Below, one piece after another: positions 1 through 64,000 of a stretch of DNA of 64,000 nucleotides (its first letter is position 1; each line of letters begins with the position of its first letter). Below the pieces are notes generated by a model. The model was given only the letters and a program-made list of their open reading frames with translations. It did not search any database and was not told the origin of the DNA. Source of the DNA: Cytophagaceae bacterium (GTDB lineage Bacteria; Bacteroidota; Bacteroidia; Cytophagales; UBA9547); contig JAIYAU010000044.1 in NCBI GenBank assembly GCA_027488865.1, positions 1 to 64,000 of the forward strand, read 5' to 3'. A program made the translations under genes and the position numbers.

Positions 1-17
1 CACCTTAGCCCTCTCAC

Positions 18-50
18 ACCACCGTACGTTCGGGTCTCGAATACAGCGGT
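18..50 (-). ncRNA. Group II intron domain V hairpin
   Basis: Read on the minus strand, ACCGCTGTA (50-42) pairs fully, with G-U wobbles, with TACGGTGGT (26-18). A two-base CG bulge precedes the upper stem UUCG/CGAA. This lower stem, dinucleotide bulge and short upper stem is the architecture of the catalytic domain V. The triad in the 5' strand reads CGC. The hairpin lies four bases past the maturase stop codon. Confidence 0.75.
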
Positions 51-53
51 TTC

Positions 54-1445
54 TCAAAACAAGGGATTCAAATCGGGGTTTACTGTTTGGTAATAGACAA
101 ACATACTTTCGTAGCCTCGTTTTCTTAACCTTTCTAGGGTAACGGTGGTAGTCATTATCGGGCTTTGGGCTATAGCCCAGCCTCCTTTTCGAGTTCTACT
201 AAAGGCATACGCCTTGCCTTGCTCCACGCCTAATCTTATCAAATTTTTACGTCGTCTTTCGGCCTTTTTCCAATCTTTCCATATGCAATAGCGTAATCTA
301 TTGCGTATCCAACTGTCTATGGTTTTGAGTTTTGAGCCAATATTTCCCAGTCGAAAATAATTGAGCCAACCTCTTTGCAGTAGTTTCAGTTCTTGGATTC
401 TTTGGTCGAATGTCTTTGGGCTTGTTTTACGGGTAATTTCTTTGATTTTGATTTTCAAGTCTTTCCACTTCTTCTCACTTACTATCAATTGAAATTGTCC
501 CTTTGCACCTTTCTCAAAACTGCTTGTGTACGTGTGTCCTAGTATTTGAAAACTGCTTGGCCTACGTATGCCCGATTTGTCTAGATTTATTGGTAGTTTA
601 AGTTTATTCTTTAAGAACAAAAACACTTGATTACAAATCTCTTTTGCTCGGTTCTTGCCTTTGCAATAGATACTAAAGTCATCGGCGTAACGTACAAATT
701 TCTGTCTTTTTTGGGTTAGAAATTTATCCATTTCGTTTAACAAAATATTGGATAACAACGGACTTAAAGGTGAGCCTTGCGGTACACCTTTTCTACGTTT
801 GGTCAGTTTGCCATTGATTACAATCGGGGCTCTGAGCCATAGACGTATCAGTCTGAGGGTGGTAGGGCATTTTACTTTTCGGTAAATGAGTTGGAGTAAA
901 ATAACGTGGTCAACTTCATCGAAAAAGCTCTTCAAGTCAATTTCTACAATATGTTTGTAGCCTTCGTTGATGTTCTTTTGTGATTGTTGAATGGCTTGAT
1001 GGGCGTTGCGTTCGGGTCTAAAGCCGTAACTGTTCTCGTGGAAGTCCAATTCAAACAGCGGAGCTATCGCTTGATTTACTGCCTGTTGTAGTACTCGTTC
1101 TATTACCGTGGGTACGCCTAGAAGTCTGGTTTTGCCATTGGCTTTGGGTATTGCTACCCCTCGTATGGCTTGGGCTGTGTACTTGTGGTTGATTATACCG
1201 GTAAACAGCTCTTTGCGATGATTTTCAAAGTATTCTGTAAGTTCAGATACAGGCATTTTGTCCACTCCCCATGAGCCTTTATTGCTAACGGTTTGACGAA
1301 TGGCTTTCGTGATGTTCTTTGCTTGTAATACTTTGTCTATCATCTTGTTAAATCCTTGTTTCTCGTTTGTAATAAAGCTACTCGTGGGCTCTTTACTGCA
1401 TTGGAAACGTTTTGAGATTCGGTGCTTCGCTCGTAGGCTTCTCAT
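54..1445 (-). CDS. ltrA: Group II intron reverse transcriptase/maturase
   Basis: The intron-encoded protein reverse-transcribes the intron into its target and assists splicing. Visible RT motifs, counted from the upstream ATG, are IDLKSFFDEVDH near residue 170, VPQGSPLSPLLSN at 221-233 and the catalytic YADD at 253-256. The C-terminal third has the group II maturase (GIIM) pattern, with LRRGWLNYF-like sequence (here LLQRGWLNYFRLGN) and the RLRYCIWKDWKK stretch. There is no HNH endonuclease domain after it. Two starts are possible: this ATG at 1445, preceded closely by GAGG, or ATG at 1343 (MIDKVLQ), which matches where the conserved family N-terminus begins. The stop falls just before the domain V hairpin, as is usual for intron-internal genes. 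Confidence 0.9.
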   Translation of the reverse strand: MRSLRAKHRISKRFQCSKEPTSSFITNEKQGFNKMIDKVLQAKNITKAIRQTVSNKGSWGVDKMPVSELTEYFENHRKELFTGIINHKYTAQAIRGVAIPKANGKTRLLGVPTVIERVLQQAVNQAIAPLFELDFHENSYGFRPERNAHQAIQQSQKNINEGYKHIVEIDLKSFFDEVDHVILLQLIYRKVKCPTTLRLIRLWLRAPIVINGKLTKRRKGVPQGSPLSPLLSNILLNEMDKFLTQKRQKFVRYADDFSIYCKGKNRAKEICNQVFLFLKNKLKLPINLDKSGIRRPSSFQILGHTYTSSFEKGAKGQFQLIVSEKKWKDLKIKIKEITRKTSPKTFDQRIQELKLLQRGWLNYFRLGNIGSKLKTIDSWIRNRLRYCIWKDWKKAERRRKNLIRLGVEQGKAYAFSRTRKGGWAIAQSPIMTTTVTLERLRKRGYESMFVYYQTVNPDLNPLF

Positions 1446-1650
1446 CCTCTAGCTACTACCACCTCTGCTGACTTCTGTGTTTAGAATTGCTTCTTAATGA
1501 TTGTTTCACTTTTTCGACATTCGCTCATATCTCCAACAGTTAATCCGCTCATCCACAGACCTCTCTAGGTAAGGTACGTTCGCTTTCTGCTTATTCCTCT
1601 GCATCTACATCTTAGAAATGAGCCTTAGCCAAATTTCAAAAGCACGCTTC

Positions 1651-1665
1651 GTTAGCGGTAATGCT
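1651..1665 (-). repeat. Left copy of the AGCAYTACCGCTAAC motif
   Basis: On the minus strand this reads AGCATTACCGCTAAC. It differs at one position from the plus-strand copy at 16290-16304. It sits at the 5' exon side of the group II intron, five bases before the estimated intron start. The two copies point outward and bracket the accessory gene block. No function is known to me; see the findings. Confidence 0.6.
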
Positions 1666-1806
1666 GCGAACCCACCTACCAACCTTCAGCAACAGACAAA
1701 AAAGCTCTTCCGTAAATTTGTATCACATGTTCCGACATCTGTATAACTAACAGGGCAGCTTATCAGCCCATCTTTGCATCATTATTTAACGAATAACAAA
1801 AAAATA

Positions 1807-2610
1807 ATGAGCAAGACAATCCTAATTACAGGTGCATCATCAGGCTTTGGACTCCTGTTAGCAAACAACCTCCATCGAAATGGCTTTAATGTCATTGGCA
1901 CTAGCCGCAATCCAGAAAAAATACAAGCCGCTGTTCCTTTTAAAGTTCTCGCTTTAGACATTACTGATGAAAATTCTATCAGAGAGTTTACAAAACAACT
2001 TTTTGAAACCACAAATCAATTAGATGTTTTGGTAAATAATGCGGGTTATATGCTCACTGGATTAGCGGAGGAAACTTCCACAGAAGAAGCAAAACTTCAA
2101 TTTGAAACTAACTTTTGGGGTACAGTGAATATAACAAAAGCATTATTGCCCTATTTCAGAAAACAAAAATTTGGACAAATTATCACGATTAGTTCGATGA
2201 TGGGGCTAGTATCATTACCCATGAAGCCAATTTATGCTGCATCCAAACACGCCTTAGAAGGTTACTTTAAATCACTTCGCTTTGAGGTAAGTCAATTTAA
2301 TATCAAGGTTAGTATGGTACAGCCTATGTGGGCAAAAACAAATCTCAGTGCCAACATGATCGCTATCGATGAAGACATAGCAGATTATAAGAGCTATAAA
2401 GAGCAAGTAAATAAATATATCAAAAATAGTATGGCAGAGGGAGATGACCCATCAATAATTGTGAACAAAATTGTAGATGTGATAAACGCCAAAACACCAA
2501 AGTTTAAAAACATAGTAGGAAAAATGGCAGGTATGGTTCTGTTTCTTAACAATTACGCCTACACAAAATTTGAAGGAGCAATACATAAGAGTGTAAAAAA
2601 AATAAAGTAA
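1807..2610 (+). CDS. Short-chain dehydrogenase/reductase (SDR), 267 aa
   Basis: This is an NAD(P)-dependent oxidoreductase of the classical SDR type. It has the nucleotide-binding TGASSGFG at residues 8-15, the NNAG motif at 77-80, the catalytic Ser at about 130 and YAASK (Tyr143, Lys147). The ATG at 1807 is chosen because the glycine motif then starts at residue 8, as in the family; an in-frame ATG at 1774 would add eleven polar residues. It is the first gene of a co-directional run and ends five bases before the TolC-like gene, so it is probably co-transcribed with the efflux pump. The substrate cannot be read from the sequence. Confidence 0.9.
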   Translation: MSKTILITGASSGFGLLLANNLHRNGFNVIGTSRNPEKIQAAVPFKVLALDITDENSIREFTKQLFETTNQLDVLVNNAGYMLTGLAEETSTEEAKLQFETNFWGTVNITKALLPYFRKQKFGQIITISSMMGLVSLPMKPIYAASKHALEGYFKSLRFEVSQFNIKVSMVQPMWAKTNLSANMIAIDEDIADYKSYKEQVNKYIKNSMAEGDDPSIIVNKIVDVINAKTPKFKNIVGKMAGMVLFLNNYAYTKFEGAIHKSVKKIK

Positions 2611-2615
2611 AAAAT

Positions 2616-3974
2616 ATGAAAACGTATTCAAAATATAGTTTAACAATGACATTGCTGCTACTGACGTTTGTGAATGGATTTTCACAAACAAAGTTGGATG
2701 ATTATATCAAAACAGCATTAGACAACAATGAAACAATCAAGCAACAACATTTTTTATTGAATAAAAGCTTGTTTGCTTTAAATGAAGCTAAAGGATTATT
2801 TCTTCCTTCTGTTGCATTTCATAGCGCCTATACATTGGCAAACGGTGGACGTACCGTAGATATTGCTGTGGGAGACATGATGAACCCAGTCTATAGCACA
2901 CTAAACCAATTAACTGGGACAAATAATTTCCCCCAAATTGAAAATCAAAGTGTATTGCTTAATCCCAACAATTTTTACGATGCCAAAATAAGGACTACGT
3001 ATCCCATCATAAATGCAGAGATACAGTACAACAAAAAAATAAAAACACAACAAGTTAGCTTACAGCAAATAGAGATAGACTTGTATAAGAGAGAATTGGT
3101 AAAAGATGTAAAAATTGCCTACTACAAATACCTTCAAGCATCAGAGGCGGTTGAAATTTACAAATCTGCTTTGGTATTGGTAAATGAAAACCTTAGAGTA
3201 AATACATCATTATTCAACAATCAAAAAGTAAACAGAACAGCCGTTGTAAGAAGCGAAAATGATGTGAGTAAGTACAAGGCTCAACTTGAATCGGCTATTC
3301 AAACTCAAAATAACGCAAAGGCTTATTTTAATTTTCTTTTGAATATTGATTTGAATACCTCAATAGAAACCGATCGCCTTACTGCAATTCCTTTGGATTT
3401 GTTTCTAGCAGACACCTCTGTTGCCAAAAGAGAAGAACTAGCCAAACTAAAGCAAGCAATTTCCATCAATCAAAATGTAACAGCTATGGCTAATTCATAC
3501 CTTCTGCCAAAACTTAACTCCTTTGTTGATTTCGGTTCGCAAGCTTTTGATTTTAAAGTAAACAATAAATCAGTCTATTATTTTGGTGGAGTATCATTAG
3601 AATGGAATATTTTCTCTGGCAACAGGTACAAAGAAAAGGTTAGACAAGCCAAAGTTGATGAGCAGGTACTACAATCGCAATTGAGCTACGTAGAGCAGCA
3701 ATTAATCTTACAATTAACCTTATCAAATAACACATACAAGGCTTCTTTGGCAGGATATAATTCTGCAAATAGTCAAGTAGATGCTTCTCAGAAGTATTAC
3801 AACGATATTCTCAGGCTATACAAAGAGGGACAATCACTTTTTATAGAAGTATTAGACGCACAAAATCAACTCGTAACGGCAAAACTGCAACAAAACATCT
3901 CTCTGTTTGACACATGGACAAAAGCTGCTGAAATAGAAAGAGCCAATGCAGGACATAATTTAAATATCCAATAA
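2616..3974 (+). CDS. TolC-family outer membrane efflux protein, 452 aa
   Basis: This is the outer-membrane channel of a tripartite RND efflux system. A signal peptide is visible (MKTYSKYSLTMTLLLLTFVNGFSQ region, cleavage near residue 24). The mature part is rich in long amphipathic coiled-coil helices with two internal repeats, as expected for outer-membrane efflux proteins; length is normal. It is followed after 19 bases by the adaptor and then by the RND pump, so the complete pump is encoded in order: channel, adaptor, transporter. Confidence 0.9.
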   Translation: MKTYSKYSLTMTLLLLTFVNGFSQTKLDDYIKTALDNNETIKQQHFLLNKSLFALNEAKGLFLPSVAFHSAYTLANGGRTVDIAVGDMMNPVYSTLNQLTGTNNFPQIENQSVLLNPNNFYDAKIRTTYPIINAEIQYNKKIKTQQVSLQQIEIDLYKRELVKDVKIAYYKYLQASEAVEIYKSALVLVNENLRVNTSLFNNQKVNRTAVVRSENDVSKYKAQLESAIQTQNNAKAYFNFLLNIDLNTSIETDRLTAIPLDLFLADTSVAKREELAKLKQAISINQNVTAMANSYLLPKLNSFVDFGSQAFDFKVNNKSVYYFGGVSLEWNIFSGNRYKEKVRQAKVDEQVLQSQLSYVEQQLILQLTLSNNTYKASLAGYNSANSQVDASQKYYNDILRLYKEGQSLFIEVLDAQNQLVTAKLQQNISLFDTWTKAAEIERANAGHNLNIQ

Positions 3975-3993
3975 TCAATTAAATAATAAAAAA

Positions 3994-5064
3994 ATGAAAC
4001 GTAACAAAATAACCATTAGAAATTTCAGCCTTATGGCTGGTTTAATTACTTCGACACTCTTCTCTTCGTGCAATAGCAAAAAACAAGAGGAAACAAAAGG
4101 AAGTCTGGCAGAAACAATTGCCGTAAAAGTAGCAAAGGTAAATAACAATAACGTTCCAGATGTAATAACTGCCACAGGGCTTGTTACTACAGCCAATGAA
4201 GCTCGATACTCATTTAAAATAGGTGGAGTTATTGACAAAATCTATGTAAACGAAGGGCAGTTTTTTAGAAAAGGGCAATTACTGGCTTCGCTAAATCTTA
4301 CAGAGATAGATGCTCATTTCTCTCAAGCTTCGCTTGCGTATGAAAAAGCGAAAAGAGACTACACAAGAGCAAGTAATCTATATAAAGACAGTGTAGCCAC
4401 ATTAGAGCAATTGCAAAATGCACAAACAGGTGTAGATGTTGCAAGTAAAACAGTAAATGCCGTTGCATTCAATAAAAGGTATGCACACATCTATGCAGAA
4501 GCAGACGGTTTTGTAACAAAAAAGATTTCGAACGAAGGCGAAGTGGTGGCTGCTGGGTATCCTGTATTTGCGATAAATGAAAGTTCGGGCAGTAATGATT
4601 GGATTTTGAAATTAGGTGTTACAGACAAAGAATGGGCCGCAATCAAAATTGGAAAAACAGCGATTGTTACGATTGACGCATTTCCAGGCAAAACATTCAA
4701 AGCAACAGTTTTCAGAAAATCACAAGCGGCAGATCCTATCAGTGGATCCTTTCAAGTAGAACTAAAGCTAGCTTTGAATGGCACACAACCAGCAATAGGA
4801 ATGTTTGCAAAAGCCACAATTCAAACTACTCTTGAAAAAAAATACACATCCATTCCTTATGATGCTTTAATAGAAGCCGATGGCGAAAATGCTTTTGTAT
4901 TTATTCCAGAAGGTATTACAAAAGTAAAACGAGTGCCTATTCAAATAGCTAGCTTCAATAACGGTGAAGTTAATGTAAAATATGGCTTAGAAAATTATAA
5001 TGAAATAATTGTCTCAAACAGTGCATATCTAAACGAAGAATCTATTATCAAAATTATTAAATAA
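3994..5064 (+). CDS. RND efflux periplasmic adaptor (MFP), lipoprotein, 356 aa
   Basis: This is the membrane-fusion subunit linking the inner-membrane RND pump to the TolC-like channel. The N-terminus has a lipobox-like stretch ending in SSCNSKK, so it is probably lipid-anchored. The barrel-sandwich (biotinyl-lipoyl-like) halves are visible as GGVIDKIYVNEGQFFRKGQ and later ADGFVTKKISNEGE, flanking a helical hairpin with alternating charged residues. Length fits AcrA/HlyD-type adaptors. It sits between the channel and pump genes with gaps of 19 and 7 bases, so a single operon is likely. Confidence 0.92.
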   Translation: MKRNKITIRNFSLMAGLITSTLFSSCNSKKQEETKGSLAETIAVKVAKVNNNNVPDVITATGLVTTANEARYSFKIGGVIDKIYVNEGQFFRKGQLLASLNLTEIDAHFSQASLAYEKAKRDYTRASNLYKDSVATLEQLQNAQTGVDVASKTVNAVAFNKRYAHIYAEADGFVTKKISNEGEVVAAGYPVFAINESSGSNDWILKLGVTDKEWAAIKIGKTAIVTIDAFPGKTFKATVFRKSQAADPISGSFQVELKLALNGTQPAIGMFAKATIQTTLEKKYTSIPYDALIEADGENAFVFIPEGITKVKRVPIQIASFNNGEVNVKYGLENYNEIIVSNSAYLNEESIIKIIK

Positions 5065-5071
5065 CTATATC

Positions 5072-8000
5072 ATGAAAATTACAAACTTTTCAGTTAAGAA
5101 TTATCAGTTTACACTGATTCTAGCGCTGCTAGTTGCCGTGGTAGGGGTACTTACTTTATTCAAGATGCCAAGATCAGAAGATCCATCAACGCATCCGCCA
5201 CAATATTTAATTACAGTAATCTATCCTGGCACTAGTCCGAAGGACATGGAGGAACAAGTTGTAAAACCTATTGAAAATAAGATTTACGGCTTAGAAAACA
5301 TTGAAAAAATACTAACAACTGTAGAAGATGGTGTAGCTGCTTTTCAGGTAAAATTCAAATACGGAGTGGATGTTGATAATAAATATCAAGAAATCTCAAC
5401 CGAAATGAACGCCCTTAAAAGCGGTGAATTGCCAAAAGATATTTATCAAATCAAGACGGAAAAAATTTCGTCTTCGGATGTAAAAATTCTTCAAGTGGCT
5501 TTGGTTTCTGAGAATGCATCAGACAAAAAGCTAAGAGATGAAGCTGACAAGCTTAAAACCAAAATTGAAAAAATAACCAATCTTAAGGATGTCAAATACA
5601 GTGGAGTTCCAGAGCAGGAAATCCGTGTGGATTTGAATTTGGAAAAATTGGCTCAATTAAGAATACCACTGAATGTAGTAATGGGAAGTTTACAAAGCGA
5701 AGCTGCCGATATTCCTGGTGGTAGTATTGATTTGGATTCCAAAGTATTCAATGTAAAAACCAGTGGTAAATTCAAAAATGCAGATGATGTTGCCAACACG
5801 GTTATATATAATGCCAATGGGAAAATCATCTATATGAAAGATGTAGCCGAAGTAAACTACAAATCTGAAGTTGCCTATCATATAACAAGAATTAATGGAC
5901 ACAGATGCGTTTTGGTTACCGCAGGAATGAAGGATAATGTAAACATTAACGATGTTCAGAAAGAATATTTACCCATAATAGATACATTTTCTGAAGACTT
6001 ACCTGCTAACATTAAATTGATAAAAAACTTTGACCAGGCCGATATGGTGTCAAAACGTCTAGGACATTTAGGTTTTGATTTCGGACTCGCAATTCTATTA
6101 GTTGTCATCACATTAGTACCATTAGGATTTAGAGCATCTGGTATAGTTATGATTTCAATACCCCTTTCATTGGCTTTGGGATTAATTGCAATGAATGCTT
6201 TAGGGTACTCCTTAAATCAATTGAGTATTGTTGGATTGGTAGTCGCTTTAGGTTTATTAGTTGATGATAGTATAGTAGTTGTAGAAAATATTGAACGTTG
6301 GCTTCGTGAAGGACATTCTAAAATGGATGCCGTTCTAATGGGTACAAAACAAATAGGTATTGCTGTTGTCGGAACTACAGCCACTTTAGTTATTGCCTTT
6401 ATTCCACTAGCTTTTCTTCCTGACATGGCAGGTGAATTTATCAGAAGCTTACCTATGGCTGTAATCACAAGTGTATTGGCATCTATGGTGGTGGCTTTAA
6501 CCTTGGTTCCTTTTTTAGGAAGTCGATTCTTAAAAAAACACGAACATGAAGGTGGAAATGTTTTCCTTCAGTATACACAAAAGTTTCTCACTAGAGCTTA
6601 CAGAGATATAATGCCTAAAGCATTAAAATATCCAAAAACTACCATTTCCATTTCATTGCTTTTAAGTGTAATAGCTTTTGGATTGTTTTCTGTTGCTGGA
6701 TTTAAGTTGTTCCCTACTTCGGAAAAACCAATGTTTTTAATCAACATAAAAATGCCGCTTCAAGCTAGCATTTCGGAAAGTGATAGGGTAACAAAACTTG
6801 TAGAAAATGAATTGAAAAACTACAAAGAAATTGTGTATTTCACTTCAAATGTAGGCCATGGAAATCCACAAATTTATTACAATGTACATCCACAAGATAG
6901 AAAATCGGATTTTGCTCAAATTTTCGTTCAATTAGATGAAGAGGCAAAACCATCAGACAAAACGAAACTGATTCTTTCATTGCGTGAAAAATTCAAAACC
7001 ATGCCTTATGCTAAATTAGAAGTAAAAGATTTTGAACAAGGAACACCATTAGAAGCCAATATTGTAGTGCGATTATTTGGCGAAGACCAGAACGTTTTGC
7101 GAAAGCTTTCTTCTCAAGTAGAAACTATTTTGAGAAATGAGAAAGGTACCGTTTATATCAATAACGAGTTAAACACCTATAAAACGGATGTTAAAGTCAA
7201 AATTGATAAAGAAAAAGCTAGAACAATGGGTGTGCTAACAAGTGAAGTAGACAAAGTAATTCGTCTTGCTGTTGCTGGTTTAACTGTCGGGGATTATATA
7301 GATGATCGCGGTGATGCAAGAAATGTAACTATTACGTTACCAAGGGATAAATTTTCCACTCTTGACGCACTAAAAAATTTATATGTCAATAATGTTCAAG
7401 GAACACCAATTGCGCTAAATCAAATTGCAACAGTATCTTTTGAAACAGCACCTACAGCCATAAATCACTTTAATAAATCACGCTTTTCAAAAGTTAGTGC
7501 CATGACAAAAGAGGGTTTTTTAGCAAATGATTTGTTGGTAAATATTATACCTAAACTGGACAAACTTGAAATGCCAAAAGGATATTATTACAAACTATCT
7601 GGAGAAAAAGAATCAGAAGGTGACGCTTTAGGAGGTAACTTTTTATCTGTTATCATATTGAGTGCGTTTTTATTCATTGCTGTTTTATTACTTCAATTCA
7701 AAACATTTAAGGGAATCATCATTGTCATGTCCATCATTCCTTTAGGTGTACTTGGAGGAGTAATTTTCTTGATAGCGTCTGGAAATCCAATGTCATTGGT
7801 TTCGATTATCGGCTTCATAGGATTATCAGGTATACAAGTCAAAAACTCCCTCCTTTTGGTTGATTTTACTAATCAATTAAGACAAGAAGGTAAGTCTATT
7901 GATGAAGCTATTGCAATTGCTGGTGAAACCCGTTTTCTACCTGTAGTGTTAACGTCCGTTACCGCAATATGTGGTTTGATTCCACTGGCTGTGAATCCAA

Positions 8001-8125
8001 ATCCTCAAATATCACCGTTAGCGATAGTACTAATTGGTGGCTTGATAAGTTCAACCATTTTGGCAAGAATAGTAACACCAGTGATGTATAAGTTAATGCC
8101 TCCAAACATCTCTTCTGAGGACTAA
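5072..8125 (+). CDS. RND (AcrB/HAE1-type) efflux transporter, 1017 aa
   Basis: This is a proton-driven inner-membrane pump that expels small molecules through the adjacent adaptor and channel. The 12-helix architecture is evident as two halves, each with one helix, a large periplasmic domain and a helical bundle. The proton-relay pair is in the fourth helix: VVALGLLVDDSIVVVENIERW. The N-terminus (NYQFTLILALLVAVVGVLTLFKMPRSEDP) matches the family. At 1017 residues it is slightly shorter than AcrB, as is common in Bacteroidota. The substrate is unknown; the companion SDR and hydrolase genes hint at hydrophobic or reactive organic compounds, but that is inference. Confidence 0.95.
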   Translation: MKITNFSVKNYQFTLILALLVAVVGVLTLFKMPRSEDPSTHPPQYLITVIYPGTSPKDMEEQVVKPIENKIYGLENIEKILTTVEDGVAAFQVKFKYGVDVDNKYQEISTEMNALKSGELPKDIYQIKTEKISSSDVKILQVALVSENASDKKLRDEADKLKTKIEKITNLKDVKYSGVPEQEIRVDLNLEKLAQLRIPLNVVMGSLQSEAADIPGGSIDLDSKVFNVKTSGKFKNADDVANTVIYNANGKIIYMKDVAEVNYKSEVAYHITRINGHRCVLVTAGMKDNVNINDVQKEYLPIIDTFSEDLPANIKLIKNFDQADMVSKRLGHLGFDFGLAILLVVITLVPLGFRASGIVMISIPLSLALGLIAMNALGYSLNQLSIVGLVVALGLLVDDSIVVVENIERWLREGHSKMDAVLMGTKQIGIAVVGTTATLVIAFIPLAFLPDMAGEFIRSLPMAVITSVLASMVVALTLVPFLGSRFLKKHEHEGGNVFLQYTQKFLTRAYRDIMPKALKYPKTTISISLLLSVIAFGLFSVAGFKLFPTSEKPMFLINIKMPLQASISESDRVTKLVENELKNYKEIVYFTSNVGHGNPQIYYNVHPQDRKSDFAQIFVQLDEEAKPSDKTKLILSLREKFKTMPYAKLEVKDFEQGTPLEANIVVRLFGEDQNVLRKLSSQVETILRNEKGTVYINNELNTYKTDVKVKIDKEKARTMGVLTSEVDKVIRLAVAGLTVGDYIDDRGDARNVTITLPRDKFSTLDALKNLYVNNVQGTPIALNQIATVSFETAPTAINHFNKSRFSKVSAMTKEGFLANDLLVNIIPKLDKLEMPKGYYYKLSGEKESEGDALGGNFLSVIILSAFLFIAVLLLQFKTFKGIIIVMSIIPLGVLGGVIFLIASGNPMSLVSIIGFIGLSGIQVKNSLLLVDFTNQLRQEGKSIDEAIAIAGETRFLPVVLTSVTAICGLIPLAVNPNPQISPLAIVLIGGLISSTILARIVTPVMYKLMPPNISSED

Positions 8126-8136
8126 ATAAAAATAAA

Positions 8137-9057
8137 ATGATAAAATTCACTATATCGGCTTTGCTAATGATAAGCTTCGTTGGCAATCTCTTTTCTCAAT
8201 CTTCAAATCAGAATAATACTATCATGAACTTAAAAAATGTAAAAACAAGTACAGTAAATGTAGCAGGCACAGAGTTTTCTTATCGTAAACTTGGTTCAAA
8301 TAACGACACTGTTCCTGTAATTTTCCTCAATCACTTATCCGCCACAATGGATGATTGCGACCCCAAAATTATAGATGAATTGGCAACTAAACACACTGTA
8401 ATTATTTTCGACAACCGAGGTATTGGCTCAACAGGTGGCGTAACGCCAAAAACTGTAGCTGAAATGGCAACAGATGCTATAGCTTTTATTAAAGCAATTG
8501 GCTATCAAAAAGTTGATTTATTTGGCTTTTCATTAGGAGGTTTCATTTCTCAAGAGATTTTACTCCGTGAGCCACAGCTTGTACGCAAAGCCATTCTTGC
8601 TGGTACTGGTCCTGCTGGTGGCGAAGGAATCAGCAAAATGACACCAGTAGTTGTCAAAGATGTAATGAAGGGTACGTTTACATTTAGAAATGAGAAATAC
8701 TATTTGTTCTTTAATAACAACGAGATTGGAAAAAAAGCTGCAAAGAGTTATCTAAAAAGACTTAAAGAAAGAACCGAAAATAGAGTTACAAAACTAAAAT
8801 TAAAACATTTGGCACATCAGCTTAAAGCTATCAAAAATTGGGGCTTACAAGCACCACAAGATTTATCTAAAATTAAACAGCCTGTATTAATAGTAAATGG
8901 TGAAGATGATAAAATGGTGCCATGTAGCAATTCGCTTGTTTTGAAAAAGAACATTGCAAATTCAGAAATTATCCTATATAAAGATGCTGGACATGGTGGG
9001 ATTTTCCAGTACAATGAAGAATTTGTGAAAAGCGCATTGAAATTTCTACAAGATTAA
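8137..9057 (+). CDS. Alpha/beta hydrolase, probably exported, 306 aa
   Basis: This is an alpha/beta-fold hydrolase. The nucleophile elbow is GFSLGG (Ser132), the acid lies in NGEDDKMVP (Asp257 or Asp258) and the catalytic His in DAGHGG (His286), giving a complete triad. An N-terminal hydrophobic segment ending in LFSQSS looks like a cleavable signal peptide, so the enzyme may act in the periplasm; an internal Met (MNLKNVKTST, residue 30) would give a cytoplasmic form. It starts 11 bases after the RND pump gene, which supports a shared transcript. The substrate is unknown. Confidence 0.88.
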   Translation: MIKFTISALLMISFVGNLFSQSSNQNNTIMNLKNVKTSTVNVAGTEFSYRKLGSNNDTVPVIFLNHLSATMDDCDPKIIDELATKHTVIIFDNRGIGSTGGVTPKTVAEMATDAIAFIKAIGYQKVDLFGFSLGGFISQEILLREPQLVRKAILAGTGPAGGEGISKMTPVVVKDVMKGTFTFRNEKYYLFFNNNEIGKKAAKSYLKRLKERTENRVTKLKLKHLAHQLKAIKNWGLQAPQDLSKIKQPVLIVNGEDDKMVPCSNSLVLKKNIANSEIILYKDAGHGGIFQYNEEFVKSALKFLQD

Positions 9058-9102
9058 ATTGATAAATGAGTTGTAAAATCAGAGAGCTTAAAATAAAGTA
9101 AT

Positions 9103-9555
9103 ATGACAGACATTTTAGAAATAATGGACAATTATCGAAGGGATCTACTTCGGATAATAGAAAATCTTACTGTGGAGCAGTTAAATACTGTTCCCAATGG
9201 ATTCAATAATAATATAGTCTGGAATTTGGGACATATATTAGTAGTTACAGACGAGCTTTTATATAAGAACACTCCTTTTTTCTCAATTCCAACATATGAT
9301 TTCGATATTGCTGGATTCAAAAAAGGAAGCAGACCTGAGGATATTATCAATGAGAAAGATATCACATCCATTCGAAGTGCAATATCCAATACGGTTCCTC
9401 AATTCAGAAAATTATTAAGCGATTATGCTATGACTTCTCAAAAAAAAGAAAAAGAACTAATTGAAAACTTAAGTACTGACAAAAATATTCACTTTATCTT
9501 ATTTCATGAAGACATGCATTTTTCAACAATAATAAGGCAATTAAGGCTAGTATAA
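9103..9555 (+). CDS. DinB-family protein, 150 aa
   Basis: This is a DinB/YfiT-like four-helix bundle protein, a family of putative metal-binding or thiol-dependent enzymes. Characteristic features are WNLGHIL (His near residue 48) and the C-terminal FHEDMHFSTI with two further histidines, giving the usual three-histidine metal site. Length is normal. The 3' end of this gene and its downstream flank are echoed in a remnant at 11966-12120, so a second copy once existed nearby. Its role here is unknown. Confidence 0.82.
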   Translation: MTDILEIMDNYRRDLLRIIENLTVEQLNTVPNGFNNNIVWNLGHILVVTDELLYKNTPFFSIPTYDFDIAGFKKGSRPEDIINEKDITSIRSAISNTVPQFRKLLSDYAMTSQKKEKELIENLSTDKNIHFILFHEDMHFSTIIRQLRLV

Positions 9556-9661
9556 ATAACTATCAATAATTCATTGAAGCAATAACGAAAATTTAATTAG
9601 GCAATGAAAACAAAAAAAGTAGCATTATCAAACAATTTATAAATACTTAACGAATAAAATC

Positions 9662-10429
9662 ATGGAAATAAAAGGAAAAACAATATTGATAACCGGTGGC
9701 GCAGCTGGTATAGGCTTTGAAGCAACAAAACAATTTTTATCCAACGGTGCAAAAGTGATTATCACCGGCAGGAACCAGCAGAAACTAGACGAAGTAAAAA
9801 GACTATACCCTGCAATTATTGCCATAAAAAGTGATGTAGCCAGCGCAGATGATGCCCAGTTGCTTTTTTATAAGATTGAAGAACTTGGAGGCATAGATAT
9901 CCTTTACAATAATGCTGGTGTTATGAGCGAACCGCAAAACTTAGGTTTAGCCAATATAAAGCATTTTGAATTTGCTAAGAATGAAATGGACATCAACTAC
10001 CTTGGTGTGATCCGCCTGAACAACCTGTTCATAGAGATGTTGAAATCAAGGAAAGAAGGCGCCATTATAAATACCTCTTCGCTTTTAAGTTATGTACCAT
10101 TAAATCTTGGCCCAACCTACTCTGCCAGCAAAGCGGCCATGCGCTTTTATACAGTGTCATTGAGAGATCATTTAAAAATACTGGGTAGTAAAGTTAAAGT
10201 ATTTGAGTTAGTACCGCCTGTAGTAGCAACAAGTATGACAGAACACGTTGAGACAAAAGGAATCTCTCCGGAAAAATTGGTAAACGCATTGATTTTCGGC
10301 ATAAAAAACAACCGTTTTACGATACGTGTCGGCATCGCCAAATTGGTTTATCTGGCCAATCGCCTGTTTCCTAAAATAGCATACAGATTGGTAAATCCTG
10401 CAGGAAATGCCAAACAACTTCAGTCCTAA
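9662..10429 (+). CDS. SDR-family oxidoreductase (DltE-like), 255 aa
   Basis: This is an NAD(P)-dependent short-chain dehydrogenase with TGGAAGIG at 11-18, NNAG at 83-86, catalytic Ser140 and YSASK (Tyr153, Lys157). The layout resembles the DltE-like SDRs. It has noticeably richer G+C codon use than the RND genes upstream, as does the following aldehyde dehydrogenase, so these two may share a separate origin. It ends 36 bases before the aldehyde dehydrogenase. A reductase paired with an aldehyde dehydrogenase suggests alcohol/aldehyde/acid interconversion; the substrate is not known. Confidence 0.88.
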   Translation: MEIKGKTILITGGAAGIGFEATKQFLSNGAKVIITGRNQQKLDEVKRLYPAIIAIKSDVASADDAQLLFYKIEELGGIDILYNNAGVMSEPQNLGLANIKHFEFAKNEMDINYLGVIRLNNLFIEMLKSRKEGAIINTSSLLSYVPLNLGPTYSASKAAMRFYTVSLRDHLKILGSKVKVFELVPPVVATSMTEHVETKGISPEKLVNALIFGIKNNRFTIRVGIAKLVYLANRLFPKIAYRLVNPAGNAKQLQS

Positions 10430-10465
10430 ACACATTTTTTCTTCACAATATAAAATTAAAAGATT

Positions 10466-11887
10466 ATGCCAACCACAAATATTTTAGAACCAACATCAGA
10501 AGAACTTTATGCCATTCTTACCAATCAACGAAGTGCTTTTTTACATGACGGCTCGCCCACACTTGAACAAAGACGAGCCGATTTGAAAAAATTTAAATTA
10601 GCAATGATTGCTAGGAGAAAAGAAATTGAAGAAGCGGTAAATACCGATTTTGGGCATCGTTCTAAGCACGAAACTGCGATTGTAGAAATTATAAGTGTCA
10701 TTGAAGGCATAAAATACCTCAGCAGTAATCTTAAAAATTTTATGAAACCCAGCAAGCGACATGTTGCATTGCACATGCGATTTGGCAATGCAAGGGTGGA
10801 GTACCAACCACTTGGTGTAGTTGGTGTCATAGCACCTTGGAATTATCCGATCAATTTATCGTTAATGCCTGTTGTTACAGCCATTGCAGCTGGAAACCGG
10901 GTAATGCTTAAGCCATCAAAGGTTACACCTGCCACTAATGCAGTAATAGCTGCAATGTTTGATGAAATTTTTCCAAAAGAGCAGGTAGCGCTTGTATATG
11001 GCGATGGAGTGGCATTCGGCAAATTGCCTTTTGACCATCTTGTTTTTACTGGCAGTACATCGGTAGGGCGAGCTGTGATGAAAGCCGCAAGCGAAAATCT
11101 CGTGCCCGTTACCCTGGAACTGGGAGGTAAATCACCTGTGATAATTTCGAAAGGGTATTCGCTGGAAAAAGCAGCGGATCGTATTGTATATGGGAAATTG
11201 CTAAGTGCTGGCCAAACCTGTATTGCACCTGATTATGCGTTGGTGCATGAGAGTGAAGTTGATGCTTTTGTTAAAGCTTTTGATAAGCATGTAAAATTGG
11301 CTTATCCTGATGGACCAACCGGAGATGATTATACCTCAATTGTAAACGACCAACAATATACCAAATTAAAGGAGTTGCTTAATGATGCCGAAGCCCATGG
11401 AGCTAAGATAATGGAAGTGGGCGTTCGTCCTGAAGATGCCTCAAAACGCCCTCATACTATGGCTCCAACTATTGTGCTGGGTGTAACAGATGAAATGCGT
11501 ATTGCAAAAGAAGAAACTTTTGGCCCTATATTACCCGTTTTTGGCTACAAATCTATTGATGATGCCATTAATTATGTAAATGCACGACCAAGACCCTTAG
11601 CACTGTATTTTTTCACAGATGATGATTCAGATAAAAGAAAGGTGCTGAGCAGAACTATATCTGGCAATGTAACCATCAATGGAACATTTTCTCACATCGC
11701 ACAAGACGATCTACCTTTTGGTGGAGTAGGTGAAAGCGGTATCGGGGCTTATCATGGCATAGAGGGTTTTCGAACACTTAGCCATGCAAAAGGAATTTAT
11801 GAACAAGGGAGGTGGAATGGTATGGATCTGCTTCATGCCCCTTTTACTAAAAATTCAGAAAGACTTATTAGTTTTTTTCTACGTTAA
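10466..11887 (+). CDS. Aldehyde dehydrogenase (coniferyl-aldehyde type), 473 aa
   Basis: This enzyme oxidises an aldehyde to the acid with NAD(P). Catalytic motifs are present: VTLELGGKSPVI with the general-base Glu, and SAGQTCIAPDY with the nucleophilic Cys. The APWNYPINL and VFTGSTSVGRAVM segments are the cofactor-binding signatures. The shorter length and the SAGQTCIAPDYALV variant resemble the coniferyl-aldehyde/fatty-aldehyde dehydrogenase subgroup rather than the 490-residue betaine-aldehyde type. It probably works with the preceding SDR. Substrate specificity is uncertain. Confidence 0.9.
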   Translation: MPTTNILEPTSEELYAILTNQRSAFLHDGSPTLEQRRADLKKFKLAMIARRKEIEEAVNTDFGHRSKHETAIVEIISVIEGIKYLSSNLKNFMKPSKRHVALHMRFGNARVEYQPLGVVGVIAPWNYPINLSLMPVVTAIAAGNRVMLKPSKVTPATNAVIAAMFDEIFPKEQVALVYGDGVAFGKLPFDHLVFTGSTSVGRAVMKAASENLVPVTLELGGKSPVIISKGYSLEKAADRIVYGKLLSAGQTCIAPDYALVHESEVDAFVKAFDKHVKLAYPDGPTGDDYTSIVNDQQYTKLKELLNDAEAHGAKIMEVGVRPEDASKRPHTMAPTIVLGVTDEMRIAKEETFGPILPVFGYKSIDDAINYVNARPRPLALYFFTDDDSDKRKVLSRTISGNVTINGTFSHIAQDDLPFGGVGESGIGAYHGIEGFRTLSHAKGIYEQGRWNGMDLLHAPFTKNSERLISFFLR

Positions 11888-11911
11888 TTTTTGCCTCATA
11901 AAAATAACAGA

Positions 11912-11965
11912 ATGAAACATTTTAAATCAATCGGCGAAATGGCAATTGAGAACAATTTGCCATAA
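11912..11965 (+). pseudogene. Remnant: first 17 codons of an AraC-type regulator
   Basis: The fragment starts MKHFKSIGEMAIENNLP and then stops. It resembles the first residues of the intact AraC-family gene at 15376 (MKHFKTITEFYTTNGFPPP), including the start context. The continuation is lost and the sequence passes directly into a DinB-like tail. I read this as the 5' end of a deleted AraC gene left by recombination. Confidence 0.6.
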
Positions 11966-12087
11966 CCTCTCCCGATAAAGAAAGTGAGTTACTTGAAAAG
12001 TTAAGCGATGACAAATCCATTCACTTTACTGTTTTTTATGAAGACATGCATTTTTCAAGAATATCAAGGTTATTTAAACTGGTATAA
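11966..12087 (+). pseudogene. Remnant: C-terminal third of a DinB-family gene
   Basis: In the frame ending at the stop at 12085-12087 the sequence reads KSIHFTVFYEDMHFSRISR and then LFKLV. This is closely similar to the end of the intact DinB gene at 9103-9555 (KNIHFILFHEDMHFSTIIR, then QLRLV). The similarity continues past the stop: both are followed by ATCAA, then TTGAAGCAATAACG. No start codon or N-terminal part remains. Together with the AraC-start fragment before it, this is a deletion scar that joined two former genes. Confidence 0.7.
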
Positions 12088-12184
12088 AGAAATATCAACA
12101 ATTTGTTGAAGCAATAACGCTAAAAAAATTGTTGCGCAGACAATTTCAATGTAGTAATCAATAATATTTAAATACCTCGATAAT

Positions 12185-12394
12185 ATGAAACAAAAAATAG
12201 CATTTGCTCTAATTATGGGAATTATAACAACAGCAGTAATCTCCTTTTCATTAATTTATTTGAATATAGGTTTCTCTGAAAAATTTTTACGGATCTGGTT
12301 AAAATCGTGGGGCGCAGCTTATTTAATTGTTATTCCAGTCATTTTGATAATCGGTCCAATAATTCAAAAACTAGTAGAAAAAATATTCAAATAA
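12185..12394 (+). CDS. DUF2798-family small membrane protein, 69 aa
   Basis: This is a short protein with two predicted membrane helices (IAFALIMGIITTAVISFSLI and WGAAYLIVIPVILIIGPII). The family signature is the Trp-Gly-x-Ala-Tyr stretch between the helices. DUF2798 proteins have no established function. It is preceded by remnants of deleted genes and followed by another, so it looks like a survivor of the rearranged segment. Confidence 0.75.
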   Translation: MKQKIAFALIMGIITTAVISFSLIYLNIGFSEKFLRIWLKSWGAAYLIVIPVILIIGPIIQKLVEKIFK

Positions 12395-12427
12395 ATTTAG
12401 TTCATTTTAATATAGAAAATATAAATT

Positions 12428-12496
12428 ATGAATGAAGTAAATATCATATCAGCAAAAAAACTCTCTTCGATGTTAGCAGAGCTAAAAGAAAACTAG
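12428..12496 (+). pseudogene. 22-codon remnant resembling a thiolase start
   Basis: The reading frame MNEVNIISAKK...ELKEN begins almost like the truncated thiolase at 13629 (MKEVYIIAAKR). Over the first 36 to 37 bases the two DNA sequences differ at only a handful of positions. After that the similarity stops and the frame closes. It is most simply the 5' scrap of a second thiolase copy; a genuine 22-residue peptide cannot be excluded. Confidence 0.4.
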
Positions 12497-12522
12497 TTAT
12501 TACAGTAAAATAAAATTTTAAT

Positions 12523-13512
12523 ATGATGAATTTAAAAACACACAATAGTAATTTAGCCTTTACTAAAATAGACTGGAAGGGCAATTCACTTAATCATAAA
12601 GGATTATATACTAACTTATTTGGTGATGATATAAAATACCTTAAGGATTTAATTGGCTGGATGAGTGCCCCCAAACCTCTTGCCTATCTTAAAAAAAATC
12701 AGGCATCACAGCTTAATTGGCAACAATTGGAGAATATAAGCGATAAAAGCACTAATTCCATTATTCCAATTGGTCATGCTGGTTTTATTATAGATTTGAA
12801 TGGCATTCGACTTTTGATTGACCCGGTTATTTCCAAAAATATATTTCTAAAGAGATTTACTAAGGTACCTTTTGAAATACCAGATTTAAACAATATAAAT
12901 TATCTATTACTTTCACATAATCACAGAGACCATATTGATAAGAAAAGTATAATTCAAGTATGTAAATACAATCCTTCAGCTATAATACTAACTGGTTTAG
13001 AAATTGAAAAATTGTTAAGAAAATGGGGCATAAAAAACGAAATTCAAGAAGCTGGATGGTATCAACAGTATAATACTACTAAAGAAGTTACTATTGACTA
13101 CCTTCCTAGTCAACATTGGTCAAGGCGCTGGTTAACGGATACAAATATCAATTTATGGGGATCCTTTATGATTACTGATAAAAAATCAAATAAGACAATT
13201 TATTTCGCGAGTGACAGTGGTTATGGACAACACTTTGCAGAATTTGGTAATAACTATAATATAGATATTGCCATGATTGGTGTTGGGGCTTATGAACCTC
13301 AATGGTTTATGAAAACACTTCATACTAGCCCCTCTGATGCTATAAAAGCATTTAAAGACCTCAAATCAAAAAAATGGATTCCTATGCACTACGGTACTTT
13401 TGACCTTAGCGATGAACCAGTTTTTTATCCCGAGCAAGTTCTAAAAGAACAACACAGCACGGAGCTTGATAATATAATTTGGATGGATATAGGTAAGCGA
13501 ATAACTATTTAG
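12523..13512 (+). CDS. MBL-fold metal-dependent hydrolase (NAPE-PLD/UlaG-like), 329 aa
   Basis: This is a metallo-beta-lactamase-fold hydrolase. The metal-binding signature is SHNHRDHID, with further ligands in SDSGYG and in PMHYGTFDL near the C-terminus. The N-terminal GHAGFIIDLNGIRLLIDPV strand and the C-terminal HYGTFDLSDEP are characteristic of the group containing N-acyl-phosphatidylethanolamine phospholipase D and UlaG-like lactonases. There is no signal peptide, so it should be cytoplasmic. The substrate cannot be deduced. Confidence 0.87.
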   Translation: MMNLKTHNSNLAFTKIDWKGNSLNHKGLYTNLFGDDIKYLKDLIGWMSAPKPLAYLKKNQASQLNWQQLENISDKSTNSIIPIGHAGFIIDLNGIRLLIDPVISKNIFLKRFTKVPFEIPDLNNINYLLLSHNHRDHIDKKSIIQVCKYNPSAIILTGLEIEKLLRKWGIKNEIQEAGWYQQYNTTKEVTIDYLPSQHWSRRWLTDTNINLWGSFMITDKKSNKTIYFASDSGYGQHFAEFGNNYNIDIAMIGVGAYEPQWFMKTLHTSPSDAIKAFKDLKSKKWIPMHYGTFDLSDEPVFYPEQVLKEQHSTELDNIIWMDIGKRITI

Positions 13513-13628
13513 TATTTGATGCATTAATAAGATCCCAATACAAGTCCCAAATTTGAGCAAGGTCTCTTGTCTCTTCAAGGATTAAAAAATTATTAAATAA
13601 AAAATTAGATAAAATAAAATTTAAACAT

Positions 13629-13934
13629 ATGAAAGAAGTATATATCATAGCAGCAAAAAGAACTCCTATAGGAGGATTCTTAGGGAGTTTATCGCACTTA
13701 TCCGCTACTGAATTAGGTGCAACAGTAATTAAAGACGTTTATTTAAACGCCGGAATTGATCCGAATAACATTGATTCTGTTTATATGGGTAATGTGTTGA
13801 GCGCGAATCTCGGACAGTCACCTGCTCGACAAAGTGCCATCTTTGCGGGTATTCCAAATAAAGGCAAATATGGTGTCGCTTCAATTTGTAATGGAGGCGG
13901 TGGGGCTTCTGCAATTGTAATTGAAAATTTATAA
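13629..13934 (+). pseudogene. Acetyl-CoA acetyltransferase (thiolase) with its middle deleted
   Basis: The first about 78 residues are a thiolase N-terminus (KEVYIIAAKRTPIGGFLG, then VYMGNVLSANLGQSPARQ and IFAGIPN). The next residues are already the thiolase C-terminus (KYGVASICNGGGGASAIVI, then ENL). A complete enzyme is about 390 residues; here only 101 remain, and the join is in frame. The acylated active-site Cys region (normally about residue 89) and the catalytic His are gone, while the C-terminal Cys loop CNGGGGA is kept. It cannot be an active thiolase. The stop lies three bases before the dihydrolipoyl dehydrogenase start. Confidence 0.88.
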
Positions 13935-13937
13935 ATC

Positions 13938-15344
13938 ATGGAAAATATATATGACATAGTCGTAATAGGGTCAGGACCCGGAGGCTACGTAGCAGCTATT
14001 AGAGCAGCACAATTAGGATACAAAACAGCAATTGTAGAAAAATATTCTACACTTGGAGGCACTTGTACAAATGTTGGGTGTATACCATCAAAAGCCTTAC
14101 TTGATAGTACCGAACATTATCATACAGCACAAACAAAATTCGATACGCATGGAATCTCCATTGAAAACCTCAAAATTAATTTTGATCAATTGATGAAGCG
14201 CAAAGCAGGTGTCGTTAATCAAAACATTTCAGGATTAAATTACCTGATGAAAAAAAACAAGATTGAAATCATTGAAGGAAAAGCTTCTTTTGTAAATAAC
14301 TCCGAAATTTCAGTCCTTAAAAACGATGGTGCAAGCCATGCGGTTAAAGGCAAATACTTCATTATTGCTACAGGCTCTAAACCATCAACTATCAAAGGTG
14401 TTGCAATTGATAAAGACCGTATTATTACTTCAACAGAGGCTTTAAAGTTAAATGAGATACCAAAATCTATGGCTATAATTGGCGGCGGTGTAATTGGTGT
14501 TGAAATGGCCTCAATATACGCTCGTATTGGTGTTAAAGTATCTATCCTAGAATACGCTGATTCTTTGATTCCTTCAATGGATAAAGAACTAGGTAAAGAA
14601 CTAAAAAAGATACTGTCTAAAAATAGTATAGAAATATTACTTAATCATAAAGTACAGTCTGCCCAAAACAATGGTTCGTCGGTAACTATCAATTATATCG
14701 ATGGTAACGATAAAAATAATGCGCTAACTGTAGATTATTGCCTAGTGGCAGTTGGTCGGAAGCCATATACAGAAGGATTAGGTCTTGAAAATACATCTAT
14801 TAAACTCGACGATAAAGGACGTATTGTAACGGATAATCATTTGAAAACTAACGAAGATAACATTTATGCAATTGGTGATGTTATAGCGGGTCCAATGTTA
14901 GCACATAAGGCGGAAGAAGAAGCTGTCTTTGTTGTAGAAACAATCAACGGCCAAAAACCTCATATTGACTATAACTTAATACCTAACGTGGTTTACACTT
15001 GGCCAGAGATTGCATCGGTAGGTTTTACTGAGGAGCAATTGAAAAAAGAAAATAGATCGTACCGAGTTGGTAAATTCCCTTTTTCCGCAAGTGGACGTGC
15101 AAGAGCTGCAATGGAATACGATGGATTTGTAAAAGTATTATCTGATACAAAATATGGTGAATTGCTTGGAGTACATATCATTGGCCCAAGAGCCGCAGAT
15201 TTAATTGCACAAGCGGTAATTGGCATGCACTACCAAACAACAGACGAAGATATGTTTCGTATTTCTTATGCTCATCCGACCTATTCAGAAGCATTAAAAG
15301 AAGCCTATTTAATCGCTTCAGGCCAAGGTGCAATAAACTTATAA
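13938..15344 (+). CDS. lpdA: Dihydrolipoyl dehydrogenase, 468 aa
   Basis: This is the FAD-dependent E3 enzyme that reoxidises dihydrolipoyl groups with NAD. Motifs are the N-terminal GSGPGGYVAAIRAAQLG, the redox disulfide GGTCTNVGCIPSKAL, the second dinucleotide fold IIGGGVIGVEMASI and the C-terminal HPTYSE with the active-site His of the partner subunit. The length is normal and the frame intact. No E1 or E2 dehydrogenase subunits are nearby, so this is an orphan copy beside the broken thiolase; the organism probably has another lpd elsewhere. Confidence 0.93.
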   Translation: MENIYDIVVIGSGPGGYVAAIRAAQLGYKTAIVEKYSTLGGTCTNVGCIPSKALLDSTEHYHTAQTKFDTHGISIENLKINFDQLMKRKAGVVNQNISGLNYLMKKNKIEIIEGKASFVNNSEISVLKNDGASHAVKGKYFIIATGSKPSTIKGVAIDKDRIITSTEALKLNEIPKSMAIIGGGVIGVEMASIYARIGVKVSILEYADSLIPSMDKELGKELKKILSKNSIEILLNHKVQSAQNNGSSVTINYIDGNDKNNALTVDYCLVAVGRKPYTEGLGLENTSIKLDDKGRIVTDNHLKTNEDNIYAIGDVIAGPMLAHKAEEEAVFVVETINGQKPHIDYNLIPNVVYTWPEIASVGFTEEQLKKENRSYRVGKFPFSASGRARAAMEYDGFVKVLSDTKYGELLGVHIIGPRAADLIAQAVIGMHYQTTDEDMFRISYAHPTYSEALKEAYLIASGQGAINL

Positions 15345-15375
15345 TGTATAGATAAAATCATCAAATAATATAAAA

Positions 15376-16272
15376 ATGAAGCATTTTAAAACAATAACTG
15401 AATTTTATACCACTAACGGATTTCCTCCACCTGAAAATCCTTTATTGGGATTAGTGACACTTGACGATATCAAAGGCATTGATTTTGCTTATAAGGAATA
15501 CACCTTGGGTTTTTATAAAATAGCCTTTAAAAAGCTTGCATCAGGAAAAATTCTGTATGGCAAGACAAAATATGACCACGAAAATGGTTCTATTTATTTT
15601 GTAAAGCCCAATCAAATTATAGAAATGAGCGATTTGGTATTTGCTGAAAAAAGCTTTATGATTTATGTTCACGAAGATTTTTTAATTAAACATCAATTAC
15701 ATACTGATATAAAAAAATATGGCTTCTTTGATTATGAAGTAAATGAAGCCTTGCATTTATCGCCAAGGGAAGAAGAAACACTTTGGGATTTGTTCTATAA
15801 ATTAAAACAAGAGTATTATAACAATCAAGATGAATTTAGTAAATCCATTATGCTGACTCATATTGACTCTATTTTAAAATATTCTCAACGCTTTTACAAG
15901 CGACAATTTTTAAATAGAGCAGTCTTATCGGGTACGACGGTTTCAAAGTTTACAGATGAGCTAACCGTTTATTTTGAAAATGGCAGTTTTCAAAAAAATG
16001 GATTACCCAGTGTAAAGTATATGGCTGAAAAATTAAGTTTATCGCCAAGATATTTAAGTGACTTATTGAAGCAAGAAACTGGTAAAACAGCATTAGAACA
16101 TATTCACATAGCATTGGTTATGGAAGCAAAAAACTTACTGATGAGTACCAACAAAACAGTTGCAGAAACGGCTTACGAATTAGGCTTTGAAAATCCACCT
16201 TATTTTTCGAGACTTTTTAAAAAAGAGGTAGGGCTGACACCAACAGAGTATAGAGACCAGTTTTTAAATTAA
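15376..16272 (+). CDS. AraC-family transcriptional regulator, 298 aa
   Basis: The C-terminal 100 residues hold the two helix-turn-helix motifs (MAEKLSLSPRYLSDLLKQET and VAETAYELGFENPPYFSRLF, ending in VGLTPTEYRDQ). The N-terminal part is a cupin-like sensor domain of the type common in Bacteroidota (MKHFKTITEFYTTNG). It is the last gene of the accessory block and may control the upstream efflux and oxidoreductase genes, by position only. The start of a paralogue survives as a scrap at 11912. Confidence 0.9.
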   Translation: MKHFKTITEFYTTNGFPPPENPLLGLVTLDDIKGIDFAYKEYTLGFYKIAFKKLASGKILYGKTKYDHENGSIYFVKPNQIIEMSDLVFAEKSFMIYVHEDFLIKHQLHTDIKKYGFFDYEVNEALHLSPREEETLWDLFYKLKQEYYNNQDEFSKSIMLTHIDSILKYSQRFYKRQFLNRAVLSGTTVSKFTDELTVYFENGSFQKNGLPSVKYMAEKLSLSPRYLSDLLKQETGKTALEHIHIALVMEAKNLLMSTNKTVAETAYELGFENPPYFSRLFKKEVGLTPTEYRDQFLN

Positions 16273-16289
16273 AAATTGGACTAGCAAAA

Positions 16290-16304
16290 AGCACTACCGC
16301 TAAC
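16290..16304 (+). repeat. Right copy of the AGCAYTACCGCTAAC motif
   Basis: AGCACTACCGCTAAC follows the AraC stop codon by 17 bases and matches the left copy (1651-1665, minus strand) at 14 of 15 positions. The stretch 16292-16305 can pair imperfectly with 16309-16324, because AACA meets TGTT at the tip and CAC meets GTG at the base. The element could therefore extrude as a hairpin. It is not a canonical integron attC core. Confidence 0.6.
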
Positions 16305-16371
16305 AAAATGTTTGCGCAATGGTGGGGTGACGTGTAAGTTCAAAGTGTTATCTTCGTTCTATTTCCTCGGT

Positions 16372-16414
16372 CTGTGGCACACAGAACGAAAAGTTAATGT
16401 CCTGTGTGCCACAG
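16372..16414. repeat. Perfect 13-bp inverted repeat
   Basis: CTGTGGCACACAG at 16372-16384 is the exact reverse complement of CTGTGTGCCACAG at 16402-16414, with a 17-base spacer. Extending both arms by three bases adds two more pairs with one mismatch. It stands between the right bracketing motif and the toxin remnant. There is no T-run after it, so it is not a typical terminator; it may be a small non-autonomous insertion. Confidence 0.65.
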
Positions 16415-16420
16415 GCCATG

Positions 16421-16549
16421 GAGGACAAAACCCCGCAGGGAGATTTAACTAAAGCAGAAAATTTAAGGAAATTGTATTTTAATATTAAAGGAGAGAAAAA
16501 TGAAAAATCAATTATTAAAAACATATACTTTAGAAGAGTTAACCGATAA
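16421..16549 (+). pseudogene. HigB-like toxin remnant, C-terminal end
   Basis: In the frame GAG GAC AAA ACC CCG the sequence reads KTPQGDLTKAENLRKLYFN and runs to a stop at 16547-16549. Phage-Gp49/HigB toxins often end with a K(T/S)PxxEIxxAxxLRxxY pattern, and this fragment lies directly before and overlapping a HigA-like antitoxin, the usual order. The N-terminal part is gone, replaced by the inverted repeat at 16372-16414. The identification rests on a short motif plus context. Confidence 0.45.
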
Positions 16550-16826
16550 ACATATTGGCAACCTTGGAACGGAAAAGCGTGAATCGTTTGAAAACGAATT
16601 GCGATTGGATTTGCTCGGCGAGGCGATTAAACAAGCCCGTTTAGAGCGCAATTTGACCCAAGAAGAACTAGGGAAATAAGTTGGTGTTAAAAAGGCTCAG
16701 ATATCTAAACTTGAAAACAGTTTAACAGACGCGAGATTTGAAACAATAATTAAAGTTTTCAAAGCTTTGAATGCCAAAATAAACTTTAATGTAGAATTAC
16801 TTAATCAAAACGTAAAATTAGCCTAA
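16500..16826 (+). pseudogene. higA: HigA/XRE-type antitoxin gene with an in-frame stop
   Basis: The 109-codon frame encodes an XRE helix-turn-helix protein (AIKQARLERNLTQEELGK, stop, VGVKKAQISKLENS, then a C-terminal sheet region ending NVKLA). The only defect is TAA at 16677-16679, inside the helix-turn-helix, at a codon where CAA (Gln) would be natural; a single C-to-T change explains it. The ribosome-binding site AAAGGAG is strong and well placed before ATG at 16500. The rest of the protein remains well conserved, so inactivation seems recent. Confidence 0.75.
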
Positions 16827-16948
16827 CTCATCAGTCATTAGTCTATTGTGGTGTGGGTATTCTAAGATTGTCTTAATTTCAGTCTCCTAGTTACCTTATC
16901 CGATTGAGATAAGCAAAAAGGGAAAAATTAGTTTTTAGATGCTTTCAC

Positions 16949-18052
16949 TTATTTTTTGCGCTTTTTCCCCAAGAATATCCATAAACCGGTAATGGGTAAG
17001 CCAGCGATACAAAGGCCTGCTAAGAAAACAAGGATTTTACCCGGTAGGCCCAGAATTGCACCCACATGAAGGTCGTAGTTCATTCTAATTATTTTGTCGG
17101 CGGTGTGGGCATCTTGGTATTTGCCCCAAAGATGTGTTACATTCAATTCTTGCAAAGTGTAAGGATTGTAATATTGGTAATTGTTTTTGTAATAGGTGTG
17201 ATAATCTGAATTTGTAACTATTAATACAGATGAGCTATCTGTTTCTGGGGCATGTATTTCACAAACAGCAAATTGTGGCTTTTTTTGTATTTCTAATTTA
17301 TACAAAACATCCATTGGTTGCGAAGTGACATAGTTTGTTACTTGCGTGATGGGTTCTTTGTAAAACATACTTTTTTCACCTCCAATAGCTAAATAATAAA
17401 AATATGCAAATACGGGAAAAACCCAAACCAAGCCTGTAATGATAAATATGAAAGAAATGAGGGAAGTATAGAAACCAGTGACACTGTGGAGATCCCAAAT
17501 CTTTCGTTTGATATTGGTTTGTTTAGTCCATATAAATTGAATACGATTTTTGAAGGTATGCAAATTGTGAGGCCACCAAAGAATGAGCCCACTGATAACC
17601 ATAATAAAAAATAGGACTGTAATGGTTCCTACAACTATTCTGCCAATATCTTGTGGCAACCACAGATACATATGGCCTTGAAGTACATAGTAGAAAAAAG
17701 TTTTTTGCTCATCTTGTATATGCTGTATGTGCCCGGTATATGGATTTATAAAGATGGTATAGTGGTAATTAGGCTCTTTATTGTAAAATAGTACCTGAGA
17801 AGCCTGGTTATTATTGAAATAAGATATTGAATGTATGTGTTTTAGCGGAAGGGCTTTTTGTGCCAAAGCCATTAACTGACTGGGCAGCAGCGTTGGGGTA
17901 TGCTGAATGGGTACAAATCTATATGGCTGTGTAAGATTTTCAATTTCTGTTTTAAAGGTGTAGATAGAGCCTGTAACGGCAATAACAAACACCGCCAGCC
18001 CGACAATAATGCCAAGCCAGAGGTGTACTAGTCTAAAATATTTTTTAGTCAC
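16949..18052 (-). CDS. PepSY-associated TM-helix protein (iron-uptake associated), 367 aa
   Basis: This is a membrane protein of the PepSY_TM / iron-regulated family. N-terminal LVHLWLGIIVGLAVFVIAVTGSIYTF is the first helix; a PepSY domain follows, then further helices including VVGTITVLFFIMVISGLILWWP and a C-terminal LVFLAGLCIAGLPITGLWIF. Such proteins commonly sit next to siderophore receptors and are thought to act in reduction or release of iron at the inner membrane. Its start lies 12 bases after the TonB-dependent receptor stop, so the two form an operon. Confidence 0.88.
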   Translation of the reverse strand: MTKKYFRLVHLWLGIIVGLAVFVIAVTGSIYTFKTEIENLTQPYRFVPIQHTPTLLPSQLMALAQKALPLKHIHSISYFNNNQASQVLFYNKEPNYHYTIFINPYTGHIQHIQDEQKTFFYYVLQGHMYLWLPQDIGRIVVGTITVLFFIMVISGLILWWPHNLHTFKNRIQFIWTKQTNIKRKIWDLHSVTGFYTSLISFIFIITGLVWVFPVFAYFYYLAIGGEKSMFYKEPITQVTNYVTSQPMDVLYKLEIQKKPQFAVCEIHAPETDSSSVLIVTNSDYHTYYKNNYQYYNPYTLQELNVTHLWGKYQDAHTADKIIRMNYDLHVGAILGLPGKILVFLAGLCIAGLPITGLWIFLGKKRKK

Positions 18053-18064
18053 GATGAATTATGC

Positions 18065-20203
18065 TTAGAAATTATAATTAAGTGCCAAAGCATAAGCCCT
18101 TGGGCGCTGTGGTGTAATGGTGCTCCAGCCTATGTAATATTTGGTATTGGTGATGTTGTTAGCTTTTAGTTGTAAGTTGAGGTCGCCAATGGTGTAACCC
18201 AATACCGCATTAAGGACGGTGTAACTTGGTAGGGTAAAAGTGCCAATATTTGATCTATTCAGGGTGAGATACTCACTGGCATAGTTGCCACCTATACCAA
18301 TATTGAAACCCTTAAGCCCCTGGTAAGGAAGCTTGTAATTGGCCCAAACGTTGACAAGTCGCTCCGGACCAGCCTCTTCAGGGCGAAGACCTAAATAACC
18401 AGAGCTAACAAAATCTTTGGTTACTTTAGCTACATTTTGGCTATAACCGGCAATTAATTGCAAACCGGTAATTGGGTTTGCCAATAGGCTGAATTCATAG
18501 CCATTGCTTTTTACTTGGCCACCTTGGATGGTATTGTTGATATTATTGGGATCTGTCATAGTTTTGTTCGACACTTTGATATCGTAATAACTTGCTGTGA
18601 GAGATACTTTATTCTTTAAAATATTGGTTTTGATACCTGCCTCCCATTGGTTGGCCTGTTCCGGATCAAATATTTTTAGTCTTGGATTACTACCGTCAAT
18701 ATCAGCTACTTGCTGTGGGGTTAGGTTCTTGAATCCGTTTAGGTAATTGGCAAACAGAGCTACCTTGTTGATAATAGGCTGATATACAATTCCCAGCTTT
18801 GGTGATAGTGTAGTTTGTGATTTGATATTATCTACTGCATATTGTGGTTTGCCTTTAAAATTATCCACTCTTAGGCTTGCCATAACGGATAGTTTAGGAT
18901 TAAAATTGAAAACATCAGTTATGTAGCCGCTATATATTTCTGTTTCGGCTATGTCACTGCTCCAGTTTTTAAGTGCATTATCTACTGCATGAACACTTAG
19001 ATTGGTTGTGTCAATTCCTTTGGGTATATTGGCACCGCCATATAATTCCCAACTCGTGCTATTGTTCTCTATGCGTTTGTATAAATAATCGACACCCAAA
19101 AGCAAGCGATTTCTAAATGAACCAAATTTTGTATCGTTGGTAAAATTCTGTTGTAAACCAAGAGAGGTGGTTTCTCCATTTCTTTTGGAAATAAACCTTC
19201 CAAAATTTTGCCCATCGGCCAAATCATAAAGATATTGGTAATAACCATCAGTTTTGGAATTTCCTGAGGCTACAACTGTTTGGGAGCTCCATGTTGGAGA
19301 TATTTTATAAAGAGCCTGTGCCTGTAGTGCAAAACCGGGATTTTTCATGGTAAGACTATTGCTGCCAAAAGATCTGAAGTAGTTTTGTTCAAATTCTTTT
19401 ATTGAAGGATATTGAAGTGGCGCATTCCTGTTTAAAAAAATCATAGGAATACTTGGGCTCTCGGCCTTTGAGAACTCTGTGTTCACAAGTATGGTGAGTT
19501 TATTGCTTGCAAGAAATTTAAAACTAGGAGCTAAAAACAAGGTTTTGCCATACCCTTGATCTTGAAAAGAATTTTGGTACTGATAAGCAGCATTTATACG
19601 AACAAAAGCTTGTTTGCTTACTGGCAAATTTACATCTGCCGTATATCGATTGAGGCCATAACTTCCTACGACCAATCCAAATGAACCTCCGGTTTTTTCA
19701 AATGGCTTTTTAGTTTCTACATTGATAAGGCCTCCGTAAGAAATGATATTGCCTCCATACAATGCGCCTGAAGGGCCTTTTATTACTTCTATTTTCTCAA
19801 TATTAATAGGGTCAGTAGTGCCGCTTGTAAGGTATGGCATGCCATTCATAAGTGTAGGTTGCACGGAAAACCCTCTCATACTGTAATACTCAGCGCCATC
19901 ACCACCTCTTCCAGTACTTTCCCAAAGCCTTGCTACTCCCGTTGCATTTTGCATTCCTTGGTACAAATTAGTCACAACTTGGTCTTTTATTACTTGCTTT
20001 GAAATGGAATTGTATACTTGCGAATTCTCCAGATCGCTAAGTGGTAATTTAGACACTGTGGTACTACTATCAATCTTGTAGCTTGTTTCGTTAGAAATAA
20101 TTGTGATACCCTCCAATTCTTTTCCTATAAGCGAATCTGTAGTTATTTGTGCCACGCTGTGAAAACAGGCCAAGGCAGCAATGCATGTAAAATATTTAAT
20201 CAT
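18065..20203 (-). CDS. TonB-dependent siderophore receptor, 712 aa
   Basis: This is an outer-membrane gated barrel that imports ferric siderophores. It has a signal peptide (MIKYFTCIAALACFHSVAQ), a plug domain with LMNGMPYLTSGTTDPINIEK and IEVIKGPSGALYGG, and a long barrel ending in the usual aromatic residue (YALALNYNF). There is no N-terminal carboxypeptidase-like repeat domain as in SusC, so it is a classical FecA/FhuA-like receptor. The downstream PepSY gene and upstream AraC regulator complete an iron-acquisition locus. The particular siderophore is unknown. Confidence 0.92.
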   Translation of the reverse strand: MIKYFTCIAALACFHSVAQITTDSLIGKELEGITIISNETSYKIDSSTTVSKLPLSDLENSQVYNSISKQVIKDQVVTNLYQGMQNATGVARLWESTGRGGDGAEYYSMRGFSVQPTLMNGMPYLTSGTTDPINIEKIEVIKGPSGALYGGNIISYGGLINVETKKPFEKTGGSFGLVVGSYGLNRYTADVNLPVSKQAFVRINAAYQYQNSFQDQGYGKTLFLAPSFKFLASNKLTILVNTEFSKAESPSIPMIFLNRNAPLQYPSIKEFEQNYFRSFGSNSLTMKNPGFALQAQALYKISPTWSSQTVVASGNSKTDGYYQYLYDLADGQNFGRFISKRNGETTSLGLQQNFTNDTKFGSFRNRLLLGVDYLYKRIENNSTSWELYGGANIPKGIDTTNLSVHAVDNALKNWSSDIAETEIYSGYITDVFNFNPKLSVMASLRVDNFKGKPQYAVDNIKSQTTLSPKLGIVYQPIINKVALFANYLNGFKNLTPQQVADIDGSNPRLKIFDPEQANQWEAGIKTNILKNKVSLTASYYDIKVSNKTMTDPNNINNTIQGGQVKSNGYEFSLLANPITGLQLIAGYSQNVAKVTKDFVSSGYLGLRPEEAGPERLVNVWANYKLPYQGLKGFNIGIGGNYASEYLTLNRSNIGTFTLPSYTVLNAVLGYTIGDLNLQLKANNITNTKYYIGWSTITPQRPRAYALALNYNF

Positions 20204-20290
20204 TATTGTTTTAATTTAGACTTATTATAAATAATGATGCAAAACTGTAACTATTGCGTGATAGAGAATTTATTAATTGGAAAATAATTT

Positions 20291-21025
20291 TTAGTAATCC
20301 GAAATATTTTCGTTGAGTATTTTAGTTGGACTATAGCCAAAAAATGATTTAAATGCTTGGCTAAAGCTACTTATAGAAGCATAGCCTACTGCAATAGCCA
20401 CATCACTAATTGATAATTGAGAGGTTTTTAACAAATATTTTGCTTTATGCATCCTATGCTCTTGAATACATTCAAAGATGGTTTGGTGATATACTTCTTT
20501 AAAAGATTTCTTTAAATAACTTTGGTTGGTGCCTACTACTTGCGCAATTATGGGAATGGTAATAGCATTAGAAAGGTTGTTGAGGATATAATCCTTGGCT
20601 CTTTTAATTGTCTGATATTCTGTTTGTTTTCTAAGTAATGCACATCCTTCACAAGAACTGCGGCCGCTAGTAATACCTTTATGAGCCAGGTATAACAGAA
20701 CTAAAACACGGCTTTCTATAAAGATTTCTTTGCCAATATCGCCCTCCGTGCTTTGCAATAAATCAAAAAGGCATTCTTGCGTAGCGCAAGACAGGTAAGC
20801 ATTGGAATAATTAAAATTATGATCGAATTGGTACTTAGCTAAATACTTTTTAGAAATTTCAATTTCGATTGTGTAGTTTTTCGATTCTAGTTCGAATATG
20901 CAATCTTTGGCAGAAAGAAAGTAGGAAAGTTTAATAATGTCAGCTTGGCTAGCGTAATTACCATAGGATTTTTGAATATTTACTTCAGAGAAATTCAGTT
21001 GTATGCCGCCATTCACAATGTTCAT
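20291..21025 (-). CDS. AraC-family regulator of the iron locus, 244 aa
   Basis: The C-terminal AraC domain is clear: KRAKDYILNNLSNAITIPII, then QSYLKKSFKEVY, then ISDVAIAVGYASISSFSQAF with GYSPTKIL at the end. In the middle, just before this domain, is SSCEGCALL with two close cysteines, plus CATQEC earlier; these might bind a metal or sense redox state, which is inference. The start at 21025 (MNIVNGG) is preferred over 21046, because a TATCTTTG promoter element lies five bases upstream of it. By position and family (PchR-like) it should control the receptor gene. Confidence 0.87.
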   Translation of the reverse strand: MNIVNGGIQLNFSEVNIQKSYGNYASQADIIKLSYFLSAKDCIFELESKNYTIEIEISKKYLAKYQFDHNFNYSNAYLSCATQECLFDLLQSTEGDIGKEIFIESRVLVLLYLAHKGITSGRSSCEGCALLRKQTEYQTIKRAKDYILNNLSNAITIPIIAQVVGTNQSYLKKSFKEVYHQTIFECIQEHRMHKAKYLLKTSQLSISDVAIAVGYASISSFSQAFKSFFGYSPTKILNENISDY

Positions 21026-21029
21026 GGCG

Positions 21030-21037
21030 CAAAGATA
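21030..21037 (-). promoter_or_regulatory. Bacteroidota -7 element before the AraC gene
   Basis: On the minus strand the sequence reads TATCTTTG, matching TAnnTTTG, followed by CGCC and then ATG. A clear -33 TTTG at the standard distance is not seen, so the promoter is weak or activator-dependent. The tiny distance implies a nearly leaderless transcript. Confidence 0.4.
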
Positions 21038-21217
21038 GTAATACAAATTATTTATAATTAGTCTAAATAATATTAATTTATGTTTTCCTTGTTGTTTTGA
21101 AATAGTTAAATCAAAAAGTAGTTGTAATAGAATGTGAATTTTTGAGAATCAACAAGTTTTATTACCGTTGAAAAACCAAAAACTAAGCCTCGATATCTAT
21201 AAAATAAAATTCATCTT

Positions 21218-21263
21218 CCCTGCTGGCTTTTACGTCCATCGACGGACGTCAGAACCAGCAGGG
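21218..21263. repeat. Long imperfect palindrome
   Basis: CCCTGCTGG (21218-21226) pairs with CCAGCAGGG (21255-21263), and inside it ACGTCC (21232-21237) pairs with GGACGT (21244-21249). The result is a two-storey hairpin with an internal loop. GC content is far above the surroundings. It lacks a T-run on either side, which argues against a simple terminator; a small inserted palindromic element is possible. Confidence 0.65.
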
Positions 21264-21272
21264 GAAAAAGTG

Positions 21273-21321
21273 AAACTAGATAACGATTGAGTCAAACTAG
21301 ATAACGATCATCGTAAACTAG
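21273..21321 (+). repeat. Short tandem repeat, 21-base period
   Basis: AAACTAGATAACGAT occurs at 21273-21287 and again at 21294-21308, and a partial third copy (AAACTAG) follows at 21315-21321. The even spacing could mark protein-binding sites or a small duplication. It starts ten bases after the palindrome. Confidence 0.6.
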
Positions 21322-21521
21322 TTCTACTTTGGCTTTTGATTGATGCACTAAGGGCAAAAAAATAGCGAAGTCCTCAGCAAAGTTTTATAAGGAGGGTGTC
21401 GATGAATTTGGCTTTTTGATCCATATTTGTAATAGACTTGGTTACAGTCAACGGATGAGTCTTTCAATAACGGATAAAATCAAATATGAGATCTTTACAT
21501 TTACTAGCTTTTAACACCTTT

Positions 21522-22079
21522 ATGAAATTAGTTTTTTGCTTGTATTTGATTTTTGCAATTGAATCATGCACCCAGACAAAAGAAGAAAAAACTAAGATCT
21601 CAGATCAAAGTAAAAATTCAAACATTAAGCTCCAAGCTCTTGAAATTAACAAGAAAATATCTAGCGAATACCAAAATGAAGAAATGGAAGATTTATACAA
21701 ATTGGATAGCTTGGTCTTAAAAATATTTGATAAGGATATTTTGGAAAGAATTCGGATTGACGAACAGCGTGTTTGGAAAGTGCAAAAACTTTTTCGAATA
21801 GTTAGTTTTAAGTATAGTAATTTGAATTGCCCAAAAATTTGCCCTATTTATGAAGAAATAATTTCTTTAGATTCGTCTAATTCAATTGTTGATAGAATAA
21901 CTGTACACAACTTCATGGATGTTAAAATGAATGTATACTTGGAGGGAAGCATTCTACAAATTGATTCCCTAAATTTCAGTATTAAGGAAGCAGGTGAAGA
22001 AATTATTCAAGTTCCTAAGGACAGTACTAGATATTATTATAATATTGATTCATTGGGTCACTTTGTTAGAAGTATATGA
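21522..22079 (+). CDS. Putative lipoprotein of unknown function, 185 aa
   Basis: The ATG at 21522 gives a good lipoprotein signal (MKLVFCLYLIFAIESCTQTK, lipid-modified Cys at about residue 16); an upstream ATG at 21486 would place twelve extra residues before it. The mature protein is charged and lysine/glutamate-rich and contains LNCPKICPIY. I do not recognise the family. It stands alone, with non-coding stretches on both sides. Confidence 0.6.
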   Translation: MKLVFCLYLIFAIESCTQTKEEKTKISDQSKNSNIKLQALEINKKISSEYQNEEMEDLYKLDSLVLKIFDKDILERIRIDEQRVWKVQKLFRIVSFKYSNLNCPKICPIYEEIISLDSSNSIVDRITVHNFMDVKMNVYLEGSILQIDSLNFSIKEAGEEIIQVPKDSTRYYYNIDSLGHFVRSI

Positions 22080-22462
22080 TTTCTCCCGTTTGGTCTAAAG
22101 CTTAATTCCAACATAACACCCATTCTTCAACACATTTGTAAATTACAAACCCAACATCTTTATCAACAAATAATTGAAGCCTTTAGTGTAAATATAATGA
22201 TTACGACACATCTAATGGCAGTGATAGGTCATTAATCCTTGATCAAACAAGGACGCAAAGCAAATATTCCTTTCCCCCTTTAGCTTTCCCCAACTAGCAG
22301 ATAAACATGTCCTAAAATAGGATGAAAGTCGTAGAATTATTACATGCGTTAATCTTTGATTTATTTATTATATTTTTAATTAATTATAAAACAAGCCCTA
22401 GTTAGAATCGTATAGGAGCATATAAACGCAATAAAATTTTTACTGAACTAAGCCCAATATAT
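22080..22462. other. 383-base intergenic region before the H-NOX gene
   Basis: I see no protein gene here. A small hairpin CCTTG-ATCAAA-CAAGG at 22237-22252 runs into ACGCAAAGC (22253-22261), which resembles the conserved core of GEMM-I cyclic-di-GMP riboswitches, but the remaining helices are not convincing. The rest is AT-rich leader sequence. Confidence 0.3.
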
Positions 22463-23008
22463 ATGTATGGTATTGTAAATAAGGCCATTGAAGAACTAGT
22501 TACTGCCTATTTTGGTGAAGATAAATGGGAGGCTATTAAAGAAAGAAGTGGAATCGATGTAGAATATTTTATCAGTACCGAGCCATATGACGATGATATA
22601 ACTTACAAACTTGCAGTTGCAGTTGCCCAAGAAATGAATATTACATTGAGCGAAGTACTAATTGCTTTTGGCGAATGGTGGATACTAAAAACGGCCAAAG
22701 AAAAATATGGATCACTTCTTCTTTCAGGAGGAAGCACATTGATAGATTTTCTAGAGCACCTTCCTGATTTTCATACAAGGATTATGTTAATGTATCCGAA
22801 ACTTACCCCTCCTGAATTTAAGATAAGTAACAAAACAAGCAATAGTATTGATGTGCACTATCATAGTAAAAGATTGGGATTACAAGAATTTGTAAGAGGG
22901 TTGCTACAAGGGCTTTCAAAATTGTTTAATAAGGAAACCCAGATAGAACTTATTCAAAGTAGAGATGACGGGTCTACACATGAAATATTTAGAGTATCAT
23001 GGAGTTAA
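22463..23008 (+). CDS. H-NOX heme-based gas sensor, 181 aa
   Basis: This heme nitric oxide/oxygen-binding protein starts with the typical MYGIVNKAIEELV. The proximal heme ligand is His104 (LPDFHTRI), the conserved proline is Pro116 or Pro117, and the heme-propionate clamp Y-x-S-x-R is Tyr133-Ser135-Arg137. Length is right for a stand-alone bacterial H-NOX. The segment after the clamp (LGLQEFVRG) shows no obvious distal tyrosine, which would fit NO rather than O2 binding; this is inference. It overlaps the kinase start by ten bases, so both are translated together. Confidence 0.95.
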   Translation: MYGIVNKAIEELVTAYFGEDKWEAIKERSGIDVEYFISTEPYDDDITYKLAVAVAQEMNITLSEVLIAFGEWWILKTAKEKYGSLLLSGGSTLIDFLEHLPDFHTRIMLMYPKLTPPEFKISNKTSNSIDVHYHSKRLGLQEFVRGLLQGLSKLFNKETQIELIQSRDDGSTHEIFRVSWS

Positions 23009-25770
23009 TTAATAAATCCGATATATTATTTAATGAATTAGAATCACTATTTCCATTTTGTATTTTATTTGATAACCACTCTAAAATACAACATATCGGA
23101 AAAAGTCTTTTAAAACTATTCCCGACTTTAAAAATTCACTCAGAATTATCAAATCAATTTATCTTATTTAGGCCTAAAGGTGAATCACTAGATGAAGAAT
23201 CTATAATTAAGTTGCAAAATCACTTGGTCGTATTGCAATGTAATCTTGACAATACCATCATGCTTAAAGGTCAATTTGCACAGCTTAATCAAGGTAAGTT
23301 ATACATTTTTGCATCCACGCCTTGGTTTAATAGTACCGACGAGATCTTAACCAGAAACCTAAGCATATCGGATTTTGCAGCTCACGACGCCACCGTTGAT
23401 ATGCTTCACGTGCTTAAAAACCAAGAAATAGCCATTTCAGAACTACGAGAATCTGAGCAGCGCTTAGTAAAACAGAAGAAACACTTAGAAAATGAACAAA
23501 GGCAACTCACACTAGCCAAGCAGGTAATTCAGTCGTCGAACGAACAACTAATTCTTTTTCAAAGCCTTATCAATAATTCATCAGATGCCATACAAGTTTC
23601 CCATGAAGATGGTAGGTTGTTTTACATAAATCATATCGCAGCTCAGCGCTTGGGCATATCACCTGAAAGTTGTAACCAGTATTATGTAAGCGATTTTGAA
23701 AAAATATTTTCAGAGGAAACTACTTGGCAAGACCATGTGCAAGAACTAAAAAATGTAGAATTTCTTACTATCGAAGGCATCAACAAAAATCAACTAAATG
23801 GGGAGCTATTCCCAGTAGAAGTAACTGTTAAATACATCAAGGTTGGCGAAAATGGATTTATAGTAGCAAACTCGCGCGATGTTAGTGAGCGCAAGCAAAA
23901 GGAATTACAATTAATACAACAAGAGGAACAATACAGAAATATCATAGCTAATATGAATATTGGTCTGATGGAAATAAACATGAACAGTGAGGTAACCTAT
24001 CACAACCAATGTTTTGAGCACATGGCCAACTTAACAGATTTTCAAAACCAACAATCAGAAATCCAAAAAATAATAAGCCAGTTATACAATAAAGAGGCAA
24101 TTACCACACTAGGAATTTATTCATTTGAGAAAGAAATATTTGATGCCTCTAGCAATAATAAATGGTGGCTGATTAGCATTGCTTCTAACCAAAACGACAA
24201 CAATGAAAAAATAGGCAATATTGTTGTTTGTATGGACATCACTGAGCAAAAAATGCTTGAGAAAGAGCTCGAAGAAGCACTAATAAAAGCTAAAGAAGCA
24301 TCAGCTGCTAAAGAAGCATTTTTGGCAAATATGAGCCACGAAATAAGAACACCGCTCAATGGAGTCATTGGCATGATTCGTGAAATAAACAAAGAACCGT
24401 TGTCTAAAAAGCAAGAAGCCTTCTTGGCCAATGCACAAAAAGCGTCACAACACCTTCTTTCTATAATTAACAATATTCTAGACCTCTCAAAAATAGAAGC
24501 AGGAGAACTTAAACTTGAGAAGTTCCCGCTTCAAATACCAACTCTATTAGATGACGTGAGAAAAATACTCGATTCTCAAGCCTCAGAAAAGGGGATCACA
24601 CTTACTACTCAAGTGATTGGCAATAAGGATATTGTAGTTCTTGGTGACGAAACACGTCTTAGACAAATACTTATTAACCTTACAGGCAACGCCATAAAAT
24701 TCACAGAAGTGGGAGGCGTACGCATTTCTTGTACTATCTCTCCTAATACCGACCATACCAATGCTGAAATTCAATTCGAAATTTTAGACACAGGGATTGG
24801 GATGGATCCCGAATATGTGGCTAAAATATTTACTAAATTTCAGCAAGAAGACCTCAGTATTACCCGTAAATTCGGCGGCTCAGGTCTTGGTATGGTAATC
24901 ACAAAGGAGCTCATCGACCTCATGAATGGCACCATGGAGGTAAAGAGTGCTAAAGGAACTGGCACTTCTATTAAAACTAAAATTTCTTTACCCATAAATC
25001 AAGAGACATTGCATACGCATAAAGAAGAAGTAAATCTCGACCTACTTCACAACATTCATTTACTGTTGGTAGAAGATAACGAATTGAACAGATTGGTAGC
25101 TTGCAATACCTTAGAACCATTTAACATGCAAATTACCGAAGTGGAAAACGGCGAAGAGGCAGTAAAAGCACTCCAAACTAAAAACTTCGACATAGTGTTA
25201 ATGGACCTGCAAATGCCTATCATGGGAGGCCTTGAAGCTACCCAATTAGTTCGTGAAAAGGGTATAAACGTACCCATTATAGCCCTCACGGCCAATGCCT
25301 TTAAATCAGAAATAGAAAAGTGTAAAAATGCTGGAATGAATGACTATGTCACCAAACCTTTTGAAGAGAAGAATTTATTTACAGTAATTGCCAAAAATCT
25401 TCAAAAGAACGTAAATATCCCTAACAACAAAACCACTACCATGACATACGATCTATCGAAAATAAACAGCATCGCTCGTGGCAAACCAGAGTTTGTGCAA
25501 AAAATGCTCACCCTATTTGTTTCAAGTGTAGAAGAAGCCCTGCATAATATCGAAGAAGCAGAGCAAAACAAAGACCTCGATCTCATTCAAAAGTCATTGC
25601 ACAAAATTAAACCTTCGGTCGACTACCTTTCTATGCCACAAACGTTGCAATACATAAAACAAATAGAGGCGCATGAAGGCAACTACCTCGATCAAAGTCT
25701 AATAGACATTCTCCAACTAGTAAAAGCCCAACTCATCACAACCAAGACAGATATAAAACAACAACTTTAA
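22999..25770 (+). CDS. H-NOX-associated hybrid sensor histidine kinase, 923 aa
   Basis: This is the signalling partner of the preceding H-NOX protein. Residues 1 to about 150 resemble the heme-NO-binding-associated (HNOBA) domain, followed by a coiled coil. Two PAS domains follow (about 185-300 and 310-420). Next come the HisKA domain with the phosphorylated His447 (MSHEIRTPLNG), a HATPase domain (NLTGNAIKF, DTGIGMD, GGSGLGM), a receiver domain with Asp736 (VLMDLQMP) and a C-terminal HPt domain with His868 (LHKIKP). It has no membrane helix, so it is cytosolic. An internal phosphorelay is likely, with output through an unlinked response regulator. Confidence 0.93.
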   Translation: MELINKSDILFNELESLFPFCILFDNHSKIQHIGKSLLKLFPTLKIHSELSNQFILFRPKGESLDEESIIKLQNHLVVLQCNLDNTIMLKGQFAQLNQGKLYIFASTPWFNSTDEILTRNLSISDFAAHDATVDMLHVLKNQEIAISELRESEQRLVKQKKHLENEQRQLTLAKQVIQSSNEQLILFQSLINNSSDAIQVSHEDGRLFYINHIAAQRLGISPESCNQYYVSDFEKIFSEETTWQDHVQELKNVEFLTIEGINKNQLNGELFPVEVTVKYIKVGENGFIVANSRDVSERKQKELQLIQQEEQYRNIIANMNIGLMEINMNSEVTYHNQCFEHMANLTDFQNQQSEIQKIISQLYNKEAITTLGIYSFEKEIFDASSNNKWWLISIASNQNDNNEKIGNIVVCMDITEQKMLEKELEEALIKAKEASAAKEAFLANMSHEIRTPLNGVIGMIREINKEPLSKKQEAFLANAQKASQHLLSIINNILDLSKIEAGELKLEKFPLQIPTLLDDVRKILDSQASEKGITLTTQVIGNKDIVVLGDETRLRQILINLTGNAIKFTEVGGVRISCTISPNTDHTNAEIQFEILDTGIGMDPEYVAKIFTKFQQEDLSITRKFGGSGLGMVITKELIDLMNGTMEVKSAKGTGTSIKTKISLPINQETLHTHKEEVNLDLLHNIHLLLVEDNELNRLVACNTLEPFNMQITEVENGEEAVKALQTKNFDIVLMDLQMPIMGGLEATQLVREKGINVPIIALTANAFKSEIEKCKNAGMNDYVTKPFEEKNLFTVIAKNLQKNVNIPNNKTTTMTYDLSKINSIARGKPEFVQKMLTLFVSSVEEALHNIEEAEQNKDLDLIQKSLHKIKPSVDYLSMPQTLQYIKQIEAHEGNYLDQSLIDILQLVKAQLITTKTDIKQQL

Positions 25771-25809
25771 TCCCTTTGTAGGGAAAGCAACAATAGATGG
25801 GGTCGATGT

Positions 25810-26019
25810 AACTATTCTGAAAAACAAGCTGATAAATATGATGATAGTTTGGAATTTGCTTGTTAACAAATTCGAGAAAATCCTGAACTTGGTAAAGAAT
25901 ATGAAGAAGTTAAAAGTAACCTTCATAGTCTACGAACAAGAGCGCATATAATACTTTATCAAGTTGTAAACGATAAGAAAATCGAAATAACCAGAATTCT
26001 ACATGAACTATTTGTGTGA
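25810..26019 (+). pseudogene. ParE/RelE-type toxin remnant with an in-frame stop
   Basis: The frame reads YSEKQADKYDDSLEFAC, stop, QIRENPELGKEYEEV, then LHSLRTRAHIILYQVV and KKIEITRILHE. This is the C-terminal two-thirds of a ParE-family toxin (the EKQADKY and YEEV..LRxxRxxxHxIxYxV patterns). The N-terminal beta-strand is missing, and TAA at 25861-25863 interrupts it. No antitoxin is recognisable upstream, where the kinase gene ends. Confidence 0.65.
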
Positions 26020-26029
26020 GTTAGATATT

Positions 26030-26172
26030 TAAAAATGATTGATTCAAAAGGACAGAAAAAATTGACGTTATAAAGCAATTAAAAGCCTGTTCTTCAAAAG
26101 AAGTTCACCACAATGTTGATATTTCTATAAGTTATGCAATATTAAAAGGATTTATCAAAGTTAATTTGTAGT
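26030..26172 (+). pseudogene. Unidentified gene remnant
   Basis: A short coding-like stretch can be read as MIDSKGQ, then after a one-base frame change IKQLKACSSKEVHHNVD and ISISYAILKGFIK, ending in a stop near 26172. It has the look of a small winged-helix segment, but I cannot assign a family. Frame disruption and truncation indicate a relic. Confidence 0.3.
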
Positions 26173-26188
26173 TGCTAGAAATAAAATA

Positions 26189-26216
26189 GCCCAAGAACAA
26201 TCCCTTGGGCATTTTA
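26189..26216. terminator. Rho-independent terminator, probably bidirectional
   Basis: GCCCAAG (26189-26195) and CTTGGGC (26204-26210) form a seven-base stem with an eight-base loop, flanked by AAAAT on the left and ATTTTATT on the right. It lies 73 bases past the stop of the minus-strand gene that follows and just after the relics on the plus strand, so it can serve both directions. Confidence 0.75.
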
Positions 26217-26282
26217 TTATAACCAATCAATTAAACAATAAATTTTAGACAGAATCTTAGCTGCAAATAAGCCAAAAATTTC

Positions 26283-27062
26283 TTATAAGTCTTTAAACGC
26301 TTGTAGTTTATGTGCATCTGCAGGTTTTATACCATGGATGTCACAGGTTTCTAAAACTTCAAAGTTTTTTATCTCTATGTAATCTTGGTATTCTGGGTCA
26401 GTGTTTATAATGATACCGCCTAACAATACTATTTTGTTACAATGAAATTCTTCTTTGGCCATACCTAGGCACTTATGCACCAATTTATGAATAATATTGT
26501 AAGTAATATCAGTAATTTCCTTTTTAGGAAATGCTGAAGTAACAATTTCATATTTAAAAGGCATTAAACTGCGCTCCAGCAAGGTTTGTTGATAATCAAT
26601 TTCAGAAGAAAAAGGAATGTAAATTTCTTCGTCCTCGTCAGTGGTTAGGCGCTCAAGTGCCAGCATTAGGGCTCCACAAGAGTTGGTGTCGTGCGACTGC
26701 CCTTCTCTACGCATTTTACCTAACGTACCATCTTTATTGATACCAATGTGTGGGCCATAAAAAATAAAGGCATGTCCGTTATCAGGGATGTGATGTGCAT
26801 AAGCCACCATGCCTGTGTATCCTGTGTAAGGCAAGCCACCTAAACCACCCATTACAAAAGGTCTGCTCAATACTTTGCTAAAATCTGCCGAAAAATTGGC
26901 GTCATCAGAGCAGATAGATGTAGCAAATAAGGTTTTGGCCAAATCTACATGATAATCTTCTTTGATGATTCGTAAATATTTATCTACCGCTTCGTCGCCT
27001 GGCTCAGCCAGTGGATAATGTGTTTTAATGAGTGCTTCAAGCTTTTCTTCAAGGTGTTGCAT
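26283..27062 (-). CDS. LCIB/C-like carbonic anhydrase family protein, 259 aa
   Basis: The sequence resembles the limiting-CO2-inducible LCIB/LCIC family, structurally related to beta-carbonic anhydrases, first known from algae. Recognised segments are FVMGGLGGLPYTG, HHIPDNGHAFIFYGPHIGI and TNSCGALMLA. Candidate zinc ligands are Cys51, His105 and Cys129, and Cys51-Ser-Asp53 resembles the Cys-x-Asp pair of the active site. There is no signal peptide, so it is cytosolic. It lies downstream of gatC, 35 bases away, in the same direction. Activity is not proven for every family member. Confidence 0.7.
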   Translation of the reverse strand: MQHLEEKLEALIKTHYPLAEPGDEAVDKYLRIIKEDYHVDLAKTLFATSICSDDANFSADFSKVLSRPFVMGGLGGLPYTGYTGMVAYAHHIPDNGHAFIFYGPHIGINKDGTLGKMRREGQSHDTNSCGALMLALERLTTDEDEEIYIPFSSEIDYQQTLLERSLMPFKYEIVTSAFPKKEITDITYNIIHKLVHKCLGMAKEEFHCNKIVLLGGIIINTDPEYQDYIEIKNFEVLETCDIHGIKPADAHKLQAFKDL

Positions 27063-27097
27063 TGCAAAAATGTTTTAGTTTATTAATAAATTACATG

Positions 27098-27385
27098 TTA
27101 TTCCAATACCTTGGGCACCCTAAAATAGTCAGAGTCCTTTTTGGGTGCGTTTAATAGTGCCTCTTTGTGTCCCAACGAAGGCTTCACTTGGTCGTCTCGC
27201 AACACATTTACCTCTACTGACATATGTCTCAAGGGTTCCACATTATCAGTATCTACCTCATTAAGCTTATCCATCCACCCCAAGATTTTGTTCATGCTTT
27301 CAATTAGATTTTTCTCTTCATCTTCATTAAACTCCAGCCTGGCTAAGTGTGCTATCTTTTTTACTTTTTCTTTGTCTATAATCAT
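27098..27385 (-). CDS. gatC: Asp/Glu-tRNA amidotransferase subunit GatC, 95 aa
   Basis: This is the small subunit of GatCAB, which converts misacylated Glu-tRNA(Gln) or Asp-tRNA(Asn) to the amide forms. Typical features are KVKKIAHLARLEF near the start, the MNKILGWMDKLNEVDTDNVEP core and the C-terminal DYFRVPKVLE. The start codon lies inside the end of the plsC gene, giving a 59-base overlap. GatA and GatB are not in the window, as is usual in Bacteroidota. Confidence 0.93.
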   Translation of the reverse strand: MIIDKEKVKKIAHLARLEFNEDEEKNLIESMNKILGWMDKLNEVDTDNVEPLRHMSVEVNVLRDDQVKPSLGHKEALLNAPKKDSDYFRVPKVLE

Positions 27386-28112
27386 CGCCTAAATGAGCTA
27401 TTAATTCTGCTTCAATTATGTTAAAAACCTTGTTTTTCAATTCACCAATATCATCAAGGGTGAGTCCTTGGGTATCAATTGGCTCATGTACAACTACCTT
27501 GCAGGTATGTCTCTTGGCCAAAAACTTACCATCGTCGGGCAAAATTATCCAATTATAAGGAATTGTCACAGGAACTAGCGGTATTTGTTTCTCAATGGCT
27601 ATTCTGAATGCTCCATCCTTAAATTCCGCCAACACTGGGGCATCAGCAGGTATGGTACCTTCAGCAAAAAGAACTACGTTGCCCCCAGTTTCTATTTTAG
27701 CCATGGCTCTTAATACAGAATCGTATCTACTATTTTTTTTAGCTCGGTCTACAAGTATATGCAAGCGTGAATACATATAACCAAACAAGGGCACTTTACC
27801 CAAAGAACTCTTCCCAATAAATGAAATATCGCCGGGAATTGTTAAATATAATGTCGGAATATCTAGGTAAGAACTGTGATTAGCCACGTATACATAATTA
27901 TTCTGTTTGTTTGGTTTAAATCTCCTTTCACGATCAAACCAAATGAAACTAAATAAAAACACCATAAAACCCCATATCCTGTTGCAGTTATGTGCTGCAG
28001 GATACCAAGATTTATTTTGTAAAAAAATGTAAAAGAAAGGAAAAAGCATTAAAAAAAATAGGATAAACCAGAAGGTGACCCAAGTAGAATAAATGCGATT
28101 AATTAGTTTCAT
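27327..28112 (-). CDS. plsC: 1-acyl-sn-glycerol-3-phosphate acyltransferase, 261 aa
   Basis: This makes phosphatidic acid from lysophosphatidic acid at the inner membrane. The catalytic motif NHSSYLD (H-x4-D) and the substrate-binding motif FAEGT are present, and VPVTIPYNW is a conserved late block. Two hydrophobic N-terminal helices anchor it. The start at 28112 (MKLINRIYSTW) is preferred to an upstream 28148 start, because a promoter -7 element lies at 28119-28126. The 3' end overlaps gatC by 59 bases. Confidence 0.9.
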   Translation of the reverse strand: MKLINRIYSTWVTFWFILFFLMLFPFFYIFLQNKSWYPAAHNCNRIWGFMVFLFSFIWFDRERRFKPNKQNNYVYVANHSSYLDIPTLYLTIPGDISFIGKSSLGKVPLFGYMYSRLHILVDRAKKNSRYDSVLRAMAKIETGGNVVLFAEGTIPADAPVLAEFKDGAFRIAIEKQIPLVPVTIPYNWIILPDDGKFLAKRHTCKVVVHEPIDTQGLTLDDIGELKNKVFNIIEAELIAHLGDDYRQRKSKKDSTLSQAGV

Positions 28113-28118
28113 AACAAT

Positions 28119-28149
28119 CAAAAGTAAAAGTAAATTTTCACTTTTCAAT
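28119..28149 (-). promoter_or_regulatory. Promoter of the plsC-gatC operon
   Basis: On the minus strand the sequence is ATTG, 19 bases, TACTTTTG, then ATTGTT and ATG. This fits the Bacteroidota pattern TTTG-N19-TAnnTTTG with one mismatch in the -33 box. The start codon follows within six bases, so the leader is extremely short. Confidence 0.5.
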
Positions 28150-28207
28150 CGTAGCAGCCTTTCAATTTTCAGTTTCTTTTAGTTTATTGCTCATCAAACG
28201 CTCAGTT

Positions 28208-29062
28208 ATGGAATATTTGTCGGAATTTGCCATTAATAATTTTATTGCTCTCGCACTTGCAGAAGATGTGGGCGATGGGGATCATTCTTCTTTAGGTGGT
28301 GTACCTAAAGAAGCTCAGAAAAAAGCCCAACTTATTGTAAAAGATAATGGCATTATAGCAGGGATAAATCTTGCAGAAAGAATCTTTCTAAAGGTAGATC
28401 CAACCCTACAGTTTGACCTCAAAATAAAAGATGGGAAGGAAGTAATCAAAGGTGATAGGGCCTTTTTCATACAAGGAAATGCTAGATCTATTTTAAAGGC
28501 AGAACGATTGGTATTGAATTGTATGCAACGCATGAGTGGAATTGCCACCTACACCAATAAATTGGTAAAATTAATCAGTTCAACAAACGCTAAACTATTA
28601 GACACCCGCAAAACCACCCCTAACTTCAGAATGATGGAAAAATGGGCAGTGTTAATTGGGGGTGGACATAACCACCGATTTGGCTTGTTCGATATGATCA
28701 TGCTTAAAGATAACCATGTAGACTACGCTGGTGGCATTGCTGAGGCCATCAATAACGCCAATAAGTACATTAGGGATATTGGAAGGAATGATTTAAAGAT
28801 TGAAATTGAAACCAGAACACTACAAGAAGTGCAAGAAGTGCTTAATTGTGGCGGTGTTTTCAGAATCATGCTCGACAATATGTCTGTGGAAATGATGAAA
28901 ACCGCAGTAAATATGATCAATAAGCGCTTTGAGGTAGAGGCATCTGGCGGGGTAACAGAGGAAAGTATAGTAGAAATAGCAAAAACAGGCGTTGATTACA
29001 TTTCAGTAGGTGCACTTACCCATTCGTTTAAAAGTTTGGACATGAGCTTAAAAGCCGTTTAA
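28208..29062 (+). CDS. nadC: Nicotinate-nucleotide pyrophosphorylase (carboxylating), 284 aa
   Basis: This enzyme makes nicotinate mononucleotide from quinolinate and PRPP in NAD biosynthesis. Diagnostic segments are LAEDVGDGDHSS, LNCMQRMSGIAT, LLDTRKTTPNFRMMEKWAV, GGGHNHRFGLFDMIMLKDNH and VEASGGVTEESI. Length matches the family. The ATG at 28208 is used; a TTG seven codons upstream is possible but needless. It is divergent from plsC. Confidence 0.95.
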   Translation: MEYLSEFAINNFIALALAEDVGDGDHSSLGGVPKEAQKKAQLIVKDNGIIAGINLAERIFLKVDPTLQFDLKIKDGKEVIKGDRAFFIQGNARSILKAERLVLNCMQRMSGIATYTNKLVKLISSTNAKLLDTRKTTPNFRMMEKWAVLIGGGHNHRFGLFDMIMLKDNHVDYAGGIAEAINNANKYIRDIGRNDLKIEIETRTLQEVQEVLNCGGVFRIMLDNMSVEMMKTAVNMINKRFEVEASGGVTEESIVEIAKTGVDYISVGALTHSFKSLDMSLKAV

Positions 29063-29153
29063 AATAATGTTTTGTTTAATATTAAAATACAAGTGGTATT
29101 TGTTAGAAATGCCTAAATTTGCCCATTATTGTTAATATTAAGCGTATTTTTAA

Positions 29154-32150
29154 ATGGAAGAATTTATATTTTGGAAAGATTGGGCCAAAAAAGAAAAATA
29201 TTTTTATTACCTACTATTTGCATTTTTTTTAACGACAACTTTTTGGCTGGCCTTTAATCTTGCATCCCGTGCTATTAACCACACCGGATGGGATGTTGCA
29301 ACCACTATAGAGCGCCTACCCGTTGCCACCCAAACGGTAACAGAAGGTATTTTAGAGTTTCCCATAGAGGCAGACATCATGTATGTTACCCAACAATTTA
29401 AAATTGGTGAATACCGGGTTAATACCAATGCTTCACTTATTTTTGTATTGATTACTACTTTGGCATTTAATATTTTAATTACAGCAGCCAGTTTCTTCCG
29501 TACTTGGTGGTACTATGCTGTTCTTGGCATGTTTATTTTAGCCTTAACCTTTTTTAAATTTGATCTGTTATTTATTTTTGGAGATACCAAAAACATTTTT
29601 TTGATTGCCTCTATTGTCTTATTTATTGGGTTAAACGTTGTCTTTAATTTGTTTTATTCCCATGTTGATTTTTTATTTCGTTTTTTATCCTTTTTAGCGT
29701 TATCTGTTGTACTTGGTTTGGTAATTGTTAAAGGTGCTTATGTTCAAAACCCAATCTTGTATTTAAGTAACTATGGTCTTTATGTGCCTTTTGCATTGTC
29801 CATTGTGTTCATAATTCTTATTGCATTTGATTTAATTTTCTTTTTCTTATATATCATAACCTCTAGTAAAAGTGCTACCGGCAGGTCCAATTCTTTGAAT
29901 TTCGTACTTATCTCGCTATTGTACCTAGGCAACTTAGCCCTCATGTATTGTAAAAAAACAGGTATTGTTAATTGGGATCTACTATACATTGATGAATTTT
30001 TATTGCTCTTCGTTTCAATTATTGTAGGGGTTTGGACTTATAAAATGCGTCTTCAAGCTACTAGCAACATGATGGATTTTGCTCCTTATGGTGCTATATT
30101 TTATTTGGGTATGGCCATTACAACTATAGCAACCATCGCTTTTTGCGTAGCCACTAACAACGACCAATTGATAGCTACCCTCAGAGATGCTGTCCTTTAT
30201 AGCCACTTGGCCATTGGTAGTATGTTTTTGATATATGTAATTTTTAATTTTTCAACCTATATCAATCGTAACTTAAAAGTTTATGAAGTAGTGCTAAAAA
30301 TAAATAGATTTCCAGTACATCTGGTTAGGGTGGGTGGTTTGGTTTTGGCTACAGGATTGTTGGTAAAAGGGAATTTTAAACAAATATACAAAACAGAGGC
30401 TGGATACGCCGCTGGTATTGCAGACGTATATTTAGAAGAGCAAAATATTTTGTTAGCTGAGGAGTTTTTAAAGGAGTCGCTATTTCATGACCCAATCACT
30501 GAAAAATCTAATTTAGCCTATGCTTCTTTAAAAGAAACTAATGGTAGGTATGAAGACGCTGCCGACCACTATAAAAAAATTCAACTTAATGAAGAAACAG
30601 AGCAATTGTATGCAAGTATAGCATATAATTATTCTAAAGTGGGTCTTGCTTACAGCGCAATCGAAACATTGCACGAAGGAATTACTAAATTTCCTAAAAG
30701 CTCCCAGTTGTATAATAATCTGGGTGTTGTATTTACTAAAACACATATTTTGGATTCAACTTTTCATTTTCTTAATAGGGCCGAAGCACTTGGGGGCAGT
30801 GTTGAGGTGAGTAAAACAAATATGTTGTCGTTTCTTATCAAGAAAAAATTAGTAAAAGAATTGCCTGATTATTTTAACGAAAATTCAGCGTATTTACCTT
30901 TAGAAACCAATAAGATAGCCATTAGCCTAATGAGAAAAGAAGCCTATTCTCCAAGCTATATCTATCCAGCGGTTGCTGACACAATTGGTAAAATAGATCG
31001 ATTGGCCTATCATTATAATTTTGGAATGAGTGCGCTCACAACAATAGATACTATATTTGATTCATTCACTTCAAATTATCTTAAAAACGACAGCCTTGCA
31101 ATTTTCACCAACGAACTTGGATTATTAAAGGCTTATAAAAAATATTATTCAGGTAATCGTAGAGAGGCATTTAAAGAACTGTTTGATTTGCAAAAAGAAA
31201 ATTCTAGCAAAGCAGGATTTTATTTTAATACATTGGGTTTATGGAGCTTACAAAACAATGCTCCGCTCTTAGCCGCTGATTTTTTTAACCAAGCTTTAGA
31301 TAACGGAAACACTACTAGCCGAATTAATCAAGTCATGGCAGTATTGACTGCAGGACAAAAAGAAAATGGCCTTGCAATGTTGCAGGAATTATTAAACTCG
31401 CCTGACGAAACTGAAAGAAAACTAGCACATATTATAGATTCTAATTTCAAGTTAAAAACAAACGCAACTGACAATGATAGACTTGATTATCTCAAAACCA
31501 ATAAAACAAACTTGACTACAGGCGAATTTGAAGCAGTGTACGATGGCATTACGGATTTAGAAATAAGAAAACAAGCCTCGGTATTATTATTAGCGCACTA
31601 TATAAATACGAAGAATCTTACCAAAGCTAAGTTTATACCACTCTCCAAAGACCTTAGCAAAAAAGATGAAAACAGAGTAAATATTTTAAGATTGGAACTA
31701 ACTAGGTTACTAGCAGATTATAAAAATTTATTAACCATGGTCGATTCTGTTGCCCTCAATCAGGAGGATGAATCTCAAAGATTGTTTTATAAGGCTGTTG
31801 CTCTTGAATTTACTGGCAAGAAAGAAGAATCTCAAAAGATTTACAAAGAGGCTATTGTAAAATTACCTTTACATCAACCCTTGATTTTAGCTTATGCTAA
31901 TTTTCTAAAAAAATATGAAACGAATGAGGTAGCTTATAACACCCTTTTAGATGCGGTATTATTAAATCCATATGGAATTGAGATTCAAAAAGCTTATTGT
32001 TTAATGGCTTTGGAGATAAACTTAGATTCGTATGCCAATGAAACCCTTGAAAAAATCAAGTCACTTACTAGCAAAAGTGATTTTGAACAATTCAATACAA
32101 CATTTGTAAATACCAAAAAGAAAATAGAAAGTTCTTTTAATTGGAAATAA
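29154..32150 (+). CDS. Large TPR-containing membrane protein, 998 aa
   Basis: The N-terminal 400 residues hold about ten hydrophobic helices (for example YYLLFAFFLTTTFWLAFNLA and YLGMAITTIATIAFCVA). The remaining 600 residues are tetratricopeptide-like helical repeats (KESLFHDPITEKSNLAYASL, NNLGVVFTKT, AVALEFTGKKEESQKIYKEA). Such proteins occur widely in Bacteroidota without assigned function; a scaffold for envelope complexes is a guess. TAAATTTG at 29114-29121 could be a -7 promoter element, but no -33 box fits. Confidence 0.75.
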   Translation: MEEFIFWKDWAKKEKYFYYLLFAFFLTTTFWLAFNLASRAINHTGWDVATTIERLPVATQTVTEGILEFPIEADIMYVTQQFKIGEYRVNTNASLIFVLITTLAFNILITAASFFRTWWYYAVLGMFILALTFFKFDLLFIFGDTKNIFLIASIVLFIGLNVVFNLFYSHVDFLFRFLSFLALSVVLGLVIVKGAYVQNPILYLSNYGLYVPFALSIVFIILIAFDLIFFFLYIITSSKSATGRSNSLNFVLISLLYLGNLALMYCKKTGIVNWDLLYIDEFLLLFVSIIVGVWTYKMRLQATSNMMDFAPYGAIFYLGMAITTIATIAFCVATNNDQLIATLRDAVLYSHLAIGSMFLIYVIFNFSTYINRNLKVYEVVLKINRFPVHLVRVGGLVLATGLLVKGNFKQIYKTEAGYAAGIADVYLEEQNILLAEEFLKESLFHDPITEKSNLAYASLKETNGRYEDAADHYKKIQLNEETEQLYASIAYNYSKVGLAYSAIETLHEGITKFPKSSQLYNNLGVVFTKTHILDSTFHFLNRAEALGGSVEVSKTNMLSFLIKKKLVKELPDYFNENSAYLPLETNKIAISLMRKEAYSPSYIYPAVADTIGKIDRLAYHYNFGMSALTTIDTIFDSFTSNYLKNDSLAIFTNELGLLKAYKKYYSGNRREAFKELFDLQKENSSKAGFYFNTLGLWSLQNNAPLLAADFFNQALDNGNTTSRINQVMAVLTAGQKENGLAMLQELLNSPDETERKLAHIIDSNFKLKTNATDNDRLDYLKTNKTNLTTGEFEAVYDGITDLEIRKQASVLLLAHYINTKNLTKAKFIPLSKDLSKKDENRVNILRLELTRLLADYKNLLTMVDSVALNQEDESQRLFYKAVALEFTGKKEESQKIYKEAIVKLPLHQPLILAYANFLKKYETNEVAYNTLLDAVLLNPYGIEIQKAYCLMALEINLDSYANETLEKIKSLTSKSDFEQFNTTFVNTKKKIESSFNWK

Positions 32151-32167
32151 TTAATCCATTTTGCATC

Positions 32168-32710
32168 ATGAAAATCTATACAAAGGCAGGAGACAAAGGA
32201 GAAACTGCAATAATTGGTGGTAAAATACTTTCAAAATCCCACACAAAAATTGAAGCATTTGGGGATGTAGATGAGCTCAACGCGCACCTTGGGTTAATAT
32301 TAGCATTTATGAAAGGTACCAATACGAGCGTACTCGAGAGTGCACAAAATTGTTTGTTTGTAATTGGCTCTATGTTGGCCTCCGAATACGAAAAACCAAC
32401 CCATGGATTGTCATTGCCCCTTGAAGCTGTGACAAGAATAGAGAATGCGATCGATGAAATGCAAACACTGCTTCCAACCATGACACACTTCATTTTACCT
32501 GGGGGAAGTGCAGAAGTGGCGCAAATACACCTCGCACGATGTGTTTGCAGAAGAGCTGAAAGGGCGATTGTTCGGTTGCAAGAAATGGAAAAGGTAAATG
32601 AAACGATTTTACAATACCTTAATCGACTCTCTGATTATTTATTTGTGTTAGCTCGATATCAGGCTTCACAAACGGGAGTTCGTGAAATAAAATGGTTGGG
32701 CAATATATAG
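32168..32710 (+). CDS. ATP:cob(I)alamin adenosyltransferase, PduO type, 180 aa
   Basis: This converts cob(I)alamin to adenosylcobalamin, for example for methylmalonyl-CoA mutase. Family signatures are MKIYTKAGDKGETAIIGG at the N-terminus, KIEAFGDVDELNAHLG, FILPGGS and CRRAERAIVRL. The start at 32168 is chosen because the conserved protein begins with MKIYTK; a start at 32141 would overlap the preceding gene. It follows the TPR gene closely and may be read from the same transcript. Confidence 0.94.
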   Translation: MKIYTKAGDKGETAIIGGKILSKSHTKIEAFGDVDELNAHLGLILAFMKGTNTSVLESAQNCLFVIGSMLASEYEKPTHGLSLPLEAVTRIENAIDEMQTLLPTMTHFILPGGSAEVAQIHLARCVCRRAERAIVRLQEMEKVNETILQYLNRLSDYLFVLARYQASQTGVREIKWLGNI

Positions 32711-32781
32711 CAGACTTTTGCACAAAGATTATACTTTTAATTTGTCTAATATTCAAGCAATTACTTTAATGGTATAATTAT

Positions 32782-33402
32782 TTACCGAGTAATAAACCTG
32801 TATTTAGTTCTAAATTGGTATCCAAAAGGTAAAAGTGTATAAAACCCTGGGAACAACCCATTGTAAAAATCTGGATCTTTATCCCAAATTTCTTTAGTAA
32901 GGGTGGTTTTACGATAATTCTCAAGTTCTAAAGATGCCTCGCCTAAGTTGTTAACCTTAAATTTTACTGGTAGTTGTTGGTTAGTATCCAATGGTAATGT
33001 TAAAAGTTCTACAAAAACAAAGTTTGGTATCACAAAGGTGATATTTGATATGGTCAAACTATCTTTTTTGGTGTTTAGGTGCCATTTACCAATGGTTGAG
33101 TCGGTACAAAGTTGATCAGAGTTACCTTGAAACAACACACTATCTTGTCTAAAGTCGTAGTATTGAGTTTTTAAACATCCTGTTGTATTATTAATTTGTT
33201 GTTGCAAATCAAAAGTTCGTGAATTGGTTTGTTCTAAAATGGTATAACCAAAATCAATTACCACTCCGTCTAAAAACCATTTATTAATAAAACTGTTAGG
33301 ATTATACGTAGGCTTTACTTCTTTATTTAATCTACACATCTGGAAGAAAAATAAAGACAGAATTAGTACAAGGATGTTAATTAAGATTTTTCTGGTTTTC
33401 AT
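32782..33402 (-). CDS. Putative lipoprotein of unknown function, 206 aa
   Basis: Starting at 33402 (MKTRKILINILVLILSLFFF) the protein has a signal sequence ending QMCRLNKE, with Cys as the likely lipid attachment site. The body is a mixed beta-rich sequence with a lipocalin-like feel (GKWHLNTKKDSLTI), but I recognise no specific family. It is a single gene, divergent from the DUF1573 protein. Confidence 0.65.
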   Translation of the reverse strand: MKTRKILINILVLILSLFFFQMCRLNKEVKPTYNPNSFINKWFLDGVVIDFGYTILEQTNSRTFDLQQQINNTTGCLKTQYYDFRQDSVLFQGNSDQLCTDSTIGKWHLNTKKDSLTISNITFVIPNFVFVELLTLPLDTNQQLPVKFKVNNLGEASLELENYRKTTLTKEIWDKDPDFYNGLFPGFYTLLPFGYQFRTKYRFITR

Positions 33403-33534
33403 ATTATTAGGTAAGTAGAACCCCAAATTTTGTTGTTTAACTATCTTGCCAAATTAGATTATTCTTTTCATAATTCATAACATATAACTAAACAAATTGA
33501 AGCAGCCATAATTTGAAATCATTTTAAATAAATA

Positions 33535-33565
33535 TTTGCTAAAGGATAGTTAATAACTAATTTTG
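33535..33565 (+). promoter_or_regulatory. Promoter of the DUF1573-mrp-nfu genes
   Basis: TTTG (33535-33538), 19 bases, TAATTTTG (33558-33565) is an exact match to the Bacteroidota housekeeping promoter. Transcription should start a few bases after 33565, about 20 bases before the ATG at 33590. Confidence 0.75.
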
Positions 33566-33589
33566 GATGTTTTTTCACTATCTTAACTT

Positions 33590-34669
33590 ATGCCGAGATT
33601 CCTTATTCTAGTAGCTGTTTTAATTCATTGTTTTTTGTTCGCACAAAATTCAAGAAAGGCTGAAATTAAATTTGAAAAAACAACCTATGATTTCGGTACC
33701 ATTAAGGAAACTGAGGGAATAGTAGAGTGTGTTTTTAATTTTTCTAATTTGGGAAACGCTCCTTTAATTATTCAAAAAGTTCAAGCTTCTTGTGGTTGTA
33801 CTACCCCCTCTTGGAACAAAGATACCATCATGCCTGGAAAAACTGGTGTTATTAAAGCTGGCTTTAATTCTAAAAACCGACCAGGTGCTTTTAATAAAAC
33901 AATAACTGTGGTTACTAACACCAACCCTGGTGTACAAGTGCTAACCATCATGGGCGTAGTTGTACCCATGCCTACCACTATTGAAGATGAGTTGCCAGAA
34001 AAAAATGGTGCAATAAGACTCTTAAGCAGAAGCATAAATATGGGAACAGTGCTTACAGATAAGCCAATTACTAAAGAATTTGCGATTTATAACGATAGCG
34101 ACAGTATAATTGTATTTCAGGACAGTATGCATTTACCTCCTCATATACATGTGATGGTAGAACCTGATTCGATTAAGCCAAAAACCAAAGCTAAATTGAT
34201 TATCACTTACGACGGTATGAAAAAAGGAGATTTTGGTTTTGTGAATGATTTTGTGTCTTTATATACCAACGAGCCCAATCCAATCAAAAACCTAAATGTT
34301 TACGCCACCATTGAAGAATATTTTCCTGTACTAACAGCACAAGAATTATTAAGGGCGCCTAGAGCAAGGTTTGCCAAAAAAGAAAATTACTTGGGTAGAA
34401 TTGGCGATAGTGCCCCTGTTACCTCCTCTTTTCTTATAACTAATATAGGCAAAAAAAACTTAATCATTAGAAAAACCAAACCAAGTTGCCCTTGTGTAAC
34501 GGCTGAAGCTGATAAAAATCTGTTGAAACCAGGGGAATCTACAAATATTAAGGTTATTTTTGACCCTAAAGGAAAAGAAGGTCTTAATATAAAAACAGTG
34601 ACGGTATTTAGCAACGACCCGTCGAATCCAGTGCAAATGTTGACAATAAAGGCTGATATATTTAAATAA
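33590..34669 (+). CDS. DUF1573-domain protein, 359 aa
   Basis: This is an exported protein with two DUF1573 (Ig-like) domains. A signal peptide ends near FAQNSRK. The first domain contains FEKTTYDFGTIKETEG and VQASCGCTTPSW; the second contains LIIRKTKPSCPCVTAEAD. The CxCT-type motifs are diagnostic. Function is unproven; such proteins are thought to be cell-surface or periplasmic binding modules. It starts a run with mrp and nfu, six bases before mrp. Confidence 0.87.
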   Translation: MPRFLILVAVLIHCFLFAQNSRKAEIKFEKTTYDFGTIKETEGIVECVFNFSNLGNAPLIIQKVQASCGCTTPSWNKDTIMPGKTGVIKAGFNSKNRPGAFNKTITVVTNTNPGVQVLTIMGVVVPMPTTIEDELPEKNGAIRLLSRSINMGTVLTDKPITKEFAIYNDSDSIIVFQDSMHLPPHIHVMVEPDSIKPKTKAKLIITYDGMKKGDFGFVNDFVSLYTNEPNPIKNLNVYATIEEYFPVLTAQELLRAPRARFAKKENYLGRIGDSAPVTSSFLITNIGKKNLIIRKTKPSCPCVTAEADKNLLKPGESTNIKVIFDPKGKEGLNIKTVTVFSNDPSNPVQMLTIKADIFK

Positions 34670-34675
34670 ATATAA

Positions 34676-35764
34676 ATGAAAGAACGGGTTTTAAAGGCCT
34701 TATCCACTGTGGAGGAGCCAGATCTTAAAAAGGATCTAGTAACGCTTAACATGATTAAGGATGTTGAAGTAGTAGATAAAAAAGTGACATTTACAGTGGT
34801 ATTAACCACACCAGCCTGTCCGCTGAAGGAATTAATAAAGAATAATTGCACTAAGGCGGTTAAAGCTGAACTTGGTGATGATTATGAAGTAGAAGTGAAA
34901 CTTACCGCTGATGTTACCTGGGGCAGAACAGGCAATCAGCCAATTTTAACCTCAGTTAAAAATATAATTGCCATTGCTTCAGGCAAAGGTGGTGTGGGTA
35001 AATCCACTGTTACTTCCAATCTGGCGGTGGCATTACAAAAATCTGGGGCTAAAGTAGGCCTTATCGATGCAGATATTTCTGGGCCATCTATACCTGTAAT
35101 GTTTGACTGTGAAGCAGAAAAGCCAATGATTGTGCAGCGTGATGGCAAAAACTGGATTGTTCCTGTTGAACGATATGGTATTAAACTTATCTCTATTGGG
35201 TTTTTAACACCTTCTGAAAGTGCTGTAGTATGGCGTGGTCCTATGGCAAGCACTGCTTTAAGACAATTTATTACAGACTGTGATTGGGGCGATTTAGATT
35301 ATCTACTTATTGATTTGCCGCCAGGCACAAGCGACATTCATCTTACACTTGTGCAAACAGTACCTGTTACAGGTGCAGTTATCATTACTACCCCGCAAAA
35401 GGTGGCTTTAGCAGATGCTCAAAAGGGTTTGTCCATGTTTAGCCAAGGACAAATTAATGTTCCTGTATTAGGTGTAGTTGAAAATATGGCCTATTTTACA
35501 CCAGAAGAATTGCCAAATAATAAATATTATATTTTTGGCAAAGATGGAGGTAAAAAGTTGGCTGATCATAACAAAGTGCCATATCTTGGCCAAATACCAT
35601 TAGTGCAAAGTATCAGAGAGGCTGGAGACAGCGGACATCCCGCAGTAATGACAGAGGGTGTTATTGCCGAAGCATTTGAAAATGTAGCAGAAGCATTGGC
35701 ACAACAAGTAGCCATTAGGAATGCATCTTTGGCACAAACTAAAAAGGTAGAAATTAAGTTATAA
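34676..35764 (+). CDS. Mrp/ApbC-family iron-sulfur carrier ATPase, 362 aa
   Basis: This P-loop protein carries and transfers Fe-S clusters. The N-terminal 90 residues are a MIP18/DUF59 domain (LKDLV-type start, TTPACPLKE). The ATPase carries the deviant Walker A ASGKGGVGKST and the switch LIDLPPGTSDIHL. The C-terminal CxxC pair that binds a bridging cluster in many relatives is not visible where expected (VENMAYFTPEELPNNKYY), a variant I know from Bacteroidota. The NifU-like gene follows 26 bases later, consistent with a shared role in cluster delivery. Confidence 0.92.
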   Translation: MKERVLKALSTVEEPDLKKDLVTLNMIKDVEVVDKKVTFTVVLTTPACPLKELIKNNCTKAVKAELGDDYEVEVKLTADVTWGRTGNQPILTSVKNIIAIASGKGGVGKSTVTSNLAVALQKSGAKVGLIDADISGPSIPVMFDCEAEKPMIVQRDGKNWIVPVERYGIKLISIGFLTPSESAVVWRGPMASTALRQFITDCDWGDLDYLLIDLPPGTSDIHLTLVQTVPVTGAVIITTPQKVALADAQKGLSMFSQGQINVPVLGVVENMAYFTPEELPNNKYYIFGKDGGKKLADHNKVPYLGQIPLVQSIREAGDSGHPAVMTEGVIAEAFENVAEALAQQVAIRNASLAQTKKVEIKL

Positions 35765-35790
35765 GAAGTAAAGCATCCAAATAATTCATA

Positions 35791-36030
35791 ATGATACAGT
35801 TATTAGAACGTGTTGAAACAGCACTTGATTCGATCAGGCCTTATTTAGAAGCTGATGGAGGAAATGTTAAACTTGTAGAAGTGACTGACCAAATGGTGGT
35901 TAAACTTGAACTGTTGGGAAACTGTGGTTCTTGCCCTATGTCTGCCATGACTTTAAAGGCTGGGGTAGAAGACGCTATCAAAAGGGCTGTGCCAGAAATT
36001 ACTTCTGTACAGGCCGTTAACGTAGCCTAA
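35791..36030 (+). CDS. NifU C-terminal-domain protein, 79 aa
   Basis: This is a small Fe-S scaffold/carrier of the Nfu type. It contains IRPYLEADGGNVKLVEV and the cluster-binding GNCGSCPMSAMTLK with the CxxC pair. Length matches a single Nfu domain. It follows mrp directly, supporting a common function in Fe-S maturation. Confidence 0.93.
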   Translation: MIQLLERVETALDSIRPYLEADGGNVKLVEVTDQMVVKLELLGNCGSCPMSAMTLKAGVEDAIKRAVPEITSVQAVNVA

Positions 36031-36181
36031 AAATATTTCTTTAATAGATTTATTTTACTAACCATTTGGTTGGCACCGTCCATTAAAGTTGAACTTTGAC
36101 AAAATTAGTTCTGTTGAGAGTTCAACTTGTTTGATAATTCAACTTTTTACTATCACCTCGCAATTCTTTAAATACTTTTGA

Positions 36182-37429
36182 ATGTTTGATTTAGATAAGT
36201 GGCAGGAGATTTATATTACCATCAGCAAACATAAACTACGCACAGCACTCACTGCATTTGGTGTTTTTTGGGGCATATTTATGTTGGTACTTTTACTGGG
36301 CTCTGGCAAAGGTTTAGAAAATGGCGTCTATAGTATGTTTAGCAACTTGGCTAAAAACAGTATCTGGATCTGGACGGGCAAAACTACCATTCCTTATAAC
36401 GGATTAAAACCTGGAAGGCAGATTATTTTTAACTTAGATGACTACGAAGCTTTAAAACGCGATATTCCTGAGCTGAATTATATTGCGCCTGGTACAAGCC
36501 TTCCTGGTGATTATACGGTTAATTACCAAACAAAAAATGGTTCTTTTAGAGTAGGCGGAGATTATCCCGATATTAACAAAATAAGGGCAGTAAATATTCT
36601 TTCTGGAAGATTTCTCAACGATAATGATATCAAAGATTGTAGAAAAGTTGCTGTAGTAGGCACAAGGGTAGTGGATATTTTGTTTGGCATTGAAGAACCG
36701 ATTGGCAAATATATTTCCATAAAAGGTGTTTATTTTCAAGTAGTCGGTGTATTTGAGCCTATCAGTTCTGGTGGTGATGGCCGCAACGATGCTGAAAAAA
36801 TATATATTCCACTTACTACATTACACCGCACTTATAACACCAATCGAGTGACTAGCTTTGCCATTAATCCTAAAGATGGTGTAGATGCCACTTGGCTCGA
36901 ACAAAATGTACTGGCCTACTTAGCCCAAAGACATAGCGTATCGCCCGAAGATAAGAGTGCTATTGGCGCTTGGAACTCTGCTAAGGAGGTGGGAAAGTTT
37001 GAAGGATTGTTCACTGGTATTCAAATTTTTGTGTGGGTGATTGGTATTTTTACCATTATTGCTGGTATTGTTGGCGTAAGTAATATTATGATAATTATAG
37101 TGAATGAACGAACCAAAGAAATTGGAATTAGAAAGGCATTGGGGGCTACACCAGGCTCTATTGTGAGTCAAATTATTACAGAATCCATAGTTATTACCTC
37201 CTTTGCGGGATATTTTGGCCTGGTATTGGGTATTGGCTTGATAGAAACGGTTAAATCAGCATTAAATAACCTACCTAGTCAGCCCCCATTTTTTCGTAAT
37301 CCCGATGTTGACATTTTAACCATATTTTATGCACTGCTTATTTTGGTTGTATCGGGTGCGCTTGCAGGATTTTTCCCTGCTCGTAAGGCAGCACTCATCA
37401 AACCCATCGAAGCATTACGAACTGATTAG
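36182..37429 (+). CDS. MacB-type ABC transporter permease, 415 aa
   Basis: This is the membrane subunit of a mechanotransmission ABC transporter. The N-terminus (KHKLRTALTAFGVFWGIFMLVLLL) is helix 1, then a large periplasmic MacB_PCD domain, then three helices of the FtsX domain (VWVIGIFTIIAGIVGVSNIM, IGIRKALGA, ILVVSGALAGFFPARKAALI). The ATPase subunit is not encoded in the neighbourhood. The next gene is an adaptor protein, so they probably form an export unit with an ATPase encoded elsewhere. Confidence 0.9.
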   Translation: MFDLDKWQEIYITISKHKLRTALTAFGVFWGIFMLVLLLGSGKGLENGVYSMFSNLAKNSIWIWTGKTTIPYNGLKPGRQIIFNLDDYEALKRDIPELNYIAPGTSLPGDYTVNYQTKNGSFRVGGDYPDINKIRAVNILSGRFLNDNDIKDCRKVAVVGTRVVDILFGIEEPIGKYISIKGVYFQVVGVFEPISSGGDGRNDAEKIYIPLTTLHRTYNTNRVTSFAINPKDGVDATWLEQNVLAYLAQRHSVSPEDKSAIGAWNSAKEVGKFEGLFTGIQIFVWVIGIFTIIAGIVGVSNIMIIIVNERTKEIGIRKALGATPGSIVSQIITESIVITSFAGYFGLVLGIGLIETVKSALNNLPSQPPFFRNPDVDILTIFYALLILVVSGALAGFFPARKAALIKPIEALRTD

Positions 37430-37488
37430 TAAATAGCACTCAAACAAAGTTTTCTAAGAGTATCATTGTTAAATATTATAATGAGTTT

Positions 37489-38631
37489 ATGAAGAGTTAT
37501 ATAAGAATTTTTTCTGCAATCATATTTTTAGCATTGCTCGGATATTCCATCTTTTTTTTAATTAAAAAGTCACAAAGTAAACCTGTGATATTTGAGCTTG
37601 CCTCGCCAGAGTATATTGACATAAGTAGAAAAACGGTGGCTACTGGATCTGTAGTGCCTAGACAAGAGGTAAATGTAAAACCTCAAACCTCTGGCGTTAT
37701 TGATGAAATATATGTAGAAGCAGGGCAGTTTATTTCAAAAGGGCATCTTATTGCCAAAATAAAAATTGTACCAAACATGGTTACTGTAAACAACGCAGAA
37801 ACCAACTTAGCAACTTCTCGGGTAAACTTAGAACAGGCCAAAAAGGAATTAGAACGGTATGAAAAATTATACAATGACAAAGTAGTGCCGGAGCAAGAAT
37901 ATAGAAGATTTTTAGTTGACTATAATCTAAAAAAAGAAAATTTTGAAGCTGCGGATGCCAATCTTCAACTGGTGAAAGAAGGTGCTACTAAAAAGGGACA
38001 ATCTAATAATCTCGTGTATTCTACTGTTAACGGAATGGTGCTAGACGTGCCTGTTAAAATAGGAAGCTCGGTGATAGAAAGAAATAATTTTAATGAAGGC
38101 ACCACCTTGTGCAGTGTAGCAGACATGAACAATCTGGTTTTTGAAGGCAAGGTTGATGAATCTGAAGTGGGCAAAATCAAGGTAGGAATGCCTTTAAAAC
38201 TTACCATAGGCGCAATTGACAATAAATCTTTTGACGCTAATCTTGAGTTTATTTCTCCAAAGGGTATCTTAGATGAAGGAGCTATTAAGTTTCTAATTAA
38301 GGCTAAACTTCAACTCAAGCAAGGTGAATTTATAAGGGCTGGTTATAGTGCCAATGCAGATATTGTGCTTGAAAAGAAAAGTAAGGTATTGGCTGTAAAA
38401 GAATCTTTACTTCTTTTTGGCAAGGATAGTACTTATGTAGAGGTAGAAACTAAGCCACAAGTATTTGAAAAGCGTCTCTTAAAAACTGGTATTTCTGATG
38501 GGATTAATATTGAAGTATTGGCTGGGTTGAGCACCAAAGATAAAATAAAGGTACCTATCGTGAGTACAGATACTAAAACAAAAGCAACCACTTCCCCAAG
38601 AATAGGAGGCGGCCCAAGAGGAGGAAGATAA
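37489..38631 (+). CDS. HlyD/MacA-type periplasmic adaptor, 380 aa
   Basis: This is a membrane-fusion protein partnering the MacB-like permease upstream (60-base gap). A single N-terminal helix (IFSAIIFLALLGYSIFFLI) anchors it. The barrel-sandwich half-motifs are KPQTSGVIDEIYVEAGQFISKG and STVNGMVLDVPVKIGSSV, with a coiled-coil hairpin between. It ends in a basic glycine/arginine tail (RIGGGPRGGR). A TolC-like channel is not nearby. Confidence 0.9.
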   Translation: MKSYIRIFSAIIFLALLGYSIFFLIKKSQSKPVIFELASPEYIDISRKTVATGSVVPRQEVNVKPQTSGVIDEIYVEAGQFISKGHLIAKIKIVPNMVTVNNAETNLATSRVNLEQAKKELERYEKLYNDKVVPEQEYRRFLVDYNLKKENFEAADANLQLVKEGATKKGQSNNLVYSTVNGMVLDVPVKIGSSVIERNNFNEGTTLCSVADMNNLVFEGKVDESEVGKIKVGMPLKLTIGAIDNKSFDANLEFISPKGILDEGAIKFLIKAKLQLKQGEFIRAGYSANADIVLEKKSKVLAVKESLLLFGKDSTYVEVETKPQVFEKRLLKTGISDGINIEVLAGLSTKDKIKVPIVSTDTKTKATTSPRIGGGPRGGR

Positions 38632-38811
38632 AATAAAAAGCTTTACTTCTTGGTTTTAAAAAATAAACCTATAACCCAAGGTGGTATTATTTTCAAATAT
38701 CTTCAAAAAACCAGCTAGCATTTACAAAAATAAACAATTTATTAATTGGTAAATTGGTTCTTCGGACATAATTTTATATTATCTATATATTTAGTAGACA
38801 ATAAACAATTT

Positions 38812-39972
38812 ATGGCACAATATTCATTAAAAGAATTAGTTTGGTATTTTTTTAAACTAGGCAGCTTAGGTTTTGGTGGACCTGTCGCTTTAGCCGGTTA
38901 TATGCACCGAGACTTAGTTGAAAAAAAAGCTTGGATATCTGAAGCCGAATATAAAGAAGGACTTGCGTTATCTCAGCTAGCACCAGGGCCAATGGCTACA
39001 CAACTTGGAATTTATTTAGGATACGCGCACTATGGAGTTATTGGAGCTACATTAACTGGAATCGCTTTTGTATTGCCGTCTTTTGTATTGGTAGTTTGTA
39101 TTGGTCTAACTTATAGATATTTTGGAGGCTTACCGTGGATGCAGGCAATTTTTTATGGAGTTGGAGCTGCAGTAATTGGAATTATAGCAATTAGTTGTTA
39201 CAAGCTTACCACCAAGTCAATTAGTAAAATTGAAATAAATGCATTTAAGGATAAATGGTTATTATGGTTATTTTTTATAGTTTCCATGGTTTATACTTTT
39301 ATCACCCAATCAGAAGAAGTGCTAATTATGTTGCTTGCTGGTGTTATATATATGTTTATAAAATCATCCCCAAATTTTTTAAAAAACAACGCCAACAACG
39401 TAGTACTATTAGACCTGTTTGCATTAACTGATTGGAATAGCCATCAACTAGTTAAATTGGCCATTTTTTTCCTTAAAGCTGGCGCATTTGTATTTGGCAG
39501 TGGATTAGCCATTGTGCCATTTTTGCATGGAGGACTAGTACATGAAAATCATTGGCTGACAGAACAAGAATTTTTAGATGCTGTGGCTGTGGCAATGATT
39601 AGTCCAGGTCCTGTTGTAATTACAGTAGCATTTATTGGTTTTTTAATAGCAGGAATTCCTGGTGCTACGGTAGCTGCTTTTGCCACTTTTTTACCCTGCT
39701 ATTTATTTACAGTCCTACCTGCACCATATTTTAAAAAAATAGCCTCAAATACCCAAATAAAGTATTTTGTAGAGGGTATAACCGCGGCGGTTGTCGGAGC
39801 TCTCACTGGCGCAGTTGGTGTCATTGCCTTAAAAAGCATTGTGGATATCTATACCCTACTTATTGCTGTGATCTCTATGGTATTATTGTTAAAAATAAAA
39901 TGGGTAAATGAACCCCTAATAATCGTTTTGGCTGCATTTATTGGGTTTATTATAAAAACTTGGTTTGTTTAA
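38812..39972 (+). CDS. chrA: Chromate transporter, ChrA family, 386 aa
   Basis: This is a two-domain CHR-family membrane protein. The repeat signatures appear twice: LGSLGFGGPVALAGYMHRDLVE with LSQLAPGPMATQLGIYLGY in the first half, and FGSGLAIVPFLHGGLVHENHW with AVAMISPGPVVITVAFIGFL in the second. The family exports chromate, though many members have unknown anion specificity. The ATG at 38812 fits the family start; an upstream ATG at 38746 would add 22 unrelated residues. Confidence 0.92.
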   Translation: MAQYSLKELVWYFFKLGSLGFGGPVALAGYMHRDLVEKKAWISEAEYKEGLALSQLAPGPMATQLGIYLGYAHYGVIGATLTGIAFVLPSFVLVVCIGLTYRYFGGLPWMQAIFYGVGAAVIGIIAISCYKLTTKSISKIEINAFKDKWLLWLFFIVSMVYTFITQSEEVLIMLLAGVIYMFIKSSPNFLKNNANNVVLLDLFALTDWNSHQLVKLAIFFLKAGAFVFGSGLAIVPFLHGGLVHENHWLTEQEFLDAVAVAMISPGPVVITVAFIGFLIAGIPGATVAAFATFLPCYLFTVLPAPYFKKIASNTQIKYFVEGITAAVVGALTGAVGVIALKSIVDIYTLLIAVISMVLLLKIKWVNEPLIIVLAAFIGFIIKTWFV

Positions 39973-40344
39973 CCCATTTTAACGTCAACATTATTCCTGG
40001 TGAAAATGTTTTAAATGAACAACTTTAAAATAATCTTTGATCCTACCAAATAATTATCCTAAAGGTTAACTTATCTATTTTATTTTCAGTAAGTTATAAT
40101 TCCAATGAATAATACGTTGAAATCCAACACACAATTTAAAATCTGTCAAGTTTTTATTTGGGGAACTTCAGTTTTTACCGGTTTTTATTTAAACCTAATA
40201 GGTCGTCTTACAAGAACGTATAAAAAATAATTTGGGTTAAAAATACCTAAAAGATTAATTTTCCCAAAATTAGGGTTAAATAAAAAAGGCTGCCCTCATT
40301 GGACAGCCCTTCTTTTATTTAACTTGATTGAAGTTAATTCATAC
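39973..40344. other. 372-base intergenic region between chrA and rpoC
   Basis: The two genes converge here. Apart from the rpoC terminator near the right end, I see no gene, repeat or structured RNA; the remainder is AT-rich. Confidence 0.6.
40282..40316 (-). terminator. Terminator of the rpoBC transcript
   Basis: On the minus strand GGGCTG (with flanking AA) pairs with CAGCC (40304-40308 with 40288-40292) and is followed by TTTTTTATT. It lies 29 bases past the rpoC stop codon. A T-rich run on the other side (TCTTTTATTT) may also stop chrA transcription. Confidence 0.7.
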
Positions 40345-43300
40345 TTAATCTTGAACCAACTCTTTCTTTTTGCTATTAAACGCCTCTTTTGAAGAAACTA
40401 ATGCATCATATTCCTCTTGCGAGCCAACAATGATATCATTGTACTCTCTTAAGCCAGTTCCTGCTGGTATTAAATGCCCAACAATTACGTTTTCTTTCAA
40501 TCCAAGTAAGTTATCAGTTTTGCCTCTTATCGACGCCTCACTCAATACCTTGGTAGTTTCTTGGAAAGATGCAGCCGAAATAAAGCTTTCAGTACCTAAT
40601 GACGCTTGAGTGATACCTTGTAATGTAGGTCTAGAAACAGCAGCCTCTGCATCTCTCACCACCACAAGTTTCATATCTTTGCGTTTCAAATTAGAATTTT
40701 CATCTCTAAGTTTTCTAGCACTTACGATCATACCAGGCTTTAAATTAGCAGAATCACCGGCATCCATTACCACTTTCTTATCAAGAATGGTATCATTTTC
40801 CTCTCTAAAGGTAAACTTATCAATAACCTGTCCTTGTAAGAAATTAGTATCTCCCGCCTCAATTATTTCTACTTTCTGCATCATTTGACGCACAATAGTC
40901 TCAATGTGTTTATCATTAATTTTAACACCTTGTAATCTGTATACTTCTTGAATCTCGTTCACCAAATACTCTTGAACAGCAGTTGGTCCCTTGATAGCTA
41001 AAATATCTGATGGAGTAATTGCGCCATCGGTTAAAGGCATACCTGCCCTTACGAAATCATTATCTTGAACTAGAATATGTTTAGACAAAGGCACCATGTA
41101 TCTTTTTCTAATTCCATCTCTTGATTCAATGTATATTTCACGATTGCCTCGTTTAACACCACCATACGTTACAACACCATCAATTTCAGATACTACCGCG
41201 GGGTTAGAAGGATTACGCGCTTCGAATAATTCTGTAACACGTGGCAAACCACCCGTAATATCTCTAGTTTTACCAGCAGAACGAGGTATTTTTGCTAAAA
41301 CTTGACCAGCTTTAATTTTATCACCATTCTCTACCACTAAGTGAGCACCAACAGGCAAGTTGTAAACTTTAGCTTCATTCTTAGTAGAAGTTAAAATAAT
41401 AGCAGGATTTTTAGCTTTATCTTTTGTTTCTATTATTACTTTCTCACGGTGACCAGTCTGTTCATCAAATTCCTCTTTGTAAGTAATACCGTCTTCAATA
41501 GCATCAAACTCAACTGTTCCATCAAATTCGGTAAGAATTACCGCATTATATGGATCCCAATTACAAAGCTCCTCCCCTTTCGCTACCTTTTGACCTTCTT
41601 TTACTTTTAAGAATGATCCATAAGGTACGTGGTTTGAAATCAATACTTTATTGTTGTTATCAACTATTTTAATTTCACCTGAACGACCTAAAATGATATC
41701 CACATTTTCACCTTCATTGTTGGTGGCAGATATAATTTTAATGTCTTCAAATTGTACAATACCTTCAAATTTAGCTTTGATATTTGCATCTACTGCTATG
41801 TTTGAGGCTGTACCACCTACGTGGAAAGTCCTTAAGGTTAACTGAGTTCCAGGTTCTCCAATAGACTGAGCTGCAATAACTCCTACTGCCTCACCTCTTT
41901 GAACCATTTTACCTCTAGCTAAATTTCTTCCATAACACTTCGCACAAACACCACGCTTAGTTTCACAAGTTAATACTGAACGAATTTCTACTGATTCTAA
42001 ACTTGTAGCATCAATTAACTTAGCTTTGTCTTCGTTAATTTCTTCGCCACTTTCTACCAACAATACATTAGTGATTGGATCATAAACGTCATGAACAGAA
42101 ACACGGCCCAAAATACGATCAGCCAATGGTTCTACTATATCCTCATTATCCTTTAATGCGAAAACTTGTATACCTCTTAACGTACCACAATCTGGTTCAT
42201 TTATTATTACATCCTGCGCAACATCCACCAAACGTCTTGTTAAATATCCAGCATCAGCAGTTTTTAAAGCAGTATCAGCCAAACCTTTACGAGCACCGTG
42301 GGTAGAGATGAAGTACTCCAATACATCAAGACCTTCTTTAAAGTTTGATAAAATTGGATTCTCGATGATTTCTCCTACCGATCCTTGTAAATTCTTTTGA
42401 GGCTTAGCCATTAGACCCCTCATACCGCCCAACTGACGAATTTGCTCTCTAGATCCACGTGCACCAGAGTGCATCATCATATAAATAGAGTTAAATCCTT
42501 GATCGTCGGTTTCAAGTTTATCCATCAAGGTTTGGGTAATGGTTGAGTTTACCCTCGTCCAAATATCAATTACCTGATTGTACCTTTCGTTGTCAGTAAT
42601 TAGACCCATCAAATAATTGGTCCAAACACTATCAACATCAATTTTAGCCTGAGCCACTAATTCTTCCTTATTACCCGGAATCATAATGTCAGAAAGACCA
42701 ATTGACAATCCACCTTTGTAAGCCGTTTGGAAACCTAATTCTTTAATATCATCTAAAAATTTGGCTGTTTTAGCCATTCCAGCAGCTTTAAATACTGTTG
42801 AAATAATTTGTTGAAGCTTTTTCTTAGTAAGTAGTTCATTCAAGTACCCTACTTCTTCAGGTATTAATTGATTAAATAAAACCCTACCTGCAACAGTATC
42901 AACAATAGCTATTTTAAAAGTGCCATCCTCGTTTTTAACACGAGTTCTCACCTTAATATTTGCATGTTTAGAGATTTTACCTTCATTGATGGCTATAACT
43001 ACTTCTTCCGCACCATAGAAAGTCATTCCTTCTCCTGGAACTACTAGATCCTTTGTACTTTTTCTACCCTTAGTAACATAATATAACCCAAGAACCATGT
43101 CTTGAGATGGAACCGTAATTGGTGCCCCATTGGCAGGGTTAAGTATATTATGCGACGATAACATTAAGAGAGAGGCTTCCAATATAGCATCATGTCCAAG
43201 TGGAACGTGAACAGCCATTTGATCACCATCAAAATCAGCGTTAAAAGCAGTACATGTAAGAGGATGCAATTGTATCGCTTTGCCTTCTATTAATTTTGGC

Positions 43301-44655
43301 TGAAAAGCTTGAATCCCTAGTCTATGCAATGTTGGGGCACGGTTTAGAAAAACAGGATGTCCTTTCAAAACGTTTTCCAAAATATCCCAAACTACAGGAT
43401 CTTTCCTATCAACTATTTTCTTGGCTGATTTAACAGTTTTTACAATTCCTCTTTCTATTAACTTACGGATAATAAACGGTTTAAATAACTCCGCTGCCAT
43501 ATCCTTAGGCAAGCCACATTCATGAAGTTTCAATTCTGGACCAACTACAATTACAGAACGACCAGAGTAATCTACACGTTTACCTAATAAATTTTGACGG
43601 AAACGACCTTGTTTCCCTTTTAACATATCAGAGAGTGACTTCAAGGCTCTATTACCTTCTGCTCTCACTGCGTTAACCTTTCTTGAGTTATCAAACAAAG
43701 AATCAACTGCCTCTTGAAGCATACGTTTTTCGTTACGTAAAATCACCTCAGGGGCTTTAATCTCTATTAAACGTTTTAAACGGTTATTTCTTATGATTAC
43801 CCTCCTATAAAGGTCATTTAAATCGGAAGTCGCAAATCTACCACCATCCAAAGGAACCAAAGGTCTAAGTTCTGGTGGTATAACCGGTACCATCCTGATA
43901 ATCATCCATTCTGGTTTGTTTTCAATACGAGTCCTTGAATCACGGAACGCTTCTACAACCTTAAGTCTTTTCAAGGCTTCAAGTTTACGTTGCTGAGAGG
44001 AGTCATTAGCCGCAGAATGGCGTAAGCTATAAGACAAATCATCTAGTTGAGTTCTAGATAATAGCATCTCCAAAGCATCCGCACCCATTTTTGCAATAAA
44101 CTTATTCGGGTCAAGATCGTCCAACATTTGGTTTTCTCTCGGCAATTTATCCAAAATGTCAAGGTATTCATCTTCTGTTAAGAAATCTAATGTATTTACC
44201 CCGTCTTCGGCTTTAATACCAGGTTGGATTACTACATATCTTTCATAATAAATAATTTGATCTAACTTTTTTGTAGGCAAACCAAGTAAGTATCCAATTT
44301 TATTTGGTAACGAACGGAAATACCAAATATGAGCCACAGGAACTACAAGTTCAATGTGACCCATTCTTTCACGACGTACTTTTTTCTCAGTTACCTCAAC
44401 ACCGCAACGGTCACAAATAATACCCTTGTAACGAATTCTTTTGTATTTACCACAGTGACATTCCCAGTCTTTAACTGGCCCAAAAATACGTTCGCAAAAC
44501 AAACCACCCATTTCAGGTTTATAAGTTCTGTAATTAATAGTTTCAGGTTGTGTTACTTCACCGTGAGATGACTCCAAAATTGACTCAGGAGATGCCAAAC
44601 TAATGGTTATTCTTGTAAATTCCTGATTGATTTTTTTATTTTTCCTGAATGACAT
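40345..44655 (-). CDS. rpoC: RNA polymerase beta' subunit, 1436 aa
   Basis: This is the catalytic beta' subunit. The zinc ribbon reads [20 protein letters not shown] near the N-terminus; the active-site loop is [12 protein letters not shown], binding magnesium; the late zinc site [13 protein letters not shown] follows. The start at 44655 ([16 protein letters not shown]) is chosen because it matches the family; an upstream ATG at 44709 would put a hairpin inside the coding region. It follows rpoB after 76 bases. Confidence 0.98.
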
Positions 44656-44701
44656 TTTATAATATTTTATGTAAAAGACAGATTCAAAATAAAGTATAGG
44701 T

Positions 44702-44720
44702 AAGCCCATTTAAAGGGCTT
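44702..44720 (-). promoter_or_regulatory. Hairpin between rpoB and rpoC
   Basis: AAGCCC (44702-44707) pairs with GGGCTT (44715-44720) with a seven-base loop. It sits 12 bases past the rpoB stop codon. With no strong T-run it is more likely a processing or stability element than a terminator. Confidence 0.5.
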
Positions 44721-44731
44721 ACCATGAAATT

Positions 44732-47700
44732 TTAGTCCAGCGTAATTTCTAGCGCCAAGCCCCTTAATTCATGAACCAATACATTGAATGATTCTGGAAT
44801 ACTTGGTTTAGGCATATTTTCCCCTTTTACAATGGCTTCGTATGCCTTAGCTCTACCTACTACATCGTCAGACTTAACTGTCAATAACTCCTGCAAAACG
44901 TTAGAAGCACCAAAAGCTTCAATCGCCCAAACCTCCATTTCACCAAAACGCTGACCACCAAACTGTGCTTTACCACCTAAAGGTTGTTGTGTTATAAGTG
45001 AATATGGTCCGATTGAACGAGCGTGCATTTTATCATCCACTAAGTGACCTAGTTTTAAGATATAAATAACACCCACAGTTACCTTTTGTTCAAATTTGTT
45101 ACCAGTCAAGCCATCATATAATGGTGTACGACCAAATTCAGGTAACCCAGCTTCTGTAAGTTCAGCTGCAACCTCGTCTACAGTAGCTCCATCAAATATT
45201 GGAGAAGCGTATTTTCTGCCTAGTTTTAAACCTGCCCAACCTAACACTGTCTCGTAAATCTGCCCAATGTTCATCCTTGAAGGTACTCCCAATGGATTTA
45301 ATACGATGTCTACAGGATTTCCATTTTCCAAGAATGGCATATCCTCTTCACGTACTATCTTGGCTACCACACCTTTATTTCCGTGACGACCAGCCATTTT
45401 ATCACCTACTTTTAACTTGCGTTTTTTGGCAATATAAACTTTGGCTAATTGAACAATTCCGGCAGGTAGTTCATCTCCAACCTCAAGTGTAAATCTTTCA
45501 CGCTTGAATCTTGCAGAAAATTCATTACGTTTGTTAACGTAATTTTTAATCATTTCTATCAATAACCTGTTCAGCTTATCATCAGATGTTGCACTATCAA
45601 GCATTAAGTCAGTGATTAAATTTACCTCCTCTGCTACGTTATAGTTACTCTCGTCACGATAAATGTTCTTTTCAGGAAACATTGCCTCAGTAATATTTTT
45701 TCGACCAAATTTTACTCCTTTCGATAAAATTTCGTCTCCAAATTTATGTTTAATACCTTGACAAGTTTTACCATCTAACAACTCAACCACTTTATCAATC
45801 ATTTTTGATCGTAAGCCAGATAATTCGTTAGCGTAGTTCTTTTTTAAAGCTTCAACTTGACCTTTAGACTTTGAACGTAAATCCTTATCCTTCTTTGGTC
45901 TAGAAAATAACTTGGTATCGATTACTATACCCTTTAGTGATGGAGGTGCCTTCATTGAAGCATCTTTTACATCACCAGCTTTATCACCAAAAATCGCACG
46001 TAGCAATTTTTCTTCTGGTGTAGGATCAGATTCACCTTTCGGAGTAATTTTACCAATTAGAATATCACCTTCCTTAATTTCTGCTCCTATTCTTATGATT
46101 CCATTCTCGTCAAGATTTTTAACTGCCTCTTCACTTACGTTTGGAATTTCAGAAGTAAGTTCTTCCTCCCCTCTTTTGGTATCTCTTACCTCTAATTCAA
46201 ACTCTTCGATATGAATTGAAGTAAAAATATCGTCCCTTACTACTTTTTCAGAGATTACAATCGCATCCTCAAAGTTATATCCTTGCCAAGGCATAAATGC
46301 TACCAGCATGTTACGTCCTAAAGCTAATTCTCCTTTGTCAGTTGCATAACCATCACACAAGGCTTGTCCTTTTTCCACCTTCTCGTCTTTCAGAACGATT
46401 GGTCTTAAATTAATACAAGTATCTTGGTTGGTTCTTCTAAACTTAATCAAATCATAAATAACTGATTCTGAATCAAAACTGATAAATTTTTGCTCATCAG
46501 TTAGATCATATTTTATTACAATTTTGGTAGCATCCACATATTCCACAATACCATCACCTGTAGCTACAATCAAAGCATTTGAATCAATAGCAACCCGTCT
46601 TTCTAATCCAGTTCCTACTATCGGTGCATCTGGTCTTAACAATGGTACCGCTTGACGTTGCATGTTTGAACCCATTAATGCGCGGTTGGCATCATCATGT
46701 TCAAGGAATGGAATTAAAGAGGCTGCTACAGATACAATTTGGTTGGGCGCAATATCCAAATAAGATAGCTTTTCTGGCTCTACTACTGGAAAATCACCTT
46801 CAAAACGTACCTTAACTTTATCATCCAAGAAATTTCCTTTATCATCGTGTAAAGCACTAGCTTGTGCAATATGATGACCATCCTCTTCTTCTGCGGTAAG
46901 ATATTTAACTTTTTCATTAAGTGAAACTTTACCATCCAACACTTTGCGGTAAGGAGTTTCAATAAATCCCATGCTATTAACCTTAGCATGAACACAAAGC
47001 GATGAAATCAAACCAATATTTGGACCTTCTGGCGTTTCAATTGTACATAAACGACCGTAGTGAGTATAATGAACATCACGAACCTCAAAACCAGCTCTTT
47101 CTCTTGAAAGTCCACCAGGCCCTAATGCCGACATACGTCTTTTGTGTGTTATTTCAGCCAATGGATTAGTTTGATCCATGAACTGCGATAATTGGTTAGT
47201 ACCAAAAAAAGAATTGATTACAGAAGATAAAGTCCTTGCGTTAATTAAATCAACTGGCTTAAAATCCTCATTATCACGAACATTCATTCTTTCTTTAATA
47301 GTACGAGCCATTCTAGCCAATCCTACACCAAATTGGCTGTAAAGTTGCTCACCTACGGTACGAACACGTCTATTACTTAAATGGTCAATATCATCAACTA
47401 CTGCTCTAGAATTGATAAGACCAATTAAATATTTAACAATGCAGATTATATCTTCTGTTGTAAGTACACGGACACTAGAATCAGTAGTTAAATTAAGCTT
47501 TTTATTAATTCTATACCTACCAACTTCACCTAGATCATAACGTTTATCACTGAAGAACAGATTGTGAATAATATCACGTGCAGTTTGCTCATCAGGCGCT
47601 TCTGTATTTCTTAGTTGTCTATATATTTGCTCAACCGCTTCAGACTCGGAATTTGAATTATCCTTTTGAAGCGTGTTATAAATTATTGCAAAATCATTTA

Positions 47701-48604
47701 TATTGATATCTTCTCTATGAAGAATAATTGACTTTTGGGAAGATTGTGCAATTACGTCTATATCCAAATCCTGAATAATAGAATCACGCTCAAGCAATAT
47801 CTCATTTCTATCAATAGAAACAACCTCACCAGTATCTTCATCCACAAAATCTTCAGTCCAAGTACGTAACACCCTCGCTGCTAATCTTCTCCCTACTACC
47901 TTTTTTAGATTTTCCTTTGTGGCATCTATTTCTTCCGATAAACCAAAAATATCCAGAATTTCTTTATCCGTACCAAAACCTATAGCCCTTAGCAAGGTAG
48001 TGACCGGAAACTTTTTCTTACGATCAATATAAGCAAACATGACATTATTCACGTCAGTTGCAAACTCAATCCAAGATCCTTTAAATGGAATGATACGAGC
48101 TGAATACAGCTTCGTTCCATTAGTATGTTTACTCATTGCAAAAAACACGCCTGGCGATCTATGCAATTGTGATACAATAACTCTTTCAGCACCATTTATA
48201 ACAAAAGAAGCCTTCTCCGTCATATAAGGTATATTACCTAGGAAAACCTCCTGTTCAATAGTTTCAAAATCCTCATTGTCGTCATCATTACAGGATAGAC
48301 GAAGTTTAGCTTTTAAAGGAACAGAATAAGTTAACCCTCTATCTATACATTCATCAACCGAGTACTTTGGTGGATCTACATGATAATCAATAAAGTCCAA
48401 AACAAAATTTTCCCTTGAATCAGAAATCGGGAAGTTTTCTTTAAATACCTTGAATAGACCTTCGTTTGCTCTATTTTCTGCTGGTGTATCCAACTGAAAG
48501 AAATCTTTAAAAGATTGCAATTGTACATCCAGAAAACCAGGGTAATCTATAACGGGAATAATGGAGGCGAAACTTTTCCTTACTGTTTTTTGTGAGTTAG
48601 CCAA
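44732..48604 (-). CDS. rpoB: RNA polymerase beta subunit, 1290 aa
   Basis: This is the beta subunit of RNA polymerase. The rifampicin region is present ([31 protein letters not shown], written here only as landmark segments [10 protein letters not shown] and [10 protein letters not shown]). Further conserved blocks are [20 protein letters not shown] and [10 protein letters not shown]. Length is typical for Bacteroidota. It lies between rplL and rpoC on the same strand. Confidence 0.98.
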
Positions 48605-48636
48605 GTTTGTAAAAGTTTAGTTAAATTAATAAATCT

Positions 48637-48684
48637 ATTCCCAAATATGTACAAATGGGAATAGACCTGACATATGCCAGGCCT
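48637..48684 (-). promoter_or_regulatory. Two hairpins in the rplL-rpoB gap
   Basis: On the minus strand the first hairpin is AGGCCTG...CAGGTCT (48684-48663, one mismatch) and the second is ATTCCCA...TGGGAAT (48662-48637). Both lie in the 106-base gap between rplL and rpoB, where in other bacteria attenuation or RNase processing sets the ratio of ribosomal proteins to polymerase. The role here is inferred from location. Confidence 0.45.
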
Positions 48685-48710
48685 ATTTTGAAAATTAAGT
48701 ACGAACGAGA

Positions 48711-49088
48711 TTATTTAACCTCTACTTCAGCACCAGCTTCTTCAAGTTGTTTTTTCAAAGACTCAGATTCTTCTTTAGATACTCCTTCCTTTACAGGTTT
48801 AGGGGCTCCATCAACTAAATCTTTAGCTTCTTTCAAACCTAACCCTGTTAGGTCTTTTACTAGTTTAACTACTGCAAGTTTAGCTGCACCAGCTGACTTT
48901 AGAATTACATCAAAAGATGTTTTTTCTGCTGGAGCCTCAGCACCTCCACCACTAGCTGCTACCATTACTGGTGCTGCTGCTGCTGCTGGTTCGATACCGT
49001 ATTCGTCTTTCAATATTGCTGCTAATTCGTTTACTTCTTTAACAGTAAGATTTACAAGTTGTTCTGCAAAAGCTTTTAAATCTGCCAT
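48711..49088 (-). CDS. rplL: Ribosomal protein bL12 (L7/L12), 125 aa
   Basis: This is the stalk protein that recruits translation factors. The N-terminal dimerisation domain ([20 protein letters not shown]) is followed by an Ala/Gly-rich hinge ([20 protein letters not shown]) and the globular domain with [20 protein letters not shown]. It is co-directional with rplJ upstream and rpoB downstream. Confidence 0.97.
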
Positions 49089-49141
49089 TGTTTTATTATT
49101 TAGAAATTCAGTTAATACTTAATTAAAATTGTTTTTGATAT

Positions 49142-49672
49142 TTATTGTCCTCTTTCTTGAAGAGTTTTAACCAAACCACCCAATATATGCTCTCCACTCT
49201 TAAGCGCAGAGATAACATTTTTGGCTGGAGATTGTAATAGGCCGATAACTTCGCCTATCATTTCCGCTTTAGATTTAATTTTAACTAAATCTTCAAGCGT
49301 ATTTTCGCCAACGTAAACACTTTTATCAATAGAAGCTCCTTTAAGTACTGGCTTTTTTGATCCAGTCTTATAAAATTCTTTTAACAACTGGGCTGGTGCT
49401 TTACCAGATTCAGAGGTAAAAAGTACTCCAGAGAATCCTTTTAGTGCTGTACCATCAAATGCAGAAAAATCTGCATCAATTGATTCCAACGCCTTTTTGA
49501 TTAAAGTGTTTTTTACTACTTTGTATTGAATACCCTTCTGAAAGCATAGCCTTCTGAATGCATTTACTTCTTTTACAGTCATGCCAGATGCATCTGTTAT
49601 GTAGAAGAAATCATTCTCGGCAAACTTCACTTTCAGTTCGTCAATGATTTGTGCTTTTTCTTCTCTTGTCAT
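49142..49672 (-). CDS. rplJ: Ribosomal protein uL10, 176 aa
   Basis: This is the base of the ribosomal stalk, binding L12 dimers. Typical segments are the N-terminal MTREEKAQIIDELK, YKVVKNTLIKKAL and FSGVLFTSE. The C-terminus is the helix that binds L12. It begins five bases after rplA ends. Confidence 0.96.
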   Translation of the reverse strand: MTREEKAQIIDELKVKFAENDFFYITDASGMTVKEVNAFRRLCFQKGIQYKVVKNTLIKKALESIDADFSAFDGTALKGFSGVLFTSESGKAPAQLLKEFYKTGSKKPVLKGASIDKSVYVGENTLEDLVKIKSKAEMIGEVIGLLQSPAKNVISALKSGEHILGGLVKTLQERGQ

Positions 49673-49677
49673 AACGA

Positions 49678-50376
49678 TTAAATTCCAGCTATTGAACCTT
49701 TATCTACTGTAACACCAGCACTCATTGTGCTAGATAAGTGTATGCTTTTAAAATAAGTACCTTTAGCAGAAGATGGTTTAAGTTTCGAAAGTGTTTGTAA
49801 AATTTCCTGTGCATTCTCAGCCAATTTTTCAGGAGAGAAAGAAACCTTACCTATACTTGCATGAATTATACCAGTCTTATCTGCTTTAAAGTCAATTTTA
49901 CCTGCTTTAACCTCTTTTACCGCCTTACCTACATCCAAAGTCACTGTTCCTGACTTAGGGTTTGGCATTAAATTACGCGGACCAAGAATTTTACCAAGTT
50001 TACCTACTTTAGCCATCACTGTTGGCATGGTGATAATAACATCTACATCAACCCAGCCTCCTTCAATCTTTTGAATGTACTCATCAAGGCCTACGTACTC
50101 CGCTCCAGCATCTTTAGCATCTTGTTCTTTATCTGGTGTACACAATACCAATACTCTTACAGTCTTACCTGTGCCATGTGGTAAAGCTACCACACCACGC
50201 ACCATTTGATCAGACTTTTTAGGATCGATACCCAAGCGTACATCTATGTCAACTGATGCATCAAATTTGGTAAAAGTAATATCTTTTACAATTTTTGCAG
50301 CATCTGTCAAACCGAACTCTTTGCCAAGATCGTGCTTACTTAACGCAACCTTTTGGTTTTTAGTCAATTTTGCCAT
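49678..50376 (-). CDS. rplA: Ribosomal protein uL1, 232 aa
   Basis: This binds 23S rRNA at the L1 stalk. Recognised by [15 protein letters not shown], the [20 protein letters not shown] block and the C-terminal [17 protein letters not shown]. It is 13 bases downstream of rplK; in many bacteria L1 represses the L11-L1 message, which is possible but not shown here. Confidence 0.97.
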
Positions 50377-50389
50377 TGTTCATTTAATC

Positions 50390-50833
50390 TTAATTAGCCC
50401 ATGGCGGTGTGCCACTGACTGTAATACCCATACTCCTTGCAGTACCTGCCACCAATTTCATGGCTGATTCCAACACAAAACAATTTAAATCAGGCATTTT
50501 GATTTCGGCGATTTGTTTCACCTGATCCCAAGACACTGAGCCAATTTTGTTTCTGTTAGGTTCGGCAGAACCGCTTTGTTTTTTGATGGCTTCTAATAGC
50601 AAAACAGGTGCTGGTGGAGTTTTGATAATAAACTCAAACGATTTGTCTGAATAAATAGTAATCAAAACTGGCAACACTTTGCCCATCTGATCCTGTGTTC
50701 TAGCATTAAATTGCTTACAGAACTCCATGATATTCAAACCCTTGGAACCAAGAGCTGGACCGATTGGTGGCGAAGGGTTGGCCGAGCCGCCTTTTACCTG
50801 AATCTTAAGATAACCTGTAATCTCCTTTGCCAT
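50390..50833 (-). CDS. rplK: Ribosomal protein uL11, 147 aa
   Basis: This forms the GTPase-associated centre with 23S rRNA. Signatures are the N-terminal [36 protein letters not shown] and the C-terminal [15 protein letters not shown]. It starts two bases after nusG ends, in the universal nusG-rplK order. Confidence 0.97.
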
Positions 50834-50835
50834 TG

Positions 50836-51393
50836 TTACAGTTGTTTTTCTACTTGAACATAATTTAATTCTACAGGAGTATTCCTGCCGAAGATCTTAA
50901 CCATTACGTTAAGTTTCTTCTTTTCTTCAAACACTTCTTCAACTGTGCCAGTAAAGCCATTAAATGGACCATCAATAACTTTAATCTGTTCACCCACAAT
51001 GAATGGTGTTTCCATTTTGAGGCTAAACTCATTGTTTTCCTCAACACTTCCAAGTATCCTGTTTACCTCCGACTGCCGTAACGCAGTTGGTGTTTTAGAT
51101 GTACTATCGGTTTTTTCACCTAGGAAGCCTAGCACACCAGGTATACTTGTTATCGTATGCAACACCTCCCCATGTTCAATATCCGCTGAAATAAGGATAT
51201 AACCAGGAAGTGTAACGCGTTCTCTTACTTTCTTTTTTCCATTACGGATTTGGTAAACCTTTTCCGCAGGTATTAATATCTGTGGTATAAAGTCATCAAG
51301 TTTCTGCCTAAAGATTTCAGTTTCAAGGTAAGATTTTACCTTTTTCTCTTGACCACTAACAGCTCTAACTACATACCATTTTAATTCTCCCAT
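50836..51393 (-). CDS. nusG: Transcription elongation/antitermination factor NusG, 185 aa
   Basis: NusG binds RNA polymerase and modulates pausing. The NGN domain is seen in [20 protein letters not shown] and [11 protein letters not shown]; the C-terminal KOW domain is [21 protein letters not shown]. Spacing to secE is 19 bases. Confidence 0.96.
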
Positions 51394-51412
51394 TTTGTTC
51401 TATACTTTTTTA

Positions 51413-51607
51413 CTATCCAATTGACATATAGAACCATTCCATACCTTTCTGAAACGCGATATCTATCAGGCCAATTACAACAGCAAATATCAAAGAAGCT
51501 ACCAATACCAAAATCGAGCTTGACTGTAATTCTGTATATTTAGGCCAAGTAACTTGATGTACGACTTCATCGTAAGAATCCTTGAAAAACGTAATGATCT
51601 TATTCAT
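51413..51607 (-). CDS. secE: Preprotein translocase subunit SecE, 64 aa
   Basis: This is the small essential subunit of the SecYEG channel, with a single membrane helix (SSSILVLVASLIFAVVIGLI) preceded by the conserved amphipathic segment SYDEVVHQVTWPKYTEL. It sits between tRNA-Trp and nusG, as usual in this phylum. Confidence 0.93.
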   Translation of the reverse strand: MNKIITFFKDSYDEVVHQVTWPKYTELQSSSILVLVASLIFAVVIGLIDIAFQKGMEWFYMSIG

Positions 51608-51637
51608 TTGGTATACTTGAATTATCTCTTTTTAATG

Positions 51638-51710
51638 CACGGAAGGTAGGAATCGAACCTACAACCTTCGGTTTTGGAGACCGCGACTCTACCAATTGAG
51701 CTACTCCCGT
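51638..51710 (-). tRNA. tRNA-Trp (CCA)
   Basis: A 73-base cloverleaf on the minus strand. The acceptor stem ACGGGAG/CTTCCGT pairs with one G-U, the D arm is AGCTCAATTGGTAGAG, the anticodon loop is CTCCAAA with CCA, and the T arm contains GGTTCGATTCC. CCA is not encoded at the 3' end. It lies upstream of secE and shares its promoter. Confidence 0.95.
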
Positions 51711-51736
51711 ATTAATTGCCCTCCAAAAACGGGATG

Positions 51737-51768
51737 CAAAGATATGTACTAGAAAAATTAAAAGCAAA
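51737..51768 (-). promoter_or_regulatory. Promoter of tRNA-Trp-secE-nusG-rpl-rpo
   Basis: On the minus strand TTTG (51768-51765), 20 bases, then TATCTTTG (51744-51737) matches the Bacteroidota promoter consensus. It lies 27 bases before the tRNA-Trp 5' end and immediately after the tuf terminator, so it starts a separate transcription unit. Confidence 0.75.
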
Positions 51769-51770
51769 AA

Positions 51771-51800
51771 AAAGTTCCTGAATTTTATTCAGGAACTTTT
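51771..51800 (-). terminator. Rho-independent terminator after tuf
   Basis: AAAGTTCCTGAA (51771-51782) pairs with TTCAGGAACTTT (51788-51799), a twelve-base stem with a short loop. It lies 16 bases past the tuf stop codon. The A/T-rich flanks would let it work in either direction. Confidence 0.8.
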
Positions 51801-51815
51801 ATAATACAATTAAAA

Positions 51816-53003
51816 CTACTTTAAAATCTCCGTTACCTGACCAGCACCTACTGTACGGCCACCTTCGCGAATAGCGAAACGAAGACCTTTTTCCATTGCT
51901 ATCTCAGCAATCAAACGTACAGTAATTGTGATATTATCGCCAGGCATAACCATTTCTACTCCTTCAGGAAGAACAATTTCACCTGTAACATCCGTCGTAC
52001 GGAAGTAGAATTGAGGACGATATTTATTAAAGAAAGGAGTATGACGACCACCTTCTTCTTTTGAAAGCACATATATCTCTGCTTTAAACTCAGTGTGTGG
52101 TTTTACTGAACCTGGTTTGCAAATAACCATTCCACGACGGATAGCTTCTTTTTCAACACCACGAAGTAATATACCTACGTTATCACCAGCCTCACCTCTA
52201 TCAAGAAGTTTACGGAACATTTCAACACCAGTACAAGTAGATTTCAAGTTTTCTGCACCCATACCAATGATGTCCACGTTGTCGCCAACGTTAATAACAC
52301 CACGCTCAATACGACCAGTAGCTACTGTACCACGACCTGTAATTGAGAAAACGTCTTCTACAGGCATCAAGAATGGCTGATCAACCAAACGAGTTGGAAG
52401 TTTGATATAATCATCAACAGCATCCATTAATTCCATGATTTTACCTACCCACTTGGCATCGGCATTTAAACCACCAAGAGCAGAACCTTGGATAACTGGA
52501 ATATCATCACCAGGGAATTCGTAGAATGAAAGCAACTCACGGATTTCCATCTCTACTAGTTCTAGAAGTTCTGGATCATCCACTAAATCGACTTTGTTCA
52601 TAAATACTACTAGAGAAGGTACACCTACCTGACGAGCCAAAAGTATGTGCTCGCGAGTTTGAGGCATAGGGCCATCTGTAGCAGCAACTACAAGAATTGC
52701 TCCGTCCATTTGAGCAGCACCTGTAACCATGTTTTTTACGTAATCCGCGTGACCAGGGCAATCTACGTGCGCATAGTGACGGTTTTTAGTAGAGTACTCC
52801 ACGTGTGAAGTATTGATAGTAATACCTCTTTCTTTTTCTTCAGGAGCGTTATCAATTGAAGAGAAATCACGAATCTCTGCCAACCCTTGCTCTGCCAATA
52901 CTTTAGTAATAGCAGCAGTAAGTGTAGTTTTACCATGATCAACGTGTCCGATTGTACCTACGTTAACGTGAGGCTTCGATCTGTCGAACTGTTCTTTAGC
53001 CAT
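51816..53003 (-). CDS. tuf: Elongation factor Tu, 395 aa
   Basis: This GTPase delivers aminoacyl-tRNA to the ribosome. The GTP-binding motifs are [26 protein letters not shown] and NKVDLVDD; the C-terminal barrel ends with [14 protein letters not shown]. Length is normal. Three tRNA genes precede it on the same strand, forming a tRNA-tuf operon. Confidence 0.98.
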
Positions 53004-53121
53004 TTTAGTATGTTTCCGTTTTAGTTATAATAAAATATATTCAGATGCAAATTTTGCCTTAAAACACAAGAGGGCCATTAGCCCTGTACTATCTTTCGAT
53101 AATATCAATTTAAAAATTTTG

Positions 53122-53193
53122 AGCCAACGATGGGAATTGAACCCACGACCTCGTCCTTACCAAGGAAGCGCTCTACCCCTGAGCTACGTCGGC
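53122..53193 (-). tRNA. tRNA-Thr (GGT)
   Basis: A 72-base cloverleaf on the minus strand. The acceptor stem GCCGACG/CGTTGGC, D arm AGCTCAGGGGTAGAGC, anticodon loop TTGGTAA with GGT, and T arm GGGTTCAATTCCC are all present. It is the tRNA closest to tuf, in a tRNA-tuf operon. Confidence 0.95.
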
Positions 53194-53264
53194 TTGGTAG
53201 ATTCTTTTGAGATTTAGATTGACTAAGAAAAATTTGCTCTTTAAAGATATAAATCTTTATAAAG

Positions 53265-53337
53265 AGCGGGAGACGAGGCTCGAACCCGCGACCTGTAGCT
53301 TGGAAGGCTACCGCTCTACCAACTGAGCTACTCCCGC
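53265..53337 (-). tRNA. tRNA-Gly (TCC)
   Basis: A 73-base cloverleaf on the minus strand. The acceptor stem is GCGGGAG/CTCCCGC, the D arm AGCTCAGTTGGTAGAGC, the anticodon loop contains TCC (CTTCCAA), and the T arm is GCGGGTTCGAGCCTCGT. It is the second of three tRNA genes before tuf. Confidence 0.95.
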
Positions 53338-53391
53338 TTATAATTTTTCGAAAGCAATATTCCGTTAAGAATTTTAAGCTTCAACTGGGTG

Positions 53392-53474
53392 TGGGGCGAG
53401 GAGGATTCGAACCTCCGAAGTCATAAGACAACAGATTTACAGTCTGTCCCATTTGGCCGCTCTGGAATCACCCC
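53392..53474 (-). tRNA. tRNA-Tyr (GTA)
   Basis: An 83-base class II tRNA with a long variable arm, on the minus strand. The acceptor stem is GGGGTGA/TCGCCCC, the anticodon loop CTGTAAA gives GTA, the variable arm lies around GTCTTATGAC, and the T arm is GGAGGTTCGAATCCTCC. It is the first gene of the tRNA-tuf transcript. Confidence 0.95.
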
Positions 53475-53532
53475 AGTTGTTCAAAATTTTATAGAACTAT
53501 TCCCTATTTATTTTAAATAAATTTAGGGACTG

Positions 53533-53563
53533 CAAAATTAGGTGTATTTTAATTATTACCAAA
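53533..53563 (-). promoter_or_regulatory. Promoter of the tRNA-Tyr-Gly-Thr-tuf operon
   Basis: On the minus strand TTTG (53563-53560), 19 bases, TAATTTTG (53540-53533) is a perfect match to the Bacteroidota promoter. The tRNA-Tyr 5' end is at 53474, leaving a leader of about 50 bases for the precursor. Confidence 0.8.
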
Positions 53564-53732
53564 ATATTTATTAAAATATTTCATACAAAATTATTAATTA
53601 AACTATTTCATCTCACTTGTCCATTAATAATTAATGTCCCATAGAGGTATCGAATTGAAGTTTTTTAAGGCCGTATTTCATAAATTATTAAGATATTTAA
53701 ATCTTATAAGTACTAAATTATTTGAAATATCG

Positions 53733-53763
53733 TTTGAATGTTATTTTCATTCTAGTAATTTTA
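53733..53763 (+). promoter_or_regulatory. Probable promoter of rsmE
   Basis: TTTG (53733-53736), 19 bases, TAATTTTA (53756-53763) matches the consensus except for the last base of the -7 box. The rsmE start codon is 34 bases downstream. Confidence 0.5.
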
Positions 53764-53797
53764 AATTTTATTCAATAATAACTAGTTGATATTTTAG

Positions 53798-54508
53798 ATG
53801 CATTTATTTTACACTACCCTATTTGAAGATGGGCTTGCCTATCTTTCAGAAGATGAATCTTTACATGCCATTAAAGTTCTTAGAATGCGAGAGGGACAAA
53901 AGGTAGAACTGATTGATGGAACCGGGGGACATTTTCAAGGAGAAATTTCTAAGGCTAGTGCAAAAAGATGTGAAATAAGGATTGGAAAAAAGGATTTTTA
54001 TGAACTTAATAACTTAAATTATGTTCATGTGGCTATTGCACCCACAAAAAATTCTGATCGAATAGAATGGTTTGTTGAAAAGGCCATTGAAATTGGTGTA
54101 AATGAGATTAGTTTTTTTTATTCAGAACACTCTGAAAGAAGAACAATGAATATGGATCGAACTGAAAGGGTGGCGATTTCTGCCATGAAACAATCATTAA
54201 AATATTATTTACCAAAAATAAATGACCCCATTCCTTTGGACAAATTTATATTACAAAATCAAGATTTGGTTGGTGGAAAGTACATTGCACACCTTAATAA
54301 TGGCAATAGACTTAATTTTTATAAGGAATTAGGAAAACAAACTAGGAATTTAGTACTTATAGGACCTGAAGGTGATTTTACCGAAAATGAAGTAAATTTG
54401 GCAATTAATCATAACTTTATACCTGTAGCGCTAGGAGAAAGCAGGTTACGTACAGAAACCGCCGGTATGATGGCAGTAGCTGCTTTACAGATTTTAAAAA
54501 CTACTTAA
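53798..54508 (+). CDS. rsmE: 16S rRNA (uracil-1498-N3)-methyltransferase RsmE, 236 aa
   Basis: This SPOUT-class enzyme methylates U1498 of 16S rRNA. The C-terminal knot shows LIGPEGDFTENEV and LGESRLRTETAGMMAV, both diagnostic; the N-terminal PUA-like part includes HAIKVLRMREGQKVELIDG. Length is normal. It leads a short rightward run with the DUF4349 and DUF4159 genes. Confidence 0.95.
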   Translation: MHLFYTTLFEDGLAYLSEDESLHAIKVLRMREGQKVELIDGTGGHFQGEISKASAKRCEIRIGKKDFYELNNLNYVHVAIAPTKNSDRIEWFVEKAIEIGVNEISFFYSEHSERRTMNMDRTERVAISAMKQSLKYYLPKINDPIPLDKFILQNQDLVGGKYIAHLNNGNRLNFYKELGKQTRNLVLIGPEGDFTENEVNLAINHNFIPVALGESRLRTETAGMMAVAALQILKTT

Positions 54509-54520
54509 CCAAGCTAATAC

Positions 54521-55408
54521 ATGAAAATAAACTTAAAGGTAAAAAGGGGTGTCGCGTTATTCCTACTTGGTTTTGTGGTGTTATTTGTTTTTAGATTTGT
54601 TTATGGCTATACTGCTAAAAGCAGAATAGCAGATTCGCAGGACGAATTTATAGGAGATTTTTTCAATAACTATGAAGGAGAGAAAAGAAAAAATTATGCT
54701 TCTTCCAAAATAGATTTGAAGAATACACCCACGCAACAGACTAATAAACCTTTGACCTTAGAACAAAAATATGAAAAGGTGGGGTCTTTTTCATGTAAAA
54801 CGAATGAATTCGAGAAAGATAACAATAAGGTAAGAAAACTAATTGCAACAACCAATGGTGTAATCCAATTAGAAGAAAATACAGGTAATAAAGGTTCAAG
54901 ACAACTACATCTATCCGTGGGGGTTAGACCAGTTTTGTTTGATGTGTTTTGTGAAGAAATTAAAAAAATTGGTCAAATAAAAAATTCTAGCTTGACCAAA
55001 ACGGATAAAACAAATGAATTCAAGAAACTCAATGCTAATAAAGCATCATTAGAGAAAATACGTAATTCTCTGATTGATTTAAAAAATCGTGGTGGTAGAA
55101 TAGATGAGTATATTGCATTAGAAAATCGAATTTTGGAATTGGAATCGGAACTACAAGACTTGGGGGTTTCATTAGGTGAATTTGATGAAGTTAATGAATT
55201 TTGCACTGTGCAATTTTCGTTAATTGAAGGTTCTAAGCCACTTGCCACTAGCGTATTACACCGATTAAAAACGGCATTTGAATGGTCAATAAAATATTAC
55301 TTAATGTTTATGGTAATTGTGGCTTTGTCTTTGCTAGGATCTTTAATCTTAGTAGCTCTGGTTGATAAACTTAAAATTATCAGTCTGTTATTTAAAAAAG
55401 AATCATGA
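54521..55408 (+). CDS. DUF4349-domain protein, 295 aa
   Basis: This is an envelope protein with an N-terminal helix (GVALFLLGFVVLFVFRFVYG) and a C-terminal helix (YYLMFMVIVALSLLGSLILV). The central part has an open-faced beta region followed by a coiled coil around ENRILELESELQDLG, the layout of DUF4349. Function is not known. It overlaps the next start by four bases (ATGA), so the two are translationally coupled. Confidence 0.8.
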   Translation: MKINLKVKRGVALFLLGFVVLFVFRFVYGYTAKSRIADSQDEFIGDFFNNYEGEKRKNYASSKIDLKNTPTQQTNKPLTLEQKYEKVGSFSCKTNEFEKDNNKVRKLIATTNGVIQLEENTGNKGSRQLHLSVGVRPVLFDVFCEEIKKIGQIKNSSLTKTDKTNEFKKLNANKASLEKIRNSLIDLKNRGGRIDEYIALENRILELESELQDLGVSLGEFDEVNEFCTVQFSLIEGSKPLATSVLHRLKTAFEWSIKYYLMFMVIVALSLLGSLILVALVDKLKIISLLFKKES

Positions 55409-56058
55409 GTTTATACTTCAAGATAGTTGGATTGGTCTTTGTTGGATTTTTGGCGGTTGGTCAAGTAAAAATTGGGAAGCTGAAATACCAAGGTGGAGGT
55501 GATTGGTATGCCAATAAGACCTCAATGCCCAACTTAATTAATTTCTGTAATAAAAATTTAAATACAAATATTTTTCCTGAAGAAGATGTAGTTGAAATAG
55601 GCAGTGTTGAAATCTTTCACTATCCGTTTATTCATATGACTGGTCATGGTAACGTGTTCTTTAGTGAATCTGACGCACAAAACCTTAGAAAGTACCTAAT
55701 TGCTGGTGGTTTTTTGCATATAGATGATAATTATGGCTTGGATAAGTTTGTTAGAAGGGAAATGAAAAAAGTATTCCCTGAACTAGAATTTATAGAACTG
55801 CCCTATAACCACCCCATTTATCATATTAAATTTGATTTTCCTAAAGGATTACCAAAAGTACACGAACATGACAATAAACCTCCTCAAGGTTTTGGTCTAT
55901 TGTATCAAGGGCGTTTGGTATGTTTATATACTTATGAATGTGATCTTGGCAACGGTTGGGAAGATCAAATCATATACAATGATCCAGAACCTATAAGGCA
56001 GCAAGCTTTGCAAATGGGAGCCAATATTCTCACTTATTGTTTTACACAAGATTTGTAA
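55405..56058 (+). CDS. DUF4159-domain protein, 217 aa
   Basis: The protein has an N-terminal signal or anchor (LYFKIVGLVFVGFLAVGQVK) and a DUF4159 domain recognised by LKYQGGGDWYANKTSMPNL, MTGHGNVFFSES, GGFLHIDDNYG and LPYNHPIYHIKFDFPKGLPK. The fold is related to glutamine-amidotransferase-like ThuA domains. Function is unknown; in this phylum it is often near membrane and MoxR-type genes. Confidence 0.87.
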   Translation: MSLYFKIVGLVFVGFLAVGQVKIGKLKYQGGGDWYANKTSMPNLINFCNKNLNTNIFPEEDVVEIGSVEIFHYPFIHMTGHGNVFFSESDAQNLRKYLIAGGFLHIDDNYGLDKFVRREMKKVFPELEFIELPYNHPIYHIKFDFPKGLPKVHEHDNKPPQGFGLLYQGRLVCLYTYECDLGNGWEDQIIYNDPEPIRQQALQMGANILTYCFTQDL

Positions 56059-56342
56059 TACTTGGCTAACAGGGAGAATTTCTATTTTCCATGATTTTTA
56101 TTCAAATCACGTTATTAAAATATCCGTTTTAGAAATAGAGTAATTGTTCTTTCAATCTTTGATTTACATGATATATGCTTCTTTTCAAATTCCTAACCAT
56201 GACTCCTTTTTACCAAAAGTATAGGTGGTTCAAAAATAGTAAATAATAACCCCGACAAACTCATTTTTCAATAATAAGCACATAAAATGTGGAATTGAAC
56301 AATAATATAACTATTCTTGTTCTACAGCTAGAAATACAATTT

Positions 56343-57395
56343 ATGCCATACATCAATACCATTAACACTGCAGTTCCTGAATACAAATATGAACAAAAGG
56401 AAATAGCAGAATTTATGGTGACTAGTCTTCCTTTTAGTATTGAGGAACAATCTAAACTACGACTTCTCTATCAGCGCTCTTCAATACAAACAAGGTATTC
56501 GGTTTTACCAAACTATAGACAGGATTATGAACCCGTTGAAGCAACCACCCAACTCACGTCAGTGGAGGGTAAAATGGAATTTTATGGAATTCATGCTCCA
56601 AAACTTGCGCAGGAAGCCGCTGAACAAAGCCTAAAACAAATCGATAAATCGGATATTACACATATTATTACTGTTACTTGTACAGGATTATCCGCACCTG
56701 GAATGGAGCACGAACTAGTTCAAAGGCTTGGTCTTAAAAATAATACAGTTAGGTTGGCTGTTAATTTTGTTGGTTGCTATGCGGCATTTCATGCGTTAAA
56801 AATGGCCAATGACATTTGCTTGGCAAATACAGAGGCAAAGGTGCTGGTAGTATGTATTGAACTTTGTAGCATACATTTTCAGGAAGACCTCAACATCGAC
56901 AACTTAGTAGCTAATTCCTTGTTTGCCGATGGTGCAGCGGCGGCTATTATCAGTAATAAAGCTCAGGGCTTTAAACTAAGAAAATTTTATACAGAAGTAT
57001 ATCCTGATGGCCAACGAGATATGGCTTGGGCAGTAACTGCAAAAGGATTTTTGATGAAATTAAGTGCTTATATACCCTCGTTAATAGAAAAAGCCATGGC
57101 TCCGTTACTTAGTAAAGCGCTAGAACATGCAAACTTAACGAAGGCCGAAATTACACATTATGCAATTCACCCAGGTGGTAGAAAAATTCTTGAAGCTGTA
57201 CAAAATTCCTTGGAGCTCCAAAAAGAACGATTAATAACTTCCTACAATGTTTTGGAAAATTATGGTAATATGTCCTCTCCTACTATTTTGTTTGTTTTGT
57301 TGGAATTGATGAAAATTAATCCAAAATCAGGTTTAGTATTTGTGGCTGGCTTTGGGCCTGGACTCACCTTAGAAACTGCAATTTTAGAAATTTAA
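56343..57395 (+). CDS. Type III polyketide synthase (chalcone synthase-like), 350 aa
   Basis: This homodimeric ketosynthase condenses malonyl-CoA units onto an acyl starter. The triad is complete: Cys145 (NFVGCYAAFHAL), His275 (AIHPGGRKIL) and Asn308 (ENYGNMSSPTILFV). VTCTGLSAPG is another family hallmark. The start at 56343 (MPYINTINTAVPEY) fits the family; an ATG at 56289 would add 18 unrelated residues. No methyltransferase, oxidoreductase or prenyltransferase partner lies next to it, although such partners are common for bacterial type III PKS. The product is unknown. Confidence 0.93.
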   Translation: MPYINTINTAVPEYKYEQKEIAEFMVTSLPFSIEEQSKLRLLYQRSSIQTRYSVLPNYRQDYEPVEATTQLTSVEGKMEFYGIHAPKLAQEAAEQSLKQIDKSDITHIITVTCTGLSAPGMEHELVQRLGLKNNTVRLAVNFVGCYAAFHALKMANDICLANTEAKVLVVCIELCSIHFQEDLNIDNLVANSLFADGAAAAIISNKAQGFKLRKFYTEVYPDGQRDMAWAVTAKGFLMKLSAYIPSLIEKAMAPLLSKALEHANLTKAEITHYAIHPGGRKILEAVQNSLELQKERLITSYNVLENYGNMSSPTILFVLLELMKINPKSGLVFVAGFGPGLTLETAILEI

Positions 57396-57492
57396 CTTTT
57401 TTAAAAAATCGGTTTATTAGGGCAAAACATAAAATTATATTAAGTTTATGTATCAGTAATAGTAAAAATAGACCTATAAAACGATAATTTAA

Positions 57493-59649
57493 TTGACATT
57501 TTTCACCACTATTGTTATTTGGATCGTCATCTTGATTGTACTCATGAAGGTGATGGATTACAATCAGTATGACCAAAAGCGCAATTTTTGGCTCTCTACT
57601 GGCTCCTTAGCACTTATGTCAAGTATTGGCATCATGACCTTGACAGTTATTATAACAAATGTATTAAATCCAAAAGAAGATGAATATGGCCAATACACCG
57701 AAAACTGGGAAGAACTAACTATAGAGACTAGGGACAATAAGGATAGTGTGTATTTTGAAAAGTTAAAATCAGATTTTTTAAATATAGATTTGAATGTAAA
57801 ATTTTTGGCTGAACACTTTGCCGAATCACCAGAGTTAAGGGATGACTACAAAATAACCGAGTTCTATTGGAACTATACTTTAGCTGATGAACTTTCTTAC
57901 AAGGAGATCGGATATTGGGGCCAAGGTATCTGTTATATTAATTCAGGTTCAATTGAAGAAGGCCTTGAATCATTGGCTAAGGTAAAAAACAAAAACATGC
58001 GTTGGTATAATTACGCCTTAGCCAAAGTTCAAATCTCAAAAAATAATAATGCATCAGCCAAAAAATATTTTGAACGCGAGTTAGCTCTTGGTTATAAGCT
58101 AAATACCTATTTTGCACTAGATTATATAAATTTCCTTATTAATATAGAAGATTACACCACGGCCAATAAGTGGATTGCACAATATAATCTCGAATCTGAA
58201 CTTGAAAGTGGAATTTTATCAAAAGTTTTTTACGAGAGTTTTAACCTAATTTCCTATTATAAGCTTAAACTTTCCAACTACTTTGGGCATACCAATTGGT
58301 ATAGCGTAACGGCTGCCATACTTATATTAGTGATTTGGATAATATACTTGATATGGCTGGATATCTTCGAAAAGGAAAAAATTAAATACATCGTACTGGC
58401 GCTTTTAGGTGGTATAGTTTTTTGTAACCTAGCCATTTTCTTGTATGATGTTTATCACTACACTTTAAATTTCAACCTAAATGGAGGTTTTATTAATGAT
58501 CTGGTTTATTGTATTTTTAGCATTGGACTGGTGGAAGAATTTGTAAAAATTATCCCTTTATTGTGCATTATTGCTTTTTCTAAGGAAGCGGATGAGCCCT
58601 ACGATTATTTGCTGTTTTCGGGTGTATCAGCTTTAGGTTTTGCTTTTATTGAAAACATTTTATATTTCACCCAAGAACAAAATTTTGTTTCATTCACAGG
58701 TCGCGCCTTGTATGCATCAGTGGCTCATATGATTATGTCCAATATTTTTGCATATGGCTTGGCAAGAGCCAAAATTAGTAAAAACGGAAATTTTGTAATT
58801 CCCTTCTTTAAATATTGGCTCATTGCAGCAGTTTTTCATGGTTTGTATGATTTTTTTATCTTTCATGGAAACACCATTTTGTTTTATTTAGGGTATCTGA
58901 TGTCTATTTTAATATGGATGTTATTGATTAACAATACCCTTAATAATTCTAAATTTTTTAGTTATAATATTGCCGTAAAAACAGAACGCGTTCAGTTTTT
59001 CTTGGCAGTATCACTCACCATTGTGTTTGCCTTCGATTATGTGGTGGTGTCTTTAAGAAGGGGACTAGAAATAGGAAATGTCTTTTTGGCCGAATCATTA
59101 CTAAATTATGGCATGTTGATTTTCTTCTTCACAAGCAAAATATCCACGTTTGACTTGGTGCATAGGTACTGGAGAAATATAAGTATCGATAAGCATGACG
59201 AAGACCTAAGTCGCATGAACAAGTGGAATCCTGCACTTTTGGTAATGCGATTTTTCTATATTAACTCCGTAAATCCTCAAAATTATGTGGGGAAAAAGAT
59301 AATTATTAAGCCAATTTCATCAGCTTATTCACCTTTGTTTAATGATTCAAAAGGTAATTTGAAGGGAGAAATTATAGACCGACCCATTTTAGAATGCACC
59401 AGCAGTACCGGAAAACAATATCAAGATCCACGGTGGTTTTTGGTTAGACTGCAAAATGCTTTACCTACCCAAAGTTTTGAAGAATACTATCTTTTGGTAA
59501 AATTTAAAGATTGGCAGGCCTCTTTATACAAAGGCAAAAACAATGCTATTATGGCCTTGGCAATACCTTCACTCACGGCATTTACCAAATCACCAGTTGA
59601 CAAATCCCAATTTCACAACTTTGGGTATGCTTATATATCACAAGAATAG
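57493..59649 (+). CDS. TPR-PrsW-family intramembrane protease, 718 aa
   Basis: The C-terminal half is a PrsW/CPBP-like glutamic-type membrane protease with the motifs VEEFVK, SALGFAFIEN, SVAHMIMSN and AVFHGLYDF in successive helices. The N-terminal half has a membrane helix or two and helical repeats resembling TPRs (SIEEGLESLAKVKN, ISKNNNASAKKYFERELALG). Starting at TTG (57493) keeps the first helix; the first ATG is at 57544 and would drop it, so the start is unsure. Known PrsW proteins cleave anti-sigma factors; the substrate here is unknown. Confidence 0.78.
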   Translation: MTFFTTIVIWIVILIVLMKVMDYNQYDQKRNFWLSTGSLALMSSIGIMTLTVIITNVLNPKEDEYGQYTENWEELTIETRDNKDSVYFEKLKSDFLNIDLNVKFLAEHFAESPELRDDYKITEFYWNYTLADELSYKEIGYWGQGICYINSGSIEEGLESLAKVKNKNMRWYNYALAKVQISKNNNASAKKYFERELALGYKLNTYFALDYINFLINIEDYTTANKWIAQYNLESELESGILSKVFYESFNLISYYKLKLSNYFGHTNWYSVTAAILILVIWIIYLIWLDIFEKEKIKYIVLALLGGIVFCNLAIFLYDVYHYTLNFNLNGGFINDLVYCIFSIGLVEEFVKIIPLLCIIAFSKEADEPYDYLLFSGVSALGFAFIENILYFTQEQNFVSFTGRALYASVAHMIMSNIFAYGLARAKISKNGNFVIPFFKYWLIAAVFHGLYDFFIFHGNTILFYLGYLMSILIWMLLINNTLNNSKFFSYNIAVKTERVQFFLAVSLTIVFAFDYVVVSLRRGLEIGNVFLAESLLNYGMLIFFFTSKISTFDLVHRYWRNISIDKHDEDLSRMNKWNPALLVMRFFYINSVNPQNYVGKKIIIKPISSAYSPLFNDSKGNLKGEIIDRPILECTSSTGKQYQDPRWFLVRLQNALPTQSFEEYYLLVKFKDWQASLYKGKNNAIMALAIPSLTAFTKSPVDKSQFHNFGYAYISQE

Positions 59650-59751
59650 GAATAATTTAACCTCGATAAACCGTTTATAAAAGCAGTCAACTAGATTCAT
59701 CTGTGTTATGCAAAATTCACTCAAGCAAAGGTTTATGAACAAAAGATAAGG

Positions 59752-61257
59752 CTAAACAGAATAGTCTAACCTATCATAAGCCTCAGAAATAGCATGTATA
59801 ATATCAGATGCAGTTATAGCCCTAAGATTAATCGTTTCCGCGGCAATGTCTCCAGCAAGACCATGCAAATATACTCCTAATATTGCAGCTTCTTCTGAGG
59901 TATAGTTTTGTGCAAGCAACGAAGTAATGATTCCCGTAAGTACATCCCCACTCCCACCTTTGGCCATACCAGGGTTGCCCGTAGAGTTAAAATGTATATC
60001 TCCATTTGGCAAAGCAATGGCAGTATGTGCGCCTTTGAGCAAACAAACAACCTCATACTTTTTGGCAAAATTTCTTAACAATTTTAATCGTTCGTATTCA
60101 TTTTCTGCTCGACCGGCTAGTCTTTCAAATTCCTTAGGATGGGGTGTAAATATGGAGTTTTTAGGTACTGTTTTAAGTAATTCCTTGTTGTCTCCAATGA
60201 TGTTAATAGCATCAGCATCTAACACTACTGCACCTGCAGCTTGTTTTAAAAGCTTTTGCAATGCCTTCACCGTATCTTTTTGTTGACCAAGTCCTGGGCC
60301 TATTCCTATTGCTGTATATTTCTCAATATTTTCAATATCGGTAAAATACTTTTTATCTTCATCTGGCGACACCACCACCTCGGGGTTAGCGGCATGTATG
60401 GCATCGATTCCACATTTTGGCAAATGTACTGAAGTTAACCCAGCACCTGCACGCACACAAGCTTTAGAAGCAAGTACAGCAGCTCCAATCATACCATAAC
60501 TACCCGCCACAATTAGGGCATGTCCATAAGTACCCTTATGTGCATATTTTGTTCTTCCTTTTAGTATTCCCGCAAAAGAATCAGCGGTAGTAAAAAAATT
60601 AGGAGTATCTGTGGCCTCAATAAAATTCTCGTCAAGGTCAATATCCAATATTTCCCAAGTACCTACATATTCGTGGTTTTGAGGAAGCATAAATGATAGC
60701 TTAGGTAGATGAAAAGTAAGGGTATATGTAGCCTTAACGATGGTGTTGGTTTCATTTTGAAGGTCGCAATACAACCCTGAAGGCATATCCACCGAAATGA
60801 TGGGCATGTTTATGTTATTCAAAAAGTTAATATAACTTGCCCCTAGCCCCTCCACAGGACCATAAAGTCCTGACCCAAATAAGGAATCTATTATCACCAC
60901 ATCGTTTGGGATAGTTGGTTTAGTAGATTCTTCATCTAAATAGATTAAAGGCTTTATTGCGTTTAATCGTTTTTCATTATCTGTAAATTCACTTGAAGTT
61001 TTATCAGTGTATTTTATTACATAAGTGATAACATCGTATTCCTTATCCAACAACAATCGAGAAATAGCTAAGCCATCTGCACCATTATTTCCAAGACCAC
61101 AAAACACAAAAACGGGTGTATCAACACCAACGAGGTCTATAAATCTGGCCACAAAAGCATTGGCAGCGCGTTCCATTAATTCAATTGAACTTATGGGTTC
61201 GTGTTCAATCGTGTATTGGTCGAGGTCTCTAGTTTGTTGGGCTGATAATAATTTCAT
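59752..61257 (-). CDS. nnr: Bifunctional NAD(P)HX epimerase/dehydratase, 501 aa
   Basis: This repairs hydrated NAD(P)H. The N-terminal epimerase (NnrE, about 1-210) contains FVFCGLGNNGADGLAISRLL and VDMPSG; the C-terminal ADP-dependent dehydratase (NnrD, about 220-500) contains HKGTYGHALIVAGSYGMIGA and GNPGMAKGGSGDVLTGII. Fusion of both is the usual bacterial form. It converges with the PrsW gene. Confidence 0.95.
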   Translation of the reverse strand: MKLLSAQQTRDLDQYTIEHEPISSIELMERAANAFVARFIDLVGVDTPVFVFCGLGNNGADGLAISRLLLDKEYDVITYVIKYTDKTSSEFTDNEKRLNAIKPLIYLDEESTKPTIPNDVVIIDSLFGSGLYGPVEGLGASYINFLNNINMPIISVDMPSGLYCDLQNETNTIVKATYTLTFHLPKLSFMLPQNHEYVGTWEILDIDLDENFIEATDTPNFFTTADSFAGILKGRTKYAHKGTYGHALIVAGSYGMIGAAVLASKACVRAGAGLTSVHLPKCGIDAIHAANPEVVVSPDEDKKYFTDIENIEKYTAIGIGPGLGQQKDTVKALQKLLKQAAGAVVLDADAINIIGDNKELLKTVPKNSIFTPHPKEFERLAGRAENEYERLKLLRNFAKKYEVVCLLKGAHTAIALPNGDIHFNSTGNPGMAKGGSGDVLTGIITSLLAQNYTSEEAAILGVYLHGLAGDIAAETINLRAITASDIIHAISEAYDRLDYSV

Positions 61258-61294
61258 TGTTAATTTAGTTTAAGGATTGAATTAAAGCTTGTTA

Positions 61295-61882
61295 TCATTT
61301 AAACACCAAAAATACCTTTTTACCAGTAATCCCCTCAAACATTGGCTTTAATAACTTTTCAGCGTTTACCTTAGAGCGATCTAAAATGTCGGTTTTCAAG
61401 GCTTGGGCGTTCATATATTGCTCTGCTTCTTTATAAGCACCGTCTATAAGTTTTCCTTCATTATCAAATAAGGTTACGTTGGTTTGATACACCTTTGAAT
61501 CTTTGTGGTTAATTTTAGTGTAGCAGATTTCTGGCTGAGGCATGGTAATGGTTACGGTATCGCCTTTCTGAATGATATTGTCCGTTTTTACTTTTGTAAG
61601 ATCAATACACCCTACTGCTTCTCCGCTCAAGATTAACAAAACCTTGGACGAGGTTTCAAAACCCATAATTTTTTTTACATTTTTATGCTCCAGAACATCT
61701 CTAAAAGTGTATTTTACCAATTCCAGCTTACCTAAGTTTTCAATTTTTTCTAATACCAACTTGTGAACAGATACCTGGGTTGTCTCTACTTTAGGCATTA
61801 AGTTTGTTGATTTAAAATAGAACACGGCTACTAATACAAAACAAATAATCCAAGGAAGGAATTTAATAATATTTTTAGTCAT
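61295..61882 (-). CDS. DUF4230-domain protein, 195 aa
   Basis: This is a membrane-anchored protein with one N-terminal helix (FLPWIICFVLVAVFYF) and a DUF4230 body recognised by KVLLILSGEAVGCIDLTKVK, GDTVTITMPQPEI and the helical C-terminus with AEQYMNAQALKTDILDRSK. It resembles bacterial SPFH-free envelope proteins; no function is assigned. It lies 37 bases upstream of nnr in the same direction, so co-transcription is likely. Confidence 0.8.
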   Translation of the reverse strand: MTKNIIKFLPWIICFVLVAVFYFKSTNLMPKVETTQVSVHKLVLEKIENLGKLELVKYTFRDVLEHKNVKKIMGFETSSKVLLILSGEAVGCIDLTKVKTDNIIQKGDTVTITMPQPEICYTKINHKDSKVYQTNVTLFDNEGKLIDGAYKEAEQYMNAQALKTDILDRSKVNAEKLLKPMFEGITGKKVFLVFK

Positions 61883-62031
61883 AAAAGTTAAACGAATTAA
61901 AAAAACAGATTTCTAAAAATAACACTTAATTTTAAAATAATAAGATTCCGTAATATTAAATCTATGTTAACCGCAGGTTAAGCCAAAGTGGCAAACATTT
62001 CACAAGTTTAGCATTTTTTTAATACTATCTA

Positions 62032-62697
62032 TTACTTCCAATTGCCCTCTATTTTAAGTACTTCAAAACGGGCAAAAAGCTCTTCTTCATACCAACCTAA
62101 TTCTCTGGTTTTTTTTATTACCTCAAGGTGTTGTTTGCTGTGGTAGGCATATTTGGTCATTAGTTCGGTGCTTTCCCATATACTAAAAGTGGCCTGTTGA
62201 ATAAGAGGTAACTCGCCCACACCAATACAAAAAATCATCCCTTCTTTTCCTTGCATATCGTTACTTGCCGGACTTACAAACTGCCAGAATGTCCAAAGTT
62301 TACTTAATTTGATTTTTCCGCGGGTAATTACGGCTATTTTTCCATCAGATTTGTGTTTGGAGGTTTCAAAAGGTTGCTGTCCGTCCCACGTACCATGAGC
62401 GCTAATGGATTGAAGAAAAATGTTTTGATGAGCAATAGATCTTTTAATAAAGCCTAAAAAAAAAAGATTTTTGTTAAAGAAATTTTCTTGTGCCTCTTGA
62501 CTTTCCCACACACATAAAAGGCTGTATACCGTCCAGTTAGGCCAACTACCAAAACCTGTTAAACCACCACTACCGAGAAGTTTTACAAATCGAAGACCCT
62601 TTATTTCCTTGGTAGATAATCTTGCAATACCCATTTGAGTAAATGCCCACCATTTGTCGAGAAAACCGCTGAAGCGAAAAAAAGAAATTGTAACCAT
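62032..62697 (-). CDS. Spheroidene monooxygenase (CrtA)-like protein, 221 aa
   Basis: The sequence fits the CrtA/DUF3291 family: FLDKWWAFTQMGIARL, LRFVKLLGSGGLTGFGSWPNW, YSLLCVWES, VITRGKIKLSKLWTFWQFV and FSIWESTELMTKYAY. Family members act on carotenoids in phototrophs, but Bacteroidota homologues may instead be heme-containing monooxygenases of unknown substrate. No carotenoid genes are visible around it, so the function is open. Confidence 0.8.
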   Translation of the reverse strand: MVTISFFRFSGFLDKWWAFTQMGIARLSTKEIKGLRFVKLLGSGGLTGFGSWPNWTVYSLLCVWESQEAQENFFNKNLFFLGFIKRSIAHQNIFLQSISAHGTWDGQQPFETSKHKSDGKIAVITRGKIKLSKLWTFWQFVSPASNDMQGKEGMIFCIGVGELPLIQQATFSIWESTELMTKYAYHSKQHLEVIKKTRELGWYEEELFARFEVLKIEGNWK

Positions 62698-62961
62698 AAG
62701 CCAAGATTAAGAATGAGACTTATAAATGAGGTTACATAGGATAAACCTAACAATAAATAAATTGATAGGTTTAAATATACACAAGTATTATTGGTTTATT
62801 TTTTAAAAGCTTTTCATGCGATTGGGCAATCGCTAAAAAAATCCATTCATTAAAATCTCAAAATAAAACCTAATGTATTATACATCTTTAGGGCTAAAAG
62901 GTGAAAAAGGTAAACTGCAAAGGACAAATGTTGAACTTAACCTGTAAACAACCCTTGCTCA

Positions 62962-64000
62962 CTAAGCTCTTTTAGCTCTTTCCCATAAAACAGATTGCCG
63001 CCCACGAAGATATCTAACAAAGCCTAGATAAACTGATAAGTTCATAATGAAGAAATAATAAGGCACAAAAAGCGCCTTTACTTTTATTCTTTTATGTTGC
63101 AAATACCATCCTAATAGTGCAGCAACATAAAAAGCAACCTGGCCAAACAGTAGAACAGAATATAGTATGGATTGGGAAACACCAACTAAGTAAATATTGA
63201 TTGGGAAAGCCAACAATAAAAATAAGGGGATAAGTGACCAACGCAACACACGGTGGGATACATATTGAAAAGTAAGTGTTCCGTATTTAAAGGGATTTAA
63301 TAAATCTTTTAACCAAACAATGGATTGAATACCACCAGCACAAATCCTGACCTTTCTTTTTAACTCTTCTTTTACATTAGCACTTGACGTTTCTAATGCA
63401 CAAGCTTCTGGCTCGTACACCACCCTAAATCCTTTTTGTGCTATTCTCAAAGACATCACAAAATCTTCAATGATGGCGTTGCTTTCCATTTGTTCAAACA
63501 ACTTGGTACGCACGGCAAACAACTCACCAGCTGCCCCTACTACGGTGTATAATTCACTGTCTAATTTTTTAAGAAAAGATTCATATTTCCAATAAAGGCC
63601 TTCGCCAGCACCACTAGCTGCTTCTTTTTCAGACAATAAAATCTTTTTTTCTCCTGCGACACATCCAACACCTTCATCTGCAAAGTGACGCACAATATTC
63701 TTGATGGCTTCTTTATTTAATAGTGTATTAGCATCGCAAAAAATAGTAACTGGGGTGGTTATCAAAGGCATCACGCGATTAACCGCTGCAATTTTTCCCT
63801 TTCTTTCTGGCTGATGATGTAGTTCAATAGTAGCAAACTGCCTAATTTTGTCAGGAGTGCCATCATCAGATCCATCGGTTACAAACACTATTTTTAACTT
63901 TTCTTTAGGGTAATCTAGCGCTAAACAATTTTTAATTTTGTCTTCAATAAATTCTATCTCGTTATAAGCGGCTATTAAAAGTGTAACTTCTGGTTGAAAA
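62962..64000 (-). CDS. Family 2 glycosyltransferase, 5' end beyond the window
   Basis: The open frame runs to the right edge without a start codon: the first visible residues are FQPEVTLLIAAYNEIEFIED, the classical GT2 nucleotide-binding start. It continues with VFVTDGSDDGTPD, FCDANTLLNKEAI (DxD-like), VGAAGELFAVR and IIEDFVMSLRI, the acceptor-site region. The C-terminus has several membrane helices (SLIPLFLLLAFPINIYLVGV). It looks like a membrane-bound processive GT2 such as those making cell-surface polysaccharides. About the first ten or so codons are missing. Confidence 0.9.
   Translation of the reverse strand, partial: FQPEVTLLIAAYNEIEFIEDKIKNCLALDYPKEKLKIVFVTDGSDDGTPDKIRQFATIELHHQPERKGKIAAVNRVMPLITTPVTIFCDANTLLNKEAIKNIVRHFADEGVGCVAGEKKILLSEKEAASGAGEGLYWKYESFLKKLDSELYTVVGAAGELFAVRTKLFEQMESNAIIEDFVMSLRIAQKGFRVVYEPEACALETSSANVKEELKRKVRICAGGIQSIVWLKDLLNPFKYGTLTFQYVSHRVLRWSLIPLFLLLAFPINIYLVGVSQSILYSVLLFGQVAFYVAALLGWYLQHKRIKVKALFVPYYFFIMNLSVYLGFVRYLRGRQSVLWERAKRA

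Follow-up and report, generated by a model that had tools for sequence, protein, structure and literature searches.

A candidate NO-responsive phosphorelay built from an H-NOX sensor and an HNOBA hybrid kinase in a Cytophagaceae bacterium, with an unlinked sigma54-dependent exopolysaccharide regulator as its proposed target

We analysed an H-NOX gene and a hybrid histidine kinase gene in the window (the whole 64-kb stretch of DNA). On balance, we favour the reading that the two form an NO-responsive phosphorelay which feeds the regulator c2, and thereby exopolysaccharide, from unfused regulatory parts of the soluble guanylyl cyclase (sGC) type. Here, c2 is a label for one sigma54-dependent NtrC-type response regulator found beside H-NOX in relatives; at a polysaccharide locus, it is linked to the pair in relatives and present but unlinked in this genome. 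The output regulator missing at this locus can now be proposed, and c2 is the new candidate. The features of the pair are as follows.

22463..23008, + strand: H-NOX (haem NO/O2-binding) gene, 181 aa (Pfam HNOB, PDB match)
22772..22774, + strand: proximal haem ligand His104, invariant in 16/16 aligned sequences, window included
22859..22873, + strand: YxSxR motif (Y133, S135, R137), which we take to be the haem-propionate motif (sequence; invariant in 16/16)
22999..23008, + strand: ten-base overlap of the H-NOX and kinase genes, recurring in nine other loci of about five lineages
22999..25770, + strand: hybrid histidine kinase, 923 aa, HNOBA-PAS-PAS-HisKA-HATPase-REC-HPt (ORF list, Pfam)
23035..23526, + strand: HNOBA (sGC-type PAS) and start of the signalling helix (profile, model, Foldseek)
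23584..23889, + strand: PAS domain 1 (PAS_9, residues 196-297, E 2.2e-05, 25.1 bits, under the 27-bit cut-off)
23926..24072, + strand: PAS domain 2 (PAS_8, residues 310-358, 30.5 bits)
24307..24504, + strand: HisKA, with phospho-acceptor His447 at 24337-24339 (Pfam, 67.8 bits)
24643..24990, + strand: HATPase_c (Pfam, 88.5 bits)
25063..25389, + strand: receiver domain, with Asp736 at 25204-25206 (Response_reg, 94.9 bits)
25504..25680, + strand: HPt domain, with His868 at 25600-25602 (Pfam, aligned tails, model, Foldseek)

A preliminary description had claimed a ten-base overlap of the sensor and kinase genes, and the ORFs at 22463-23008 and 22999-25770 bore this out. Lying on one strand with this overlap, the two genes qualify from the sequence as a single operon, and they are likely to be translationally coupled through the overlap. 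Counting the window, the exact ten-base overlap occurred at 10 of the 102 HNOBA loci. The HNOBA-PAS-PAS-HisKA-REC-HPt architecture given in that description was confirmed, HNOBA by profile and fold, with PAS_9 and the whole-protein Hpt match below their cut-offs, and the three residues of its internal phosphorelay (His447, Asp736 and His868) were all found in place. HNOBA scored 76.2 bits in Pfam over two stretches (23035-23244 and 23248-23526), and the structure model showed PAS-like strands and a helix at kinase residues 131-184 (pLDDT 86.9). By sequence profile and fold, the HNOBA region matched the PAS domains of sGC alpha/beta and of the Nostoc kinase (2p04, 2p08), with sGC and 2p08 as the Foldseek matches. 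The Hpt profile scored 22.4 bits on the whole kinase (cut-off 24.6) and 26.1 bits when the last 125 aa were scanned alone. It matched 22 of 23 aligned kinase tails, the window included, and the residue aligned with H868 was invariant in all 23. The HPt structure model was all-helical (pLDDT 90.6), and its top Foldseek match was the HPt 3myf (E 7.8e-04).

The evidence for c2 as the partner comes from the relatives of this kinase. In a tree built from HK-REC cores, the window kinase fell in a starred 12-row clade (100) nested in a starred 34-row clade (97) of Bacteroidota H-NOX/HNOBA kinases. Within 3 kb, c2 was found in 26 of the 34 clade rows (24 on the same strand and 2 divergent), vs 1 of 20 HNOBA rows outside. 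In the sister of the window kinase, L139 (94, unstarred), c2 lies 3 nt upstream of H-NOX, and in the next relative, L122 (88, unstarred), 1 nt upstream. Furthermore, every one of the nine further loci that share the ten-base overlap, from about five lineages, has c2 adjacent. Forty loci of the order were fetched, one of which, L042, was not classified, as its H-NOX fell below the threshold; loci L172-L191, picked by position without looking, served as controls. In an even draw across the phylum, both kinases with HNOBA, HPt and a neighbouring H-NOX had c2 next to H-NOX, and c2 was found in 0 of the 13 other loci. Two HPt kinases in this draw with weak HNOBA matches (L280 and L281, 60.8 and 43.7 bits) had no H-NOX or c2 beside them.

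The preliminary description had found no response regulator beside the pair and suggested looking for an orphan one elsewhere in the genome. The absence held in both searches made: Pfam scans of the four neighbouring proteins revealed no regulator, and a non-exhaustive search of the 64 kb, using parts of the window kinase, c2 and c5 as queries, revealed no other receiver or c2-type regulator. A search of the genome for c2 yielded one orthologue on a different contig (G000:C62:55424-56773), carrying the receiver Asp54 and GAFTGA and adjoined by its own kinase (939 aa, without H-NOX, outside the clade). This c2 heads an operon corresponding to that of the relatives, receiver (c5)-Wza-Wzc-flippase-like-glycosyltransferase-Wzy. 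At three loci (L062/84, L063/82 and L066/83), the gene order was c2>H-NOX>kinase>c5>Wza>Wzc>flippase-like>GT>Wzy. With an exopolysaccharide query panel, a panel gene was found in 8 of 20 c2 regions, and in 5 of 7 for unlinked genomes having c2; these counts lean towards the exopolysaccharide reading because the panel was drawn partly from loci under study (L112, L115 and L094). The shared operon order is independent of the panel. No panel gene lay within 8 kb of several c2-linked H-NOX loci, including that of the sister L139. The earlier guess of NO-controlled surface behaviour gains sequence-level support, as the usual partner of the clade sits in an exopolysaccharide operon here and in several relatives.

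A conserved sigma54-like element precedes c5. It was recovered as a de novo motif in 15 of 18 stretches, with an information of 16.6 vs 10.5-11.2 after shuffling, and a single RpoN is encoded in the genome. Counting against the c2 reading, the c5 promoter of this genome has GA instead of GC at its -12 element. An initial search for canonical sigma54 sites likewise found none between c2 and Wza, and its counts (6 sites vs 1.3 expected at L080, 11 vs 4.45 for the window) were discarded as evidence; the element before c5 came from later upstream and de novo searches. Genome-wide, a pattern that had been loosened to admit the genome's own site gave 31 matches vs 15 for the reversed pattern, the 31st being the c5 site. 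Of 30 pattern loci examined, 29 lay inside ORFs and one, L253, stands ahead of a protein for which a weak Ig-like match was the sole hit, and we make no claim for a sigma54 regulon from this pattern.

Because the pair is unlinked and c2 has its own kinase here, the pair may have lost c2 or may be one of two inputs to it. The same two facts favour the strongest competing explanation, which we judge unlikely but worth weighing: the kinase is NO-responsive, its target is another unlinked regulator (LytTR or another orphan), and the link to c2 was broken by relocation of the pair. One of nine family relatives has H-NOX, a patchy distribution that makes a transfer of the pair plausible, and LytTR regulators adjoin other Bacteroidota H-NOX/HNOBA kinases. 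However, kinases linked to LytTR fall outside the 34-row clade or are without REC/HPt, so a LytTR regulator is not our first choice of partner. Moreover, c2 was kept in 7 of the 8 genomes with an unlinked kinase, vs 48 of 148 in the order; the L169 genome has the kinase type and no c2.

The signal of the proposed c2 relay was considered from the H-NOX sequence. HNOB scored 160.8 bits over its whole length (profile positions 1-162/163), and the genome gave no HNOB match other than this H-NOX. Nostoc Alr2278 was the top PDB match (171 bits over 1-180), and among solved relatives the Nostoc type came first and sGC second. H-NOX and the kinase HNOBA are, as judged from their sequences, both of the sGC/Nostoc type. 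F143 aligns with M144 and W73 with W74, taken as pocket-lining residues of Alr2278, and the distal Tyr is absent in this alignment, with the hydrophobic F143 in its place. The lack of a distal Tyr together with a hydrophobic residue is reported as the rule for NO-type, not O2-type, H-NOX (PMC12329717). Because the distal pocket is hydrophobic and the sequence has no cysteine anywhere, NO would be the likeliest signal, and the earlier suggestion of NO sensing, based on the lack of an evident distal tyrosine, remains the best reading of the pocket. Sensing of O2, CO or redox state instead is improbable. NO is a ligand predicted from sequence, and some H-NOX proteins use a redox-sensing Cys/zinc mode, according to a review (PMC8738867); against this stand F143, the Nostoc- and sGC-type relatives, and the complete lack of cysteine, which therefore excludes the Cys-zinc mode.

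In the surroundings of the pair, no sigma54-like site stood out before the window H-NOX (p 0.17). A second sensor of the FIST/NosP type in this genome was rejected, with zero FIST_C matches genome-wide. Directly behind the kinase is a truncated fragment of a ParE toxin, which indicates gene decay at this site. That fragment and the unlinked position would suit a relic, stranded after regulator loss with little function or acting as a phosphatase that drains the c2 relay, but this is quite improbable given that both frames are open and the relay residues, haem residues and overlap are all retained.

In the c2 relay as we propose it, NO would bind H-NOX at the ferrous haem, and H-NOX would dock on the HNOBA/PAS-helix end of the kinase, changing its autophosphorylation and probably lowering it. 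Phosphate would pass from His447 to Asp736 to His868, and from HPt to the unlinked c2. Phosphorylated c2 would then drive the c5-Wza-Wzc-flippase-like-glycosyltransferase-Wzy operon from its -24/-12 type promoter, with exopolysaccharide, and hence surface or biofilm behaviour, as the output.

What is known of biofilm control by NO comes mostly from Proteobacteria. Examples given in a review are likewise proteobacterial (PMC8738867). A broader proposal, which we hold tentatively at somewhat less than even confidence, is that across Bacteroidota an unfused sGC regulatory half (H-NOX together with the HNOBA kinase) is hard-wired to the c2 family and places exopolysaccharide under NO control. If true, this wiring would parallel the Vibrio syp circuit independently, and in many species its operon would also house a second putative sensor of NO, from the FIST/NosP family. 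In Bacteroidota, the NO input, relay, regulator and output would then each have a name and be testable in culturable species; Sediminibacterium goheungense (L167) and Lutibacter agarilyticus (L108) are culturable relatives in which c2 adjoins H-NOX. The pair would also serve as a simple bacterial model for communication between H-NOX and the HNOBA/PAS and helix part of the human NO receptor.

Among known systems, Nostoc Alr2278 is the closest solved H-NOX by sequence, and the Nostoc punctiforme HNOBA/PAS histidine kinase (2p04, 2p08) shares the HNOBA fold of the window kinase. sGC likewise has H-NOX, HNOBA/PAS and a coiled-coil signalling helix in series, and an SD..xHDAT motif after the PAS is common to both. 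In contrast to sGC, the window parts are on two chains, and the Pfam scan found no guanylyl cyclase catalytic domain in the kinase, where kinase, REC and HPt domains replace it. The Bacteroidota type A operon of Flavobacterium (REC, H-NOX, HNOBA-PAS-HK, FIST, HK, HPt, LytTR) has the same sort of sensor and HNOBA kinase, but differs in its separate REC and HPt, its LytTR output and its FIST (NosP-family) gene. In Vibrio fischeri, HnoX-HahK-SypF(Hpt)-SypG is reported to lead to the syp polysaccharide (PMC8738867, PMC12369376). The arrangement proposed here would resemble it in running from an H-NOX/kinase operon through HPt to a sigma54 regulator of an exopolysaccharide locus, with the likeness of SypG and c2 at the NtrC-class level. 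Unlike the V. fischeri system, the window kinase itself includes HPt and an sGC-type HNOBA domain, its H-NOX belongs to the Nostoc/sGC type, and its phylum is Bacteroidota.

The H-NOX gene and the kinase gene were located where the preliminary description had placed them, with an overlap of ten bases, and the domains of the kinase and its three relay residues (H447, D736 and H868) were all confirmed by Pfam and sequence. The pair and other genes of the window are as follows.

22463-23008, H-NOX gene
22999-25770, HNOBA-PAS-PAS-HisKA-HATPase-REC-HPt kinase gene
25867-26016 (+), directly behind the kinase: C-terminal half of ParE_toxin (29.4 bits) in an open fragment with no start and a stop just before it, judged from its sequence to be a decayed toxin gene
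26283-27062 (-), LCIB_C_CA protein (limiting-CO2-inducible beta carbonic anhydrase-like), 177 bits
62965-63999 (-), at the window's end: family-2 glycosyltransferase-like protein

The HPt domain scored 22.4 bits in the whole-protein Pfam scan and 26.1 bits on the tail alone (cut-off 24.6). An Hpt match was found in 22 of 23 aligned kinase tails, the relay histidine was invariant in all 23, and the best structural matches of the predicted model (pLDDT 90.6) were solved HPt domains. The first PAS scored under its Pfam cut-off. The N-terminal domain matched the PAS of a Nostoc punctiforme kinase (2p04/2p08) and sGC alpha and beta in a profile search, and its model (pLDDT 86.9), with PAS-like strands and a helix at residues 131-184, led to the same structures. 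Because sequence profile and predicted fold agree in this way, the domain is a true HNOBA.

In the PDB ranking, Nostoc Alr2278 (171 bits) was the best match of the window H-NOX, followed by sGC beta1 (89 to 94 bits) and the other listed H-NOX entries (29 to 43 bits). H104 and the YxSxR motif are retained. W73 and F143 align with W74 and M144 of Alr2278, which we take to be pocket-lining residues; F143 thus occupies the position aligned with M144, in agreement with the earlier remark that an evident distal tyrosine is lacking. According to PMC12329717, a distal tyrosine marks O2-stable H-NOX proteins, and a hydrophobic residue takes its place in NO sensors. A Cys-zinc redox mode also exists for H-NOX (PMC8738867 section 10). 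The window H-NOX contains no Cys in its whole sequence, and this mode is therefore ruled out.

HNOB matches occurred in 135 of 390 genomes of the order (own genome included); of nine further genomes in the window's family, one had a match to the window H-NOX. We read 40 loci from the order (one, L042, under threshold) and 80 named loci (the best 80 of 450 relatives); an HNOBA gene adjoined H-NOX in 102 (21 from the order, 80 named and the window). Two main layouts were seen. Type A, mostly from Flavobacterium, runs REC, H-NOX, HNOBA-PAS-HK, FIST, HK, HPt and LytTR, as in L094. Type B consists of c2 (a REC-sigma54-activator protein, about 450 aa long), sometimes FIST, H-NOX, the HNOBA...HK-REC-HPt kinase and often c5, a stand-alone receiver. 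In type A loci, L094 (13166-16363) among them, H-NOX and the FIST (NosP-family) gene stand in a row that also holds HK, HPt and LytTR as individual genes, which would place two putative NO sensors on a single relay. The presence of FIST genes close to certain hnoX groups was noted before (PMC8738867 section 10). At L051 (5517-7643), an HNOBA-SpoIIE phosphatase rather than a kinase follows H-NOX, and SpoIIE proteins adjoin H-NOX in L044, L048 and, by similarity, L045. HNOBA kinases beside which the query revealed no H-NOX were seen in L279, L287, L288 and L211, with FIST retained in L279 and L288 and c2 adjoining the kinase in L211. A DUF4184 plus TPR protein with a weak PgaA_barrel match lies near several H-NOX loci (L052 12322-15033 and kin).

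At a threshold of 400 bits, c2 was present at 32 of the 102 loci, on the same strand in 28. The ten-base overlap recurred in ten of the 102, window included, and c2 was adjacent in all nine others, which represent about five lineages: in seven it preceded H-NOX on the same strand by 1 to 6 nt, and in two it was divergent (L157 and L165, 474-476 bits). DNA likeness extending for kilobases (75 to 97% in the best-matching stretch) was found within L139/L140/L143, L157/L165 and L062/L063. A quick maximum-likelihood tree was built from 56 HK-REC cores, of which 54 were HNOBA rows and the other two came from c2-locus kinases not of the H-NOX kind. The type A kinases, which have no REC, are not part of this tree. 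The window kinase fell in a 12-row clade (SH-aLRT 100) within a 34-row clade (SH-aLRT 97), with SH-aLRT as the only branch support and very long branches in two rows. In 26 of the 34 clade rows c2 lay no more than 3 kb away, vs a single one (L070, divergent) of the 20 HNOBA rows outside the clade, where one locus is counted twice (L059 and L110, identical kinase cores); the Fisher p is 4e-07, qualified by related rows not being independent. The clade members with no c2 in that range were the window, L060, L115, L118, L125, L152, L158 and L169, and HPt-bearing HNOBA kinases without c2 occur outside the clade (e.g., L120, L133 and L146). As a further check, 395 genomes were drawn from across the phylum; 15 of them, the own genome among these, matched the HNOBA profile. 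Two of 15 other loci (L274 and L275) combined HNOBA, HPt and adjacent H-NOX, both with c2 directly beside H-NOX, and c2 was found at none of the remaining 13. Two of these (L280 and L281) are HPt kinases with a weak HNOBA-profile match and no H-NOX; with both counted, c2 stands at 2 of 4. In L214, L215 and L216, c2 adjoins a FIST-like protein (55-58 bits to the query) and an HK-REC-HPt kinase without H-NOX, and on this basis c2 may serve NosP-type sensors too.

The genome search for an orphan response regulator proposed in the preliminary description, run for the sigma54-activator/c2 type, yielded an unlinked c2 orthologue on another contig (C62:55424-56773), 57-64% identical to nine cluster members. 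Sigma54_activat was matched nine times in the genome, three times strongly; the second strong protein shows about 40% identity, and the whole-genome c2 search gave no second match above 480 bits. Among eight genomes with an unlinked H-NOX kinase of this group, seven carried c2 elsewhere (those of L115, L118, L125, L152, L158, L170 and L060; not L169). The baseline for the order, with c2 scoring at least 480 bits, was 48 of 148 genomes (binomial p 0.002, qualified by the eight being not fully independent and some from outside the order). Among the eight, the L118 kinase stops after REC, and the L170 kinase falls narrowly outside the 34-row clade. L115's genome has a c2 about 19 kb from H-NOX, taken as the same contig, with exopolysaccharide genes between, and a second c2. 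In G051, from the window's family, c2 is present with one internal stop.

In the own genome, c2 has a divergent kinase of 939 aa on one side and on the other c5, followed by Wza (Poly_export/SLBB), Wzc (GNVR and AAA), a protein of 421 aa (no Pfam match; labelled flippase-like), GT and Wzy_C. The same order was found in L062/L084, L063/L082 and L066/L083 with H-NOX and kinase inserted after c2, and an FG-GAP protein precedes c5 in two of them; in L070/L089 the operon is present with H-NOX divergent beside c2. Eight c2-linked loci lie beside GT2 and a ManC-like gene (by Pfam for L112, by similarity for the others). With an exopolysaccharide query panel drawn partly from these c2/H-NOX loci, a panel gene was found within 8 kb in 16 of the 34 clade loci (18 with longer L062 and L063 stretches). 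The c2 regions gave 28 panel matches in 362 kb (8 of 20 regions) vs 2 in 360 kb of random stretches (2 of 20), and panel genes stood at a c2 in five of the seven unlinked genomes having one (absent in L152's and L118's); c2 therefore lies often, not always, at exopolysaccharide genes.

A blind Gibbs search was run on 18 c5 upstream stretches, after removal of one duplicate, from c2 loci with and without H-NOX and related to different degrees. It found TTGGYAY-N5-(T/A)(G/T)G (GG-N10-G) 37-63 nt before the c5 start in 15. The best of 12 runs reached 16.6 bits (worst 12.9) vs 10.5-11.2 when six shuffled sets were each run four times. The motif was missed in L054, the second L122 receiver and L210; a separate upstream search found a similar site in L054, where the chosen start is doubtful, and in L210. 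The own-genome site is TTGGCACGTTTAATGAAA. The motif resembles sigma54 -24/-12 elements, and the genome has one RpoN.

The window parts are ordinary, and the sensor/kinase pair is already known; HNOB and HNOBA were reportedly described in bacteria in a 2003 paper. A c2/exopolysaccharide output of the pair is well supported and, as far as searched, undescribed: among the papers listed in searches of mainly open-access literature, none dealt with the Bacteroidota H-NOX/HNOBA-kinase/c2 arrangement. From the linkage we infer phosphotransfer to c2 and, through it, an effect of NO on exopolysaccharide. In V. fischeri, NO-inhibited HnoX-HahK acts via the SypF HPt on SypG and the syp polysaccharide (PMC8738867 section 8; PMC12369376), and a title in the reference list of the latter calls SypG sigma54-dependent. 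This HnoX-HahK-SypF-SypG-syp pathway is the nearest described circuit to the window pair with c2.
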